From a virus: 57,938 nucleotides of DNA. Positions within the stretch are counted from its first letter, which is position 1. Each line of letters begins with the position of its first letter. The notes under the pieces are model-generated. The model had not been told where the DNA came from. It searched no databases and saw only the letters and a program-made list of their open reading frames with translations. Both the position numbers and the translations under genes were made by a program. Shown here in pieces: positions 1 through 57,938 of the stretch. The stretch is from positions 1 through 57,938 of the IMG/VR virus record IMGVR_UViG_3300037189_011821. One strand, written 5' to 3'.

Positions 1-1264
1 CTTGTGCTCCTTGAACTCCTTGGAAACCTTGTGCTCCCTGAACTCCTTGTAAACCTTGTGCACCTTGAACACCCTGGAAACCTTGAGAACCTTGAACACC
101 CTGGAAACCTTGTGTTCCCTGAACTCCTTGTAAACCTTGTCCTCCCTGAACTCCTTGAGCACCCTGAACACCCTGAACACCTTGTGTTCCCTGGACTCCC
201 TGGAAACCTTGTGCTCCTTGAACTCCTTGGGCACCTTGAACACCCTGGAAACCTTGTGCTCCTTGAACTCCTTGTGCTCCTTGAACACCTTGAGCACCTT
301 GTACTCCTTGACGACCTTGAAGTCCTCTTGGACCTTGACCACCAGCAATAGAATCTTCTAGGACAAAATAATCAATTTGAGTATAATGAGAAGGAAATCC
401 TCCCGATAAATGATAAAGTCTTGCGGAAACAATTCCAGCATTAATAAATGGAGCACTATCAATTACTCCAGGCTGGAATGTTGTAAATGTTCCCAATCCT
501 GTATATGTTTGGAAAGTCTCCCAAGCAGAAGTGTTCCAATTATAAAGATCAATTTCAACTGTATGTGTTGAAGAACCTGCATAATTAATATTTGCAGAGA
601 TTCTATTAAATTGTGTTACACTTGTAAATCCAATTCTTACGTCAAAACCAGGTGTTGTTGCTGTATCATACAGACCATAAAAACCACCAGTATTATAATC
701 TCCGTAAGTTTGAATCCCAGAAAGTGTTCCTGAAGAGTAAGATCCAACACCAGGTTCCATAGAAATGGATGTTGGATAGTAAATAGTACTTTCTGGTAAA
801 GGACCTTCAGCACCCTGCGCCCCTTGAAAACCCTGTGCTCCTTGAGGTCCCTGTTGCTGAGTAAAAGTAATATTTGCGGTTGTTCCGTTAGAAGTTGCAG
901 TTACTCCTGCTCCAATAAAATTGAGTGTTGTAAATGTCGTACCAATACCAACACTTTCTTCTTCAACTGAGATACCAGTTAAAGACGTATTAATAATCGT
1001 CTGAATTGTGGAAATATTATCAATACTTGTCCAAGTCGTCCCACTACCAACTGTAACTAAAATCTGACCTGAAGAACCTGATGTATTATTTGCATCATAT
1101 ATTGCTCCTCTAAATCTTGTTTCACCAGCAATGTCCAAATCTCTGGTTGCGTTGGTAGTTCCGATACCAACTTTTCCAACAACCTGCAATACGGTATCAT
1201 TCTCAGTATAAGAGCTAACACCAACTTTTAGATTCTTTTGACGATTGCTGAGATATTTTGCCAT
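1..1264 (-). CDS. Collagen-like virion fibre protein, 3' end cut by window edge
   Basis: The frame is open from an ATG at 1262-1264 to the left edge, so the C-terminus is missing. The N-terminal 140 residues are non-collagenous and carry [17 protein letters not shown], a motif common in marine phage fibres. Two short Gly-x-Gln stretches around residues 138-155 flank a globular domain (about 155-305). From residue 306 to the edge there is uninterrupted Gly-X-Y repeat, almost all GVQ, GAQ and GFQ, unusually poor in proline. Collagen-like phage domains form trimeric fibre shafts, so a tail or head fibre is likely. It follows a 109-residue gene and a beta-helix fibre gene in an apparent operon, the same order as at 22128-29496. 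The related protein there ends in an S74 domain; whether this one does cannot be seen. Confidence 0.8.
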
Positions 1265-1278
1265 TTTTCTTTATAGTA

Positions 1279-1608
1279 TTAGTTAAGTGTTTCTAAAATA
1301 CTTGCAATAAATTTTAAATTTGTTCCGTTACTTCCTGATAATACCAATTTATCGCCACTCTCTAATACCAGTTTTCCAGCAAGAAGGTTAGCTGTATCAT
1401 TTGAAGAAATAGGATATTGCTTTAACATCTCAGTATCTGTGGAACTTCTGCGATGCACTAATGTCACATCTTCTGTAGATGCCCCAATATTTGCAACTTG
1501 CGCTAAAAGAACGACACCAGTATATCCAACTGGGGCTGTATAAATTTCAGAAGGACTTATAGAAACAACTGAAGTAACTGTTTGGAATACATTAAGTGCT
1601 AGTGCCAT
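1279..1608 (-). CDS. Small virion protein, paralogue of 26139-26477
   Basis: This 109-residue protein begins MALALNVFQTVTSVV and ends with a SILETLN helix. It is clearly related to the 112-residue product at 26139-26477: both have the core TAPVGYTGV or TVPNGVSSI, then a VANI segment, then LVLESGDKL or LVLEVGDRI, and the end SILE. The pattern of alternating strands suggests a small beta-sandwich. Both copies lie between a beta-helix fibre gene (4-nt gap upstream) and a collagen-like gene, so a connector or cap for a fibre complex is plausible. That role is inferred from position only; no function is known to me. Confidence 0.75.
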   Translation of the reverse strand: MALALNVFQTVTSVVSISPSEIYTAPVGYTGVVLLAQVANIGASTEDVTLVHRRSSTDTEMLKQYPISSNDTANLLAGKLVLESGDKLVLSGSNGTNLKFIASILETLN

Positions 1609-1612
1609 TCTA

Positions 1613-3481
1613 TTAATCTCCTCCTAATGCTAGAATAAATGGTGTTAATGTTGAAAATAAACTCTTAGAATAAAATGTTCCACTAATAGTTCCAGTTTGT
1701 TGATTTACAACAACACCATCACCAATTCTGAAGTTTCCTGATTGGTCTGTACTAGTGAAAACAACCAATCCACCATTTCTCATATCAGTTTCATTATCTT
1801 GAATAGGAACTCCTCCAGTAGATGGAAAAGCAGTATCAATATCAGTACCAGTTCCAATATATTCAAGAGAATGTCCAGATGCTAATACACGACTCTGTTT
1901 AAAGAAAGGAACCGTTGTTCCCACACCAACTGCATAAGGAACATTATCAGTTAATACAATTGTACAAATCCCAGCAGAAGAAACTGGAGTACAAGATTGG
2001 ATCGCATAATAAGTTGGAATTAATTTTACAGTAGCTGTTGCAGTATTTATTCCAACATCAGGGGTGCTAATTGTAACCGTTGGAATCGTTGAATAACCAC
2101 GACCACTGGATACAATTTCAATTCCAACTACAGAACCGTCTTTAACTTCTGCAACTGCCTGAGCAGGAACTCCCCAATCTGTTGATGGTGAACCTATTGT
2201 AACAACAGCATTTCCAGTGTACCCGGTTCCGCCAGAACTTACGACTATTTCTCCGACCGTATAATATAAATCACCAAAATAAACAACTTGACCATCAAAA
2301 GGTCTAATAATATTAGTTTTTACGGTTCCACCAGAAACATAAACTTGATCTGGCGTGGTTGAAATACCAACATTCACCGTAAACTGGTTTGCTGCTGGAA
2401 CAGATTTGACATCAAAAACATATCCATTTGTTCCACTTGGATATAAAGCAGTGGTTCCAGTACTTACACAACTAAATAACAAATTACTTAAACTTACTCC
2501 CATTCCAACAGTAAAGTTGTGGTTTGATGAAGTGGTAATAGTTGTTATGCCAGTTGCATTATTATAAACTGCTGTTGAAATATTATAGGTTGAAGCACTT
2601 AAGTTTACAACAAAAGTGTCACTATTTGCAGCTGCTGAACTTGTAATGATTCCTGTATATTTTCTTGGACCTATTCCATCAGCAACCAAAGCATAGTTTC
2701 CAAAAGAAGAGTTGGAGTTTGTTAAGTCGCAAGCACCACCAGAACCACAGAAAACTGCAATATCATTACAAATAGTGAATAATGAAACTAACTGGGCATA
2801 CCCTTCATTTGTGATTGAAACTCCAATACCATTTTGGTTGTATTGAGTAAATGAGTCTGTAACCATACTCCTGATAGGACCAAGAGCATTTTTTCCATCA
2901 ATCTTAAGTCCAATACTATTCTGAACAAAATTAGTACAGTTACGAATATATGGTGACTGATTGAAATATCTAACTTTTGTTGGATTAAATGCTGCTATTC
3001 CAAATCCAGGATCCATAGTTCCTGTGAAAGACATCTCAGTAATATAGTTTCCTGGAGCAACGTGAAATAAATCTTGATTGGAATTTAATGGAGTAACTGA
3101 TACCTCTCTTAAACTATCACCAACAATGCTAACTTGGGGTGGCAACTCAATAGGATTATCTTCTATATAAGATCCAGCAGCAACTCTAATAACCGTTCCT
3201 TCTGCTGATGCTGCGACTGCTGCTTTGATTGTTGCCTTGGCGTCTCCAAGTTTTTTTCCTGTGTTTGTATCGTTTCCGTCTTTTGTGACATATAAAACAT
3301 TAGTAACTGTTGTTCCAGCACCGATTCTTACAATATCAGTACCGATACCTGTTCTTTCTCTGCGGGCAAATAATTCGGCATCATAAGTATTTAAAGCTAG
3401 TTCCCCTGAAGGCAACTGTTCTACAGTTGGTCTCTTACCAGGGACTGCAGATCTTTTTATCCTAATATTTGGATCAGACAT
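1613..3481 (-). CDS. Beta-helix virion fibre protein (pectate-lyase-like fold), 622 aa
   Basis: Residues 1-45 contain RSAVPGKRP and LPSGELALNTYDAELF, an N-terminal segment typical of cyanophage structural proteins that attach to the virion. Residues 60-150 (LYVTKDGNDTNTGKKLGDAK, then GTVIRVAAGSYIEDNPI) are the usual entry to a right-handed parallel beta-helix. The rest is beta-rich with inserts, ending GTISGTFYSKSLFSTLTPF. It aligns end to end with the 1004-residue protein at 26482-29496 but is shorter. No catalytic polysaccharide-lyase residues could be assigned, so I call it structural. A GAGG ribosome site precedes the ATG, and a GTAAATA late-type element lies 15 nt upstream of it. Confidence 0.8.
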   Translation of the reverse strand: MSDPNIRIKRSAVPGKRPTVEQLPSGELALNTYDAELFARRERTGIGTDIVRIGAGTTVTNVLYVTKDGNDTNTGKKLGDAKATIKAAVAASAEGTVIRVAAGSYIEDNPIELPPQVSIVGDSLREVSVTPLNSNQDLFHVAPGNYITEMSFTGTMDPGFGIAAFNPTKVRYFNQSPYIRNCTNFVQNSIGLKIDGKNALGPIRSMVTDSFTQYNQNGIGVSITNEGYAQLVSLFTICNDIAVFCGSGGACDLTNSNSSFGNYALVADGIGPRKYTGIITSSAAANSDTFVVNLSASTYNISTAVYNNATGITTITTSSNHNFTVGMGVSLSNLLFSCVSTGTTALYPSGTNGYVFDVKSVPAANQFTVNVGISTTPDQVYVSGGTVKTNIIRPFDGQVVYFGDLYYTVGEIVVSSGGTGYTGNAVVTIGSPSTDWGVPAQAVAEVKDGSVVGIEIVSSGRGYSTIPTVTISTPDVGINTATATVKLIPTYYAIQSCTPVSSAGICTIVLTDNVPYAVGVGTTVPFFKQSRVLASGHSLEYIGTGTDIDTAFPSTGGVPIQDNETDMRNGGLVVFTSTDQSGNFRIGDGVVVNQQTGTISGTFYSKSLFSTLTPFILALGGD

Positions 3482-3496
3482 TCAACCTCATAGTGG

Positions 3497-3503
3497 TATT
3501 TAC
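3497..3503 (-). promoter_or_regulatory. Possible late promoter (GTAAATA)
   Basis: Minus-strand GTAAATA, matching the TAAATA core of the T4 late element, sits 15 nt before the ATG of the 622-aa fibre gene. It is a single-element match, so it is weak evidence on its own. Confidence 0.3.
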
Positions 3504-3508
3504 CGCAG

Positions 3509-3528
3509 AAACTCTTATATAAGAGTTT
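3509..3528. repeat. Perfect 20-nt palindrome, possible terminator
   Basis: A perfect inverted repeat (AAACTCTTAT/ATAAGAGTTT) between the 61-aa gene and the 622-aa gene. On the plus strand it is followed by TTTTATT and would look like an intrinsic terminator, but no plus-strand gene precedes it. On the minus strand only three T residues follow, so termination there would be weak. Confidence 0.5.
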
Positions 3529-3538
3529 TTATTATTTA

Positions 3539-3724
3539 TTAAAATTCTTCTTCCATCTTTACTCCTCTTTTAGATTTCTTAAGTTTTTCAACTTCAGAAC
3601 TTAAAGATAAAACTTTTTTATTTAATTGCTCAACTTGAGTTTCTAATACAATGTTAGTGTTATATAACTCAAACGTTTTTTGTTGATATTTGGAAAGAAT
3701 CGCCTTCAAATCTTCTTCGGTCAT
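3539..3724 (-). CDS. Small coiled-coil protein, 61 aa
   Basis: The product is highly charged and helical, with a leucine/valine heptad pattern from about residue 20 to 50 (LETQVEQLNKKVLSLSSEV), consistent with a short coiled coil, then a basic patch KKSKRGVK and an acidic tail. No family is recognised. The initiation codon directly abuts the T-run of the preceding terminator hairpin, and there is no normal ribosome site in the usual window. Translation therefore probably depends on a transcript starting inside the hairpin from the CTAAATA element just upstream. Confidence 0.6.
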   Translation of the reverse strand: MTEEDLKAILSKYQQKTFELYNTNIVLETQVEQLNKKVLSLSSEVEKLKKSKRGVKMEEEF

Positions 3725-3749
3725 AAAAAAGAGGGTATTTCTACCCTCT
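3725..3749 (-). terminator. Intrinsic terminator after the 851-aa fibre gene
   Basis: On the minus strand an 8-bp perfect stem (AGAGGGTA/TACCCTCT, 3730-3749) with a GAAA loop is followed by six T residues that run into the ATG of the next gene. It lies 22 nt past the stop of the gene at 3772-6327. Confidence 0.85.
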
Positions 3750-3755
3750 ATTTAG
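3749..3755 (-). promoter_or_regulatory. Late-type promoter element overlapping a terminator
   Basis: Minus-strand CTAAATA touches the 5' arm of the terminator hairpin. A transcript starting about 6 nt downstream would begin inside that arm and so would lack the complete hairpin. This would let new transcripts into the 61-aa gene while readthrough transcripts stop. Inference from layout only. Confidence 0.4.
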
Positions 3756-3771
3756 AATATGAAGTTTTATA

Positions 3772-6327
3772 TTAGAAAGTACCAGCGTCAATTGTTATAT
3801 TTTGAAGTTGCAGTTCTGCACCAACACATCCGATAACTTGTTGAGAACCACCAGTACAAGAGTTATTGACCCATAGTTCAGAGATTTCAATAGGAGCAAA
3901 GTTTGCTACTGTAAGTTGTGGTTTGTTTGTTTCAATCTCTGTACCATCTGTTCCTGGAGAAACATCAGTTGTAAATTGGAATCTCTTAGTTGCTCCACTT
4001 GCTTCCCAAACAACGCCTGCTTTCTTAGCACCACCATCGCCATAATTAAACAGAACTGCAAGATCCCAACTTGTTGCTGTTGGTTGAGTTCCTGATGCAA
4101 TTCTACCAAGTTCAATTGTACGGTCTTCAATTGTTAAAGAAGTTGTATCAATCTGAGTTGTACTACCCTGAACATACAGGTTACCTTGAACTGTTAGGTC
4201 ATCGGCAAATGTTGCATCATTACCAGTAAGAGTAATTACAGTTGCACCAGTATTTTGTGATTTAATAATATTCGTTCTAACTGTTGGAGCACTTAGAGAA
4301 GTTCCAACAATTACATCATCAGGAAGTCCAACTGTAATTGTTTGACCAGAAGCTGAGGTATTGACTTCGTTTGCAGTACCAGCAATTGTAAATGTCTGAG
4401 ATGTATTGACTGAACCAGTACCAGTATCACCGGCAAGACTTAGTGTTAGGTCAACGTTTCCAATTTGAGTTCCAACATAATCAATAACTGCAGATGAAGT
4501 TGGAACAGAAGATGTTGATGTACCTGTAGATACTGAACCAGAGAATTGGGTAACTCCTACACCAGTACCAATTGTAGTAACACCGACAATTTTAACATTA
4601 TTTTCAAGAATAACATCACGACCAGAAAGACTAATAGCGTTATTAGAATCAGTAGCACTTCTGATACTATTTACAATTGCCTTACCTTGGAATGAAACAT
4701 CACCAGATGTTCCGTACATATACAATGCACGAGTTCCATCTGATGCAGCAAGATAACCGCTACCAGCAATTAAATCACCGCCAGTTTTTACATTTCCAGT
4801 TGATGATGAAAGTGTAAGTGCAGTAGTTCCATCAGATGCCTTAATATCATTACCACCAATTTGAATATCACCATTAAATGTTACATTACCCGTGCTATTT
4901 GCAAGGGTCATTGCTGTAGTAGTATCTGCAGCCTTAATGGTTCCAGCAACTACATCTCCAATAAATTGTGATGCAAATAAGTAGTTGGATGATGGATTAT
5001 AATAGATACCAGCATCAACACGCATCGTTGCACCAGTGGTACTTGTTGCGTTATCAGTAAATACTAAGTGATAGTTTGTATTAGTTGAAGTTGATGTTGT
5101 ATCAACAGTTGTTGCTCTGGTTGCTGTTGATATAGTACCAGTCAGAGAACCAGTGATATTAGTAGCACTTAAATTAACAAAATTACCAGATACTGCATTA
5201 ACAGTATCATTAGTTATTGTAACACCAGAACCAACAGCAAGACGAGTACCGTCTGCCATTGTTGTGGTTCCAATCGCTACACCATAGTTAAAAGCAAAAG
5301 CATCAGTTGAGAATCCAAGAGTTCCACTCTTGAACCACATCATTTGCTTATAAGTATCTGGAAGTGTATTAATTCCAGATGCGAAGAATGAAACTAATGG
5401 TGTTCCTTCGGTAGATGCAATAGCAACACCTGCGTGATTTGCAGTATCATCATTTGCAGGTGTTGTAGTAGTATATCCAAGAATAATATCTTTGTTTTCA
5501 ATAAAGACATCAGTACCACGAAGGATAATTGTTGTTCCACCGACAGAAACATCCCCAGTTACATTTAAATTTCCAGTAACTTCTACATTTCCAGAATAAT
5601 ATCCATTTCTCCATCTCTTTCCAGTTAAACCTAAATCATAAGTATTGGTTGCATTTGGAACAAGATTTGATATAAACTCTCCTGCAACATTAATATTGTC
5701 AGTATCACTATCGCCAAGATTAAGTGTACCACTATAAAATGTTGCTGTTCCTATAAAATATGACTGACCACCAACTGAAAGTCCTGCACCAACTGTAAGA
5801 TTTTTTGCAATACCAACACCACCTGCAATTTGAACTGCACCGGTATTTGGATCACCTAAAGTGTTGTCAGTGGTGTTTGAAAATGTAGTAATGCCAGAGA
5901 AATCTGCATCAACATTTACATCGAGGAAAGAACCATTTACTGTAGTAATTCCACTAAATACTGCATCTAATGATCCACTTGACCAGGATAAATTCCCACC
6001 ACCATCATTAGTTAAAACAGTTTGTGATCCTCCTTGAGTTCCTGGAAGAACATAAGTTACTATACCCGCAAGAGTATTTGGTGACTTAATTGCAACATAA
6101 TTTGATCCATCTTTATCAACTAACTTCAATCTTAATGAGTTAGTTCCGTCTTCTCTTCCCCAATAACGATGAGAACCGAAAAATTTATTATTTGCTACTG
6201 AGGTATCAATACCAACAAAGAAGTCAAAATTATTTAATGAAATCGCTGGTTCACCTGGACGGAGCGCAGGAACTGTTCCTGCAACCCCTGCATTACCTCT
6301 TTTAAACTGAAGTACTGGTGCAGGCAT
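3772..6327 (-). CDS. Large virion fibre-like protein, 851 aa
   Basis: The N-terminus (LQFKRGNAGV, then LRPGEPAISL and FFVGID) resembles the virion-attachment domain found at the start of many marine phage fibres and distantly the Mtd-type N-terminus. The middle consists of repeated short beta modules of the type GDVSVGGTTI, GNVTFNGDIQIGGNDI and GDLIAGSGYLAASDGT. Near residues 720-750 there is LTVQGNLYVQGSTTQIDTTS followed by LTIEDRTIELG, a hallmark of cyanomyovirus fibre proteins. No S74 domain is present; the end is a short conserved-looking QNITIDAGTF, similar to the LDGGTF end of the neighbouring 112-aa protein. Likely a structural fibre or baseplate-attached component. Confidence 0.75.
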   Translation of the reverse strand: MPAPVLQFKRGNAGVAGTVPALRPGEPAISLNNFDFFVGIDTSVANNKFFGSHRYWGREDGTNSLRLKLVDKDGSNYVAIKSPNTLAGIVTYVLPGTQGGSQTVLTNDGGGNLSWSSGSLDAVFSGITTVNGSFLDVNVDADFSGITTFSNTTDNTLGDPNTGAVQIAGGVGIAKNLTVGAGLSVGGQSYFIGTATFYSGTLNLGDSDTDNINVAGEFISNLVPNATNTYDLGLTGKRWRNGYYSGNVEVTGNLNVTGDVSVGGTTIILRGTDVFIENKDIILGYTTTTPANDDTANHAGVAIASTEGTPLVSFFASGINTLPDTYKQMMWFKSGTLGFSTDAFAFNYGVAIGTTTMADGTRLAVGSGVTITNDTVNAVSGNFVNLSATNITGSLTGTISTATRATTVDTTSTSTNTNYHLVFTDNATSTTGATMRVDAGIYYNPSSNYLFASQFIGDVVAGTIKAADTTTAMTLANSTGNVTFNGDIQIGGNDIKASDGTTALTLSSSTGNVKTGGDLIAGSGYLAASDGTRALYMYGTSGDVSFQGKAIVNSIRSATDSNNAISLSGRDVILENNVKIVGVTTIGTGVGVTQFSGSVSTGTSTSSVPTSSAVIDYVGTQIGNVDLTLSLAGDTGTGSVNTSQTFTIAGTANEVNTSASGQTITVGLPDDVIVGTSLSAPTVRTNIIKSQNTGATVITLTGNDATFADDLTVQGNLYVQGSTTQIDTTSLTIEDRTIELGRIASGTQPTATSWDLAVLFNYGDGGAKKAGVVWEASGATKRFQFTTDVSPGTDGTEIETNKPQLTVANFAPIEISELWVNNSCTGGSQQVIGCVGAELQLQNITIDAGTF

Positions 6328-6351
6328 TTCTCTATGCTATTTACTTTTAGT

Positions 6352-6358
6352 TATTTAG
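6352..6358 (-). promoter_or_regulatory. Late-type promoter element (CTAAATA)
   Basis: Minus-strand CTAAATA 25 nt upstream of the 851-aa gene start. A second GTAAATA lies at 6338-6344, but that would leave a leader too short for a ribosome site, so this copy is preferred. Confidence 0.4.
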
Positions 6359-6363
6359 TTTAA

Positions 6364-6702
6364 CTAGAAAGTTCCCCCGTCAAGATCAATACGATCATCA
6401 AGATCGATATCAATACGATTTAGGAATGCCGTTGCATACCCAACTAATCCTGGTTGGGTTAGTTCTGTTGCTGCTGCAGCATTTAAAACTTCGTCTGGGT
6501 TTTCATCTCTCCATTTTCCAGTAGAAGCATCATACATCAACACATACTTATCATGATTTCCACTAATTTCTACATCTGTAAGTTCGTCTAGGTATTGTGG
6601 CATAATTTCTATTGCGTATGAAATACTTGCTTTATAATTTGTCGGTTGTGAAAATTTAACCGAATAATTATTACCGCTATTAAAACTAACTTTATAAGTC
6701 AT
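6364..6702 (-). CDS. Virion-associated protein, 112 aa
   Basis: The product starts MTYKVSFNSGNNYSVKF and contains LDELTDVEISGNHDKYVL followed by MYDASTGKW, a segment type common in phage fibre proteins (LxxLTDVxI...VLxYDxxTGxW). The end, IDLDGGTF, echoes the end of the following 851-aa protein. Its start overlaps the stop of the upstream 111-aa gene by 4 nt (ATGA), implying translational coupling. A fibre-attachment or trimerisation role is inferred only. Confidence 0.65.
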   Translation of the reverse strand: MTYKVSFNSGNNYSVKFSQPTNYKASISYAIEIMPQYLDELTDVEISGNHDKYVLMYDASTGKWRDENPDEVLNAAAATELTQPGLVGYATAFLNRIDIDLDDRIDLDGGTF

Positions 6703-7034
6703 ACGGAAGCACTCTCTTCTACGATTGCTGTTCCCTTAATGACTTTTGTTTTCTTACCATTAATAGTAAGAACAACATCAAAATAGTTTCTACCTGCCTT
6801 TAATCTTGCAGTCTGTGTAGCAGTTAAAGACAACACAATTGTCCCAGTATTAGCAGTAATTATCTTAGAAAACTCTTCACCTTCAGTTGATTCGGGATAC
6901 TTACGAATACTTGCATAAGTTGTCGTAAGTCCCGCAAGAACTGCTGCAGACTGATCTGGAGAAAAAAGATTAAAGGTTGCCTCAAAATCAGTCCCTTTTT
7001 CAACTACAATATTAGTGATTTCAGCAACTGCCAT
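6699..7034 (-). CDS. Small virion protein with Ig-like pattern, 111 aa
   Basis: The sequence has the pattern of a phage baseplate/fibre Ig-like domain: VVEKGTDFEATFNLF near the start, a YASIRKYP strand, LSLTATQTARLKAGRNYFDV, then VIKGTAIVEE at the end. Such GDTF...LTxxQTxxLxxGxYxFDV layouts occur in upper-baseplate proteins of several phages. It is coupled to the next gene by a 4-nt overlap. Specific function unknown. Confidence 0.65.
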   Translation of the reverse strand: MAVAEITNIVVEKGTDFEATFNLFSPDQSAAVLAGLTTTYASIRKYPESTEGEEFSKIITANTGTIVLSLTATQTARLKAGRNYFDVVLTINGKKTKVIKGTAIVEESASV

Positions 7035-7046
7035 CTGTCTTATGAG

Positions 7047-7068
7047 GTTTTAACTATTTAGTTAAAAC
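7047..7068 (-). promoter_or_regulatory. Hairpin with a late-type element in its loop
   Basis: A 9-bp perfect stem (GTTTTAACT/AGTTAAAAC) with a 4-nt loop lies between the 236-aa oxygenase gene and the 111-aa virion gene. The minus-strand loop region reads CTAAATA (7055-7061), 20 nt before the 111-aa ATG. There is no T-run, so it is not an ordinary terminator. Confidence 0.4.
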
Positions 7069-7778
7069 TACATATCTCCTGCGTGATTTGCTCTTAGACC
7101 ATCAGCAAGAACATAATGAAAAAAGATTTGATGATAATAAAGTTCTGACTGATTAAGGAACTTCCGAATCTTATTTCTTCTCACACCAGGCATCGGTTCT
7201 CTCCAGTGAGGACGCTCACATCCTTTATAAATCATACCATCACCAGGACCAAGAACTACTGAGCGGTTTTCTCCTTTTTTGATGATATTAGTCTTTTTCT
7301 CTGGGTCATCATAAGTGTCTGGAGTTTTAATCCAAATAGGCCAGGACTGTTTGAGATTGCTACTTACATGAACAGTTACTGAAATCTCACATGCTGGGCG
7401 ATCAACATGATTCGTAAGTGCTTGACCTGGATTATAAAACCGATCGTAATAATAAGTATTATAAAGTTTCTTACCAATAGCCTTCTCAAGTTTCAAACGA
7501 ATTTGGGAATGTACATACTTGTATGGTGGATAGTAGTATCTTGAAGTAGAACCTTCTACTTGGTTTTCAACTGGAATATGAGAAAACTTTTCAAGTTTCC
7601 CATAGTAATTGTATTGCCCTTTAATTTTTGGTGGTTCACAATAAAGGTCTTGAGGATCCCATAGATTTTTCAAGACAAGATATCCATCGCGATCAAACTG
7701 TTCATTATTTGTTGGTGAAGTATTTGCATTTAATCTTTCTTGAAAATCAAGTTGTTCTTGTGACATTTGTTCTGACAT
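7068..7778 (-). CDS. 2OG-Fe(II) oxygenase-like protein, 236 aa
   Basis: A likely double-stranded beta-helix dioxygenase. His124 and Asp126 (NHVD) give the HxD iron ligands, and LGPGDGMIYKGCERPHW supplies the distal His191. Residues 30-36 (RDGYLVLKN) are the usual entry of prolyl-hydroxylase-like phage oxygenases. The co-substrate-binding arginine is not obvious; R199 or R205 are candidates. It is the second gene behind the promoter at 8452-8480, and its ribosome site (GAGGTGA) overlaps the stop of the preceding oxygenase gene. Family-level role: hydroxylation of a protein, sugar or small molecule; the substrate cannot be read from sequence. The pair sits in a structural-gene neighbourhood, so modification of virion or host surface components is possible. 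Confidence 0.75.
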   Translation of the reverse strand: MSEQMSQEQLDFQERLNANTSPTNNEQFDRDGYLVLKNLWDPQDLYCEPPKIKGQYNYYGKLEKFSHIPVENQVEGSTSRYYYPPYKYVHSQIRLKLEKAIGKKLYNTYYYDRFYNPGQALTNHVDRPACEISVTVHVSSNLKQSWPIWIKTPDTYDDPEKKTNIIKKGENRSVVLGPGDGMIYKGCERPHWREPMPGVRRNKIRKFLNQSELYYHQIFFHYVLADGLRANHAGDM

Positions 7779-7787
7779 AAGATCACC

Positions 7788-8423
7788 TCAACGGAAACGT
7801 GGACCAACCGTCCAACCTACAATACTCTTACGAACACCTTTGGTTATCTTTTGAACTCTATGTTGTGTTCTGGAATCGAAAAGAATAATAGTACCTCTTT
7901 GCCTTGGCGCAAAGTAAGATTTTCCAGCTTCATCAATAAACTGAAGATTACCTCCTTCATAAGTATCGGGGTCTGATAGAAGTAAACTAAAAGAAAGTTT
8001 TCTTACTTTTTCACAGTTTTCGTTAATAAAGTCTGCAGCAATTGCTTCTCCGTGTCCTCTATTTCCACTAGACATCGGTTTATAATATGATGCAAGTCCC
8101 GCATCATTATGCCAACCATAATACTCACCTTCTCCATATACAGTATATTGAAGTGACTCCCCATCAATATTTGTTAGGTCATACAGAAAATTTTCACGAT
8201 TTGCTCTTTGAACATAGTGCCAAACAAATCCAGCAATCCAGTGATTTGTTGGAACCCAAGCATTTCTTGCATTTCTTTTATCTTTATCTACCGTTCCATA
8301 ATCACCACCGCCAACTCTTGAGTCTTGTAGTTGGGGATCAAAGTATTCTGTAAGGTCTTCTTCAATAATATCAATAACCTTGTTTGGAAGGTTAGTTTGA
8401 AACCATATTGATTGATATGCCAC
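7788..8423 (-). CDS. PKHD-type 2OG-Fe(II) oxygenase, 211 aa
   Basis: All the core residues of a 2OG-Fe(II) hydroxylase are present: His105 and Asp107 (GWHND), distal His188 (TQHRV) and Arg198 (GVRKS). The linker LLSDPDTYEGGNLQF and the GTIILFDS strand are typical of the PKHD/prolyl-4-hydroxylase-like group. It resembles the 187-aa protein at 20155-20718, which has the same SDPxTYxGGNL block. Translation begins at GTG (8421-8423) with AGGAG spaced 6 nt upstream; the next in-frame residues AYQSIWF are consistent with that start. It is first in a two-gene unit with its own sigma70-type promoter. Substrate unknown. Confidence 0.85.
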   Translation of the reverse strand: MAYQSIWFQTNLPNKVIDIIEEDLTEYFDPQLQDSRVGGGDYGTVDKDKRNARNAWVPTNHWIAGFVWHYVQRANRENFLYDLTNIDGESLQYTVYGEGEYYGWHNDAGLASYYKPMSSGNRGHGEAIAADFINENCEKVRKLSFSLLLSDPDTYEGGNLQFIDEAGKSYFAPRQRGTIILFDSRTQHRVQKITKGVRKSIVGWTVGPRFR

Positions 8424-8451
8424 TAGTTACTCCTATAGTTCATTCAACGCT

Positions 8452-8480
8452 ATTATATATCGTTATTAACTTTATGTCAA
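8452..8480 (-). promoter_or_regulatory. Consensus sigma70-type (early) promoter
   Basis: On the minus strand the sequence has a perfect TTGACA (8475-8480), a 17-nt spacer and a perfect TATAAT (8452-8457). It directly follows a terminator and precedes the two oxygenase genes. Transcription should start near 8445, giving a leader of about 22 nt that carries AGGAG. Confidence 0.9.
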
Positions 8481-8506
8481 TAAAAAAGAGGGTTTATAAC
8501 CCTCTT
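8481..8506 (-). terminator. Intrinsic terminator after the 122-aa gene
   Basis: A perfect 9-bp stem (AAGAGGGTT/AACCCTCTT, 8486-8506) with a 3-nt loop, followed on the minus strand by TTTTA. It lies 10 nt after the stop of the gene at 8517-8885 and abuts the -35 box of the next promoter. Confidence 0.9.
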
Positions 8507-8516
8507 GAATTCAAGA

Positions 8517-8885
8517 TCATATTTTTATTGATTTCCAAGAACGGCTATTTTCATCCCATTCATAACGGAAACCTTCTTTTAGTGGTGGCATAGGTGATGG
8601 TGCTTCCCAATTATAATTTTGATTATTGAAAACCCAAGAAGCATAAGGTTTTGGTGGAATAAAAGCATCTAAAGTTTCATCATAAGTATATCCAACTCCT
8701 GCATATCTTACTCTAAAGTTATTATTGTAAGAAGTTTGAACCCACTTACCACCATGAACTTTCTCCATATGGAGTTTTCCAAGTCGTTCTACTTCATTAC
8801 CATTCTCATCTTTTAAATAGTCATCATTTACTACAAGAACTGTTTTAACTACGTTATTTTCATCCAATTCTGCAAAGTGTGCCAT
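8517..8885 (-). CDS. Virion-associated protein, 122 aa (module copy 2)
   Basis: The start MAHFAELDENNVVKTVLVV and the block YAGVGYTYDETLDAFIPPKP then YASWVF are shared with the 134-aa protein at 10486-10890. This family occurs widely in T4-like marine phages next to fibre genes; I know of no assigned function. The C-terminus is rich in Trp/Tyr/Pro (NWEAPSPMPP, YEWDENSRSW). It is the last gene of the second copy of a three-gene adhesin module and is followed by a strong terminator. Confidence 0.75.
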   Translation of the reverse strand: MAHFAELDENNVVKTVLVVNDDYLKDENGNEVERLGKLHMEKVHGGKWVQTSYNNNFRVRYAGVGYTYDETLDAFIPPKPYASWVFNNQNYNWEAPSPMPPLKEGFRYEWDENSRSWKSIKI

Positions 8886-8901
8886 TATTGTTTACCTCTC
8901 T

Positions 8902-10014
8902 TTAGTTGAATACAATAGTTCCTGGACCAGAAGTCCATCCATAAACATAATATCCTGCTTGTGGTGTTACTATAGCATTTGCAGTAACACTTGCTCCAGG
9001 ATATGCTGTTGGATAACGAATGAAAACGAAACCGGAACCACCAGCTCCACCACCTCCTGATTGTCCAGTGTTAAAGATGATGGCACCCCCACCACCGCCA
9101 CCTCCTCTATTTGCTGCCCCAGATGGCGCAGGAGTGCCAGGGTTTACTCCTACTGATCCAGGTCCTCCACCATCTTTACCAAGTCCACCTGGATAACTAC
9201 CGACAGTAGCATTATTATTGTTATTACCAGCACCACCACCTCCAGCATAGGATGTAGTCAACCCAATAAAAGATCCATATACTCCATATCCACCTGCACC
9301 AGATCCATCAGATCCACCAGCACCAGAACCACCAAATGGAGCTGATGATCCCAAATTTGGTTGTCCCGCAGACCCAGCACCACCGCCACCGGATGGATAA
9401 GTACCAAAAGGTACATCAGCGTTCGAAAATGTGCCACTACTTGAAGTATGTCCAAATTCATAAGCAACCGGTCCAGTATAACTGTAATTCCACCCATTCA
9501 CACCAACAAATCCACCATCAGCATCAAATGAATGACTAGAATCTTTATGAAAATCGCTCTTGCCAATTACAGCATTAACGTACCCATTGGGACCAATAGG
9601 ACCACTATATACATAAGTTGTACTAAATTTATCAACTTTAGTGGGACCTGTTCCACCACCAACACTACCAAAATTCATCAAAGATGGAACATTACCAGCA
9701 CCAAAAATTATATCTCCTCCACTACCACCGTATGCAGTAAGACTTCCAAAAGAAGTATTTCCACCAGAAGAACCGGAAACAAGAACTCCCGGAGGCGCCC
9801 CTGCACCGCCTGACCCGCCTGCTCCAGCCGCACCAATAAAAATATTGTAATTGGCTCCTACCCGTGCATCCATTCTTTTGTAAATGACCATACCAGCGCC
9901 ACCACCAGAACCTCCTCGTCCTGTCGTATAATTAGCTCCGCCGCCGCCACCACCGACAAGAAATATTTCAATAGGAATTGTCCTACTACCAGCAAATGAA
10001 CTTAAAAGTGACAT
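8902..10014 (-). CDS. Glycine-rich adhesin-like protein, 370 aa (module copy 2)
   Basis: Residues 12-30 (TIPIEIFLVGGGGGGANY) form the start of a glycine-rich domain like those of phage adhesins and Gly_rich_2-type proteins. Most of the chain is Gly/Ala/Ser-rich with runs up to seven glycines; the C-terminus returns to a beta segment GFVFIRYPTAYPGASV and ends GTIVFN. Glycine-rich proteins at T-even fibre tips (gp38 of S16-type phages) fold as polyglycine-II sandwiches and bind receptors, so a host-recognition tip is a reasonable inference. The 312-aa protein at 10908-11846 is a paralogue. A good AAGGAGGAT ribosome site precedes the start. Confidence 0.75.
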   Translation of the reverse strand: MSLLSSFAGSRTIPIEIFLVGGGGGGANYTTGRGGSGGGAGMVIYKRMDARVGANYNIFIGAAGAGGSGGAGAPPGVLVSGSSGGNTSFGSLTAYGGSGGDIIFGAGNVPSLMNFGSVGGGTGPTKVDKFSTTYVYSGPIGPNGYVNAVIGKSDFHKDSSHSFDADGGFVGVNGWNYSYTGPVAYEFGHTSSSGTFSNADVPFGTYPSGGGGAGSAGQPNLGSSAPFGGSGAGGSDGSGAGGYGVYGSFIGLTTSYAGGGGAGNNNNNATVGSYPGGLGKDGGGPGSVGVNPGTPAPSGAANRGGGGGGGAIIFNTGQSGGGGAGGSGFVFIRYPTAYPGASVTANAIVTPQAGYYVYGWTSGPGTIVFN

Positions 10015-10035
10015 TTATTTTATCCTCCTTTATTT

Positions 10036-10407
10036 TTAAGTAATAACCCAACCACGAGTGGCATCAACATAAGTCAATCTTACTGATGCATAAGAAGAAT
10101 CAATAGTCATATTTTCAGCAAGACTCATAATAGTTCCGCCATTTACATTAACTATTGTATTTGAGAAATTTCCAACTGAAATAAGAACTTCCCATCCAGA
10201 ACTAGAAGCTGGATTTAGAACTTGTGGAAGTGTAACTGTAACTCCAGAAACAGTAACGCTGCAATACTCTCTGTTTACAAGAATTTTGTTTACTGAAGTT
10301 GTTGTAACAAGATCCCAAGTACTTGCAACAGTACTATCAAAAGAAGCAATATTTGCTAAATTGCGACTGTTATCAATAACTGGCGTATTATTGATTAGAA
10401 ATGCCAT
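10036..10407 (-). CDS. Small virion protein, 123 aa (module copy 2)
   Basis: The start MAFLINNTPVIDNSRNLANI matches the start of the 128-aa protein at 11848-12234 (residues ISGTNVVDNSRNLANI). The remainder is beta-strand rich, with TVTLPQVLN and a C-terminal VRLTYVDATRGWVI that corresponds to VKFIYVGGTFGWSI in the paralogue. It heads the second copy of the three-gene module. The shared VIDNSRNLANI is a motif I associate with marine phage tail-fibre proteins; the role is presumably structural. Confidence 0.7.
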   Translation of the reverse strand: MAFLINNTPVIDNSRNLANIASFDSTVASTWDLVTTTSVNKILVNREYCSVTVSGVTVTLPQVLNPASSSGWEVLISVGNFSNTIVNVNGGTIMSLAENMTIDSSYASVRLTYVDATRGWVIT

Positions 10408-10477
10408 AGAATTATACCCCCAAAAGGAAGAAATTCTTACTTATCATCTGGTAATTCCTCATTAGTCTGTTATAAGT

Positions 10478-10485
10478 TATTTATG
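10478..10485 (-). promoter_or_regulatory. Late-type promoter (CATAAATA)
   Basis: Minus-strand CATAAATA, seven of eight matches to the T4 late consensus, lies just past the 134-aa gene stop and 70 nt before the 123-aa start. It is embedded in a 16-nt sequence repeated exactly at the promoter of the 1957-aa gene. Confidence 0.55.
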
Positions 10486-10890
10486 TTATTGAGGAGTTTC
10501 TTCAGTTACTGGTGGCAATTCTATTTTATCCCATACCACTTCCTCTTCATTCCAAACATATTCAAAACCTTCTTCTGGTTCTGGTTGTGGAACTGGTGCT
10601 TCCCAATCATAAGTTTCAGTATTTAAAACCCAAGAAGCATAAGGTTTTGGTGGAATGAAGGCATCCAAAGTTTTATTATAAGTATATCCTACTGCAGCAT
10701 AGCGAAATCTTATGTTTCTATTAATAGAAGTTCTGACTAGTCTTGCATCAGGATCGCCTAATCCTTCTTTGCACATTGAAATGCCGATCTCATGATCTTC
10801 ATTTCCATATTCATCTAAAATATGAACATTATCGACGAAAAGAACTCTTTGTACTACATTATTGTCATTTATTAGTGCATAGTGAGCCAT
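10486..10890 (-). CDS. Virion-associated protein, 134 aa (module copy 1)
   Basis: Paralogue of the 122-aa protein at 8517-8885. Shared blocks are MAHYALINDNNVVQRVLFVD at the start, YAAVGYTYNKTLDAFIPPKP and YASWVL in the middle and a Trp/Glu/Pro-rich end. This copy has a longer acidic tail ending PPVTEETPQ. It is the third gene of module copy 1, following the Gly-rich 312-aa gene by 17 nt. Confidence 0.75.
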   Translation of the reverse strand: MAHYALINDNNVVQRVLFVDNVHILDEYGNEDHEIGISMCKEGLGDPDARLVRTSINRNIRFRYAAVGYTYNKTLDAFIPPKPYASWVLNTETYDWEAPVPQPEPEEGFEYVWNEEEVVWDKIELPPVTEETPQ

Positions 10891-10907
10891 TATTGCTTGT
10901 CCTCCTT

Positions 10908-11846
10908 TTATGGTAAAGTAATTGATCCTGGAGAAGTAAACCTATAAGTTCTATAACCAGGAGTAGATGGAGATATATCTGTTGCCCCAGGAAAAGCAGG
11001 AGCAGCGGCCAACGATGTTGGATATCGTACTATTACGAGTCCAGGAGATCCAGATGGTGCTACAGCTGCGGGAAGCGGCGATAAAGACAAAGGACCTATC
11101 CCACTTCCACCATGTCCTGTATTTTGCTGTGCTGGTGCTGGAACATATCCTCTTCTTTCTGGCGCGCCGGCCGGCGCGTTGCCGCCCGTGCCGCCAACAC
11201 CATACATTGTTGTTATTCCGGCAATTGCTGTAACAAATGCAGAAGATCCACCATAACCACCACTACCGCTTCCTGGACCAATTGGCCCGGTAGATCCCTC
11301 CAATCCATTATTTCCATAAAATGCTCCACCTCCAAATGATATTTGTGTTTGGTTGGTATAAGGACCATAAGCATGTAAACTATAACCTACGGCACCAACT
11401 CCAGGAGCAGTATTGCCAGGAGATCCGCCACCACTTCCACCAGATGCACCGTTACCGATGCTAAATGTACCACTATTTAACCCTCCACCTGCACCACCAC
11501 CAAAACTTTCATATCTTATAGTTGGTGCAGAAAATATACTTGGACTTCCATTACTTGCTATATTGAAACCATATGTACCGTCTCCAGGGGCGAAACCAGA
11601 TGTACCTGCACCACCTCCACCAATTACTACTGGACAAGTGGATCCTGGATTGATAGGAATTACGCCATAAAAAACTCCACCACCACCACCACCAGCACCT
11701 AGTTTGGAAATATCTATAAGCCTAGTGGTTGGTGAAGGTGTGTATATAGTATTTACTATATAATTTCCACCACCTCCTCCAGCGACTACTAATAGTTCTA
11801 TGTCTATCTTTTTAGTTCCAAGAAGACTGCTTAATAAAGTTGCCAT
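10908..11846 (-). CDS. Glycine-rich adhesin-like protein, 312 aa (module copy 1)
   Basis: The N-terminus MATLLSSLLGTKKIDIELL then VVAGGGGGNY parallels that of the 370-aa protein at 8902-10014 (IEIFLVGGGGGG). The middle is Gly/Ser/Pro-rich, with a C-terminal VIVRYPTSLAAAPAFPG block matching the paralogue's FIRYPTAYPGASV. It probably forms a polyglycine-type receptor-binding tip. The coding sequence contains an isolated very GC-rich palindrome at 11163-11178, unlike the surrounding DNA. The start is 1 nt from the stop of the preceding 128-aa gene, so the two are coupled. Confidence 0.75.
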   Translation of the reverse strand: MATLLSSLLGTKKIDIELLVVAGGGGGNYIVNTIYTPSPTTRLIDISKLGAGGGGGGVFYGVIPINPGSTCPVVIGGGGAGTSGFAPGDGTYGFNIASNGSPSIFSAPTIRYESFGGGAGGGLNSGTFSIGNGASGGSGGGSPGNTAPGVGAVGYSLHAYGPYTNQTQISFGGGAFYGNNGLEGSTGPIGPGSGSGGYGGSSAFVTAIAGITTMYGVGGTGGNAPAGAPERRGYVPAPAQQNTGHGGSGIGPLSLSPLPAAVAPSGSPGLVIVRYPTSLAAAPAFPGATDISPSTPGYRTYRFTSPGSITLP

Positions 11847-11847
11847 A

Positions 11848-12234
11848 TTAGAGAATGCTCCAACCGAATGTGCCGCCGACGTAAATAAATTTTACAACTG
11901 TATTTGGTACATCTATTACCAAAGTTTCTCCCAAAGCAAGTCCCATAATTCTTTCACTAACCCCAGGATTAACAGTAATAGAAGTTACCGAACTGCCAAC
12001 ACCTCCTACAATTACTTCAAGTCCTTGTGTTAATGAAGTAGTTGGTAAGGTTACTGTGCAATTATTGCCTGATGTTATAAAAACAGTTCTATTACCAAGT
12101 GTTAAATTATTCCCCGCCCCCAAGTTTAAAGTAAAATTAGCCCAAACAGACTTGACGGTGCTTAAAAATGATTCAATATTGGCAAGATTTCTACTATTAT
12201 CAACTACATTAGTTCCACTAATTTGAAGTGCCAT
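11848..12234 (-). CDS. Small virion protein, 128 aa (module copy 1)
   Basis: Paralogue of the 123-aa product at 10036-10407 (VVDNSRNLANI near the start; a Gly-Trp C-terminus). The chain is beta-rich with GAGNNLTLGNRTVFITSG and TVTLPTTSLTQGLEV. It has a strong GGGAGAG ribosome site 7 nt before the ATG and a full-consensus late promoter about 77 nt upstream. First gene of the first adhesin module. Confidence 0.7.
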   Translation of the reverse strand: MALQISGTNVVDNSRNLANIESFLSTVKSVWANFTLNLGAGNNLTLGNRTVFITSGNNCTVTLPTTSLTQGLEVIVGGVGSSVTSITVNPGVSERIMGLALGETLVIDVPNTVVKFIYVGGTFGWSIL

Positions 12235-12278
12235 TATTTCACTCTCCCATTACAAGAAAGAGTTTTTTCTGTTGCCAT
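12234..12278 (-). CDS. Possible 14-codon leader peptide
   Basis: In the leader of the 128-aa gene there is a short frame MATEKTLSCNGRVK whose TAA overlaps the next ATG (TAATG). GGGAGA lies 7 nt before its own ATG. It could be a translated uORF that couples to the 128-aa gene or simply chance; no homologue is recognised. Confidence 0.25.
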   Translation of the reverse strand: MATEKTLSCNGRVK

Positions 12279-12310
12279 CTTCGTGTCTCCCACTCGGCGT
12301 GACTATATGC

Positions 12311-12318
12311 TATTTATA
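12311..12318 (-). promoter_or_regulatory. Late promoter, full T4 consensus TATAAATA
   Basis: Minus-strand TATAAATA lies 4 nt beyond the stop of the glycan operon and upstream of the first adhesin module. It would start late transcription of 11848-12234 and genes beyond. Confidence 0.7.
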
Positions 12319-12322
12319 AGAA

Positions 12323-13564
12323 TTACATCTCAATAGGACCTGGATACCTATCTCCATCTTTAACAGCAACGAGATGAGTATTTACCACAGCAATATTAGA
12401 ATCCCACCAGTTTGTTTCAAGTCTCATACAAGAAAACTTGATATCTTTATTACGAATAAACTGAGCGTGAGACTGTTTAGTATAATACCAGAAAGAGTTC
12501 TCATTCCAATAAGAAACGTGTGTTGGGTCTTGCCAAGCACCTCTACCATCAGTAGAAGGAACTTCAATAAATGCCCAACCACCGTGTGCTAGAACACGAT
12601 GAATCTCTCTCATCGTTTTAATAGGATCTTTGAGATGCTCAATAACGTGAGAAGCATTTAATACTCCAACGCTATTATCCTTCAAAGGAATACCATCATC
12701 TAAGTTGCAAATAATATCTGCATCTTCTTGGTCAATTGTGGTGTATCCAGCTCTTGGAAATAGTCCACCGCCAATATCAACTTTTAATAAACCTCTTGTA
12801 TCAGCATCTTTTTCTGCAAGAAGTTGTGCATATTGGTTATGAAGTTCTTTGGTTTTGATTTGAATTGCTTCATTTCTTTCTAACCAACTATTATCACCAG
12901 TAATTCTGTAGATATAAAGAACTTTAGGAATATGATAGAAAGAAGTTTCAAGGTAAGTACGAATCATTAGTTCGTGGTCATCGCAGATTGAAAGTTCTAC
13001 ATTATGTCCTCCAATCTTATCGTAGACATCCTTTCTCCAAGCACGAACGTGATCTGGAGCATACCAAATATAAGAAACAGAATGACTTGATGCTGTGAAG
13101 GAATTCATCGCGATAAGTTTCTTATCGTTCCATTCAAAGTCCCTATAAGTCCATCCAAACATAGGACTATAAGGAGTAAAGGCATCTTGCATATGATAAG
13201 TTGCATTATCACTATAAACAAAACCACATTCAGGGTTTTGTTCAAATGCCTTTGCAAGTTCTTCTAAACAATCAGGCGTTAGAATATCATCGTGATCAAC
13301 TTCTACAAGAACCTCACCAGTTCCCAAGAAGAAAGCTTTATTTTTTACATATCCAATATTAGTGTTTCCATCATAGTCTTCAAATACTTTGACTCTTTCG
13401 TCATTTAAAATTTCTGCGGAGAGTTTATCTTTTTTAAACTCCCCATTAAGGTAAACAACCCATTCCCAGTCTGAATGGGTTTGTGCTGTTATGCTTGAAT
13501 AAAGTTCATCAAAATAAGGTTGATACTTATGTGATGGTGTAATAATACTAATTTTCATAATCAA
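12323..13564 (-). CDS. Fused GT2 glycosyltransferase and SAM methyltransferase, 413 aa
   Basis: Residues 3-225 are a GT-A family 2 glycosyltransferase: KISIITPSHKYQPYFDEL at the start, DHDD at 90-93 as the metal/nucleotide-sugar motif, and CDDHELMIR near 194-202. Residues 260-400 are a class I SAM-dependent methyltransferase with VDIGGGLFP (262-270), NLDDGIPL, and ASHVIEHL (304-311). GT-methyltransferase fusions typically build and cap methylated surface glycans. It is the last gene of the six-gene operon and overlaps the preceding gene by 4 nt (ATGA). The genuine start could be the second Met (MKISII). Donor and acceptor are unknown. Confidence 0.85.
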   Translation of the reverse strand: MIMKISIITPSHKYQPYFDELYSSITAQTHSDWEWVVYLNGEFKKDKLSAEILNDERVKVFEDYDGNTNIGYVKNKAFFLGTGEVLVEVDHDDILTPDCLEELAKAFEQNPECGFVYSDNATYHMQDAFTPYSPMFGWTYRDFEWNDKKLIAMNSFTASSHSVSYIWYAPDHVRAWRKDVYDKIGGHNVELSICDDHELMIRTYLETSFYHIPKVLYIYRITGDNSWLERNEAIQIKTKELHNQYAQLLAEKDADTRGLLKVDIGGGLFPRAGYTTIDQEDADIICNLDDGIPLKDNSVGVLNASHVIEHLKDPIKTMREIHRVLAHGGWAFIEVPSTDGRGAWQDPTHVSYWNENSFWYYTKQSHAQFIRNKDIKFSCMRLETNWWDSNIAVVNTHLVAVKDGDRYPGPIEM

Positions 13565-16500
13565 TCAAAGAAGAATAAGTGAAAAAGTCTTGAGTTAGTT
13601 ATATCAGTTCCAAAGTACTCATTTGCAGAATGAATACATTTTGCATCAAAAAGAACAAGTCTGTTAAAAACGTTTCCTGCAGTATCTACAAGTTCGAATT
13701 TAGTTCTATCATAAAATCCAGTTTCTCCAAAAACATCTACGTCTCCAAAGTCATTCTCATTTCTCAGTCTTGTCCTTTTATGAGCAAAAAGTGAAGTCCC
13801 ACAAGAAAATGGTGCGTCTGGGGTTAAGTATATCATACCCGCTAGAGTTTGACTATCACAATGATAAACTAAATCATCTTCTGCTGTACAGTATTGAAAT
13901 CTTCCACACATTCCGTGAGTTTCAGTCCAGTTAGTGATTTTTTTACCAATAATTTTTTCAAATGCTTCTTTAGTTCCAGGAACAATAAACTGTTGTTTAG
14001 TACGCCTGCCCTTATAATAATTTAAATTCTCTTCAAATTCTTGCTTTAATGCAAACTCTCTTACAGCATATGGGTCATCATAGAAGTCATCCACAATCCA
14101 AATTCTTGGTTTAGTTTGAATATTGACAGAGAAAGACCCTATAGTTTTTTCTTCAGTAACATTTGAAAGTGCAAAATTATGAAGTTCTTGTGGGAAACTG
14201 CCGCTATCATAATAAAAATTTGTATCAATTAAGAAATAATAGTCGGGAAATGGAAGTTTTCTTTCTGGCTGTATCAACTTAGTAGTTTGCTCCAGCATTT
14301 TTTCATATTGCTGAAGTTCTTGGTATGTTATTGCAAGATAAACAATATGTTCATTTCTAACCGGACAATATTTTTCAGATTCATTAAACCACCAGATTGC
14401 TTTTTCTACATCACCAAGATACTTATGTCCAAGACCGATAGAAAATGCAGCAAAATATGACATTTCATGAATACCCTGAGGTTTAATGAAATTTAAATAT
14501 TCCTCAAAGTAGAAAATATATCTTCTTGCAAATTCTTTAGAGTGTGCTTCTTCAAGTGGATAGAAGTTTCCTACATAACAATCTTGATAGGACTTAGCAA
14601 TATACCAAAAATGATACGTGTCCGTGAGTAATGTTCCCTCACGAATCATTTTCTCTTCTAGTTTTAATGCGTCACTAATATATTTTGTAGGAACTGTATA
14701 ACTTTCACCATCATTTGTTCCTATCATTCGCAATCCGCGAGGAAGATTTACTCTTTCAAAGTTTTCTCCTCTTTCATCATCTAAGTAAATAATTTCATGT
14801 GCTGGATCATGCTGGAACTTCCAAGGTAACTTTGCGTTCCAAATCCAAGCACGATAATACATACATCCAGGGTTTTGTGCCGTTACATGGAAACTTTGAA
14901 TATCTGTGTTGTAAAAATAAGACCAGTCAAAATCATCATCAACTTCAAGGTATTCATCACAATCCATCTTCATAATCCAATCACATCCGTGATCACTTTG
15001 AAGTGTTGTTTGAAGTAAATGATCGCGGTTCCAACCAAATCCAACCCAACCCTCTTCAATATTATAGATAAACCCTGGAATATTTTTATCAGCAAAAAAC
15101 TCTTTTACAATTTCTGGAGTTCCATCAGTTGAACCATTATCTTGAAAGACATAAAAATCAATATGTCTCCAAACCGATTCAAGCATTCTACGAATGCCTT
15201 TAGATTCATTTTTGAACATAGAAATCATACAAATATTTGTACGAATTTCTTGTCCATACTTATGAGAACGAAGGAAGTTGTAGTATCCAAGATACTGATT
15301 CAACATCAAAACTTTTCCTCGTTTTGCTGCTTCCTCTGCATAAATTCCATCTGCTTCATAGATGTATTCAAAATTAAGATTTTTTGCAACATTCCACCGA
15401 ACCATATACTGAGAAGTATCAATAGTTGCAATTTTGGGATCGTCAGTAGGAGTTGTTCTTGGTTCTCCAGTTGGCCATACTTGTCCCCAAGTAATGATTG
15501 CACTATCGGTGTTTAAGTGAGGTTGAACACTATTCCACCAATTGGGGTGTATAACATTATCATCATCCAAGATATAAATCCAGTCATTATCACTTGGATT
15601 TAAATACTCTTTGATATATTGTATCCCAATATTACGATTTGGATTTCCCCAAAAACCAGTTTCATTTGACTTAACAACTGTTGCATTATCAATTGAGTAT
15701 TCATTTTTAACTGTTTTATCAAATACAACAACCCACTCACATTCTTGAGGAATCGTATTAGAAATAAATGAAGTATTAAAGGGTCTTCTTGATGGAGTAA
15801 TAATAAAAACTTTTGAGTTTTTTTCAAAAGGAACTTCGTTACGAACTAATACTAAAAGTTTATCGTTATCCCATCCCTCAGAATTTCTCAATTGATGTTC
15901 TGCAGTAATAAATGAAGCCTCGGAGAAATATTTTAAAATACTTTGAATTTCTTCCGAATACCTATTCTCATTTTCTGCTCTAAAAATATCTTCTATAATC
16001 AAGATACCGCCTGGATTTAAATACTCAACTGCATTTTTAATGATTCTAATCTGGTCATCAAAAAAATGTGTAGAATCATCTATTAAAATATCATATTTTA
16101 CTCCAACTTTTTTAAAGGATTCTCTGATAGAGATTTCATCACAAACGTTCATTAACTCATAATGAACCCCTGGAAGGTTTTTATCCCTTGCAGAATCTAT
16201 TAAATGTTGAAAGTATTCAAACCCATAAATGTTTGCAGATGGAAAATAATCCCTCCATATACTAATAGAATCATTATTCTCAATTCCAATCTCACCAACA
16301 TTTATTGGTTTATTTCTAAAGTGAGAAAAATAAGAGTCGTAAATTGGAGTATATGGATGCCTATGACCACTGGTTGATCCTTCTACATATGGACATTTAT
16401 CACTTTTATATTTGATAGCAATTTCGCATAGGTTTGAAAATATTCCTGTAGTGTCTTTATGGAAGCTTTGAATGGATTTTTGATCATATGTGGGCATAAT

Positions 16501-17361
16501 TTCTTCACTCTGATTGCTATTTAAAATATCAAGATATTCTTGTTTACTTATGTATATTGACATCATATCAGTCAAATTAACTGATTTTTCATAATGTTGC
16601 GTCCACTTATCCATTAATTCTTGTTGATCAAAAATATGGTGGGTTCCTATTCCGTTTTCTTTATTATTTTCTGGAATTCTAGTTTGAATCTGAAGTCTTC
16701 TATCTAAGATTTTTCTATTATATGGAGCAAATCCATAATAAAAAATCATAAACTCTGATGAAAGTGCAGTTTTTAATGGATGTTCATCGCGAAATCTTTC
16801 ATCAGATCTCCATCCATAAGAAGTCCCCCAGTCCAAACCATAAACTGAATATGCTGGCCAAAAATGCCTACCGAGGGGATACTTTATATTAAAATTATGA
16901 AATGATCTAAAATATCTTGGAATAAGATCTCTAGAGTTTGTTATTGGCAGTCCAGTAGTAATCTGCTTATGTAGAGGAATATTTACACTTGGATATTTTT
17001 GATTTTGGTTTGGGTCATCAACAAAAACCAAAGATGGAATCATAAATTGATAATCAGAACTTATATTATCAAGTGCAGAAAAATTTCCATGCAAAAACTC
17101 TGTTGTATTCAGAGCAATTTTCCATCCATCATATTGGTTTTCGTAATACTCTACCTCTTCATCTATTTTTAATGCATCAAATGTAGGATTTTTACTTGGA
17201 ATAACATCCCAAGTCGGACATATCTCTTTGATAATAGATGCTGAGTTATCAGTTGAGTGATAGTCAATCAGTACACCATGATCAAAAAATTGCTTATGAT
17301 GGTTTAACCACCAAGGAAGAAGATATTCTTCATTATAAAAATGAGAAATAATTGTTTTCAT
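13561..17361 (-). CDS. Multidomain glycan enzyme: GT, MTase, GT, GT and 2OG-like domains, 1266 aa
   Basis: By position: residues 1-280, a GT-A-like domain (ISHFYNEEYLLPWWLNHH, IDYHSTDNS); about 300-500, a class I methyltransferase like the macrolide-sugar O-methyltransferases (YKSDKCPY, GEIGIENNDSISIWRDYFP, DILIDDSTHFFDDQ); about 515-690, a GT-A domain (KVFIITPSRRPF, YILDDDNVIHPNWW); about 705-930, a family 2 glycosyltransferase (MISMFKNESKG, DNGSTDGTPEIV, MKMDCDEYLEVDDD); about 950-1070, TPR-like helices (HKYLGDVEKAIWWFNESEKY); 1080-1266, a DUF6445-like 2OG-oxygenase fold (IWIVDDFYDDPYAVREFAL, YHCD near 1167, CIHSA near 1240, SRLFHLF at the end). Start and stop overlap neighbours by 4 nt. 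It may assemble a whole methylated and hydroxylated oligosaccharide. Domain names are by motif; activity is inferred. Confidence 0.8.
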   Translation of the reverse strand: MKTIISHFYNEEYLLPWWLNHHKQFFDHGVLIDYHSTDNSASIIKEICPTWDVIPSKNPTFDALKIDEEVEYYENQYDGWKIALNTTEFLHGNFSALDNISSDYQFMIPSLVFVDDPNQNQKYPSVNIPLHKQITTGLPITNSRDLIPRYFRSFHNFNIKYPLGRHFWPAYSVYGLDWGTSYGWRSDERFRDEHPLKTALSSEFMIFYYGFAPYNRKILDRRLQIQTRIPENNKENGIGTHHIFDQQELMDKWTQHYEKSVNLTDMMSIYISKQEYLDILNSNQSEEIMPTYDQKSIQSFHKDTTGIFSNLCEIAIKYKSDKCPYVEGSTSGHRHPYTPIYDSYFSHFRNKPINVGEIGIENNDSISIWRDYFPSANIYGFEYFQHLIDSARDKNLPGVHYELMNVCDEISIRESFKKVGVKYDILIDDSTHFFDDQIRIIKNAVEYLNPGGILIIEDIFRAENENRYSEEIQSILKYFSEASFITAEHQLRNSEGWDNDKLLVLVRNEVPFEKNSKVFIITPSRRPFNTSFISNTIPQECEWVVVFDKTVKNEYSIDNATVVKSNETGFWGNPNRNIGIQYIKEYLNPSDNDWIYILDDDNVIHPNWWNSVQPHLNTDSAIITWGQVWPTGEPRTTPTDDPKIATIDTSQYMVRWNVAKNLNFEYIYEADGIYAEEAAKRGKVLMLNQYLGYYNFLRSHKYGQEIRTNICMISMFKNESKGIRRMLESVWRHIDFYVFQDNGSTDGTPEIVKEFFADKNIPGFIYNIEEGWVGFGWNRDHLLQTTLQSDHGCDWIMKMDCDEYLEVDDDFDWSYFYNTDIQSFHVTAQNPGCMYYRAWIWNAKLPWKFQHDPAHEIIYLDDERGENFERVNLPRGLRMIGTNDGESYTVPTKYISDALKLEEKMIREGTLLTDTYHFWYIAKSYQDCYVGNFYPLEEAHSKEFARRYIFYFEEYLNFIKPQGIHEMSYFAAFSIGLGHKYLGDVEKAIWWFNESEKYCPVRNEHIVYLAITYQELQQYEKMLEQTTKLIQPERKLPFPDYYFLIDTNFYYDSGSFPQELHNFALSNVTEEKTIGSFSVNIQTKPRIWIVDDFYDDPYAVREFALKQEFEENLNYYKGRRTKQQFIVPGTKEAFEKIIGKKITNWTETHGMCGRFQYCTAEDDLVYHCDSQTLAGMIYLTPDAPFSCGTSLFAHKRTRLRNENDFGDVDVFGETGFYDRTKFELVDTAGNVFNRLVLFDAKCIHSANEYFGTDITNSRLFHLFFFD

Positions 17362-18542
17362 AAAATCTCCAAATCAGGAAAATACTTTAAAAATACATGA
17401 GTGTTTAAACTTTTTTTATTAACATTTTCCTTAATCTCATCAAAAAAATTCCAAGATAAAGGAATTATACAAACCTTCCCAGTTTCACCTAATAATTTAT
17501 CAGGGGAAAAAATTGGTATTTTTGATCCTGGTGCATATAAATTTTGTTTTAATGGGTTATCGTCAACAATATAATCTAATTTAATTTTTGAGAAGTTTAA
17601 GAAAGTATTTCCTTTAGCAGCTGCTCCATATCCAATAATTTTATACCCATTCTCTCTCAACTCATCCACCTTTAAATAAGTATTTTTAGAAATCTCATAA
17701 CATTTGTTAGAATATTCTCTAATAATTTCTATATTAAGTTCCCTTTCCCGCGAAATAAAATCTTCCGAACAATCTACATCATCTTTAGACAAAACAAAAA
17801 CAAAACTAGTTCCATGAACAGGTGTTCTTTGAACGTCTATTAATTTTAATCCAACACTTCTTATTAATGTACTAAATGATTTAACACTAAAAAATGAAAT
17901 ATGTTCATGATATATTGTATCGAATTGATTATTTACAATCATATCTGCCTGTGACGTTTGAATAAAAATCTTTCCATTTTCATTCAATTTATCCTTACAA
18001 ATTTCTAAAAATTTCTTAGGGTAAGTATTGTGTGCAAATACATTTTGTGCAAGGATGATGTCAAATTTAGTATCAAATTTTTCAATACTTTCTTCTGTTA
18101 GATAATCACAGATCACACTATGATTTGCTGAACTTAAATCATATAAATTTTCTGCTGGATCAATTCCAAATGTCTGATATCCTTTCTTTTTAAATTCATC
18201 CAACTGAGAACCATCATTACATGCAATATCTAAAACTTTTTTATTAGAAAAAGTTTTAAAATAATTGGAACAAAAATCTACAAACCAATCAAAATAATTC
18301 CTTAGTGTGCTCGTTGTTCCACTTACATATAAGTAATTTTTAAATAATTTATCTGGATCAACTGCATGAGTCAATTGTACATGAGTGCAATTGGGACAAA
18401 AATTTATTCCTAATGGAAATAAATCTTCACTTTCATCTATGGTTTTTAAATAACTGTTTGCTAATGGTTGCTCATTTAAGTTTAAAGCAGAGACTAAATC
18501 TGAGTTATCACAACACAGACATTTTTTTAATGTTTTATACAT
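17358..18542 (-). CDS. Sugar C-methyltransferase-like SAM enzyme, 394 aa
   Basis: The architecture is that of NDP-hexose C-methyltransferases (TylCIII/NovU type). An N-terminal zinc-binding part has Cys8, Cys11, Cys49 and Cys52; a SAM-binding Rossmann domain starts with VLDIACNDGS (103-112); the family motif YHEHISFFS is at 211-219; and a C-terminal domain has IIGYGAAAKGNTFLN and YIVDDNPLKQN. In known members the enzyme adds a methyl group to a keto-sugar nucleotide, so this gene implies a branched deoxysugar. It lies between an SDR sugar enzyme and the 1266-aa glycosyltransferase and overlaps the latter by 4 nt. Confidence 0.85.
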   Translation of the reverse strand: MYKTLKKCLCCDNSDLVSALNLNEQPLANSYLKTIDESEDLFPLGINFCPNCTHVQLTHAVDPDKLFKNYLYVSGTTSTLRNYFDWFVDFCSNYFKTFSNKKVLDIACNDGSQLDEFKKKGYQTFGIDPAENLYDLSSANHSVICDYLTEESIEKFDTKFDIILAQNVFAHNTYPKKFLEICKDKLNENGKIFIQTSQADMIVNNQFDTIYHEHISFFSVKSFSTLIRSVGLKLIDVQRTPVHGTSFVFVLSKDDVDCSEDFISRERELNIEIIREYSNKCYEISKNTYLKVDELRENGYKIIGYGAAAKGNTFLNFSKIKLDYIVDDNPLKQNLYAPGSKIPIFSPDKLLGETGKVCIIPLSWNFFDEIKENVNKKSLNTHVFLKYFPDLEIL

Positions 18543-18558
18543 ATTAAACTCTCAAAAA

Positions 18559-19449
18559 TTATTTGATGAAGAATTTATCCTCGTTTCTATGACTGAAGTT
18601 ATTTAAATCAGAATCTATTAAACTAGTGACAATAGATTCGATTGTCTGCTTAAATTCAAAATTATAAACGTTTTTAAATTTTGAATTATCTATTTCAAAA
18701 TCATATACTTTTTCTTTAGATTGAGTTTGATTTCTTTTTAGTTCACAACCCAATATATTAGAAACAATACTTGCAATTTCAAAAACAGTAAGATTAAAAG
18801 AGCATAGATTGTATTGTCCGGAATAGATTTTTTTAGATTGTAGAATAGTAACAATTGAATCAACCAAATCTTCCATTCCCAATATTGGTCTTTTTATCCA
18901 GTCATTAAAAGATTGAATAAAACCATTAGTTTTGTAACTGTATACCATGGAATTTATCATTAGGTCAGATCTAATATTTTTGGAATATCCATTAACTGTA
19001 CCAAATCTTAACCCTAGAATATTTTTCCCATCACAAATAAACTTATTTGCAATCACATCTATTGTTACCTTTGTTAGATCATAGTGATTTAACGGATTTA
19101 TATTAATTTCATCCTCTCTACAAATACTAGTTTTAACTCCATAAACGCTTGCACTACTTGCGTATATTAATAGTTGATCAGATGTAATTGACTCACACAA
19201 ATTATAAAAATAATCTACATTATTAACCCAAGCATTTCTTTTATTATATTCGCACATCTTAACACTAGAGTGCCCTGCCAATAGGATAATATTTTTATAT
19301 CCACTAATATCAAAATTATTATAATCTATCTTTTTCGAAAAATTTAAATCTTCTCCGAATAAACATAAATCGACGGAATCTGAATCTATTCTTGAGTATA
19401 AAGAAGATCCTATATATCCATTTCCACCAATAATCAGAGTATCTTTCAT
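18559..19449 (-). CDS. SDR family NAD-dependent epimerase/dehydratase, 296 aa
   Basis: An extended SDR: the dinucleotide-binding GGNGYIGS at residues 8-15, a SSASVYG strand (98-104) with the catalytic Ser, and the Tyr123-x3-Lys127 pair in HYDLTK. LRFGTVNGY and IKRPILGMEDLVDSI are typical of nucleotide-sugar epimerases, dehydratases or reductases. It probably makes the nucleotide-sugar substrate for the C-methyltransferase that follows 16 nt downstream. The exact reaction cannot be told from sequence. The C-terminus is slightly short for the family. Confidence 0.8.
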   Translation of the reverse strand: MKDTLIIGGNGYIGSSLYSRIDSDSVDLCLFGEDLNFSKKIDYNNFDISGYKNIILLAGHSSVKMCEYNKRNAWVNNVDYFYNLCESITSDQLLIYASSASVYGVKTSICREDEININPLNHYDLTKVTIDVIANKFICDGKNILGLRFGTVNGYSKNIRSDLMINSMVYSYKTNGFIQSFNDWIKRPILGMEDLVDSIVTILQSKKIYSGQYNLCSFNLTVFEIASIVSNILGCELKRNQTQSKEKVYDFEIDNSKFKNVYNFEFKQTIESIVTSLIDSDLNNFSHRNEDKFFIK

Positions 19450-19450
19450 T

Positions 19451-20164
19451 TTAAATAAGGTCTGCGCGATTTTGAATTAACTGTATGATTTCATCTTTAT
19501 CTTCTTGTTCTTTTGTTGGAGCATAAAGTGCTCTTGCCCTTTTATCTACATTTTCAGGAGGAGTGGTAAGATAATAAACGGCAATACTTTTACGATACAT
19601 ATGTTCTGGACATATAATTGGATCAGAAAATCCATGCCAAGAATTTTGAGTTGTATCAAATAGTATAGCACGATTAAAAATATTATTAACAGTAACAATC
19701 TTTTCTTTCGGTTTATTTTTTTTAGAATCATGAGACCATAATTCTAAATTTCCACCCCACTTACTATCCCAGTCTTCTGTTAGATATAAAATAAGATTCA
19801 ACTTTCTTTGAAGTTTAAGTTTTGGATGAAGTGAATAATCTAAATGTATATTTAATTTTCCACCAGTTCCCATCATATGTAGTCCACCGCCATGAAGACC
19901 AATATCTGGATATAAATCTTTTATTCCAGTAATTTTTTTAAGATATTCAATATAGGTTGGCGAGTTTAAATAAGAAAATAATTTATAAGTTTCTGATCCA
20001 AAATGATACCAACTATTGCAAGCTCTTTTTACCTCTAATGGATTGTTATATTCAAACCAACAAGAAGAATTATAGTCTGGAAATTCTTCTTCTATGCTTT
20101 TTGCTGTTTGCAAATCCAAAAAATTATCAATAATTTGATGATAGTATGGGTAATCTATCGCCAT
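19451..20164 (-). CDS. 2OG-Fe(II) oxygenase, 237 aa
   Basis: The core is complete: His107 and Asp109 (NIHLDY), distal His177 (SWHGFS) and Arg191 (MYRKS). The strand LNLILYLTEDWDSKWGGNLE is the standard PF13640-type jelly-roll segment. Tyr/Trp-rich N-terminus with HGGGLHMMGTGGKL just before the HxD. It overlaps the upstream oxygenase gene by 10 nt and the downstream SDR gene follows after 1 nt, so the three are co-transcribed. In a sugar-biosynthesis operon it may hydroxylate a sugar or a glycosylated protein; the substrate is inferred, not shown. Confidence 0.85.
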   Translation of the reverse strand: MAIDYPYYHQIIDNFLDLQTAKSIEEEFPDYNSSCWFEYNNPLEVKRACNSWYHFGSETYKLFSYLNSPTYIEYLKKITGIKDLYPDIGLHGGGLHMMGTGGKLNIHLDYSLHPKLKLQRKLNLILYLTEDWDSKWGGNLELWSHDSKKNKPKEKIVTVNNIFNRAILFDTTQNSWHGFSDPIICPEHMYRKSIAVYYLTTPPENVDKRARALYAPTKEQEDKDEIIQLIQNRADLI

Positions 20165-20718
20165 TTAGGACCTTCAAACCAAATTGCTAAACTATATCTA
20201 ATTCCAGAGGTAACTGGTTGTGCTGCGTGAAATATAAAAGAGGGGAAGAATGTAATTGTTCCCTGTTGCCTAATATCTTCGATAGGTGGATATTCTGAGC
20301 AATCGAAAAGATTTAAATTTCCGCCAGTATATGTATTGGGATCGGAAAGTTGTATAACTGCACTCAATTTACGATGTCTTGGATTCTCGTTTGCCCAAAA
20401 AACATCTTGATGTCTCTTATATTCTCCTTGAATACTTCCATCATATTTTGCAAGTTGAATATATTCAAGGTTATCGATATGAAAACCAAACCATTCTTTA
20501 TTGGCTTGCCTTTCTAATTTCCACATTTCATCATATAGTTCTGGAAATTCTTGTGGATATAACCAAGTCACTTCGCTCTTGCGATATTCATTATTTGAAG
20601 ATAAACCATTTTCGCCAAGATTTGCTTTTTGAAAATTAAGGTTTTTTGATTTCTCCACAATAGAATTACAATATTCCGCAGAAAAATAAGACTTAAAATA
20701 ACACCATTCACCTTTCAT
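20155..20718 (-). CDS. PKHD-type 2OG-Fe(II) oxygenase, 187 aa
   Basis: Iron and co-substrate residues are His103, Asp105 (KRHQD), His164 (IFHAA) and Arg174 (GIRYS). The segment IQLSDPNTYTGGNLNLF is close to that of the 211-aa oxygenase at 7788-8423, indicating related enzymes. It is the first gene of the six-gene operon ending at 12323. The ATG lacks a clear Shine-Dalgarno and is close (about 16 nt) to the predicted transcription start. Confidence 0.85.
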   Translation of the reverse strand: MKGEWCYFKSYFSAEYCNSIVEKSKNLNFQKANLGENGLSSNNEYRKSEVTWLYPQEFPELYDEMWKLERQANKEWFGFHIDNLEYIQLAKYDGSIQGEYKRHQDVFWANENPRHRKLSAVIQLSDPNTYTGGNLNLFDCSEYPPIEDIRQQGTITFFPSFIFHAAQPVTSGIRYSLAIWFEGPKWR

Positions 20719-20740
20719 CTTTATTACATTTCAAATGCCT

Positions 20741-20770
20741 ATTATATATTCTTTTTCTTAAGCTCCTCAA
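20741..20770 (-). promoter_or_regulatory. Sigma70-like promoter of the glycan/oxygenase operon
   Basis: Minus-strand TTGAGG (20765-20770), an 18-nt spacer and perfect TATAAT (20741-20746). The -10 box overlaps the stop codon of the 455-aa fibre gene. It reads into six same-strand genes with gaps of 16 nt or less. Confidence 0.65.
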
Positions 20771-22109
20771 CTTCTTCTGAAAGTTCTTTTACTGCCTCAA
20801 TTAGAATACCAATAAGTCCATTATAATTGACAGTTTTGTTTCCGTCAACTTCAGTAACTAACTCTGGGAGTATTTGTTCTATCTGCTGAGCGATAACACC
20901 AATTGATTTCTGAGAGTTTGCTTTCCACTCATATTCAACTCCTTCCATCTGTTTGAGTGTTTCCAAACCATTCTCAATTGGTTTTATATTCTGCTTTAAG
21001 TTTACGTCCGAAGTTGCATTTACTATAGTACCAGTAATTGTACCAGCAGTAAAATCACCTGAAGCATCACGAGCAACTAAAGTATCTGCAGTATTGATAC
21101 TTGTTGCTGCTACAGAAACAGTAACAGCAGAAGAACCATTATAAGATGCAGTAGTACCACTAAGATAAGAACCAAAGGTTAAAGAACCTAAGTTGTTACC
21201 TAAAGATACTCCAGAAATAGTTGATGCTGCTAGTTTTGATATTGCAATACCTGCTGAAGCATTAATGTCTTCATTTACAATTGTATTATTTAAAATATTT
21301 GCTGATGTTACTACACCAACACTTGCGGTGCTAATGAGTGTACCCGTTTCAGCGGGAAGTGTTAAAGTTCCTGACGCTGCAGTAGAAGCACGTAAATTAG
21401 TGGAACCTGATGAACCATTAAAGGTAATACCACCACTTCCAACTGTGGGTAATGTAAGAGTTTTATTTGTTAAGGTTTGAGTGTCTGTACTACCAACAAT
21501 ATCTCCGGATGGTGGTACTTTACCTCTCAAAAAGTCAGCATTTAAATTAGTAACAAGTGTGCTTGATAAAACTTGAAGTGGAGAAGTTCCTGAAGTAATT
21601 GTAGATATAAAACGACTTCCAGAAACATTACCACTTGCAGAAACATTACCACTTACAACAAGTCTTTCTGTAACACCAATAGATGTTCCTATTCCAACAT
21701 TACCTAAACGATATATTGTATTTCCAATACCAGCAGCAGCAGTATAATTCCAGGTTGAAAATTCTGGGTTAATGAGTAGAACATCATTCACATAAAATGC
21801 AGATGCAGTAATAATACCAGAAGTTTTAACACTACTTACAGTACTAAGACCTGAGGATACTGTAGAAATACCTGAGGTCTCAGCATAAACAGAATTGGTT
21901 GCATTTGATATAGATCCTGAAAAAGAAGAAGCAGATATAGATCCAGAAACATTTACACTACCAAAAACATCTAATTTTGCAGTTGGAATAGTAGATCCTA
22001 TTCCAACAAAACCAGAAGAACCCTCAGTAATAGCAATACTTTGAGTAGTATCATCAATATAAAGAAAAGAACCAAATTGTGAAAGTTCTCTGTTTCTTGT
22101 TATGGACAT
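20742..22109 (-). CDS. Virion fibre protein with C-terminal S74 chaperone, 455 aa
   Basis: The N-terminus (SITRNRELSQFGSFLYIDDT) matches other cyanophage fibre proteins. The middle is low-complexity beta repeat (GSISASSFSGSISNAT, TLTNKTLTLPTVGSGG, the latter a very common phage/bacterial fibre motif). Residues 367-455 are a peptidase S74 intramolecular chaperone: [52 protein letters not shown] and a terminal coiled coil. In the family the chaperone directs trimerisation and cuts itself off at the Ser-Asp junction, here Ser367-Asp368. The start has AGGAG. Confidence 0.85.
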   Translation of the reverse strand: MSITRNRELSQFGSFLYIDDTTQSIAITEGSSGFVGIGSTIPTAKLDVFGSVNVSGSISASSFSGSISNATNSVYAETSGISTVSSGLSTVSSVKTSGIITASAFYVNDVLLINPEFSTWNYTAAAGIGNTIYRLGNVGIGTSIGVTERLVVSGNVSASGNVSGSRFISTITSGTSPLQVLSSTLVTNLNADFLRGKVPPSGDIVGSTDTQTLTNKTLTLPTVGSGGITFNGSSGSTNLRASTAASGTLTLPAETGTLISTASVGVVTSANILNNTIVNEDINASAGIAISKLAASTISGVSLGNNLGSLTFGSYLSGTTASYNGSSAVTVSVAATSINTADTLVARDASGDFTAGTITGTIVNATSDVNLKQNIKPIENGLETLKQMEGVEYEWKANSQKSIGVIAQQIEQILPELVTEVDGNKTVNYNGLIGILIEAVKELSEEVEELKKKNI

Positions 22110-22127
22110 CGGATTCTCCTTATATTA

Positions 22128-25100
22128 TTATTTAGAATTTGACTCTAATATCTCAACTCTCATTCTCAATTCTTTAACTGCTTCTATTAGTACCGCAATT
22201 AGACCACTATAATTAACTGTTTTACTTTCAGAACCTTTTACAAGTTCAGGTAAAAACTGTTCTACTTCTTGAGCTATAACACCTATAGATGGAATTCCTG
22301 TTCTTTTCCATTCAAACTTAACTCCACGTATACTGCCAATAGTATGAAGAGCATTTTGAATCTGTTCAATATTCTTCTTCAAGTTTATATCAGAACCAGA
22401 GTTAATATCACCACCTACTGTTAATGCTCCAGTTGCAGGAACGAAACTAAAAGCAGTTGCAGTACTTCTTATAAGAGGAGACTGGTTTCCAACTCCAGGT
22501 ACAAATATAGGATAATGTGCTGCTTGTGCTCCAGAATTATCTGACGTACTAATTACGTTAGATGGTCCACCAGAACCTTGAACTCCTTGTGCACCCTGAA
22601 CACCTTGAGGTCCTGGTGCACCTTGGACGCCTTGTGGTCCTGTGGGTCCTACCGAACCCTGAACACCTTGAGGTCCTGTTCCTCCACTTACTCCCTGAGG
22701 TCCTGTTAGTCCTGTTGGACCAGTTGTCCCTATTGAACCTTGAACACCTTGAGGTCCTGTTGGTCCTGCTGAACCTTGGACACCCTGAGAACCTGTTGTA
22801 CCAGATGCACCTTGAACACCCTGAGCACCCTGACGACCTTGAGCTCCTTGAACACCTTGAGGTCCTGTTGGACCGGTTGGTCCTGCTGTTCCTGTTGGTC
22901 CAGTTCCACCAGTAGAACCAACTGCGCCCTGAACACCTTGAGGTCCTGTTGGACCGGTTGGTCCCGTTGGTCCTGTAGGTCCTACTGAACCTTGAACACC
23001 CTGAGCTCCAGTTGGTCCTGTTGGTCCTGTTGGTCCTGTTGGACCTGTAGCGCCCTGAACACCTTGGGGTCCTGTTGGTCCTGTTGGTCCGGTTCCACCA
23101 GCAGAACCAGATGAACCCTGAACACCTTGAAGACCTTGAGCACCTTGAACGCCTTGAGGCCCTGTTGGTCCTGTTGGTCCTACTGAACCTTGAACACCTT
23201 GAGGTCCGGTTCCACCATTAGTACCAGATGCACCTTGAACACCTTGAGGTCCTATTGCACCCTGACGACCTTGAGCACCTTGAACACCTTGAGGACCTGT
23301 TGTTCCTACTGTACCTTGAACACCTTGGGTTCCTGTTGCACCTTGAACACCTTGAGATCCTGTTGCACCTTGAACACCCTGGAATCCTTGAGCACCCTGG
23401 CGACCTTGGTATCCTTGTGGTCCAACAATTGTTCCTACATTATCCCAATCGGATCCATTATAAATCCATAGAGAACCAGTATCTAATGCGATTACACCAT
23501 CACCAGTTGAAGGTGGATACCAAGGGAAACCAGTATCATTTGCGGTTAATGTTGTATTTGGTGCCGATGTTGTAACTGATGGTACTGATCCAACAATCGT
23601 AACAGAGGTTCCTGAAGCTCCCTGAATACCTTGAGAACCAGTAGAACCCTGGAAACCTTGAGGTCCTGTTAGTCCTGTTGCACCCTGAACACCTTGAGAT
23701 CCTGTTGCACCTTGCGCTCCTTGACGACCCTGTGCTCCTTGAACTCCTTGAGGACCAACAGCTCCAGTTGAACCCTGAACGCCTTGAGATCCTGTTGGTC
23801 CAGTAGACCCAGTAGATCCAGTTGCACCTTGAACACCTTGAGGTCCTGTTGGTCCCGTTGGACCTGAACCACCCTGAATACCTTGAGTTCCTGTTGGTCC
23901 TGTAGGTCCTGTTGGACCGGTTGGTCCTACAGAACCTTGAACACCTTGAGGTCCTGTTGCACCAGTTGCACCAGTTGCACCGGTAGAGCCAGTTGCACCC
24001 TGAACACCTTGAGGTCCTTGAGGTCCTGTTGGTCCTGTAGGTCCTGTTGGACCGGTTGTCCCTATTGAACCTTGAACACCTTGAGGTCCTGTTGGTCCTG
24101 TAGATCCAGAAGTTCCAGAAGTTCCTGTAGGTCCTGTAGGTCCTGTTGGACCTGTTGCACCCTGAACACCTTGAGGTCCTTGAGGTCCTTGAAGTCCTGT
24201 TGCTCCGGTAGCACCTGTTGAACCTTGAACACCTTGAGGTCCTGTTGGTCCCGTTGGACCTGTTGTTCCTGTTGGGCCAGTAGATCCAGTTGCACCCTGA
24301 ACACCTTGAGGTCCTTGAGGTCCTGTTGATCCTGTTGGTCCTGCTGTACCCTGAACACCTTGAGATCCTGTTGCACCTTGAACACCCTGGAATCCTTGAG
24401 CACCTTGAACACCTTGGTATCCCTGAGGTCCAACAATTGTTCCTACATCATCCCAGTCAGATCCATTATAAATCCACAAATTGCCAGTATTTATCGCAAT
24501 TACACCATCACCAGTTGAAGGTGGATACCAAGGGAAACCAGTATCATTTGCAGTAAGAGTGGTATTTGGAGATGACGTTGTAACTGATGGTACTGATCCA
24601 ACAATTGTAATAGAAGTTCCTGAAGCACCCTGAATACCTTGAGAACCTGTTGCACCCTGGCGACCTTGAGGTCCTTGAGGTCCTGTTGGTCCTGTTGGTC
24701 CAGTAGATCCAGTAGATCCAGTTGCACCTTGAACACCTTGAGGTCCTGTTGGTCCCGTTGGACCTGAACCACCAGTAGAACCTGTTGCACCCTGGCGACC
24801 TTGAAGTCCTTGAGGTCCTGTTGGTCCAACTGTACCCTGAACACCTTGAGTTCCTGTTGCACCTGTTGGACCTGTTGGACCAACAGGTCCTGTTGGACCT
24901 TCAACTCCCTGAGGTCCTGTTGGTCCTGTTGGTCCTGTTGGTCCAACATAACCCATTTCACCTTGAACACCCTGATATCCCTGAGGTCCAATAGAACCAA
25001 GAGACCCTTGAATACCTTGAGATCCCGTTGCACCTTGAACACCTTGAGGTCCTTGAAGTCCTTGAAGTCCGATAGATCCCTGAACTCCCTGAGGTCCTTG

Positions 25101-26135
25101 ATGTCCAGTTGGTCCTTGAGGTCCAGTTGGACCTGTTGAACCCTGAATACCTTGAGAACCTGTTAATCCCGTTGGACCCGTGGCACCCTGACGACCTTGT
25201 GCACCTTGTGCACCTTGACGACCTTGAAAACCTTGTGCACCTTGGACACCTTGAGGGCCTTGAGGTCCAACAATTCTACCAACATCATCCCAATCAGCTC
25301 CATTATAAATCCACAAATCACCCGTATCTGATGCAATTACACCGTCACCCATTGAAGGTGGATACCACATATAAATGCTATCGTCATTCGTTAATGTTGT
25401 GTTTGGTGACGAAGTTGTAACGGACGGTACTGATCCAACAATTGTAATAGAAGTTCCGGAAGAACCTTGAATACCCTGAGAACCAGTTGCACCTTGAATA
25501 CCTTGATATCCCTGAGCACCATCAAGACCATTAGCTCCAGATAAACCTTGGAATCCTTGCTCACCAATTCCACCCTGAACACCTTGATATCCCTGAAGTC
25601 CTTGTGGTCCAGTTTGTCCCTGAGGTCCAGTAGGACCGACAGGACCTGTTGGCCCAGTTTGCCCTTGAGGTCCTGTTGCACCCTGAATACCTTGAGGTCC
25701 CTGGGGTCCAGTTGATCCAATTTGCCCCTGAGGTCCAGAACCTCCCTGAACACCTTGAGGTCCAGTTAATCCATTTTGCCCTTGAGGTCCAGAACCTCCC
25801 TGAACACCTTGAGGTCCTTGAGGTCCATTTGGTCCAGTTTGTCCTTGAGGTCCTGTTGCACCCGCAATACCTTGAGGTCCTGTTGGTCCTGTAGGTCCAG
25901 GTGCTCCCTGAACACCTTGAGGTCCTTGAGGTCCTGTTGGTCCCAAATCTCCTTGATATCCCTGAGGACCTTGAGAACCTTGAGCACCATTACTAGTCCA
26001 ATATCTTGTTCCGTCAGTATCTGATGCTAATATTTTTCCATTTGTATCGGGAAGTCCAAGATATCTCTCCGTTTGATCTAGAGAGATAAACTGACCATCA
26101 GCACCTACAACCTGTCCGCTATTTAACGTTGCCAT
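22128..26135 (-). CDS. Collagen-like fibre with S74 chaperone, 1335 aa
   Basis: Residues 1-50 are a non-collagenous N-terminus ([13 protein letters not shown]-like; the sequence reads [17 protein letters not shown]). Four Gly-X-Y tracts follow (about 50-226, 290-505, 569-841 and 905-1190), rich in GPT, GPQ and GVQ. They are interrupted by three nearly identical 64-residue modules at 227-290, 506-569 and 842-905 (each containing [17 protein letters not shown] and LWIYNG). Residues 1248-1335 are an S74 chaperone ([43 protein letters not shown]). It would be a long trimeric shaft with globular nodules. It ends the second copy of the fibre cassette. The gene is immediately downstream (3 nt) of the 112-aa gene. 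Confidence 0.85.
22129..22135 (-). promoter_or_regulatory. Late-type promoter element (CTAAATA)
   Basis: Minus-strand CTAAATA overlapping the end of the collagen gene, 19 nt before the 455-aa start with its AGGAG site. The leader would be short. Confidence 0.35.
23421..25457 (-). repeat. Three 192-bp in-frame modules inside the collagen-like gene
   Basis: Copies at 25266-25457, 24429-24620 and 23421-23612, each exactly 64 codons, start Gly-Thr-Ser and end Val-Gly. They encode the same globular insert with small changes ([13 protein letters not shown] in copy 1; [12 protein letters not shown] in copies 2 and 3). Copies 2 and 3 are closer to each other than to copy 1. Confidence 0.9.
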
Positions 26136-26138
26136 TTC

Positions 26139-26477
26139 TTACTTCGCAGATTCTAAAATACTTAATGTAAATCTCATCGTATTATTTGCCGCACCTTGTA
26201 TTTCAATTCTATCTCCTACTTCCAAAACTAGACTTCCGCTAATAGGGTTCAACACATCAGTAGTTGGAATTTTTGCATTTTTAATCAATTCATAAGAAAC
26301 ACCACTTCGGTTATGATAAACAGTAACCGTAGCAATTCCAGAAGAAATATTTGCTACTGCAGAAAACAGATGAATGGAAGAAACTCCATTAGGAACAGTA
26401 TACGCAGTTGTAATACCAGTCGTAACTGCTAAACCAACAACCGATTTATATGTGTTAAGTGCTAGTGCTCCAGCCAT
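26139..26477 (-). CDS. Small virion protein, paralogue of 1279-1608, 112 aa
   Basis: The sequence starts MAGALALNTYKSVVGLAV and ends FTLSILESAK. Compared with the 109-aa protein it keeps the ALALN start, the VANI motif, LVLEVGDRIEI and the SILE end. Spacing is also conserved: 4 nt from the upstream beta-helix gene and 3 nt to the collagen-like gene. A fibre connector is the best guess from context; no characterised homologue is recognised. Confidence 0.75.
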   Translation of the reverse strand: MAGALALNTYKSVVGLAVTTGITTAYTVPNGVSSIHLFSAVANISSGIATVTVYHNRSGVSYELIKNAKIPTTDVLNPISGSLVLEVGDRIEIQGAANNTMRFTLSILESAK

Positions 26478-26481
26478 TTTT

Positions 26482-29400
26482 TTATTTTGCTCCTAATGCG
26501 ATAATAAACGGTGTTACAGTATTTAGAAGACTACGCTCGAATGATCTTCCGCGAATCGTTCCAGTTGCTTGATCGATAATCAATTCATCACCAATTGCAA
26601 AGTTTCCATCTTGATCTGTACTCGTATAAACAACTTCACCTCCAGAATTTTTAACTACTTCATTTGCCTGAATAGTAATTCCACCTTTTGATGGTCTTGC
26701 AATTTCAATTGTGTTTCCTGCACCGATATACTCAAAAGAGTGTGATGATACAATTTGCAAACTTTGTCTGAACAAGAAGGCAGTACTTCCAATTCCAACA
26801 TCATTATTTAATGGATTTGCAAGAGTTATTGTAGAAACTCCGGCAACAGGAAGGGTTGCAGAACGAACTTGATAATATATTGGGGATTTTACTACAGTTC
26901 CAGTAGCAGTAGATCCACCAATTTCTGTTGGAGAACTGAATGTTACTGTAACATTATCTTCTAAAGTGTAGTTTCTACCACTACTTATTATGTTAACTGC
27001 TGTAACTTTACCAGCAGTAATTTCTGCAAATGCTTCTGCACTAATTCCAGAAGGACCTGAAGGAACAGGATTTTCAACACCGACATTTGTGTCTGTCAAA
27101 AATACGACTCTAGGTGCTTCAGTATATCCCGATCCGCCATCAGTAATAGTCACACTATCAACTCGATAATATAAATCATTAAAATATAAAGCTTGTCCAG
27201 AATAAGGTCTTTGATTGCCTATTCCACTAATAGCAATATTAAAGTCTCCCTCAGAAGCATCTGCTGCAATATGTCCCGTATAATGATAGGTTGATTTTGT
27301 GCTTGGAGTACTCAAACCATTAGAAACTAAACCATAAGTACCGAATGAAGAGTTTGAGTTGGTTACATCACACTGACCACCACTACCAGTTACGATAGCT
27401 TGATCTGTACAAATCGTAAATATTGAAACCAACTGGGCATATGCTCCATTAGTAATTTCTACACCAATACCACCTTGGTTATACTGGGTATAAGAATCAA
27501 CACTCATCATACCAGTGATTCCCATATCATCCTTATCACCAGGTTCAGCGTGGAAACCATCAACTTTCATTCCAATACTGTTTGGAATGAAGTTTGTGCA
27601 GTTACGAACATAAGGACCTTTTGTTACAAGTCCAACTCCCTGGGAAGGAATATAATTTGGATCAGTAGTTCCAATTCCAGCATTTCCAGGATACCTTAAG
27701 TTGAAAAGTGTTCCTACTACACTAGGTCCTTGATCAATAATAGTAGTAACAACACCAACACAAGAGTAAATTGCAGAAACTACATTTGCACAACCATTTA
27801 CTGCTTCATTAGATGCTGTTGTTGGATCAGGTTGCATCGACAAATCTTTTACTTGGGTAAAAGTGCTCTGATAATTTTCACACTTTTGGATTGTTCCACC
27901 CGAAACATAAGTATGTGGAAGTGTAGACTGTCCAACAATAACTTCAAAACTGTTTGCATTTATCACTCTATCAACTGGAAAAACATATCCTAAGTTTCCA
28001 GAAGGATAAGTTACAATTCCTGGACCTGAAGGACATGTAAATCCTAAACCAACAATTTTTACTGGCTCATGATCACCAAGTCCGTGATTTGTTGCGGTAA
28101 TAGTTACAATTCCAGTTATATTATTATAAAGAGCAGAAACAACTGTTGTTGCGATACCTACAGTTTTTCCACCCCAAGTAGAGTTATTGATAATAGATCT
28201 GGTTATTCCAGCAGCATATTTAATTGTATCTATTGTTTCTGTTTTTACACCAACAATATGCTGAAGAAGATTGTCATCATAATAAGAAAGACCAGCTCCT
28301 ACACATTTAGAGTTTCCACCTCTTGTTATGTCGTGACAAACTGCTCTAAAAATATCTTTAATGTCATCTTTACAAGATGTATAATCTCCCCCAGTCATAG
28401 TAAATGCAGGAGATCTGTAGTCAGTGCTTGTCAGATATCCGACTGCTTCCGCTGCAATAAAATCTAAGTTATAACGAATCATTCTTGCAGCATCAAAGAA
28501 ACGATCGCTTGCAACACCAACAAGAGGTTTAAAGGCAACAACTGCGGCTCCAGAAGTTGCAGTTTGTCCTTGGAAAGATAAATCGGTAATATGGTTTCCA
28601 TTAGAAACCCAGAACAAATCCGAACCTGGATTTTGTGGGGTTATAATGCAGTTTCTTAACTCTGCACCCTCAACAGAAACATCTGCAGCGAGAGTGATTG
28701 GATTATCTTCAATATAAGTTCCTGGAGAAACTTTTATCGTATCTCCTGCTAAAGCAATTGCTGCAGCTGCTTTAAGAGTTTGTTTTGGAAATTCTAATGT
28801 TAATCCATCATTAGAGTTGTTTCCATTTTTTGCAATATATATTGTTTTTCCTGGTGGATTTGCCGTCTTATTAATTGTAACATCAACCGCACTTGCAGAG
28901 GCACTCGTTACAGTAACTCCTGTGCCAGTAAAATTAACTAAAGTTGTTGCTGCTGGAGCATTAACTAAAACATCATTATAACTTACTGATATTCCGATTC
29001 CAACATCTGCCAGAGGAACTACATCATTCGCAAGTATTTCTACAATCTCTCCACCAAAACAAGCAGTATATAATACAACCGTAGTTCCATCAATAGCTTC
29101 AAATTCATTAGGAGCTAAACGAACACCGTTTATATAAACTTCTACGGTGTTTAATTGATAATTAAGATTAAAAGTAGTTTGCCCAGCAAAAGCTTCAGTA
29201 AATATAGAGTTCTTGGTAAGAGAAGACCAAGTAACACCAGCTCCAGTAGAGGTAAGATAAAAACGTGTTCTTCCAGTAGTACCACCAGCACTAACAGATC
29301 CATCAAGAACTAAATTCTTAACAGTAGAAATTCCACTTACATATAAAGAAGTAGCACCAATACCACCATTTACGTGAAGAGTGTAAATCGGAACTGTGGT

Positions 29401-29496
29401 TCCAATACCAACCTTATTAATATCTGCATCAGCAACTATTAAATTTCTATCAACCTCTAATCCGTGCTTTACAACGAAATTCTTATTGATTGACAT
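26482..29496 (-). CDS. Beta-helix virion fibre protein, 1004 aa
   Basis: The N-terminal 200 residues are a fibre-type region (VDRNLIVADADINKVGIGTT; FNLNYQLNTVEVYINGVRLA). Residues 212-290 (TIYIAKNGNNSNDGLTLEFP, then GDTIKVSPGTYIEDNPI) begin a parallel beta-helix corresponding to residues 60-150 of the 622-aa protein at 1613-3481. The C-terminus FIIALGAK matches FILALGGD there, and blocks such as DVTNSNSSFG and STDQDGNFAIGD are shared. Compared with that paralogue it carries an inserted stretch (about 350-640) with IVTITATNHGLGDHEPVKI-type modules. No S74 domain and no obvious catalytic site. Confidence 0.8.
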   Translation of the reverse strand: MSINKNFVVKHGLEVDRNLIVADADINKVGIGTTVPIYTLHVNGGIGATSLYVSGISTVKNLVLDGSVSAGGTTGRTRFYLTSTGAGVTWSSLTKNSIFTEAFAGQTTFNLNYQLNTVEVYINGVRLAPNEFEAIDGTTVVLYTACFGGEIVEILANDVVPLADVGIGISVSYNDVLVNAPAATTLVNFTGTGVTVTSASASAVDVTINKTANPPGKTIYIAKNGNNSNDGLTLEFPKQTLKAAAAIALAGDTIKVSPGTYIEDNPITLAADVSVEGAELRNCIITPQNPGSDLFWVSNGNHITDLSFQGQTATSGAAVVAFKPLVGVASDRFFDAARMIRYNLDFIAAEAVGYLTSTDYRSPAFTMTGGDYTSCKDDIKDIFRAVCHDITRGGNSKCVGAGLSYYDDNLLQHIVGVKTETIDTIKYAAGITRSIINNSTWGGKTVGIATTVVSALYNNITGIVTITATNHGLGDHEPVKIVGLGFTCPSGPGIVTYPSGNLGYVFPVDRVINANSFEVIVGQSTLPHTYVSGGTIQKCENYQSTFTQVKDLSMQPDPTTASNEAVNGCANVVSAIYSCVGVVTTIIDQGPSVVGTLFNLRYPGNAGIGTTDPNYIPSQGVGLVTKGPYVRNCTNFIPNSIGMKVDGFHAEPGDKDDMGITGMMSVDSYTQYNQGGIGVEITNGAYAQLVSIFTICTDQAIVTGSGGQCDVTNSNSSFGTYGLVSNGLSTPSTKSTYHYTGHIAADASEGDFNIAISGIGNQRPYSGQALYFNDLYYRVDSVTITDGGSGYTEAPRVVFLTDTNVGVENPVPSGPSGISAEAFAEITAGKVTAVNIISSGRNYTLEDNVTVTFSSPTEIGGSTATGTVVKSPIYYQVRSATLPVAGVSTITLANPLNNDVGIGSTAFLFRQSLQIVSSHSFEYIGAGNTIEIARPSKGGITIQANEVVKNSGGEVVYTSTDQDGNFAIGDELIIDQATGTIRGRSFERSLLNTVTPFIIALGAK

Positions 29497-29529
29497 TGGG
29501 TTTCACTCTCCACCCTTCCCTATTATTAT

Positions 29530-32500
29530 CTATTTATCAATCTGACTTTTTAAAATATCAATTTGTTCCTGTTGCTCTTTAATTGCCTCAATTAATAGAC
29601 CAATAAGTCCATTGTAATTGACAACTTTAGTTTCATCACCAGTAACAAGTTCGGGTAATACCTTTTCAATATCCTGAGCAATGACACCAGCAGAAGGTCT
29701 ATTGTTTTCCTTCCATTCAAATTTAACTCCACGAATTTGAGTTACTTTATCTAAAGCATTATCAATCTGGTGAATATTAGTCTTGAGGGTTATGTCAGAG
29801 GAAGATGCAAAGTCAGTTGCGGTTACAATTCCAGTAAAGTTTCCATTAGTAGCTGAGATTGCAGAAGCACTTACGGTTCCACTAAAAGTACCTGTTGTTC
29901 CAGATACTGTTCCAAAAGTTCCTGTTGTTGCAGAAACATCACCAGTAACAGTAATACCAACGGAAGATGTTGCAAGTTTTGAAGAGTTATTGTGGAATAA
30001 TGTTACTGCTCCTCCCTTGGTTAGAGTAATTCCACTATCAAACTGACTATTAGCATTATTCAGTAATCTCAGATATACTGTATAGTTAGATACTCCATCA
30101 TTTGTGTAGAAATCAACGTACTTGTCACTTGCTCCATTAAAATTGAGTTCACCTGTTAGACTAATATTGGAGTTGACAGTTAATGCACCAGATGTTTGCA
30201 GTACGCCATTTGAACTATTATCAAGACGGTAGGTATAATCGGATGCATCAACATCAGCATTATGGAAATCAATATATCTACCAATATCCATTGCACCATC
30301 ATTCTCAACAGTTGGTATTATTCCCCAACGATTTGTAGAAGAACTTCCTACATTTGAACCATTTAAAATCTGAGAAACTGAAGGACCAACAAAGTTTAGC
30401 GTGGAAATTTGAGAAATAGAATTATATTGGGGAATAATACTAATATTCGTTCCAACAAAATTAATTAAAGTAGAAAATCCTACGCTTCCGCCAGTAGTAC
30501 CTACACCTACACCAGTCTGACTTTCGATTGATCCAAGTTTACCAAAAGGAACCCAACCACTATTATTGGTATAGGCCCATCCAAAATAGTCGCTACTAGA
30601 TGGGTTTGAATTGTACTGAACGTCTCCTGGATTTCCTGCAATCGTTGGTGAAGTTTCTCCGATTGTATATTTTCTGGAAACTTTTTCATTACCCTGCAAG
30701 AATAAAGAATTAACTTCAAATCCTTTTGCTGCAGTGGAAGTTACTTTCTCATTAAAAATTACTGGACCATTAAATTCGGAAGTTGCTTTTCCATCAGAAC
30801 CACCTTCAACACGAATAGAACGACTAAAGTTTCCTTCAACTGGGTTAACGACATTGATAGCAGGTTCGTTTCCAATATCTTCTCCAGTAATCGTCTGAAT
30901 CGGGGTATCAAAAATTTCTTCTTGACCAGTAACAGTACTCAGTTTCTTATTACCAGAGTATGAAATACCCTTATCATTCATTCCAGTATAGAAGTTGATT
31001 CCACCCTCTTTTCTGGTTGACTGGGAAAGAAGTTCTTCCTGAGCAGAAATTTGCCTATCTTGTTTATCTGGGAATGCAGTTGAATAATTACCTGGACCAA
31101 ATCCAACATATTCAAATGTATGTCCAGAAGCACGAATAATAGAATGTCTTCTAAACTCAATAGGAAGTACAGATATTCTTCTAACTACAGAGTTAATAGA
31201 ATGCTTTGCAGCTTTTGTTCCAAGAACTCCACGGAAAACAGAAATTGGAGTACCAGCAGAAATATTGTTTGGAACTACAGTCTTAACTCTTAAAATTTCT
31301 TCATCAATTTGCAGATAATCGCCAATATTAATGTCAAGAGTATTAATACGACGGAGAGTGATTTGATCCGTAGTTTCATTCTCAATACCAACAATAAGTG
31401 TTGTTGTAATTCCAGCATAAGATGCAATCATCCTACCAGAAATATTTTCAGTATCTCCTGAAATTACTCCATCATTAGAACTGAATCCTTGTCTATAAGC
31501 ATAAATGGTTCCTGATGTTGAAGGAATATTGGTAGAGATTCCAATATTGGCAATAAAAGTAGATAATCCAACATTTTTTGTAACAACAAAATCTCCATTA
31601 TAAAGATTTTGAGTGGCACCAGATAATCTAATTTTATTACCAACAGATAAACCGTGATTGGATGATGTAGTAACCGTAGCAAGTCCCGTTACATTATTAT
31701 AAACAAGACTGCTTACTCCTAGAGAGTTGCCAATCAAATAAACAAAGGCATTTTGAGAAGCAGTAATACCAATTCCAGACGTAGTATGATTAGAGACTGC
31801 TGTCGAAGAAGAGACCACAAAACTCTTAGAATTGCCAGTAGGAATACTGGTGATTCTATAAAGATTATTATATCCACCAAAGGAATCAGAAGAAACTCCA
31901 GAAACTCTTACAGTATCTCCTACATTATCGTATATTGAGGTAACTTGAACCGTTGCACGAATAAAACCAGTTGTGGTTGCGATACCAACAACATTAAGAA
32001 CATTTCCGACAGCATAAGAACTACCGCCATCCATAATCTTAACATCGGTAATATTACCAGAGGCATTAACCGAAACTTTTGCAGTAGCATTATAACCAGT
32101 AGTGGATCCAGCAATACCTACAAGTTTTGCATTATAGAAAGTTCCAGCAGAACCATAACCATAACCAACACCACCATAAGTAATGTTAACCTTAGTAACT
32201 CTGTTTAAACCGTGATCAATTGAAGTATAAACAGTATGACTTGAATTCGATGATGAAATAATATTAGTGACTCCTACACCAACATCAGTATCAGAAAGAA
32301 CTTTATTAATCGTCTCTTTAGTAATACTATTTCTTACATCACTTACAACGACTTCTCCAATCAGAGATGATGAAGCAAAAGATTTTGTTTCCTCTGGATC
32401 AGATACTGGATTATCGCGATTAACTTGAGGATAGAGTTCTTTAACTGGCTGAGAATATTTTTCGTCAATAAATGGAGCAACGGCAGGGGAATTTGAAGAA

Positions 32501-35403
32501 TTTAGTATTGTTAAGTAATAAACTCCATCCTGCTTTCCAGGAACATACTTTTGAGCTTCCTGATTCCTTTGAATATAATAAGTAGTATTATATCTCTTTC
32601 TCTTAAAATATGGTAATGAAGTGGTTCTTACGTTTATATCATTAGTAAATGTTCCAGGGTTATTGCCCAGAGCAAAAGAAAATTGTCTTGCACTTGTAAT
32701 ACCCGAAACTGTATAAGTTCCGTTAAAACCAGAATTTCCAACACCTGAAGTATTCAAGGTGCTAGTAATATTAGTAATCTCAACCTCAGAACCTATTTTC
32801 AAATTATGAGGAAGTTCTGTAACAATAGATGCTGATGATCCATTCCAGTTTGCATCAGCAATAAACCTAAAGTTTCTAAGTTCACTAATATCATTTAAAG
32901 TGCCAGAACTTCCAAAGTATTTTTGAATTTCTGTGTTTGATGCTCCGCTAGTAGTATTTGATTCCTGAAGAATAAATCCATCACTAGGTGGTCTTGCATA
33001 ACTACCACCTGTAGACGCAGGAAGCACATAACGAATTCTATAAATGCTATCATTAGCATTTCTATTATATTTTCTACGATTGATATAAGTTCTTGCTGTT
33101 GCCGAACCAAGAGAAGTTGTACCCAACCCAACAACTCTTGGATGAATGGTATTGTCTGTAGATGAAGTAGAAACCTTAATATACCACTGACCAGCAGAGG
33201 TATCATATTGAATAGGATGTCCAAGTTCTCCAGGTGCTTTATCAGATACTCTACTTACAATACTTAAACTACCACCACTATTATTGATAGAAACTGCTGC
33301 TAAATTTTTAGCATCATTTAGAGTTTTGGCAAGTTTAATATTTACGTTTGTGGAAAGACCACTAGTAATTGCATAGTAAACAGTATTTGGAGTCAAACCA
33401 TCTGGAAGTTGTCCAGTCGCACTTATAACACGAACAGATTCTCCATTTTCAAAAGTATGGGGTGCAGTCAATGTAATAACATTCGCAGTCCCACCTTGAC
33501 TGGAAGAACCGATGGAGTTAATTCCAATGGAACTCCTATTTACATTGAAAGATTTTTCAGAACTAGTTTGAGAATTGGTCATTACAATTCTAGAACTATA
33601 TTCTGTAGTTGCTCCACCAACAGAGATTAGAACTTTCAGAGCATCATTTTGTCTTGCACCTACTCTATATCCATCAAGAACGTGTTCAGGAGGAATATCT
33701 TGGTTCGTCTCTCCATAGAGATATAATCTCTCATTTGTTGTTCCAACTCCAACGGTGGAAGCAACATCTATTGCATTAAATTCAATTGATACTTCATCAT
33801 TTGGAAGTTCTTTTGGTGGAATAATATGTGTGATATATCCTTGGTCATCTTGAGAGAATGCATTCCTTCTAAATCCAGATGCAACAAGAGCCTTTGCTCC
33901 AAAGTTTGAGTTGGAGTTGGTAATTGATTGATCACCACCAGACTCTACACTAAAGTGTTCAGCATATCCAATAGCAAATATAGAAACGTTCTGAATAAAC
34001 GCATCATTAATACACTTTATGTGGAAGTTTTTATAAGATGGTTTAAATACTGCTCTTGAGTTTGTACTGATTGTTTCATTTCCAGAACTAGTATTATCTT
34101 CATAAGTACCAGTTCCTTCATTATAAAGAACGAAAGCATTATCATCTTTCTGAAGACCAATTCCAGTAAATTGGGCAACAACCATCGATTTAAATCCAGA
34201 TGCCTTGTCTCCATCAGCAAGAACACCACACATTCCATATACAGATCTCAACGAAATATTAAAGATATATGGAGATGCTGAAGTTACGGTATCAGATGCT
34301 AATGATAATGTAGATCCTATTGGAGATGGAAGAGCAACTAATGGGGCATTTTGAACTTTATAGGTAACTCTAGTATCACTTATTTTTTCTACTACTACAT
34401 AATTACCATTATATCCATCAGAAGATACACCATTAATACGAATTGGAGTATCAACTTCTAAACCAGCAACTGTTGACTCTATGTCTACAGTAATCGTTGT
34501 GGTTGGCGTAGAACCATTACCAGCACGAATACTTGAAATTCCTACAGAAAGGCCAGTAGAACCTACAATACGATACTCATCAATCTTTGGTTCAATATCA
34601 AGCGAAGCTGATGGATAATCTGGTTCAATTGTACGACCAGAAGCTGGTCCATATGCAAGACCAACTTTCTCATAATACATATCAAGATCGGTACGATCAT
34701 AATTTAACCCAGATGGATAAAATTCATCAGTAATACTGACATTATTTGTTCCATCAGCATATTCGAAACAAGTTAGTTTATGATGAGAAAAGTTGGGAAC
34801 AAATAAATTGCTTGTATAATCAATATAGCACTGACCATTTGGATCAGCATCAAACATAGAAAACTGCCAGAAATAGCAACCACCAGTTACGCGGAAAATT
34901 GCAGTTCTTTCAATACTATCGTTTGTTGGATTAGGAACATACTTAGGACGAATCTTGGTTTTACGAAGATCCAAACCAACAATCGAAGTTCCTCTTGGTA
35001 TTATAACGCCACCGTGTATACTATTCAACTTATAAAGAGCATTTTCTGGATCAGAAAGGTCAAAGTTGGTGCTAAGTTCAAATGGAGGAAAATCATTTGA
35101 AGTTTGACCGTTTCTCAATCTAAAATTATTTGCTCCGTCAGGAATCCAACCTGGACGGTTATCAACTATATGATCTCCAGGATAAACAAGAATAGTTGTT
35201 TTACCAAATCTATCGTTATTCAGTCCTCTTTGGTATGAAAATCTTGCTGCCTCTATTAGTGCCCTTTGAATAGTTTTAAAAGGTCTTGTTAAACTATTTC
35301 CTTGGTTTTCAATACTATCAGTAGCGTCAAGACTGTTGGGATCTACATAAAGAATTGTACCACGAACAGACTTCAGAAAATTTTCCAGGCGTGAAAGACC
35401 CAT
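29530..35403 (-). CDS. Giant virion fibre protein with S74 chaperone, 1957 aa
   Basis: The N-terminus GLSRLENFLKSVRGTILYVD then RPFKTIQRALIEAARFSYQR and TTILVYPGDHIVDNRPGW is a conserved cyanomyovirus opening that leads into a beta-helix. The middle has repeated SxxHGLxxGxxVxI strands (SNHGLSVGNKIRLSGA, LPHNLKIGSEVEITNI) like other fibre beta domains. Around residues 1500-1600 there is a KEGGINFYTGMNDKG region. Residues 1869-1957 form an S74 domain: SDITLKTNIHQI, GVIAQDIEKVLPELV, NYNGLIGLLIEAIKEQ, with predicted self-cleavage between Ser1869 and Asp1870. It is the longest gene in the window; a long side or tail fibre is likely. Confidence 0.85.
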   Translation of the reverse strand: MGLSRLENFLKSVRGTILYVDPNSLDATDSIENQGNSLTRPFKTIQRALIEAARFSYQRGLNNDRFGKTTILVYPGDHIVDNRPGWIPDGANNFRLRNGQTSNDFPPFELSTNFDLSDPENALYKLNSIHGGVIIPRGTSIVGLDLRKTKIRPKYVPNPTNDSIERTAIFRVTGGCYFWQFSMFDADPNGQCYIDYTSNLFVPNFSHHKLTCFEYADGTNNVSITDEFYPSGLNYDRTDLDMYYEKVGLAYGPASGRTIEPDYPSASLDIEPKIDEYRIVGSTGLSVGISSIRAGNGSTPTTTITVDIESTVAGLEVDTPIRINGVSSDGYNGNYVVVEKISDTRVTYKVQNAPLVALPSPIGSTLSLASDTVTSASPYIFNISLRSVYGMCGVLADGDKASGFKSMVVAQFTGIGLQKDDNAFVLYNEGTGTYEDNTSSGNETISTNSRAVFKPSYKNFHIKCINDAFIQNVSIFAIGYAEHFSVESGGDQSITNSNSNFGAKALVASGFRRNAFSQDDQGYITHIIPPKELPNDEVSIEFNAIDVASTVGVGTTNERLYLYGETNQDIPPEHVLDGYRVGARQNDALKVLISVGGATTEYSSRIVMTNSQTSSEKSFNVNRSSIGINSIGSSSQGGTANVITLTAPHTFENGESVRVISATGQLPDGLTPNTVYYAITSGLSTNVNIKLAKTLNDAKNLAAVSINNSGGSLSIVSRVSDKAPGELGHPIQYDTSAGQWYIKVSTSSTDNTIHPRVVGLGTTSLGSATARTYINRRKYNRNANDSIYRIRYVLPASTGGSYARPPSDGFILQESNTTSGASNTEIQKYFGSSGTLNDISELRNFRFIADANWNGSSASIVTELPHNLKIGSEVEITNITSTLNTSGVGNSGFNGTYTVSGITSARQFSFALGNNPGTFTNDINVRTTSLPYFKRKRYNTTYYIQRNQEAQKYVPGKQDGVYYLTILNSSNSPAVAPFIDEKYSQPVKELYPQVNRDNPVSDPEETKSFASSSLIGEVVVSDVRNSITKETINKVLSDTDVGVGVTNIISSSNSSHTVYTSIDHGLNRVTKVNITYGGVGYGYGSAGTFYNAKLVGIAGSTTGYNATAKVSVNASGNITDVKIMDGGSSYAVGNVLNVVGIATTTGFIRATVQVTSIYDNVGDTVRVSGVSSDSFGGYNNLYRITSIPTGNSKSFVVSSSTAVSNHTTSGIGITASQNAFVYLIGNSLGVSSLVYNNVTGLATVTTSSNHGLSVGNKIRLSGATQNLYNGDFVVTKNVGLSTFIANIGISTNIPSTSGTIYAYRQGFSSNDGVISGDTENISGRMIASYAGITTTLIVGIENETTDQITLRRINTLDINIGDYLQIDEEILRVKTVVPNNISAGTPISVFRGVLGTKAAKHSINSVVRRISVLPIEFRRHSIIRASGHTFEYVGFGPGNYSTAFPDKQDRQISAQEELLSQSTRKEGGINFYTGMNDKGISYSGNKKLSTVTGQEEIFDTPIQTITGEDIGNEPAINVVNPVEGNFSRSIRVEGGSDGKATSEFNGPVIFNEKVTSTAAKGFEVNSLFLQGNEKVSRKYTIGETSPTIAGNPGDVQYNSNPSSSDYFGWAYTNNSGWVPFGKLGSIESQTGVGVGTTGGSVGFSTLINFVGTNISIIPQYNSISQISTLNFVGPSVSQILNGSNVGSSSTNRWGIIPTVENDGAMDIGRYIDFHNADVDASDYTYRLDNSSNGVLQTSGALTVNSNISLTGELNFNGASDKYVDFYTNDGVSNYTVYLRLLNNANSQFDSGITLTKGGAVTLFHNNSSKLATSSVGITVTGDVSATTGTFGTVSGTTGTFSGTVSASAISATNGNFTGIVTATDFASSSDITLKTNIHQIDNALDKVTQIRGVKFEWKENNRPSAGVIAQDIEKVLPELVTGDETKVVNYNGLIGLLIEAIKEQQEQIDILKSQIDK
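29531..29538 (-). promoter_or_regulatory. Late-type promoter (GATAAATA)
   Basis: Minus-strand GATAAATA overlapping the last codons of the 1957-aa gene, 35 nt upstream of the ATG of the 1004-aa gene. One mismatch to the T4 late consensus. Confidence 0.5.
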
Positions 35404-35434
35404 CTTATTAATACTTATAGTTTCCGTTATAAGT

Positions 35435-35442
35435 TATTTATT
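35435..35442 (-). promoter_or_regulatory. Late-type promoter (AATAAATA)
   Basis: Minus-strand AATAAATA 31 nt before the 1957-aa start and just after a terminator. The 16-nt context at 35426-35441 is identical to that of the late-type element at 10469-10484. Confidence 0.55.
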
Positions 35443-35451
35443 AAACAACAA

Positions 35452-35469
35452 AACCACCCGAAGGTGGTT
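35452..35469 (-). terminator. Strong UUCG-loop intrinsic terminator
   Basis: On the minus strand AACCACC-TTCG-GGTGGTT (7-bp stem) is followed by TTGTTGTTTAA. It lies 20 nt after the stop of the Mom-like gene and closes the tRNA island. Confidence 0.9.
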
Positions 35470-35489
35470 CTGAAGTCACACGTTTTGGG

Positions 35490-36137
35490 TCACTGTAACG
35501 ATTCAGTATCGTCTTGTTTATTATACCACTTTTCTTCTTTCCAAGTCAACCTTTTTTTTAAATCTTTATCGAATATCATCAGGTATCTATGCTTTCGACT
35601 TCTTTCTCTCCACTCACCTTCAGCACCCTTTACAGAACCTCTTGAATGCTTGGTTCCATCAGCATAATAGAAATCTTTTTTGGGGTGAGTTAAACCGTAG
35701 TAAGTAAAATTGCAAGCTCTGTATATAACTCCAGAGTGGTGATTAGCATCAGCGTAACTAAGAATACAACGAACGCGGGCATCTTTCCTAAACCTCCTTA
35801 TACAACGACTAACAAACCAAGAAGTAATATTATATTCTGTTTTTTGAATATCTGGATGCACGCATAATCTTGAAAGTTCATAAAGACCTTCTTGTTCGTG
35901 CCTTTGTAACCCAAATGCTCCAACTGCTATTTCTGGGACGGGGATCTTAGTAAAGACACAAGCAGCGAGACAGTTGCCGATATGCAACACATCACAAACA
36001 CTGGATTTGAATAAACCGTAGTTATATCCACTTTTAAAATCCTTTGATTCGTCTTTTAGATAATGAAAATTGTAAAGAAGATTTTTGATCTCTTCTTTAC
36101 TTACTTTATCTATAAAAAACTGAGTATTTTTACTCAT
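35490..36137 (-). CDS. Mom-like GNAT-family protein, 215 aa
   Basis: The sequence has the layout of the Mom-like branch of the GNAT fold: YELSRLCVHPD (86-96), a long basic helix WFVSRCIRRFRKDAR, then SYADANHHSGVIYRACNF and YYG (127-148), and RSRKHRYLMIFD (179-190). Phage Mu Mom modifies adenine in DNA to protect it from restriction; related phage proteins keep the SYAD..H.G.IY.A.. block. DNA modification or another acyl-transfer role is therefore plausible, but activity here is inferred. It is last in an operon of small genes and tRNAs with a sigma70-type promoter. Start: ATG 5 nt from the stop of the 53-aa gene. Confidence 0.7.
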   Translation of the reverse strand: MSKNTQFFIDKVSKEEIKNLLYNFHYLKDESKDFKSGYNYGLFKSSVCDVLHIGNCLAACVFTKIPVPEIAVGAFGLQRHEQEGLYELSRLCVHPDIQKTEYNITSWFVSRCIRRFRKDARVRCILSYADANHHSGVIYRACNFTYYGLTHPKKDFYYADGTKHSRGSVKGAEGEWRERSRKHRYLMIFDKDLKKRLTWKEEKWYNKQDDTESLQ

Positions 36138-36142
36138 TTTTG

Positions 36143-36304
36143 TTAGGATTTCATCATATATTCTACAGTATTTGCAACATCATTCATCGCATCACGAAGA
36201 TTTGGTTGCTGTCCTGATTCTTGTTTCAAAATAGGTCTAGAATCGTCAGTCAAGGTCCAACGCCATTGATTCATAGATTCGCAATACCAGAGATTAATCT
36301 TCAT
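36143..36304 (-). CDS. Small conserved-looking cyanophage protein, 53 aa
   Basis: A short frame reading MKINLWYCESMNQWRWTLTD, then a Gln-rich turn (SGQQPNLRDAMNDVANTVEY) to a stop at 36143-36145. The tryptophan-rich NLWYCxxMxQWRWTL segment is one I associate with a small protein frequent in T4-like cyanophages. The ATG overlaps the end of the upstream 60-aa gene by 11 nt and the Mom-like gene follows after 5 nt, so it fills an apparent gap exactly. Function unknown. Confidence 0.75.
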   Translation of the reverse strand: MKINLWYCESMNQWRWTLTDDSRPILKQESGQQPNLRDAMNDVANTVEYMMKS

Positions 36305-36476
36305 TTTTCTGATATTCTAGTTTAATCCAATTAAGTAGAGTTAGAACTTGAGTTTTTTTATTTTGCAGTTCTTCTCTTTGTGGGGGGTTATTAAACATTT
36401 TTTTATCTATATTTTCTGCAAGATATTGAAGTGCTTCAATAGTAAGATTTCTATCTTTTTGTGAAAGTAATGACAT
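36294..36476 (-). CDS. Small hypothetical protein, 60 aa
   Basis: Helical, charged product MSLLSQKDRNLTIEALQYLA, with a Lys/Gln-rich middle and a C-terminal LLNWIKLEYQKNED. It begins 21 nt after the tRNA-Thr 3' end and overlaps the next small gene. No family recognised; coding potential is supported by its tight position in the operon. Confidence 0.55.
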   Translation of the reverse strand: MSLLSQKDRNLTIEALQYLAENIDKKMFNNPPQREELQNKKTQVLTLLNWIKLEYQKNED

Positions 36477-36497
36477 TGGAGTTTTTTATGAACTCAA

Positions 36498-36569
36498 AGC
36501 CCCCGATCTGATTCGAACAGACGACCAACGGTTTACAAAACCGTTGCTCTACCACTGAGCTACAAGGGC
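36498..36569 (-). tRNA. tRNA-Thr (anticodon TGT)
   Basis: A 72-nt cloverleaf on the minus strand: acceptor GCCCTTG with CGGGGGC (two G-T pairs), D-arm GCTC-AGTGGTA-GAGC, anticodon stem ACGGT/ACCGT with loop TTTGTAA (anticodon TGT, reads ACA), and T-loop TTCGAAT. The discriminator is T; CCA is not encoded. Its 5' end is 2 nt from the stop codon of the 89-aa gene. ACA is a frequent codon in this AT-rich genome. Confidence 0.95.
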
Positions 36570-36571
36570 AT

Positions 36572-36841
36572 TTAATCAGCAGGCAACATTTCTGGATTTT
36601 CCAGATCAAGTTCAAACATAAGAGGATGACATTCTTCCATTATAAGGTAATAAGAAGATTGGTACAAGTCCTCTGGTTCGTATCGTCTTTCGTTGTCTGC
36701 TATTTCAATCAGACTTAGATCATAAAGACCGTCATCTGGAACATCATCAAAAGTAAAAGGAATTTGATTTATGAAGTACATCAGAACAATTTGTGCTCCT
36801 CGATTATACCATACATATCTGGCATCTATTCTGTACTTCAT
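36572..36841 (-). CDS. Hypothetical acidic protein, 89 aa
   Basis: The start MKYRIDARYVWYNRGAQIVL is followed by an acidic C-terminal half (FDDVPDDGLYDLSLIEIADN). No known family. It lies between the two tRNAs. A small hairpin TAGGAA/TTCCTA covers its ribosome site and the first base of the ATG (36841-36855), which may dampen translation. The stop codon is 2 nt from the tRNA-Thr gene, so the transcript must be processed to release the tRNA. Confidence 0.65.
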   Translation of the reverse strand: MKYRIDARYVWYNRGAQIVLMYFINQIPFTFDDVPDDGLYDLSLIEIADNERRYEPEDLYQSSYYLIMEECHPLMFELDLENPEMLPAD

Positions 36842-36863
36842 AGGAATTTTTCCTACTTTTGTT

Positions 36864-36870
36864 TATTTAG
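36864..36870 (-). promoter_or_regulatory. Possible late-type element (CTAAATA)
   Basis: Minus-strand CTAAATA, 22 nt before the 89-aa start and next to a 5-bp hairpin (GAGGT/ACCTC, 36871-36883). Confidence 0.3.
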
Positions 36871-36883
36871 AGGTTAAACCTCA

Positions 36884-36967
36884 TAGGAGCGGGGAGACTT
36901 GAACTCCCACGGGCATACGCCCAACAGATTTTAAGTCTGGTGTGTCTACCGATTCCACCACGCTCCC
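36884..36967 (-). tRNA. tRNA-Leu (anticodon TAA)
   Basis: An 84-nt class II tRNA on the minus strand: acceptor GGGAGCG with CGCTCCT, D-loop GTGGAATCGGTAGACA, anticodon stem-loop with CTTAAAA (anticodon TAA, reads TTA), long variable arm TGGGCGTATGCCCG and T-loop TTCAAGT. CCA is not encoded. TTA codons are common in the window. Confidence 0.95.
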
Positions 36968-36969
36968 AT

Positions 36970-36993
36970 AAAAAACTCAAAAAAGGTTGAGTT
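36970..36993 (-). terminator. Possible intrinsic terminator upstream of tRNA-Leu
   Basis: Minus-strand stem AACTCAA/TTGAGTT (7 bp, 36974-36993) with loop CCTTTT and a following TTTTA. It overlaps the stop of the 59-aa gene. If efficient it would limit transcription of the tRNA; it may be partial. Confidence 0.55.
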
Positions 36994-37156
36994 GGTTATT
37001 AGATTCTACCACATACGTTGGTGGATGTAAAGTGCAGTATTCGTTAAATGTAATCTTCATTTCTTTATTGGTAAGATTACAGTTCTTTGCTGCTTCTGGA
37101 ATATTCCATTTTGCTGCGAACAGCATTTCCATCGATTCTCTTGTTTCTGGACGCAT
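36977..37156 (-). CDS. Small conserved-looking cyanophage protein, 59 aa
   Basis: An ATG at 37154-37156 opens a 59-codon frame: MRPETRESMEMLFAAKWNIP, then EAAKNCNLTNKEMKITFNEY and a short end with HPPTYVV. The central A..C.LTNKEMK pattern looks like a small helix-turn-helix-like segment and resembles a small protein I associate with T4-like cyanophages. No clear ribosome site. It lies between the 60-aa gene and tRNA-Leu. Function unknown; a regulator is speculative. Confidence 0.7.
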   Translation of the reverse strand: MRPETRESMEMLFAAKWNIPEAAKNCNLTNKEMKITFNEYCTLHPPTYVVESNNQLNLF

Positions 37157-37214
37157 TTAAAAAAAGTATCGTGTGAAAATTTTTACCGGGGTTTTTTTCG
37201 ACCTAAAATGGTTT

Positions 37215-37397
37215 TCAAAGTGGATTTGCGTATGAGAGTGTTTTCTCATCCACAGTAGCACGAACAAACTCTAGCACATTCATAAACTCATCAACCGTAT
37301 CACAGGTCACTTGTTTTTCTGACCCTTCACTGGAGTACAGATACACTGTACGCTTGATGGGATCCACCACACATCGTGAGAGGTACTCGTCTTGCAT
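37215..37397 (-). CDS. Small hypothetical protein, 60 aa
   Basis: Begins MQDEYLSRCVVDPIKRTVYL and has a compact alternating pattern (SSEGSEKQVTCDTVDEFMNV). It is the first gene behind the sigma70-type promoter at 37423-37451, with a predicted leader of about 20 nt and no strong Shine-Dalgarno. Early expression is likely. No family recognised. Confidence 0.6.
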   Translation of the reverse strand: MQDEYLSRCVVDPIKRTVYLYSSEGSEKQVTCDTVDEFMNVLEFVRATVDEKTLSYANPL

Positions 37398-37422
37398 TCG
37401 GTCATCCGTTGATTACCTAGGT

Positions 37423-37451
37423 ATCATAGCACGGTGGGGTGGGGAGGTCAA
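37423..37451 (-). promoter_or_regulatory. Sigma70-type (early) promoter of the tRNA island
   Basis: Minus-strand TTGACC (37446-37451), a 17-nt C-rich spacer and TATGAT (37423-37428); five of six matches in each box. The -35 overlaps the end of the 333-aa virion gene. It reads into the small genes and both tRNAs. Confidence 0.75.
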
Positions 37452-38449
37452 GAGGGGTATGGGACAATATCCAGATTGGCATTATAGGTCTCTATGTTGG
37501 ACGTGCTGCTTGAATTGTCAGATTGGACCTTCATAATCCACCACTTATCAACTTGAACATCAACTTTTAAAAGTCTTGCCGTATTGGCAACTGGTATGAG
37601 AGTGCTAATACCACTTCGGATTGTGATGATTTCATTTTCCAAAGTTTGAACTGCTGTTGTGATTGTTGTTCCACACCCTGGATCATTAATAGGATAATAA
37701 TAACCAATCAATTGTGATTGATTTTTATGAATTAAGTTGGGATCATAAACATCAGTAAACTGAAATACGGATTTACCTATTCCAAGATCGTTTCTTGTTG
37801 TTCCTATACCAACGCTTGTAGTTCCAACACCAACATAGGAAAAATTACCAACAGGAACAACCGCAAATTCTAATATAGCACCGTCAAGTGGACTAATTCC
37901 TGTCCAATCATCAACACTTATATTCATAGTTTCAAGATATGGATAGACAAGAGAATATAAAGTCTCTTTTCTTACCTCTCCTCTAACACCAACATCACAC
38001 TGTTCTGTTGTTCCAATACCAACTCCCCCAGAACCATTGATAAAAACTTGGCAGTTATATCCAAAAGTGGTAAGAGTTCCAGAAACAATAGCAGTTGAGG
38101 CAACACTAATAATACTAGTATCTATTAAACAAGCATCACTTTTGATTCCAGATGCGGCAACAAAAGAACCATTAGAGACACCAGGAACACCAGGATCTTT
38201 TGGTGCCGCTGCACAGTTAGCAACTAACTTATCGTAATGATTTGTCAATAAGGTTACTATCTGAGATTTTTTAAGATTGATCTCATCAATCTTATCCAGA
38301 ATCAGATTATCATATCCAACACAAGGAACAAGATACGCTGAATACTCAGAGGTAGCTGTACCAAGAGCACCATTTAGAGCAGTATCTGAGATTGAAAGAT
38401 CTGCTAAGGATTCTGTTGTTAATACTTTAATATCTGATACACTTGTCAT
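37448..38449 (-). CDS. Virion structural protein, 333 aa
   Basis: Starts MTSVSDIKVLTTESLADLSI; an alpha-helical N-terminus (LDKIDEINLKKSQIVTLLTN) precedes a beta-rich body with VGVGTTSVGIGTT-type repeats found throughout the structural proteins here. The C-terminal part has a coiled-coil-like TTAVQTLENEIITIRSGIST. It is last in the left-reading baseplate-linked block, so a baseplate or fibre-attachment component is likely. No named family. Confidence 0.65.
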   Translation of the reverse strand: MTSVSDIKVLTTESLADLSISDTALNGALGTATSEYSAYLVPCVGYDNLILDKIDEINLKKSQIVTLLTNHYDKLVANCAAAPKDPGVPGVSNGSFVAASGIKSDACLIDTSIISVASTAIVSGTLTTFGYNCQVFINGSGGVGIGTTEQCDVGVRGEVRKETLYSLVYPYLETMNISVDDWTGISPLDGAILEFAVVPVGNFSYVGVGTTSVGIGTTRNDLGIGKSVFQFTDVYDPNLIHKNQSQLIGYYYPINDPGCGTTITTAVQTLENEIITIRSGISTLIPVANTARLLKVDVQVDKWWIMKVQSDNSSSTSNIETYNANLDIVPYPS

Positions 38450-38458
38450 TTTATTCTC

Positions 38459-39160
38459 TTATTCATCGTAAGTTCCAGGATAATCTTCTGGTGCTTGTCC
38501 TTCATATTCAACGATCAACTTATGTCCATCGGTTCTTTCCCCACATACAACATAACTACAGTTAATAGGACCACCAAGATTATTTACAATAGTTATTCGA
38601 GTTCCCCATTCAATATTCTTTACGTATAGTTCTTGATAAACTCCGTGAGGAGTTAGATTAACTGTTATTGATTCTGGATCAATAAAACCACGCCAATATT
38701 CTGGTAGTTCTATTACATTATTATCCTTCAGTCTTCCTCTATAGTAAACAGCATTTTCAGGACCTTCAAGGGAACTATGACGTAAACGATGTCCTTCTTT
38801 TGTAGGATGCTGAATATCAAAGTGTTTCCATCCCTGAGTATTGATTCTTCCAATAAACTGTTTTGCTTTAACAATATCAGCTTTTACTATTCCAGTAACA
38901 TTTAATGTTTCAACTAAAACATTAGCCTTTACGATAGGTCCGTAACTTGCTTCTAAAGTTACATTTCTAGTATTCGATCCCTTTAGATGAAAATAAACAT
39001 AGTCTGCAGGAGATTCGGTGGTGTTTGCAAGAACCATCGAAACATCATTAAGATTAAAATATCCATCAAAAGGATCTAATGAAAAATCATCATTATCCCT
39101 ATACTCAATATCTACACCAGGACCAGTAAAGGTTCCATATTTTCTAAATGAAAATGGCAT
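38459..39160 (-). CDS. Virion protein with LEGPE domain, 233 aa
   Basis: Residues 115-215 contain HPTKEGHRLRHSSLEGPEN, VYYRGRL, IELPEYWRGFIDPES and ITVNLTPHG, a C-terminal domain found in many bacterial and phage fibre proteins (xLxHxxLEGPExxVYYRG...ELPxY). The N-terminus has a FDGYFNLNDVSMVL strand region. It is paralogous to the next upstream gene and shares one base with its stop. A baseplate or short-fibre role is likely; no enzymatic residues are evident. Confidence 0.7.
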   Translation of the reverse strand: MPFSFRKYGTFTGPGVDIEYRDNDDFSLDPFDGYFNLNDVSMVLANTTESPADYVYFHLKGSNTRNVTLEASYGPIVKANVLVETLNVTGIVKADIVKAKQFIGRINTQGWKHFDIQHPTKEGHRLRHSSLEGPENAVYYRGRLKDNNVIELPEYWRGFIDPESITVNLTPHGVYQELYVKNIEWGTRITIVNNLGGPINCSYVVCGERTDGHKLIVEYEGQAPEDYPGTYDE

Positions 39161-39822
39161 TATTCTTCAGTCTCCGTAACTAACGTGGGAACATCTTTTC
39201 TTGTTCCAAATATATGATAAAAACAATTCACAGGAATACCTGGTCTTGCTTGAAGATATACTTTATTATCTCCGATTCTCTTTACAATAATATCTTGATG
39301 AGCTCCAACAGGAGTTAAAGATACTGTAATTGTACTCTCATCTACAAGTTTTGTCCAATATTCGGGGAGTTCAATCTCAGTTTTATTTAACAACCTACCA
39401 CGAACATAAACTCCATTCTCAGGACCTTCAAGACAAGTATGAACTAGTTGCTTTCCAGGTTTTGTTGGATGAGGAATCACAAAGTTTTTAATTGATGCTT
39501 GAAGAATTTGTGTTCTTACAATCTTTGCTTCAATATAAGGAGACTTAAGTAATAAATCAACTCTTACAAAACTTTGAAACCTTGCATAAAATCTGCACCA
39601 TAAAGAATATAGTGGACTGGTTTTAGCATCAGGATTTGTTAGTGGTCCAAGCATCAAGGTTGCTTTACATGTATTATGAGACCCTGCTTGTCCACTTTGA
39701 AGAGGACCTTCAACATAAGCAGACCCATTAATTTTATTTCTACCTAGTCCAAGTGCTTTTGGTACTCCAGCACCTACCATCATTTGTCCACCAACTGCAT
39801 TATCATCCATTAAAAATGCCAT
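39160..39822 (-). CDS. Virion protein with LEGPE domain, 220 aa
   Basis: Paralogue of the 233-aa protein: residues 115-200 read HPTKPGKQLVHTCLEGPENG, VYVRGRLL, IELPEYWTKLVDEST and ITVSLTPVGAHQDIIV. The N-terminal part differs (MVGAGVPKALGLGRNKING). The pair probably arose by tandem duplication. It follows the beta-helical 222-aa gene by 11 nt. Confidence 0.7.
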   Translation of the reverse strand: MAFLMDDNAVGGQMMVGAGVPKALGLGRNKINGSAYVEGPLQSGQAGSHNTCKATLMLGPLTNPDAKTSPLYSLWCRFYARFQSFVRVDLLLKSPYIEAKIVRTQILQASIKNFVIPHPTKPGKQLVHTCLEGPENGVYVRGRLLNKTEIELPEYWTKLVDESTITVSLTPVGAHQDIIVKRIGDNKVYLQARPGIPVNCFYHIFGTRKDVPTLVTETEE

Positions 39823-39833
39823 AATCTTTCTCC

Positions 39834-40502
39834 TTATTTTGATAGTTGTTGTCTTGTGCGTTTATTGTTATTCTTATCGTTCTTATTACAAACAGCGTCA
39901 GTTACTCCTCTTATAAGAGGTGCATATATTTGCATCACATTACTTGCAAGTATCTGTGCTGTACCAGAAGTTGCTAACTTATATAAAGAAGCAGCATCAA
40001 CTAAAACCTTATCTCCTTTTAATTTAATAGTTCCAGTTTCAGTTGTAACCTGAATGTTTCCTTTTGATCCTCCCTCACCGACAGCAATAATTTCAACATC
40101 AGTTCCCTGAAGTCTAAGTTTTCCATTAGTGGCAACTATATCTATATTTCCATTCCAAGAATGAATGAATAGAGTATCTTCACCTTCACTCTTATCAACT
40201 CCAGATTCGATTGATATTCTTCCTGGTGCTGTGATCTGAGTTCCACCTTTTCTAGGACCATCCTTATCAAGGATAATAGAATGTCTAGCATCTGATGCTT
40301 CAATTAGAACATCAGAAGTTACATCTCCTTGTTTATGAATATGCCCAAAACTTATTGATCCGTGATCATTTCCATATTCTATGGCGGTATAATTTTGTTT
40401 AGCAGTATTGTTCTTTGAAATATTGCTAGCAAGAAGTTCCGCTCTTCCAGCCTTGGGGCGAGAACCAACTTTAGTATTATTAGTATTTCTTGCTGTTGCC
40501 AT
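39834..40502 (-). CDS. Beta-helical spike-like protein, 222 aa
   Basis: After a basic N-terminus, the chain is made of short repeated strands of the kind in gp5 C-terminal and VgrG spike helices: SIILDKDGPRKGGTQITAPG, ISIESG, NIDIVATNGKLRLQGTDVEI, NIQVTTETGTIKLKGDKVLV. It ends with a basic Lys/Arg tail. In T4 this beta-helix is the C-terminal part of gp5; here the gp5-type gene (44194-45699) shows no such repeat and this gene lies 3.7 kb downstream, so it may be the detached spike needle. Inference from fold pattern and position. Confidence 0.55.
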   Translation of the reverse strand: MATARNTNNTKVGSRPKAGRAELLASNISKNNTAKQNYTAIEYGNDHGSISFGHIHKQGDVTSDVLIEASDARHSIILDKDGPRKGGTQITAPGRISIESGVDKSEGEDTLFIHSWNGNIDIVATNGKLRLQGTDVEIIAVGEGGSKGNIQVTTETGTIKLKGDKVLVDAASLYKLATSGTAQILASNVMQIYAPLIRGVTDAVCNKNDKNNNKRTRQQLSK

Positions 40503-40526
40503 TAGTATCGAAGAATCAATATGTAC

Positions 40527-40534
40527 TATTTAAT
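40527..40534 (-). promoter_or_regulatory. Late-type promoter element (ATTAAATA)
   Basis: Minus-strand ATTAAATA 25 nt upstream of the 222-aa start. Context TTAAATAGTA is shared with the element before the CP12 gene. Confidence 0.4.
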
Positions 40535-40538
40535 AAAC

Positions 40539-43500
40539 TTATTCTGTGGTTGATTGTGGAGTTCCAGGGATATTAAGGCGAGGATCATTACTTCTAACAT
40601 CAGTACCAGACCTCTGGATAGCACTTGCGGGTGTAGTAACCTGAGCAGTAATACTTTCTTGAAGAGTTGCATATACTCTTGTTTGAACACCAGCAGTCTT
40701 ATAGTAACCAGCATATGGAATACCAGCATCATAGTAAACTGCACCGTAATATGCTCTTCCACCAATATATCCAGTCTGTTTGAGTCCAACCAAATCTGTA
40801 ACCTGAATAAGTGCTTCTTGATTTAATTTTTGATTTTCTATAAACTCAACTGGATCTCGTACTACTGCAAAAACTGGTCTAAAAGATGCGTTTACTCCAG
40901 TTGTTGATGGGATACTTATCTCAGGATAAACATTAAATCCAAGACCAGGATTTAAAACTTTAACTGAGTTTATTCTACCAAAAGAATCGCAATCATAAGA
41001 AAGTTGAGCACCATTACTTGGAGTAATTACAATCTGATCTTCTCCACAACTGTAGTTAATCCCAGGATTTTCTACGATTACTTGTTCCAAAATAAGAGCA
41101 ACTGGATACCCTGGACCTTGCTCTAAAGGAGGCAGATATCCATTTCCAGGTTCTTCAACGATCACTTTCTCAACAACACCTTTTCCTCCGATTTTTTTAG
41201 CACAAGGAGGTGGAACTAGAGCAGCAGCGATTCCTATTGGGTTTTGGACCCAAGAAGTTTTATTGTTATCTGTGAATGATACATCTTTGCTGATAAAAAG
41301 AGAAACTCCTGTTGGGTTACTTGAAAAAATAGAATCATTCTTTCCACCCTTACCAGTTTTCACATTTTCTAGTTCAATTACTACATCATATTTTCCTGCT
41401 GTTAGATTGAATGCATATTGAACTTTTTCTGCTTTAAACTCAGAAGTTTTTAAAATTTCAGTTCCTCCAATTTTTAGTACTGCATTATTGTCTGCCTGGA
41501 AGTTAAACTTATAAGTTCCATTATAAGAAAAGTTAACGTTCTTCCAAGTCAAGGTAAACTTACCAAGAGAATCAGTAACTTTTGGAGAAACGGAATATTC
41601 ATTCATAAAATTACTCCACCTCTTATCAATATGACCAAATAAAGTTGGTCCAACATAACTCACTCCACCTGAGGATGGACTTTGAGATGTTGCTGGAGTT
41701 GGTGCAGATCCTTTTATCTTTTCAATAGTGATCTTGATATTTTCATCATCACCATCAGCATCTCTAATACCAAGTCTATTTTTACTATTAATAATTGGAC
41801 CCCTTGCTCCTACACCAGCACCAATAATTTGGATAGGTCCATACTTTTTACCTCCAGTAAAAGTTCCAGTTTTTTTAATTTTTTCTTGAGTTGGAATAGT
41901 AATATCAAGAGATACTCCTCCAACACTCGGTGCTGTTCTAGTAAACTTCAACTTACCAGAGTCTGATGGGATTATTACCTCCTTAGCAGCCAATCCTGCA
42001 ATAAGTGGTTCATCATTTACATCCATCAAAAATGTAATTTCATCAGAACCATTTCCATCAACCTGCAAATAAAAACTAGCTCCCTGCTGAACAAACTTTG
42101 CGGTAATGTTTGAGGAAGTAGTTTGAGAAACTCTCCAGTCTTTAGTGCTAAAGATCTTTGTATCAATTATATTTGTAGTTGCTTGTGGTGTATTCTCAAG
42201 TTCAATTGAGATTGTATGAAGACCCTTTTCCAGAAACACTTTCTGCGATTTAATTTTATTAACCAGTCCAGACTTTACCCATTTCTCATCACCAGAAGTG
42301 GTAACATCAAAAGCAAGATTTCCATCCACATAAACTCTTGCAGTATTATCACGCTGCACTTGAAACTTATAATATCCCCTATAAGGGATTTCAATATCCC
42401 AAGAATTTCTATGAATTATTCCACTACCATCACTTCCAGGAGTATCTAAAGGAAGAACTGGAGATATTGCGTACCTATTAAAGAAGTTTGCCCATATCTT
42501 ATTTTTAACTGGATACCATTTTTGCTGAGATCCAGGAAACCTTGTGGTCCAAATTGGATTGGGTGGACATCTTCCTGTTTGGACTGGAGGTTGTTCTTGA
42601 GGAACTGGTGGGGGTGGTGCATCTATTATCATACCAACTCCCATAGGATTTTCATTCCAAGATTTTGGAGATATAATCTGTTGAACTGTAGTATTAGGAG
42701 TTACAGATGAACCAACTTCAAATGTTAAATCAAATGTGCTTCTACCCTCTGGAGTTGTTGACTTATTAAATGCTTTAAAAGTACCTACACTTGCGGTGAT
42801 TTGTATGTCATTATTATCATTATTGGACTGAATATGGTCGGCAAAAATTCTATTCGACTCTCCATCGCCACCTTCTTTATTTTTTGTACCATTTTTGATT
42901 ATACCCTGCTCTACAGTTCCCCTTGAAGAAGAAGCAACGATTTTAAACTTTGCTTTTGGATCTAGTTTTATGGTTTCAGTTCTTCTGTCTCCACTATTTT
43001 TATTCCCCTTTAAAGTAAAGGTTTTGCCTCCACTTACAAATGAAAACTTCATTTGATCAGTATTTCTTCCAAGACCAGTAACAGTAAAAGTAACATCAAC
43101 CGTATTAGTTACCTTTTCTTTTTTTACGAAAGGAGTATTTGTCAAATCAATTCTAATGATATGATTTCCTTCCTGAATAGTTTTCTGTAATGGTGTTGGA
43201 TTGTCTTTAAAACTAACTAAGTTTCCAACCAATACGTTGTCAACATAAACTTGTGATTCATTATCACAAGAACCTCTAAAAATGTACTCTCCGGTAATAG
43301 GAAAATTCTGTTCCCACTCCATAGTGAATGTCTTACCAGCCTCATCACTCCCTCTTGTATCTGAAGGTTTGACGGGAGAAATGCCATACTGATTTAGAAA
43401 CTCACCCCATTCTGGAAAAGTAACATTTGTTGTTTCTTGAGTTGCATATTGATCACCAGATATAATGATTCTATCAGGTTGTTTTTCTCTTGTAGTCCAG

Positions 43501-44162
43501 AAAGGTTTTTTTAATGCGTTTTGAAATGCCTCTATTTCTCTTTGAATAGGATCAGCACCTATTTTAGTATAAGTACTTGGATCCCAAACACCAAGAACTT
43601 CTCCATTAAGTCCATACTTAACACCATATCCTGCATCAGCATCTTCGCATATTTCATACTCTTCAAAATCTTCTTCTCCCTCATATACTTCTATCTCATC
43701 TGCAGTTTCTCCAAGAACAGCAGTTAAGAGAGCACCATTACCAATCTCACAGTCATCTTTTGCGGCAACAATCGGTGCATATTCATAACCGTGGCCACCA
43801 CTTACAACATCAACAGCAAGAATAGAACCATCCCTACCAATAACAGGATTCCCAACTGCACCTATTCCACCGCCACCAAAAAATTGAATTCTTGGCGGAC
43901 CACACTCACTATAGTTTTGTATTCCACCACACTCCTCATTTTTTGCTATTAAACTAGTTGGTGTAAGACTATTAACTTCGTTTATATTTAAGTATAATAG
44001 ATTGTTATCACCATCCCTAAAAATAAAAACTGCTCCAGGATTATCCTTAGCATAGGTATTTGCTTCACATACTGAGACGCCATCAACGTACCCAAGAGTT
44101 GGATCAATATATCCAACTGTAATATCATCTTGAGTAGGTGTAGCAAATAGATTAAAAGACAT
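40539..44162 (-). CDS. Large baseplate/virion structural protein, 1207 aa
   Basis: Three related beta-sandwich regions look PA14- or lectin-like: about 290-350 (GEYIFRGSCDNESQVYVDNV), about 595-660 (GYYKFQVQRDNTARVYVDGN) and about 880-940 (GTYKFNFQADNNAVLKIGGT), each followed by an ...IRIDL/ISIEL/VVIEL strand and Asn-Thr or Asn-Val. A preceding WxxFxNxYxxSP motif (EFLNQYGISPV, NFFNRYAISPV, NFMNEYSVSPK) repeats with them. N-terminal YGVKYGLNGEVLGVWDP and a C-terminal GGRAYYGAVYYDAGIPYAGY flank them. It may contact host glycans or stabilise the baseplate. It lies between gp5-type and spike-like genes, consistent with a baseplate location. Confidence 0.7.
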   Translation of the reverse strand: MSFNLFATPTQDDITVGYIDPTLGYVDGVSVCEANTYAKDNPGAVFIFRDGDNNLLYLNINEVNSLTPTSLIAKNEECGGIQNYSECGPPRIQFFGGGGIGAVGNPVIGRDGSILAVDVVSGGHGYEYAPIVAAKDDCEIGNGALLTAVLGETADEIEVYEGEEDFEEYEICEDADAGYGVKYGLNGEVLGVWDPSTYTKIGADPIQREIEAFQNALKKPFWTTREKQPDRIIISGDQYATQETTNVTFPEWGEFLNQYGISPVKPSDTRGSDEAGKTFTMEWEQNFPITGEYIFRGSCDNESQVYVDNVLVGNLVSFKDNPTPLQKTIQEGNHIIRIDLTNTPFVKKEKVTNTVDVTFTVTGLGRNTDQMKFSFVSGGKTFTLKGNKNSGDRRTETIKLDPKAKFKIVASSSRGTVEQGIIKNGTKNKEGGDGESNRIFADHIQSNNDNNDIQITASVGTFKAFNKSTTPEGRSTFDLTFEVGSSVTPNTTVQQIISPKSWNENPMGVGMIIDAPPPPVPQEQPPVQTGRCPPNPIWTTRFPGSQQKWYPVKNKIWANFFNRYAISPVLPLDTPGSDGSGIIHRNSWDIEIPYRGYYKFQVQRDNTARVYVDGNLAFDVTTSGDEKWVKSGLVNKIKSQKVFLEKGLHTISIELENTPQATTNIIDTKIFSTKDWRVSQTTSSNITAKFVQQGASFYLQVDGNGSDEITFLMDVNDEPLIAGLAAKEVIIPSDSGKLKFTRTAPSVGGVSLDITIPTQEKIKKTGTFTGGKKYGPIQIIGAGVGARGPIINSKNRLGIRDADGDDENIKITIEKIKGSAPTPATSQSPSSGGVSYVGPTLFGHIDKRWSNFMNEYSVSPKVTDSLGKFTLTWKNVNFSYNGTYKFNFQADNNAVLKIGGTEILKTSEFKAEKVQYAFNLTAGKYDVVIELENVKTGKGGKNDSIFSSNPTGVSLFISKDVSFTDNNKTSWVQNPIGIAAALVPPPCAKKIGGKGVVEKVIVEEPGNGYLPPLEQGPGYPVALILEQVIVENPGINYSCGEDQIVITPSNGAQLSYDCDSFGRINSVKVLNPGLGFNVYPEISIPSTTGVNASFRPVFAVVRDPVEFIENQKLNQEALIQVTDLVGLKQTGYIGGRAYYGAVYYDAGIPYAGYYKTAGVQTRVYATLQESITAQVTTPASAIQRSGTDVRSNDPRLNIPGTPQSTTE

Positions 44163-44182
44163 ATCTCCCTTTTCTTTAATGA

Positions 44183-44190
44183 TATTTATT
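44183..44190 (-). promoter_or_regulatory. Late-type promoter (AATAAATA)
   Basis: Minus-strand AATAAATA 20 nt before the 1207-aa start, which has a GGGAGA ribosome site. Confidence 0.5.
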
Positions 44191-44193
44191 GAT

Positions 44194-45699
44194 CTAGAGC
44201 GAATTGATAAATGATGCTGCGCGATTAATATTATTAATTACGTCCTGTTGATTTCTGCCTGGTTGAGCATATGGAGTTTTCGTTACCTGAGATTTTGGTG
44301 GAGTTCCTTGTGCTGCCTTATCAACTTCTGCAGATCTTGGTTGCTGTGGATCTTCAGCAGCACCAGCACCATTTTGAAGGGTATAATAATCTGATGCTGG
44401 ACAGTTTGGTTTTAGATCACAACCAAAAACGTTAAGCTTAATATTTTCAAAACTAAGTGCTGATGTAATACTTCCGTTTACTCCACCAATTACATCTTTG
44501 AAAGAACTAGGTCCACCAGAAACAACACCAAGTTGCGACTGAATATCACTTAAGAAATTATTAATATTATCAAGAACCCCATTAATACCAGTATTCATTT
44601 GATCCATATTGAGAGCAATTAAATCTCCTGCCAATTTTTCAACTGAACATATTGGAGTTTTTGGTGATTTGAGGTTTTGATTTGTAGGTAATGAAGTTTC
44701 TATCTGTTGATTTAAAAGAGATTGTATGAGTCCACAAAGATTATTTGTGATTTTATTATACAAACAAGTAATAAGTTCGGTAATAGATGATTTAACATCA
44801 AAGTAAGTATATCTTAAATTTGGTGGAAGTAGTTCTATGGTTGGAGATAATTTCTTATTGATTATTTTTAATACATATTCTTTGATTTTATTAAAAACAA
44901 CCTTCATATATTTTGCTATCTTACAAGCAAAGTCAGATATCAAATTTTGAATGCTAGAAATAAAGTTAGATACTGCATCGATATAAGATCGTGCTGTGTT
45001 TAAAACCTTATCAATTTCTTTTGTTAGGTTATCAAGTTCTGTTTGTATTGCTTTAAGTGCAGATTTAACGTGTTCACAAGGAGACATTAATACAGTCTTT
45101 TTCTGATAGTAATCATTTCTAACTACATCTGCAGCGGTTACCTTATGAACGGCTGTTACAGTTTCTACTGTTGGTTTTGTCTCTGTAGATCCCTCAATAT
45201 CAAGTCCCCTATGAGGAACTTTTCTATATGGGTCGGTGTTCCCTTTTGCAGAGTTAGCATTTCCACTTACTGCTAACGAACCAGGATTATTATTGGTAAC
45301 TCTATTATCTCCCACCGTGGGAGAAAGTTTAGTTTGGATGTTGTTACCAAGAACTCCCATTATAACGGGAACTTGTTGGTCCATTCCATCAAGGAAGAAA
45401 CCAAAAACAAACATCCCCTGCCTTAAATTTGATGTTGCTCCTGCAGTTGCTTGACCACCACCACCCGTTACAGGGTACATTACTTGTGCCCAAGGAAGTT
45501 GTTCAGAAGCGATTTCAGTCTCACCTTGATCGTGAAGACCTACGATTCTGACTTTATATCTATAACCGTGTCCAGGAACTTGATTCTTGCTCTCAAATTT
45601 TCCAGGCAAAATATTATCACGCCAGGTGGAATCGTCGGCAATTTGCCCAATCCACCACTTGAAATGTTCTCCAAGAAAACCAGGATTATATAAACTCAT
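44194..45699 (-). CDS. 5: gp5-type baseplate hub/spike protein without lysozyme, 501 aa
   Basis: Residues 10-120 form the gp5 OB-fold: KWWIGQI, YRYKVRIVGLHDQGETEI, SEQLPWAQVMYPVTGG, then QGMFVFGFFLDG and VPVIMGVLGN; these line up with T4 gp5 (RVRVRVVGLH, EKLPWMSVIQPIT, GHFLD, IVLGTYGG). In T4 a lysozyme domain and a beta-helix follow; here residues 170-500 are helical and Ser/Asn-rich (IKAIQTELDNLTKEIDKVLN) with no lysozyme motif. Lytic domains are found instead in the two tape-measure-like proteins. Position beside the gp27-like gene matches the hub complex. Confidence 0.85.
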   Translation of the reverse strand: MSLYNPGFLGEHFKWWIGQIADDSTWRDNILPGKFESKNQVPGHGYRYKVRIVGLHDQGETEIASEQLPWAQVMYPVTGGGGQATAGATSNLRQGMFVFGFFLDGMDQQVPVIMGVLGNNIQTKLSPTVGDNRVTNNNPGSLAVSGNANSAKGNTDPYRKVPHRGLDIEGSTETKPTVETVTAVHKVTAADVVRNDYYQKKTVLMSPCEHVKSALKAIQTELDNLTKEIDKVLNTARSYIDAVSNFISSIQNLISDFACKIAKYMKVVFNKIKEYVLKIINKKLSPTIELLPPNLRYTYFDVKSSITELITCLYNKITNNLCGLIQSLLNQQIETSLPTNQNLKSPKTPICSVEKLAGDLIALNMDQMNTGINGVLDNINNFLSDIQSQLGVVSGGPSSFKDVIGGVNGSITSALSFENIKLNVFGCDLKPNCPASDYYTLQNGAGAAEDPQQPRSAEVDKAAQGTPPKSQVTKTPYAQPGRNQQDVINNINRAASFINSL

Positions 45700-45911
45700 C
45701 AGTCCTCATACACCCTACATTCTAAAGCATTTGGATTATCATTACAATAAAGTTCCAAAGAAGTAGGATCACGATGATCTTCTGGATGAGAATCAACCCA
45801 TCTTTCAAGTGCTTGGAGTTCTTCTTGAGTATGTCTTCTTGACTGAGCAGAAATCATAGGATCATCAAGAATTTTCTTATCATGCTCAATATGCTTTTCT
45901 ACGCTTTCCAT
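45699..45911 (-). CDS. cp12: CP12-like Calvin-cycle inhibitor, 70 aa
   Basis: The C-terminal 20 residues (LELYCNDNPNALECRVYED) are the CP12 signature, with Cys56 and Cys65 spaced as in host CP12 (Cx8C). The helix TQEELQALERW matches the CP12 core (AWDAVEEL-like). The N-terminal cysteine pair of host CP12 is absent. CP12 binds GAPDH and phosphoribulokinase to shut down the Calvin cycle; cyanophage copies are known auxiliary metabolic genes that favour NADPH production. It shares one base with the gp5-type gene start and lies between hub genes, so it is transcribed with structural genes. Confidence 0.85.
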   Translation of the reverse strand: MESVEKHIEHDKKILDDPMISAQSRRHTQEELQALERWVDSHPEDHRDPTSLELYCNDNPNALECRVYED

Positions 45912-45939
45912 AGCGTTAGTTTACTATACTAATTAATAC

Positions 45940-45947
45940 TATTTAAC
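45940..45947 (-). promoter_or_regulatory. Possible late-type element (GTTAAATA)
   Basis: Minus-strand GTTAAATA 28 nt before the CP12 start. A TATAGT further downstream could be a weak alternative -10. Confidence 0.35.
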
Positions 45948-45951
45948 AACT

Positions 45952-47322
45952 TTATAAAGCTTTATATGTTGGGTTTCCTTTTTTGCCCGTAGAATCTCTT
46001 ACTGCGGTAATTTTTGTATAGCATCCATGTGTCAAATTATAATAGTGGCAAAGATCTGCTATTAAGTATGGTCCACCCAAATGGTCATCTAAACTTTGCC
46101 CATCTTTATTTGTACCTCTTGGTGGGTCAATCCAAATTAAATCCCCAGCATGAAGACTAAAATCACCAAAAATAGTAATAGTAGTTTTTGAAGAAAATAA
46201 CTGGTTGTACCTCATAGAAGACTGGTTCAGGATACGTCTTGGGTCAAAATTAGGATCTTTTGATTTACTAATTTGCTCATCAGTAGATCCAGAAGGCATA
46301 CTGCCACGATCAATAAGATAGTATTTTGTCTTTGAGAAGTCTTTATTAATTTCTGTATTGTTAAACTTTGGATTTATTTTTGGTAGATTTTTTCCAGCCT
46401 TCTTAAGATTCTTTTCACTGGCAAGTATATTCTTATCTCCTTGCGTATTAGGATTAATGACTTCGTAATAGCAATCAAATGGATCGAATAAAATAGTCCT
46501 TGTTGAATATGTTCCTGCTTCTAACTTTTTTACAATATCTCCATTTGGACTTGGTGGTTCAAGTTCAAGAATTTTTGCATCATAATTATCTGGAAGATCT
46601 ACTGTTTGGTTGTATATAAATTTTTTCATCCCTTTCTGATTTCCATTCGCATCTTGTAAGGAAAGCAGGTTGTCAATAGATTTAAATTTAAACTTATCTG
46701 AGGTTTGGAATAATAAAAATCCAGCACTATTTCCAAGTAAACCTTTAGGAACAGATCTATTAGCTAACCAGTGAGAAATATAAAATGGATGAAAATTATT
46801 ACCAATAAAATTATAGTTATTATCCGTTTCTTCAATATCCAACTTGTCTTCACCGACACCAAAACTAGTTGTAAAAATCCTTTTTATATGATCTGATATT
46901 TTACCATCGAACCTTTCATTCAAAACTTTTTTATAATTCATAATACTTTCCTGAGAAACTAGATCAAGATTTACAATTGTTCTAGTAGTGTCTCTTGAAA
47001 CTTGGTTTGGAGTTCTTATTTGGAGTTTTAATTTCAAGGTGACATCATGATTCATATCCTTGAATCTAATATCAACATCCTCTCCACCTTCTATAGGCAT
47101 TCCTTCTATAACAGTTTTTGTTACTCCATCTCCGACAGGATACTTTCCAACATCAGTATAAGTTACACTTGCTTTGATAGTTTCATTCAGAATACTTTCA
47201 AAATAATAAAAATCAGTAATAGTAGTTCCATTCGCTCCCAAATCAATAGGAGTAGTTTTCCTTTCTTTTGATGGAGATATTATAAACTGTTCGAGTGAAT
47301 AATTTCTAGAACTTTGTTGCAT
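45952..47322 (-). CDS. gp27-like baseplate hub protein, 456 aa
   Basis: Features of the gp27/VgrG-N type hub fold: TTITDFYYFESILNETIKAS at residues 28-50, INLDLVSQES-type strand (TIVNLDLVSQESIMNYKK), a domain with FHPFYISHWLANRSVPKG and GFLLFQTSDKFKFKSIDNLL, and C-terminal TITIFGDFSLHAGDLIWIDP then GGPYLIADLCHYYNLTHGCY. In T4 three gp27 subunits form the ring that carries the gp5 spike. Its place between the tape-measure-like genes and gp5-type gene agrees. Sequence identity to T4 gp27 is low, so the assignment leans on fold signature and context. Confidence 0.7.
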   Translation of the reverse strand: MQQSSRNYSLEQFIISPSKERKTTPIDLGANGTTITDFYYFESILNETIKASVTYTDVGKYPVGDGVTKTVIEGMPIEGGEDVDIRFKDMNHDVTLKLKLQIRTPNQVSRDTTRTIVNLDLVSQESIMNYKKVLNERFDGKISDHIKRIFTTSFGVGEDKLDIEETDNNYNFIGNNFHPFYISHWLANRSVPKGLLGNSAGFLLFQTSDKFKFKSIDNLLSLQDANGNQKGMKKFIYNQTVDLPDNYDAKILELEPPSPNGDIVKKLEAGTYSTRTILFDPFDCYYEVINPNTQGDKNILASEKNLKKAGKNLPKINPKFNNTEINKDFSKTKYYLIDRGSMPSGSTDEQISKSKDPNFDPRRILNQSSMRYNQLFSSKTTITIFGDFSLHAGDLIWIDPPRGTNKDGQSLDDHLGGPYLIADLCHYYNLTHGCYTKITAVRDSTGKKGNPTYKAL

Positions 47323-47344
47323 TAGATTAGAACTCCTATTATCT

Positions 47345-47352
47345 TATTTACC
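47345..47352 (-). promoter_or_regulatory. Possible late-type element (GGTAAATA)
   Basis: Minus-strand GGTAAATA overlapping the end of the 920-aa gene and 22 nt before the hub gene start, which has a AGGAG site. Confidence 0.35.
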
Positions 47353-50110
47353 TTGTATAATTGAAAGACATACTATCTTCAGATTCACCAAAACCAGAAG
47401 AAATAACAACTGGTTGTTGAGGAGAAGAAATTGGAATTGGAACTGGTATTAGTTTTTCATCAACTACTGCGTGTATAGTAGATCCTTGTTCATATTCAGC
47501 ATAAGACCTTAAGACTTTTATTGCACCATCATAGTTTGCTTTGTTGAGAGCATCCAAGAAACCAGGGAAATTCTTCTCTAATGCTGTTGTTGAATCAAGA
47601 TCAAGAACGTATTCTCCATGAGTTAGCATAGCGCGTATTTGATCAATACCCCGTTTTCCTTTGACCTTACCACCTCTCTTGTAAGCAACGTGAACGTGAT
47701 CGCTATGACCAGATGGTTCATTTTTTGCATGAAGTAGTTGTACTGGTTGAACACCTTTGAGTCGATTAAATTCAGCAATAACTTTAAGAATTTTTGCTTG
47801 CTCATTACTATAAGCACCAATATCAATTGCTCTACCTTTATAATGGTAGGAATTGCGAGCGTGAACTCCAGGAGGACCAACTCCACCATGCTCAGGATGC
47901 TCAGTAACTGCTTGAAAATCAGGACCTTGCTTCAGTTTTTGTTTAATATATCTACCCAATTCACCTGCTATTTTTCCACCAGCAGTTCCATAACCTTTTC
48001 CCAAAGGAATATCAACACCGGCACCAGCACCAGAACTAAAACTTGCTAAAGCGTCTGCAGCAAACTGATATCTTCTTGGGTAATTTGGAGTGCCAGCACG
48101 TTCCATCTCCCTTTCAAATATTTCAACTGCCCTTTTATAAGAAGACACACCTTTAATTCTATTATAAGTTCCATAGGATTTCATCTCTTTAACCATCCAC
48201 TCAACCTGAGTTTCAAGTGCCCAAGGATCCTTTCCAGAATTATTAGCCCAAGCAGTTAGAGAAGCCCATCTTTCAAATTCAGTCCACTGCATAATACCTC
48301 TACCTGGACCACCACCTAGTTGTTTTGATTTTGGATTGACTCCAGATTCCTGCATTAAGTTTCCAATAATACCAGCAGCAGCTTCTGGAGTAAATCCTTC
48401 AGTATCTACAAGATATCTGAAAACTTTTTCGGCATTAGTATTACCAACAAGTGTAGGAGAACCTGTTGATTCATCTTCAGCACCTGGACCCTCCCCTGGT
48501 TTTTTTCCACGGTCAATTTCTTTTAAACCAATCTGTTTTTTCAAATCATTAATAATATCCTCAACTTTTGGTGCAACACTATTTTGAAGTGCTTTAGCAA
48601 TAACATTTTTCATATCATCACCATTACTAAACATTCCAGCATCAACTTCTCCACCGCCAGCAAAAGCACCTCCAGTTCTTTGAATACCACCACCAAAAGT
48701 TCTCTGCATCCAAGAAGATAAACCATCAGCAGCATTTTGATAGTCAACATTCGATGGTTGTTCTCCAAGTTGAGCTTTCATAAAGATAGCTGCTATTCCA
48801 CCAAATCCAGGAACTGAAGATCCTATTTTATAGGAACTTTTCATATACCCAAGTGGGTTTACAGTATCAGCATCTTTTGTCTCAGTTTCTGGGAATATTT
48901 TTTTAATTTTATCTTCACCACCAACAGACTGACCAGGTTTAACTTCTGTTGTTTGTACTTTTATTGTTCTAGTTACTTTTGGTTTTTTTAATGTTCTTTT
49001 TATTGGACCAGTTAATTGACCACCTCTTGTGACTGAACCTCCACCTGCACGACCCTGAACCTTTTGCTGTTTTGGATCTTTGTTATTAAAGATCTTATCA
49101 TACAAAAGACCACCTAAAGCAGAACCACCTTCAGCACCAAGATACATTCCAATCGCAGTTCCAACTCCAGGAATAGGTATTAAACTTCCAAGAGCACCCC
49201 CAATCCAAGTCCCAAGACCACCACCAATACCCTTAAATGCTGCCTTACCTACAGGGTCTCCAGACATCCAGGAAAGAACAAATTCCATAATACCACCAAT
49301 AAGTGGTATCCTTTTTACTAAAGGTTTTACAATCTTTAATGCGGTTTTCGTTCCTCCTCTACCAAGAGTTGAAACTATTCCTTTTCTTGCAATATTTGTA
49401 ACTCCCGATCTTGCATATTTTCCGCCGCGTGGTGCAGCAGCAACATCAGGTTCTCCACCAGTATCACGAAGTTCTCCAAAGGCAATAGCACCAGCAATAG
49501 ATGCTAAAATCACCTTATCCATCGCATCAATAAAACCATCAAATGTCTTGGTGAAATTATCTCCACCAAGATCACCTAAAAACTTTCTGGTTTTATCGTG
49601 AACTTCGTATGCTTTATCAACAAAAGACACTAAACCATTTAATATCTTACCAGAAATATCAATAACAGTATCTTGAACTTTTATTATAGTTCCAACAATA
49701 CCAGCAAGTTTTGGAAGATATGGAAGTAAACGAAGTGAAATATAACCAAGAAAAATATTAAAAAGAAAACTTTTGATTCTATCAAGGAACCCTAACTTTG
49801 GTAATGCTGGAAGTGATGGTATTTTATCTTGTTTCTCTTTTGATTTCTCAAGTTTTTCTTCCTTTTCACCAAACCTTTTCTGTTCAGCAAGTTTTCTTTT
49901 TCTGTCTTCTTCTTTTGCTTTGAGTAAGGTATTTGTTTTAACCAGATCACTAATTTTTATAACCTGTTTTTTAATAACACCAAGTTCAAAAGAATGATCA
50001 CCACCAGCGATCGACTTGGCACTTATCTTTTTAACAGTAGTCGCTAATGAACTCCCACCTAAAAGTTTTGCTGGACTAATTTTTGCTTGAGGGAGTTGTT
50101 TAGGTGCCAT
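47348..50110 (-). CDS. Tape-measure-like protein with two cell-wall hydrolase domains, 920 aa
   Basis: The first 100 residues are coiled-coil and Lys/Glu-rich; 105-170 and 280-340 have hydrophobic tape-measure-like helices (LFNIFLGYISLRLLPYLPKL; GALGSLIPIPGVGTAIGMYL). Residues 555-690 match the phage tail lysozyme type (YLVDTEGFTPEAAAGIIGNL, MQESGVNPKS, GIMQWTEFERW). Residues 745-815 resemble an M15-like peptidase, with NSYHYKGRAIDIG and GHSDHVHVAY giving the H...D...HxH metal site. A tape-measure IDQIRAMLTHGEYVL motif is near 825. Likely ejected or exposed at tail contraction to breach peptidoglycan. Confidence 0.75.
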   Translation of the reverse strand: MAPKQLPQAKISPAKLLGGSSLATTVKKISAKSIAGGDHSFELGVIKKQVIKISDLVKTNTLLKAKEEDRKRKLAEQKRFGEKEEKLEKSKEKQDKIPSLPALPKLGFLDRIKSFLFNIFLGYISLRLLPYLPKLAGIVGTIIKVQDTVIDISGKILNGLVSFVDKAYEVHDKTRKFLGDLGGDNFTKTFDGFIDAMDKVILASIAGAIAFGELRDTGGEPDVAAAPRGGKYARSGVTNIARKGIVSTLGRGGTKTALKIVKPLVKRIPLIGGIMEFVLSWMSGDPVGKAAFKGIGGGLGTWIGGALGSLIPIPGVGTAIGMYLGAEGGSALGGLLYDKIFNNKDPKQQKVQGRAGGGSVTRGGQLTGPIKRTLKKPKVTRTIKVQTTEVKPGQSVGGEDKIKKIFPETETKDADTVNPLGYMKSSYKIGSSVPGFGGIAAIFMKAQLGEQPSNVDYQNAADGLSSWMQRTFGGGIQRTGGAFAGGGEVDAGMFSNGDDMKNVIAKALQNSVAPKVEDIINDLKKQIGLKEIDRGKKPGEGPGAEDESTGSPTLVGNTNAEKVFRYLVDTEGFTPEAAAGIIGNLMQESGVNPKSKQLGGGPGRGIMQWTEFERWASLTAWANNSGKDPWALETQVEWMVKEMKSYGTYNRIKGVSSYKRAVEIFEREMERAGTPNYPRRYQFAADALASFSSGAGAGVDIPLGKGYGTAGGKIAGELGRYIKQKLKQGPDFQAVTEHPEHGGVGPPGVHARNSYHYKGRAIDIGAYSNEQAKILKVIAEFNRLKGVQPVQLLHAKNEPSGHSDHVHVAYKRGGKVKGKRGIDQIRAMLTHGEYVLDLDSTTALEKNFPGFLDALNKANYDGAIKVLRSYAEYEQGSTIHAVVDEKLIPVPIPISSPQQPVVISSGFGESEDSMSFNYTR

Positions 50111-50119
50111 AATTGTTTA

Positions 50120-52270
50120 CTATGCGATACTATGAATATCAAGAATTCTTTTTCTTTCCTTATCAATACGAGCAGAACTAAATGAAGGTACTCTTGGAGC
50201 ACCAGGAGATCCTGGAATATTTACATTCTGTGCTCCAGAACTACTTACGGTTCTTACAACTACAGATGGTTTTGATGGTGGAGAAATATTTTTAAGATTG
50301 GTTGGTGTTTTTGATAACTTAGCTGGAACCATTCCACCTTTAGCATACTTAGGTTCCTTTGCTTGTGCTGGAGGAGAAACAATAGAACTAGCCTTACCAA
50401 TCATCGAAGAAAAACCAGAAGAAAGTCTATCAAATAAATTTGGTTGTTGTTTTGGTTTTGATGCTACCATTGTGGGTTGCTTCACTTTAGTCAAATCAGA
50501 AGGACCCGTACTCAGTAGTTTTCTCTCTTCATTAATTCTTGAAAGTGCTGGACCACCTCTGGTGGTATTTCTAGATGCCTCACTCATATTTCCAGCAATT
50601 AATGCTTTGGAAAACTTTGGATATGGACCCATAGGATCAATAGAATTTGGACCTGCATTATAAAGAAAAGAGACAACTGTTCCCTGTTGCTGGGGAGACA
50701 TCTTATTCCATAAAGGAAGTTTAGATTTTGCTAGTGGAATAAGTTGAGAAAGATGTCTAGTTAGAAGATTATCTGCTGCTGTTTTTGTGATTGGAGGATC
50801 ACCCATTTTAACCTTCTTAGAACCTTTCAATAGGTTATCATAATAAGTTGCTCCCCATCCAATAGTAGGAACATTAACACTATCTAAGTATGGATAAATT
50901 TTGGTTGAATTTGAAACATTTTTATATTCGGGACTCTTTACTGAAACATAATAATTTTGTCCTGGTCTTAATGAAGATAATGCTTCGTGATTCTTAATCA
51001 TATCACCAGCATAACCTATTAACCCACCACCAGCAGCATAAGGAACTCCACTAATCATCTTAGGTCTATTTGTTCCACCACCAGCAGCATTCATAGACTC
51101 CAGCGTATCTACTCCATACTTTTGAACTGCCCCACGAGACATAACAAATTCGCCATCACTCAACATCGCAGGTATCTTATCAACTCCTTTTTGACCCTTT
51201 ATGTGACCAGGACCTCCACCATAAAATCCAAATAACTTTTTAAGGTTTGCTAACCCACCACCAGAAAACGTAGGGGTTTTGGGTTTTTCTTCCTTTCCTC
51301 CACCAACAAATTTTTCAATACCACTACTTAATGCCATAGTGGTTCCAACAGTCGTTGCTACTTGTAACCCAGCAGCAACTAATCTTCCACCACGACCACC
51401 AAGAAATCTTGCTGCTCCTTTTGCGCCAAGCATACTGGCAACAACTTGAAGCAACTTTCGTGTACCAAAAAATACCAGTTTGGTAAATCCACCAACAAAC
51501 TTACCAAGACCAGTACCAAACCTTAAGTAAAGTGCTAAGAGTTTAGGCCAATGGTCACCAAAGAATCTGAATAAAGAATCGATTTTCTTTTTATTTGCTG
51601 GATCGGCAAACCAGTCTAAAAGTTTGAGGAATACTTTTCCCCAAAAGATTGCCATAAAGAAATCAATAATTCTTGATAATAATGATTTAATAGGAGCAAT
51701 AACTCTCTCTGCCGCTTTGATAGCAAACTTAAAACCTTTTTCTAAATTTGATTCTGCGACTGCTCTTTTAGCATTCTCTGCTTCTTTTCTAGATCTCTCA
51801 GTAGCGTCTTTTTGTGATTTGTTTTGCTGTGTTAAATTCTTAATAATCTCCGCAAGAAGATCTTTAATCTCAACAAAATCATCTCCTCCAGTCATCTTAT
51901 CGACCGCAGAAGGAAGAGCAAGTGGTCTGATACCTGTAAGAAGTTTTTTCTTGCCCAAGTTCATACCAACAGCAGTTCCCTTTTTGAAACTTGCTGCTGT
52001 AATTTTTTTAACTTTAAATCTACCGCTTTTACCCTTTATTCTTTTCCATTCATATGTGACCATTTCAATTTCTTCTGTAGGCATCGATGTTTTGGGCATC
52101 CTACCCTTTACCATCGCTTCCTTTAAAAGAGAAGAATATGTGTCATAATCAATATCAAAAACATCTTCTAACCCAAGTAATCTTAATATCCTTTCATCAA
52201 TTTTCTCATTGACTAAGGCACGACCATTCTTCGCTTTTGAGGGTACAATACTAGAAGAACTGATTGCCAT
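50120..52270 (-). CDS. Tape-measure-like protein with GH24 lysozyme domain, 716 aa
   Basis: N-terminal 200 residues are helical and charged; 200-330 has amphipathic helices (LLSRIIDFFMAIFWGKVFLK, FGTGLGKFVGGFTKLVFFGT). The motif KGVDKIPAMLSDGEFVMSRG (around 368-388) is common in tape-measure proteins. Residues 427-590 form a T4-type lysozyme: NHEAL (catalytic Glu near 431), YLDSVNVPTIGWGATYYD, LSPQQQ-like MSPQQQGTVVSFLYNAGPNS and SRINEERKLL. The C-terminus is Pro/Ser-rich. It follows the G/GT-like chaperone genes, the canonical tape-measure position. Confidence 0.8.
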   Translation of the reverse strand: MAISSSSIVPSKAKNGRALVNEKIDERILRLLGLEDVFDIDYDTYSSLLKEAMVKGRMPKTSMPTEEIEMVTYEWKRIKGKSGRFKVKKITAASFKKGTAVGMNLGKKKLLTGIRPLALPSAVDKMTGGDDFVEIKDLLAEIIKNLTQQNKSQKDATERSRKEAENAKRAVAESNLEKGFKFAIKAAERVIAPIKSLLSRIIDFFMAIFWGKVFLKLLDWFADPANKKKIDSLFRFFGDHWPKLLALYLRFGTGLGKFVGGFTKLVFFGTRKLLQVVASMLGAKGAARFLGGRGGRLVAAGLQVATTVGTTMALSSGIEKFVGGGKEEKPKTPTFSGGGLANLKKLFGFYGGGPGHIKGQKGVDKIPAMLSDGEFVMSRGAVQKYGVDTLESMNAAGGGTNRPKMISGVPYAAGGGLIGYAGDMIKNHEALSSLRPGQNYYVSVKSPEYKNVSNSTKIYPYLDSVNVPTIGWGATYYDNLLKGSKKVKMGDPPITKTAADNLLTRHLSQLIPLAKSKLPLWNKMSPQQQGTVVSFLYNAGPNSIDPMGPYPKFSKALIAGNMSEASRNTTRGGPALSRINEERKLLSTGPSDLTKVKQPTMVASKPKQQPNLFDRLSSGFSSMIGKASSIVSPPAQAKEPKYAKGGMVPAKLSKTPTNLKNISPPSKPSVVVRTVSSSGAQNVNIPGSPGAPRVPSFSSARIDKERKRILDIHSIA

Positions 52271-52430
52271 TAGATTGCTGTTGTTTTAGTTTTTCTTCTT
52301 CAAGATGCTGTTGTAATAAAGCAATATAGATGTCTCTTTCCCAAGGCATCATATTTTCAATCTCTGTCAAAGAATATTTATGATACTGCATCAAAGCAAA
52401 ATTAAGACGGAAATAACTCTCCAAGTCCAT
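52251..52430 (-). CDS. Small frame in -1 register of the gp26-like gene; probable frameshift extension
   Basis: From an in-frame ATG at 52428-52430 this reads 59 codons: MDLESYFRLNFALMQYHKYS, LTEIENMMPWERDIYIALLQ, then a Glu/Lys/Gln-rich tail, ending within the tape-measure gene start. The N-F-A-L...L.EIE.M.PWER.IY..LL.QH pattern is that of phage tail assembly chaperone C-terminal partners. The ATG has no ribosome site. The frame is open upstream in the -1 register through the slippery site at 52448-52454, so it is most likely expressed as an extension: the fusion would have 303 residues (238 shared + 65). Confidence 0.75.
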   Translation of the reverse strand: MDLESYFRLNFALMQYHKYSLTEIENMMPWERDIYIALLQQHLEEEKLKQQQSNGNQFF

Positions 52431-52454
52431 ATGGACTAGGGCTATGCGAAAAAA
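52421..52454 (-). promoter_or_regulatory. Probable programmed -1 frameshift site (recoding signal)
   Basis: On the minus strand the last codons of the gp26-like gene contain T TTT TTC (52448-52454), a standard -1 slippery heptamer in the correct phase, 3 nt before the zero-frame GCA TAG. After a 7-nt spacer there is a stem CC.AGTCC-ATAT-GGACT.GG (7 pairs around one T/T mismatch, 52421-52440). After slipping, the -1 frame has no stop until 52251. Confidence 0.8.
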
Positions 52455-53161
52455 CTTACTAACCCTTCTAAAACAACTTCACTCTCAACTTGAGTTTTTG
52501 GATTGGTCACGGAAATCTTATGAGAAAGTTTCGGCATAGTCTCAAAGAACTTTTCAATCTCTTTGAATTGTGCTGAATTCATTTGCTCTAAAAACTCAAC
52601 AAGTTCTTTTTTAGTCACATCAGCAGCAGCCCATACTTCATCTTCTGTATAAATCTTATCAATACAGGATGCAATTAGATCAAAGGATTGATCCATCGCA
52701 CTCGTATCATTAAAATCAAAATTGTTTTTAATGAATTGGTCTAATGAAGGATATTTCATTTCCATCATAATACTAGAATCAACCTTAATTCTATTACTAT
52801 GCTCTTCATTCTTTTGAACTTTGATATCATCTAGGTTCAAAGTAACTTTGGTAGTCGTTGTTTCATCGTCAGGGCAGATAATATTAACTTCTAGTTCTTC
52901 TCCAACTGCCTTACCACGAAGGTTAAGAAACAAGTATTCAATATCAAATGTCGGAAGTGTCTCTACTTTAATTCCCTTTGTAAGAACACAGTTTTTAATT
53001 ACATTTTTGATTGCGGTAGTAATCTGTTTTGTATCTTCACTTTCTAATGCGATAACTAAAACCTTCTCTTCTTTTACAAGAAAAGGTCTATAGTTTATTG
53101 TCTGTCCAGTTGATGGCAATTCCAACTCATATGTTGGTGTGGAGATCTTTGGTAAAGGCAT
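52442..53161 (-). CDS. 26: gp26-like baseplate hub / tail assembly chaperone protein, 239 aa
   Basis: The N-terminus (PTYELELPSTGQTINYRPFL, VKEEKVLVIALE) is the signature of the T4 gp26 (T4_baseplate) family: LPSTG near residue 16, a VKEEK motif and then a hydrophobic LLxALE segment. FDIEYLFLNLRGKAVGE near 90 is also typical. Length is somewhat above T4 gp26 (208). Ends LEGLVSFFA. It lies between a tube-like gene and the tape-measure gene, the classical position of the tail assembly chaperone G. Expression of a longer GT-like product by -1 frameshifting is predicted from its 3' end. The ATG has only a weak SD. Confidence 0.8.
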   Translation of the reverse strand: MPLPKISTPTYELELPSTGQTINYRPFLVKEEKVLVIALESEDTKQITTAIKNVIKNCVLTKGIKVETLPTFDIEYLFLNLRGKAVGEELEVNIICPDDETTTTKVTLNLDDIKVQKNEEHSNRIKVDSSIMMEMKYPSLDQFIKNNFDFNDTSAMDQSFDLIASCIDKIYTEDEVWAAADVTKKELVEFLEQMNSAQFKEIEKFFETMPKLSHKISVTNPKTQVESEVVLEGLVSFFA

Positions 53162-53188
53162 AATGTCTTATAGATGCTTCAGTTTGAT

Positions 53189-53196
53189 TATTTATC
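53189..53196 (-). promoter_or_regulatory. Late-type promoter (GATAAATA)
   Basis: Minus-strand GATAAATA at the stop of the 289-aa gene, 27 nt before the gp26-like ATG. One mismatch to the T4 late consensus. Confidence 0.5.
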
Positions 53197-54064
53197 AGGG
53201 GCCAAATATACTTCTCTCAGCAAAAGTTACTCTACCTACACCAGGGAGACCTGCTTCAACTCTTCTATCAACAGTATTGCCTGATGAATTTGCTGCAAAA
53301 TCAGGAACTCCACCAACATTAAATTGTGGGTTTTGAAACGTTGGATTATTTTGAAAATTATATCCATTAGCAATTGCTTGTTGTTGAGGATCACTCACAT
53401 ATTCTGGTACAAGTGAAACCTCAGAATTATTTTCAGGAGTAATAACGTATCTAATATAAGTCATAGATACAGTACATTTTAATAAACTTGAAGCATCATA
53501 AGAAACAGGCATTGATTGAATGCTAATTGGATAACTCTTAATAAATTCATAGGTTATGCTGTTTCCGCCAATATCAATATCTTTTTCAAACTTTGTAACT
53601 TTCAATCCCTGTGCAACATATGTGTTTGGATACCTAACTCTATAAAAATATTTTTCATCTCTGGATCCAACATTACCTCTCATTCTAGTATCATAGGCAA
53701 CACTTTCTCCACAAATATATTTAATCCATCCTTCAAAAAACAAAATTGGCAAATATTTCTCAGCATCAACATAAAAAGTAAAATCTATCCTATCATCATA
53801 AATTCTTCTGTGAGCATGTCTTTCAGTAACTCCAGTAAAATCATTATTAATTTCTAAAGTCGCTAATGAAGATCCTGGTAAAGATACTTCAGAACACAAT
53901 AAATTTAATTTATCTTGATCAACCAAAGACATCTTAAGAGTATTACTTTTAGAAAATACCGATTTTACTTCATTTGGAATAGGAATTTGAACCGCAAAAT
54001 GAGAAGTTAATGCGGGTCTAAGTAAATTAGATTTAATATTAGAGACTGACCTTGCCTTAGGCAT
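53195..54064 (-). CDS. Tail-tube/baseplate-tube-like protein (gp54-type), 289 aa
   Basis: MPKARSVSNIKSNLLRPALT and HFAVQIPIP, then LCSEVSLPGSSLATLEINND, YDDRIDFTFYVDAEKYLPIL, and FEGWIKYICGE form the tube-protein pattern (CxxxxLPG, then an edge strand, then RxxxDWxVxFxxD-like) of gp19/gp54-type proteins. TYEFIKSYPISIQSMPVSYD matches the C-terminal beta strands of that fold. At 289 aa it is longer than gp19 (163) and near gp54 (320), so a tail-tube initiator is the best guess. No ribosome site is seen; a TTTATAAATG element abuts the ATG, so leaderless or very short-leader expression is possible. Confidence 0.6.
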   Translation of the reverse strand: MPKARSVSNIKSNLLRPALTSHFAVQIPIPNEVKSVFSKSNTLKMSLVDQDKLNLLCSEVSLPGSSLATLEINNDFTGVTERHAHRRIYDDRIDFTFYVDAEKYLPILFFEGWIKYICGESVAYDTRMRGNVGSRDEKYFYRVRYPNTYVAQGLKVTKFEKDIDIGGNSITYEFIKSYPISIQSMPVSYDASSLLKCTVSMTYIRYVITPENNSEVSLVPEYVSDPQQQAIANGYNFQNNPTFQNPQFNVGGVPDFAANSSGNTVDRRVEAGLPGVGRVTFAERSIFGP

Positions 54065-54065
54065 T

Positions 54066-54073
54066 TATAAATA
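54066..54073 (+). promoter_or_regulatory. Late promoter, full T4 consensus TATAAATA
   Basis: Plus-strand TATAAATA in the divergent region, 33 nt before the head-completion gene ATG. It drives the plus-strand block ending at 57091. Confidence 0.75.
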
Positions 54074-54106
54074 CTTTTTGACTTTATATATTATGTAGTA
54101 AGGATA

Positions 54107-54550
54107 ATGGCAGAAAGTATTAAAAGTATCTACAAACCATCCTATCCCCAAAAGTACCTTGGAAATCCAAACAATATTATTTGTAGAAGTAGTTGGGAAA
54201 GAAAATTTTGCCACTGGTGTGATTTGAATCCAAATATTATTGCTTGGGGTTCGGAAGAGATTCGGATCAAATACTATGACCCAGTAAAACAAAAAGTGAG
54301 AAATTATTTCCCAGATTTTATTATTAAAGTCAAAGAACAGTCTGGAGAGATAAAGAAGTATATCGTAGAAATCAAACCCAAAAAAGAAACGGTTGCACCA
54401 AAACCAAGATCAAGAACAACAAAATCATATCTTCACGAAGTTTATACTTATGCAACTAATCAAGCAAAGTGGAAGGCAGCACAAGAATTTTGCGAGGACA
54501 ATATGATTGGATTTAAGATTATTACAGAACAAGAATTAGGTATCAAATAA
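54107..54550 (+). CDS. 4: gp4-type head completion nuclease-like protein, 147 aa
   Basis: The motif CRSSWERKFCHWCD and the later NYFPDFIIKV...KKYIVEIKPK give a PD-(D/E)xK nuclease site: Glu31, Asp70, Glu88 and Lys90. This is the T4 gp4 (head completion, TnsA-like) family; T4 gp4 has about 150 residues. In T4 it acts on packaged DNA heads before tail joining. The gene is the first plus-strand unit, behind a full late consensus, with AAGGA close to the ATG. Stop and next ATG overlap by one base (TAATG). Confidence 0.85.
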   Translation: MAESIKSIYKPSYPQKYLGNPNNIICRSSWERKFCHWCDLNPNIIAWGSEEIRIKYYDPVKQKVRNYFPDFIIKVKEQSGEIKKYIVEIKPKKETVAPKPRSRTTKSYLHEVYTYATNQAKWKAAQEFCEDNMIGFKIITEQELGIK

Positions 54551-54945
54551 TGGCAGAAGGTTTTGGGAAGTATGTAGAAAAAACATCTACCACTCAAAGA
54601 ATGAGAGATCTTCTTAAAAAAATTGATAAGTCTAAAACATCAGATCCAGAAGACCTAATGTTATTAATCTTAGATTCTCTAAGGAAAGAAGTACTATATC
54701 CAGAACCAGGAAAGTTTTACACATTCATTTACAATCCAAAAACACCTGATATTGAATATGATCAACATCCATTGATTGCATGTACTGAACTTTACAACTG
54801 GGGATTTAAGGCAATCAACTTTCATTGGAGACAATCAAGAAACTACACTTGGGAAGAAATTGCTGGCAAACTTCATGTTGTAGAATATAATGAGTTGGAT
54901 GAGATGCTCTCAATACCTTATGCAAAATTCCGTCTAAATAAATAA
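54550..54945 (+). CDS. Cyanophage T4-like structural/hypothetical protein, 131 aa
   Basis: Starts MAEGFGKYVEKTSTTQRMRD with helical LMLLILDSLRKEVLYPEPGK, then FYTFIYNPKTPDIEYDQHPL and NWGFKAINFHWRQSRNYTWE. The FYxFxYxPKTxxxxYDxHPL then NxHWRxxRxYTWxE pattern is one I associate with a conserved protein beside gp4 and gp48 in T4-like cyanophages. It may be a baseplate or neck component; no assigned function. Translationally coupled to gp4. Confidence 0.65.
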   Translation: MAEGFGKYVEKTSTTQRMRDLLKKIDKSKTSDPEDLMLLILDSLRKEVLYPEPGKFYTFIYNPKTPDIEYDQHPLIACTELYNWGFKAINFHWRQSRNYTWEEIAGKLHVVEYNELDEMLSIPYAKFRLNK

Positions 54946-54953
54946 AAACTCCT

Positions 54954-54961
54954 TATAAATG
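54954..54961 (+). promoter_or_regulatory. Possible late promoter (TATAAATG)
   Basis: Plus-strand TATAAATG, one mismatch, 56 nt before the gp48 start. A CTAAATA also overlaps the end of the 131-aa gene at 54934-54940. Confidence 0.4.
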
Positions 54962-55017
54962 TCTCACACTCTACAAAAAACTGAGATGATTCTTCCTGTA
55001 GTAAGGAGGAAGGTTTG

Positions 55018-56394
55018 ATGGCAGTTGGTCAGCAGTGGACATCTGATGGAGAAAAAACAGGTACAAGTGATCCATTTAGAGTAAACCTTGGTGATGTGGA
55101 AACAACATACACGGTAAAAACTGAAGTAAACATTACAGGTTCCACACCAAATTCTCCAGGAAACGTAAGTCAATCAAAATTAACTTTACAAGATACTGTT
55201 CCTGGAAGAAGTGGAACAGAAGTAAGAGCACTAGCAACATCAACTGATGGTGGAAAAACTTGGATTCCAGAAAAAGATTCTCAAGGAAAATCACTATTAG
55301 ATTCAACTCAACTTGCTGCTCTATATCCAGGAAACAAATTATATACGGCAACAAGAAGTGCTGCAAAAATTGATGCAAAATTAAAAGGAGCTTCGGATAA
55401 ACAAATACAACAACTAGATAATGGAAATGCTGCATCTACTCCTTCAGCGGGAATATCAACAAGTGCATCTGGTCCAAGCGAAGCACAAAAGAACCTACTA
55501 GAGTCCGAAAGTAAAGATATACTCCAAAGACAAAGTTATGAAAGTGTAGTTTATCCGATAGGATTGGACGCAGCCTTACAAGACTGTATAAAATTTTCAA
55601 TCGTACAATACAAACAATCGGGTCTCAAAGAATTTGGTCAACAAGATAATAATTTGAGAATTGTGTCTGTTAATCGGGGAAACCCAACTATAAAAGGTAG
55701 AGAAAAACAAATATTAGCAACTATAGTATTACCAATACCGGGAGGAATTCAAGATACGAATCAAGTCAATTGGTCAGATACCAACTTTAACCCGCTGATG
55801 CAAGGTCTAGGATCTTTAGTACAAACTGCTATTCAAGGTGAAGATGTATCAGCAAATGCTCAACGACAACTAGATGCTGCTGCGGCCGCTAAGAATGAAC
55901 TAAGAAAAGGAGTAATAACATCATTCACTGAAAGTGCTCTACAAACAAGTGGTGTTATGCAGAGACAATTTGGAACTATCATCAATCCCAATATGGAGTT
56001 GCTATTCAACTCACCATACCTTCGCACATTTAGTTTTAGTTTCAAACTCTCACCACGTTCATCTGAGGAGGCAGTTATAGTTAAAAAAACTATAAGAAAC
56101 TTCAAACAAGCGATGTCAGTAAAAAAATCTGCTTCTTCTTTCTTATTACAAACACCCCATACTTTTGCCATCTCTTATATTTTTCAAAACCAACAACATC
56201 CATACTTAAATAAATTTAAAGAGTGTGCTCTAACAAGTTGTAGTGTAAATTACACCCCAGAAGGAAACTATATGTCATTCGATGATTCCAACCAACCATC
56301 TATGGTTTCTTATCAACTTGATCTACAATTTCAAGAACTTGAACCTCTTTATGATAATGATTATGGAGATGATTACAATAACATAGGTTACTAA
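55018..56394 (+). CDS. 48: gp48-type baseplate tail tube cap, 458 aa
   Basis: Residues 315-360 carry the gp48 signature: NPNMELLFNSPYLRTFSFSF, KLSPRSSEEA, then IRNFKQAM. After it, PHTFAISYIF, YLNKFKECALTSCSVNYTPE and QLDLQFQELEPLYDNDY complete the tube-like fold. The ATG at 55018-55020 is chosen (a TTG precedes it) because AGGAGG lies 8 nt upstream. The first 150 residues are an unrelated Thr/Ser-rich region. gp48 caps the baseplate and starts the tail tube; neighbours gp4 and gp53 fit the assembly set. Residue numbers are approximate. Confidence 0.85.
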   Translation: MAVGQQWTSDGEKTGTSDPFRVNLGDVETTYTVKTEVNITGSTPNSPGNVSQSKLTLQDTVPGRSGTEVRALATSTDGGKTWIPEKDSQGKSLLDSTQLAALYPGNKLYTATRSAAKIDAKLKGASDKQIQQLDNGNAASTPSAGISTSASGPSEAQKNLLESESKDILQRQSYESVVYPIGLDAALQDCIKFSIVQYKQSGLKEFGQQDNNLRIVSVNRGNPTIKGREKQILATIVLPIPGGIQDTNQVNWSDTNFNPLMQGLGSLVQTAIQGEDVSANAQRQLDAAAAAKNELRKGVITSFTESALQTSGVMQRQFGTIINPNMELLFNSPYLRTFSFSFKLSPRSSEEAVIVKKTIRNFKQAMSVKKSASSFLLQTPHTFAISYIFQNQQHPYLNKFKECALTSCSVNYTPEGNYMSFDDSNQPSMVSYQLDLQFQELEPLYDNDYGDDYNNIGY

Positions 56395-56395
56395 A

Positions 56396-57091
56396 ATGGC
56401 AAATCCATACTTCAGACAACTACCATCTTTTGAATATGTAAGCAGACTTCCTGATGCTAAGATAGGTGATTATATAGAAGTTAAAAACCTTTTTAAAAGA
56501 GGTAACATTCGTCCTGATATTTTTCAAAATGTAGCGTTCTTTGAAAAATATAAAATAGAAGGAGATGACCGTCCTGATAACGTTGCCTTTAAAGTCTATG
56601 ATGACTCAACTTTAGACTGGGTAATTCTTCTTTCAAATAATATTGTAAACATCCAAACAGAGTGGCCATTAACTCAGAATTCCTTTGATACTTATTTAAG
56701 AGAAAAATACGGAGTTGGATTAACCACAGAAGAAGATATCTATAATAATATCTACAACGGAATACATCACTACGAAACTGCTGAAGTTAAAAACAGTCAG
56801 GGAGTAGTTATCGTTCCAGCGGGACTAGAAGTTCCAGAAGATTATTCAATAAGTTTCTATGACTACTTTATTGATAGTCAAGTAGATACAGGAATTATTT
56901 CAGTTCCAGTAACCAACTATGAGTATGAAGAAAAATTAGAAAATAATAAGAGAAACATATATGTTCTTAAAACAAGATATCTTAATATTATCTTAAATGA
57001 TATTAAAGATATGATGGAATACAAAGAAGGGTCCAGTCAATATAAGACTGAGACCCTTAAACGTGCTGATGATATCAGACTTTATTCTTGA
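56396..57091 (+). CDS. 53: gp53 baseplate wedge protein, 231 aa
   Basis: Residues 35-110 align with T4 gp53: KYKIEGDDRPDNVAFKVYD, LDWVILLSNNIVNIQTEWPL and FDTYLREKYG correspond to the T4 segment with RPEELANAIYG and YWVLLMCND. In T4 gp53 connects wedge subunits through gp7/gp25. It begins one base after the gp48 stop. The stop TGA abuts the gp32 stop on the other strand within TGATCA. Confidence 0.85.
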   Translation: MANPYFRQLPSFEYVSRLPDAKIGDYIEVKNLFKRGNIRPDIFQNVAFFEKYKIEGDDRPDNVAFKVYDDSTLDWVILLSNNIVNIQTEWPLTQNSFDTYLREKYGVGLTTEEDIYNNIYNGIHHYETAEVKNSQGVVIVPAGLEVPEDYSISFYDYFIDSQVDTGIISVPVTNYEYEEKLENNKRNIYVLKTRYLNIILNDIKDMMEYKEGSSQYKTETLKRADDIRLYS

Positions 57092-57938
57092 TCAATCTTC
57101 AGCAAGACGCTGGAAGTAGGAAAGAGCATCATCTTCATCATCATCCTGAGAGATCTTAGGAAGTGATGGAGTCTTAGAGCGAGCATAGGACTGCTCCAAC
57201 TCTTCTACTACACGATCTTGAACTGTAGGAGTTTTCTCATACTCTTCAAGATCATCCTCTTGCTCAACTACAGCACGAGAACGTGTTGGACTTTGAAGAC
57301 CAAGAACTGCGTTAAGACGTGCTTCCAGTTCTTCGTAGGACTTAAACTGATCGGGAGCAGTTACTGCTGCCAGAGAATACTCTTTCTTCCAGAGGGCTTC
57401 CAGAGCATCGTCATCATCCAGTAGTGGTTCAGGTGAACCAAACTCAGATTTGTCGTAGTTCCAATACCCATCTTTCTTTACGATTTTGAGTTTGAAATTC
57501 GCACCCTCCCAGAAGTCAAAAGGATTGATAGGAGTTTCATCCTCAAACTCAGGTTGCATTGCTTCCATAATCTTGTCAAAGATTTTCTTGCCATACTTGA
57601 ACAGGAAAACTTTGCCTTCGTTTTGAGGATTGGTAGGATCTTTTACAACATAAATGTTGGAATAGTAAGACAGTTTACGCTTTTGCTTACGAACTGTTTC
57701 CTTATCTTTATCGCTACCACTATTCCAAAGTTTGCGATTGTATTCAGAAACAGGATCTTTTTGTCCAAGGGTGGTCAGAGAGTTTTCAATAAACCAACCA
57801 CCAGCACCTTGGAAACCGTGAGAATACATCTTTGCCCAAGGAACATCTTCTCCTTCAGGGGCAGGAAGGAAACGAATCACTGCAAAACCGTTTCCAGTTT
57901 TATCAAGTTCGGGTTTCCAAAGACGGTCATCTTCGCCA
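57092..57938 (-). CDS. 32: gp32 single-stranded DNA-binding protein, 5' end cut by window edge
   Basis: The frame stays open to the right edge: residues before the visible GTG read ...WKPELDKTGNGFAVIRFLPA, so GTG encodes an internal Val, not the start. Core matches to T4 gp32 are IRFLP, FKYGKKIFDKI, PFDFWEGANFKLK, NYDKSEFG and QFKSYEELEARLN, with an acidic C-terminus (DDDEDDALSYFQRLAED) that recruits replication partners. In T4 a zinc ribbon (three Cys and one His) lies in the core; here that region (SHGFQGAGGWFIENSLTTLG) has no Cys. It is convergent with gp53 with no spacer. Confidence 0.9.
   Translation of the reverse strand, partial: GEDDRLWKPELDKTGNGFAVIRFLPAPEGEDVPWAKMYSHGFQGAGGWFIENSLTTLGQKDPVSEYNRKLWNSGSDKDKETVRKQKRKLSYYSNIYVVKDPTNPQNEGKVFLFKYGKKIFDKIMEAMQPEFEDETPINPFDFWEGANFKLKIVKKDGYWNYDKSEFGSPEPLLDDDDALEALWKKEYSLAAVTAPDQFKSYEELEARLNAVLGLQSPTRSRAVVEQEDDLEEYEKTPTVQDRVVEELEQSYARSKTPSLPKISQDDDEDDALSYFQRLAED

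Follow-up and report, generated by a model that had tools for sequence, protein, structure and literature searches.

Genes and reading frames at the locus

In the 57,938-nucleotide stretch of viral DNA analysed here (the window), a gene of the T4 gene 26 type lies on the minus strand at 52442..53161 and encodes 239 amino acids. The product matches the T4 gp26 family PF12322 (T4_baseplate) with E=1.5e-75 and 254 bits, against a curated cut-off of 24.5, and phrog_150 (baseplate hub) with E=5.3e-80. With T4 gp26 itself (hhalign, E=1.6e-14) the alignment reaches the terminal FF. Just upstream on the same strand, at 53195..54064, is a tail tube-type protein (PF23849 Phage_TTP_2, E=1.8e-14; phrog_45 tail tube, E=1.4e-33). 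At its 3' end the gp26-type gene meets a frame in the -1 phase of 65 codons plus a stop (52251..52448, minus strand), and this is followed by a gene for a 716-residue protein with a lysozyme domain (50120..52270, minus strand; Phage_lysozyme, E=5.9e-10). The ATG of the latter sits upstream of the stop of the -1 frame, its start overlapping the end of that frame. If the two middle frames are named TAC-N and TAC-C, as the halves of a tail assembly chaperone (TAC), the gene order is tail tube-type, TAC-N, TAC-C and candidate tape measure.

The 716-residue protein is a candidate tape measure by its position. Its matches to the tape-measure PHROG are weak (best 2.6e-5). A relationship to T4 gp29 was considered and dropped, the comparison with T4 gp29 giving no detectable similarity. 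This gene and the consecutive one at 47348-50110 (920 aa, also minus strand) share a region (hhalign probability 96%, E=2e-9); each has a different lysozyme-type domain, and both carry a motif seen in tape-measure proteins, so that either could be the tape measure.

In translation, the -1 frame corresponds to the C-terminal domain of T4 gp51. A 59-residue part of it matches phrog_634 (gp51) with E=7.6e-27, and a TAC-C profile aligns with residues 200-244 of T4 gp51 (hhalign, E=2.3e-5). T4 gp51 consists, in a single frame, of PF12322 (residues 1-201) and then this C-domain; T4 gp26 matches PF12322 only. Since T4 gp51 is a gp26-type domain joined to the domain found in the -1 frame, gene 26 is, as judged from sequence, TAC-N, the short form of the chaperone, and frameshifting would yield TAC-NC, the short form plus the C domain.

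The slip region on the minus strand reads GAA GGG TTA GTA AGT TTT TTC GCA TAG. Its slippery heptamer, T TTT TTC, is in phase at 52448..52454 (minus strand), and is followed in the zero frame by one further sense codon, GCA, and then TAG (52444-52442). The -1 frame begins CGC ATA GCC CTA GTC CAT ATG GAC and ends TTC TTC TAG, with its 65 codons at 52448-52254 (minus strand) and its stop at 52253-52251. The predicted products are a short protein of 239 aa and a long one of 238+65 = 303 aa. An earlier note on this DNA had pointed to an in-phase T TTT TTC on the minus strand near the end of a gp26-like gene, which the sequence bears out; the 65 open codons past the slip and the two product lengths that it gave agree with a recount, and inspection of the 59-codon ATG frame, described there as lacking a ribosome site, finds no Shine-Dalgarno (SD)-like site.

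By itself the window sequence is weak evidence for a frameshift because TTTTTTC is common in such DNA, and comparison with relatives is decisive. The bare count of TTTTTTC was dropped as support for a frameshift: the motif is under-represented in the window (22 observed, 35 expected), and a count of 22 or more was reached in 99 of 100 shuffles. Among the 59 window ORFs of at least 100 aa, the gp26-type gene alone carries a canonical heptamer in phase among its final 10 codons and also has a -1 frame that continues beyond the stop. The scarcity of TTTTTTC over the whole window is compatible with avoidance of slippery runs.

The slip site and the -1 frame among relatives

The comparison set was 231 distinct related loci, with near-duplicates removed. 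T TTT TTN occurs in phase within the last two codons in 226 of them, and all 231 have a -1 frame that continues beyond the stop for 53-68 codons. The loci that keep the heptamer span cyanophages and phages of Methylophilales, Aeromonas, Vibrio, Pseudomonas, Acidovorax, Rhizobium and Stenotrophomonas, and the heptamer is retained down to roughly 20-35% protein identity. Five Ackermannviridae-type loci (Vibrio K364, K483 and YC; CBA120; Klebsiella May) keep the -1 C-domain frame without the canonical heptamer. The gp26 genes of this type share NTT TTY one codon before the last, and some have TAATG at the stop.

Conservation extends to the choice of codon. Among 94 representatives chosen at a 90% protein identity cut, the phenylalanine codons of the slip site are TTT in 93/93 and TTC in 92/92, and nowhere else in the gene is codon choice as strongly biased; the background share of TTC among phenylalanine codons is 26% (219/854, in a 75-locus subset). 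The base that precedes them is always T, while the codon to which it belongs varies (TCT 37, AGT 36, AAT 1, GAT 1). At the protein level, the -1 domain is conserved across 74 sequences. A decaying gp51 remnant that makes no product and lies by accident beside a heptamer would accord with a motif no commoner than chance in the window; given the conserved domain, a frame open at every locus and a heptamer kept at the codon level, we regard such decay as the least probable of the explanations considered, to the point of being negligible.

Many GenBank records annotate the -1 frame as a separate small gene (gp51), which would have its own start or be coupled to the gp26 stop. TAATG or TGATG is indeed found at the stop in Moby, VH7D, nt-1 and Rhizobium phages, in the Moby type along with an SD-like site. 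In-frame ATGs are present at many loci; in numerous close relatives one lies 5 or 14 nt beyond the stop, and weak independent initiation may occur there. However, no ATG, GTG or TTG occurs within the first 35 nt after the stop at 67 of the 231 loci, where a separate product would miss the conserved N-terminal part of the domain, and an SD-like site precedes the first possible start in only 7/231. A separate gene also leaves the invariant TTT-TTC codons unexplained, and in T4 this domain is joined to one of the gp26 type. We consider an independent gene very unlikely. The earlier note had suggested looking in homologues for an in-phase heptamer and for a start and ribosome site of the small frame, and the counts above favour its main proposal, a programmed -1 frameshift in a gp26-like gene with short and long products like lambda G and GT.

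If the -1 frame is read by frameshifting, the annotations can be understood. The second half of the chaperone appears in relatives as a separate gene of 26-62 aa, a spread that arises because gene callers choose arbitrary starts in the -1 frame. Cyanophage gp51 has been described as about 20% of the T4 length and without the first 200 residues (PMC3037559); a frameshifted gp51 C-domain would explain this short form. The short 'gp51' genes in cyanophage and vibriophage annotations would then mostly be the second half of a frameshifted protein, and database gene calls, lengths and start sites would need correcting.

Elements flanking the heptamer

Upstream of the heptamer by 8 nt is an SD-like element, GAAGGG, formed by the Glu232-Gly233 codons (52463..52468, minus strand) and recognized by codon conservation in this clade. 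Among 119 close relatives the Glu-Gly pair is GAG-GGN in 88, GAA-GGG in 28 and GAA-GGH in only 3. Thus 116/119 keep GAG-GGN or GAA-GGG, and either GAGG or AAGGG is maintained 8-9 nt before the heptamer by alternative codon pairs. GAG usage at the element is 74% against a background of 31%, and GGG follows GAA in 28/31 cases against a background of 6%. On a tree of the gene from which the slip-signal region had been left out, there were about 20 changes of the Glu codon; among 8 independent pairs, the Gly codon changed along with it in 6.1 concordant as against 0.2 discordant. The tree-controlled test of the SD-like pattern is borderline (median p=0.03, range 0.016-0.22). By analogy, the site would be a clade-specific stimulator of slippage.

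Downstream, covariation and folding energy mark a hairpin with the core AGUCC-AUAU-GGACU (52424..52437, minus strand), 10 nt after the heptamer. The 5-bp stem AGUCC/GGACU closes on the loop AUAU, and outer pairs extend to 52440/52421. The stem-loop proposed in the earlier note is present; the 7-nt spacer given with it needs weakly conserved outer C-G pairs and a U.U mismatch, the conserved core being 10 nt away. In 75 sequences the covariation score of the hairpin was matched by 0/500 shuffles and exceeds that of slid versions. The mean dG in this clade is -9.7 kcal/mol at the hairpin and -4.0 kcal/mol elsewhere in the gene. Because the hairpin overlaps coding sequence (V/I-H-M-D/N), part of the covariation may come from coding constraint. 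The hairpin is absent from the S-RIM8, Melnitz and freshwater groups, where the region has no extra stability, and its role as a universal part of the signal is thereby ruled out. The heptamer would thus be the core of the signal, and the hairpin, by analogy with other frameshift sites, a clade-specific stimulator.

This arrangement resembles that of E. coli dnaX, where an upstream internal SD (PMC5600365), a slippery heptamer and a downstream structure occur together. All three dnaX-type parts are present here, under codon- or pair-level constraint in the clade, and by analogy they may play the same roles. In contrast to this locus, dnaX has A AAA AAG as its heptamer and another product logic. 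The signal at this locus is unusually well documented across relatives, and the loci offer a ready-made set of variants for studying the influence of SD-like elements and hairpins on a single slip site.

The run of six T, lengthened to eight in some members of the Melnitz group, could instead let the RNA polymerase slip, the shift then arising in transcription and not on the ribosome. Transcriptional slippage usually needs longer runs. Here the run is mostly of six, its reading phase is always fixed, and it usually ends exactly at T TTT TTC/A/G; moreover, an SD-like element and a hairpin are ribosomal stimulators. Polymerase slippage appears marginally less probable even than the separate gene, and ribosomal frameshifting is the reading followed below.

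Proposed products and the history of genes 26 and 51

Our preferred reading, to which we assign a probability of about 0.93, is that this T4-type cyanophage-like virus makes TAC-N (239 aa) and TAC-NC (303 aa) by a -1 frameshift at T TTT TTC, and that they act as a tail assembly chaperone. Most ribosomes would end at the TAG and produce TAC-N, the gp26-type protein. A minority, with two phenylalanine tRNAs on T TTT TTC, would slip back one base and produce TAC-NC, which is TAC-N with an added 65-residue domain, predicted to be helical and equivalent to the C-terminus of T4 gp51. The GAGG or AAGGG upstream and the hairpin downstream probably raise the rate of slippage, as at dnaX. TAC-N and TAC-NC would then act in a fixed ratio, as do lambda gpG and gpGT. 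If the lambda analogy holds, the tape-measure protein would be coated by TAC-N, and tail tube subunits would be recruited by the C-domain of the less abundant form. A chaperone of this kind is expected to bind both tape measure and tail tube, to stay out of the virion, and to depend on the ratio of its two forms for the right tail length.

The predicted TAC-N model has a pLDDT of 86.6 and no significant match in the PDB; its Foldseek matches to TAC structures have E about 0.9-6. Among the highest-probability of these non-significant matches are the solved structures 2OB9 (0.57), 3FGX (0.28) and 3KLU (0.25), all of them tail assembly chaperones (PMC9603447). The fold search with TAC-C gave one meaningless match only. 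Searches with gp51 and with a gp26-type profile match no solved chain among the PDB sequences, which is compatible with absence of these proteins from the virion and hints at it faintly.

A frameshift in the tail genes is standard in long-tailed phages. In lambda gpG/gpGT and in TACs of the P2 type only a small share of ribosomes shift (lambda: PMC5009743), and by analogy the rate of slippage here would also be low; the position between tail tube-type and putative tape-measure genes is also the same. The difference lies in the signal, which in this clade is T TTT TTC with an SD-like element and a covarying hairpin. The TAC locus of Vandenendeviridae/Andersonviridae, e.g., phage Adele, likewise shows a -1 shift that is conserved where TAC-N ends, and a downstream frame mis-annotated as a separate gene, but the reported motif there is GTTTTT (PMC12846349).

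The earlier note also held that such a frameshift was undescribed for T4-type hub genes, and this is wrong. As cited in PMC10885494 and PMC12846349, Vladimirov, Gautam & Davidson (2022, Virology 566:9-15) identified the TAC genes of T4-like phages. To the same work are attributed polyT slip signals in T4-like TAC-N genes (PMC12846349), and it is cited for the occurrence, in some T4-like phages, of separate short and fused long TAC copies (PMC10885494). The present locus appears to belong to the gene family of these T4-like TACs. Frameshifted TACs in T4-like phages were thus already known; the details of the signal and their turnover are possibly the new part.

T4 was listed in reviews as an exception to the conserved tail-gene frameshift (PMC5009743). 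Its gp26 corresponds to the TAC-N domain and its gp51 to the TAC-N domain plus TAC-C, but the two are separate genes with no slippery site. A remnant slip site was sought in T4 gp26 and not found, the codons being GAG TTC TTT. Among 19 whole genomes, 15 have one PF12322 gene, and the T-even types T4, 44RR, EC-F2 and G5211 have two. T TTT TTN is present in 13 of the 15 single-copy genomes; the two without it are the Ackermannviridae-type CBA120 and YC. The pattern, then, is that with one gp26-type gene most phages frameshift, and with two there is no frameshift. In a tree that is unrooted and has long branches, a branch (98/97) separates the gp26 and gp51 copies from the single-copy genes. Because the frameshift is so widely spread, we infer that a duplication in the T4 line replaced an ancestral frameshift.

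A broader account, which we hold somewhat more likely than not, joins these points. The frameshift of this cyanophage clade would use a dnaX-like signal in three parts, namely an internal SD kept through alternating Glu-Gly codons, the invariant T TTT TTC and the covarying hairpin. The heptamer would be common to other single-copy T4-type lineages and the stimulators would turn over, while T4 genes 26 and 51 would be the duplication that took the place of frameshifting.

Two further gene arrangements were seen. In Acinetobacter phage ZZ1 the frame of the gp51 region (about 2500-3255) is broken at a T run and annotated as two overlapping CDS of the same name, through either a sequencing error or a real shift. 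In the pseudo-T-even Enterobacter phage EC-F2 (2501-3794) a fused gp51-type gene and a short gp26-type gene are adjacent on the same strand, whereas the T4 pair is divergent.
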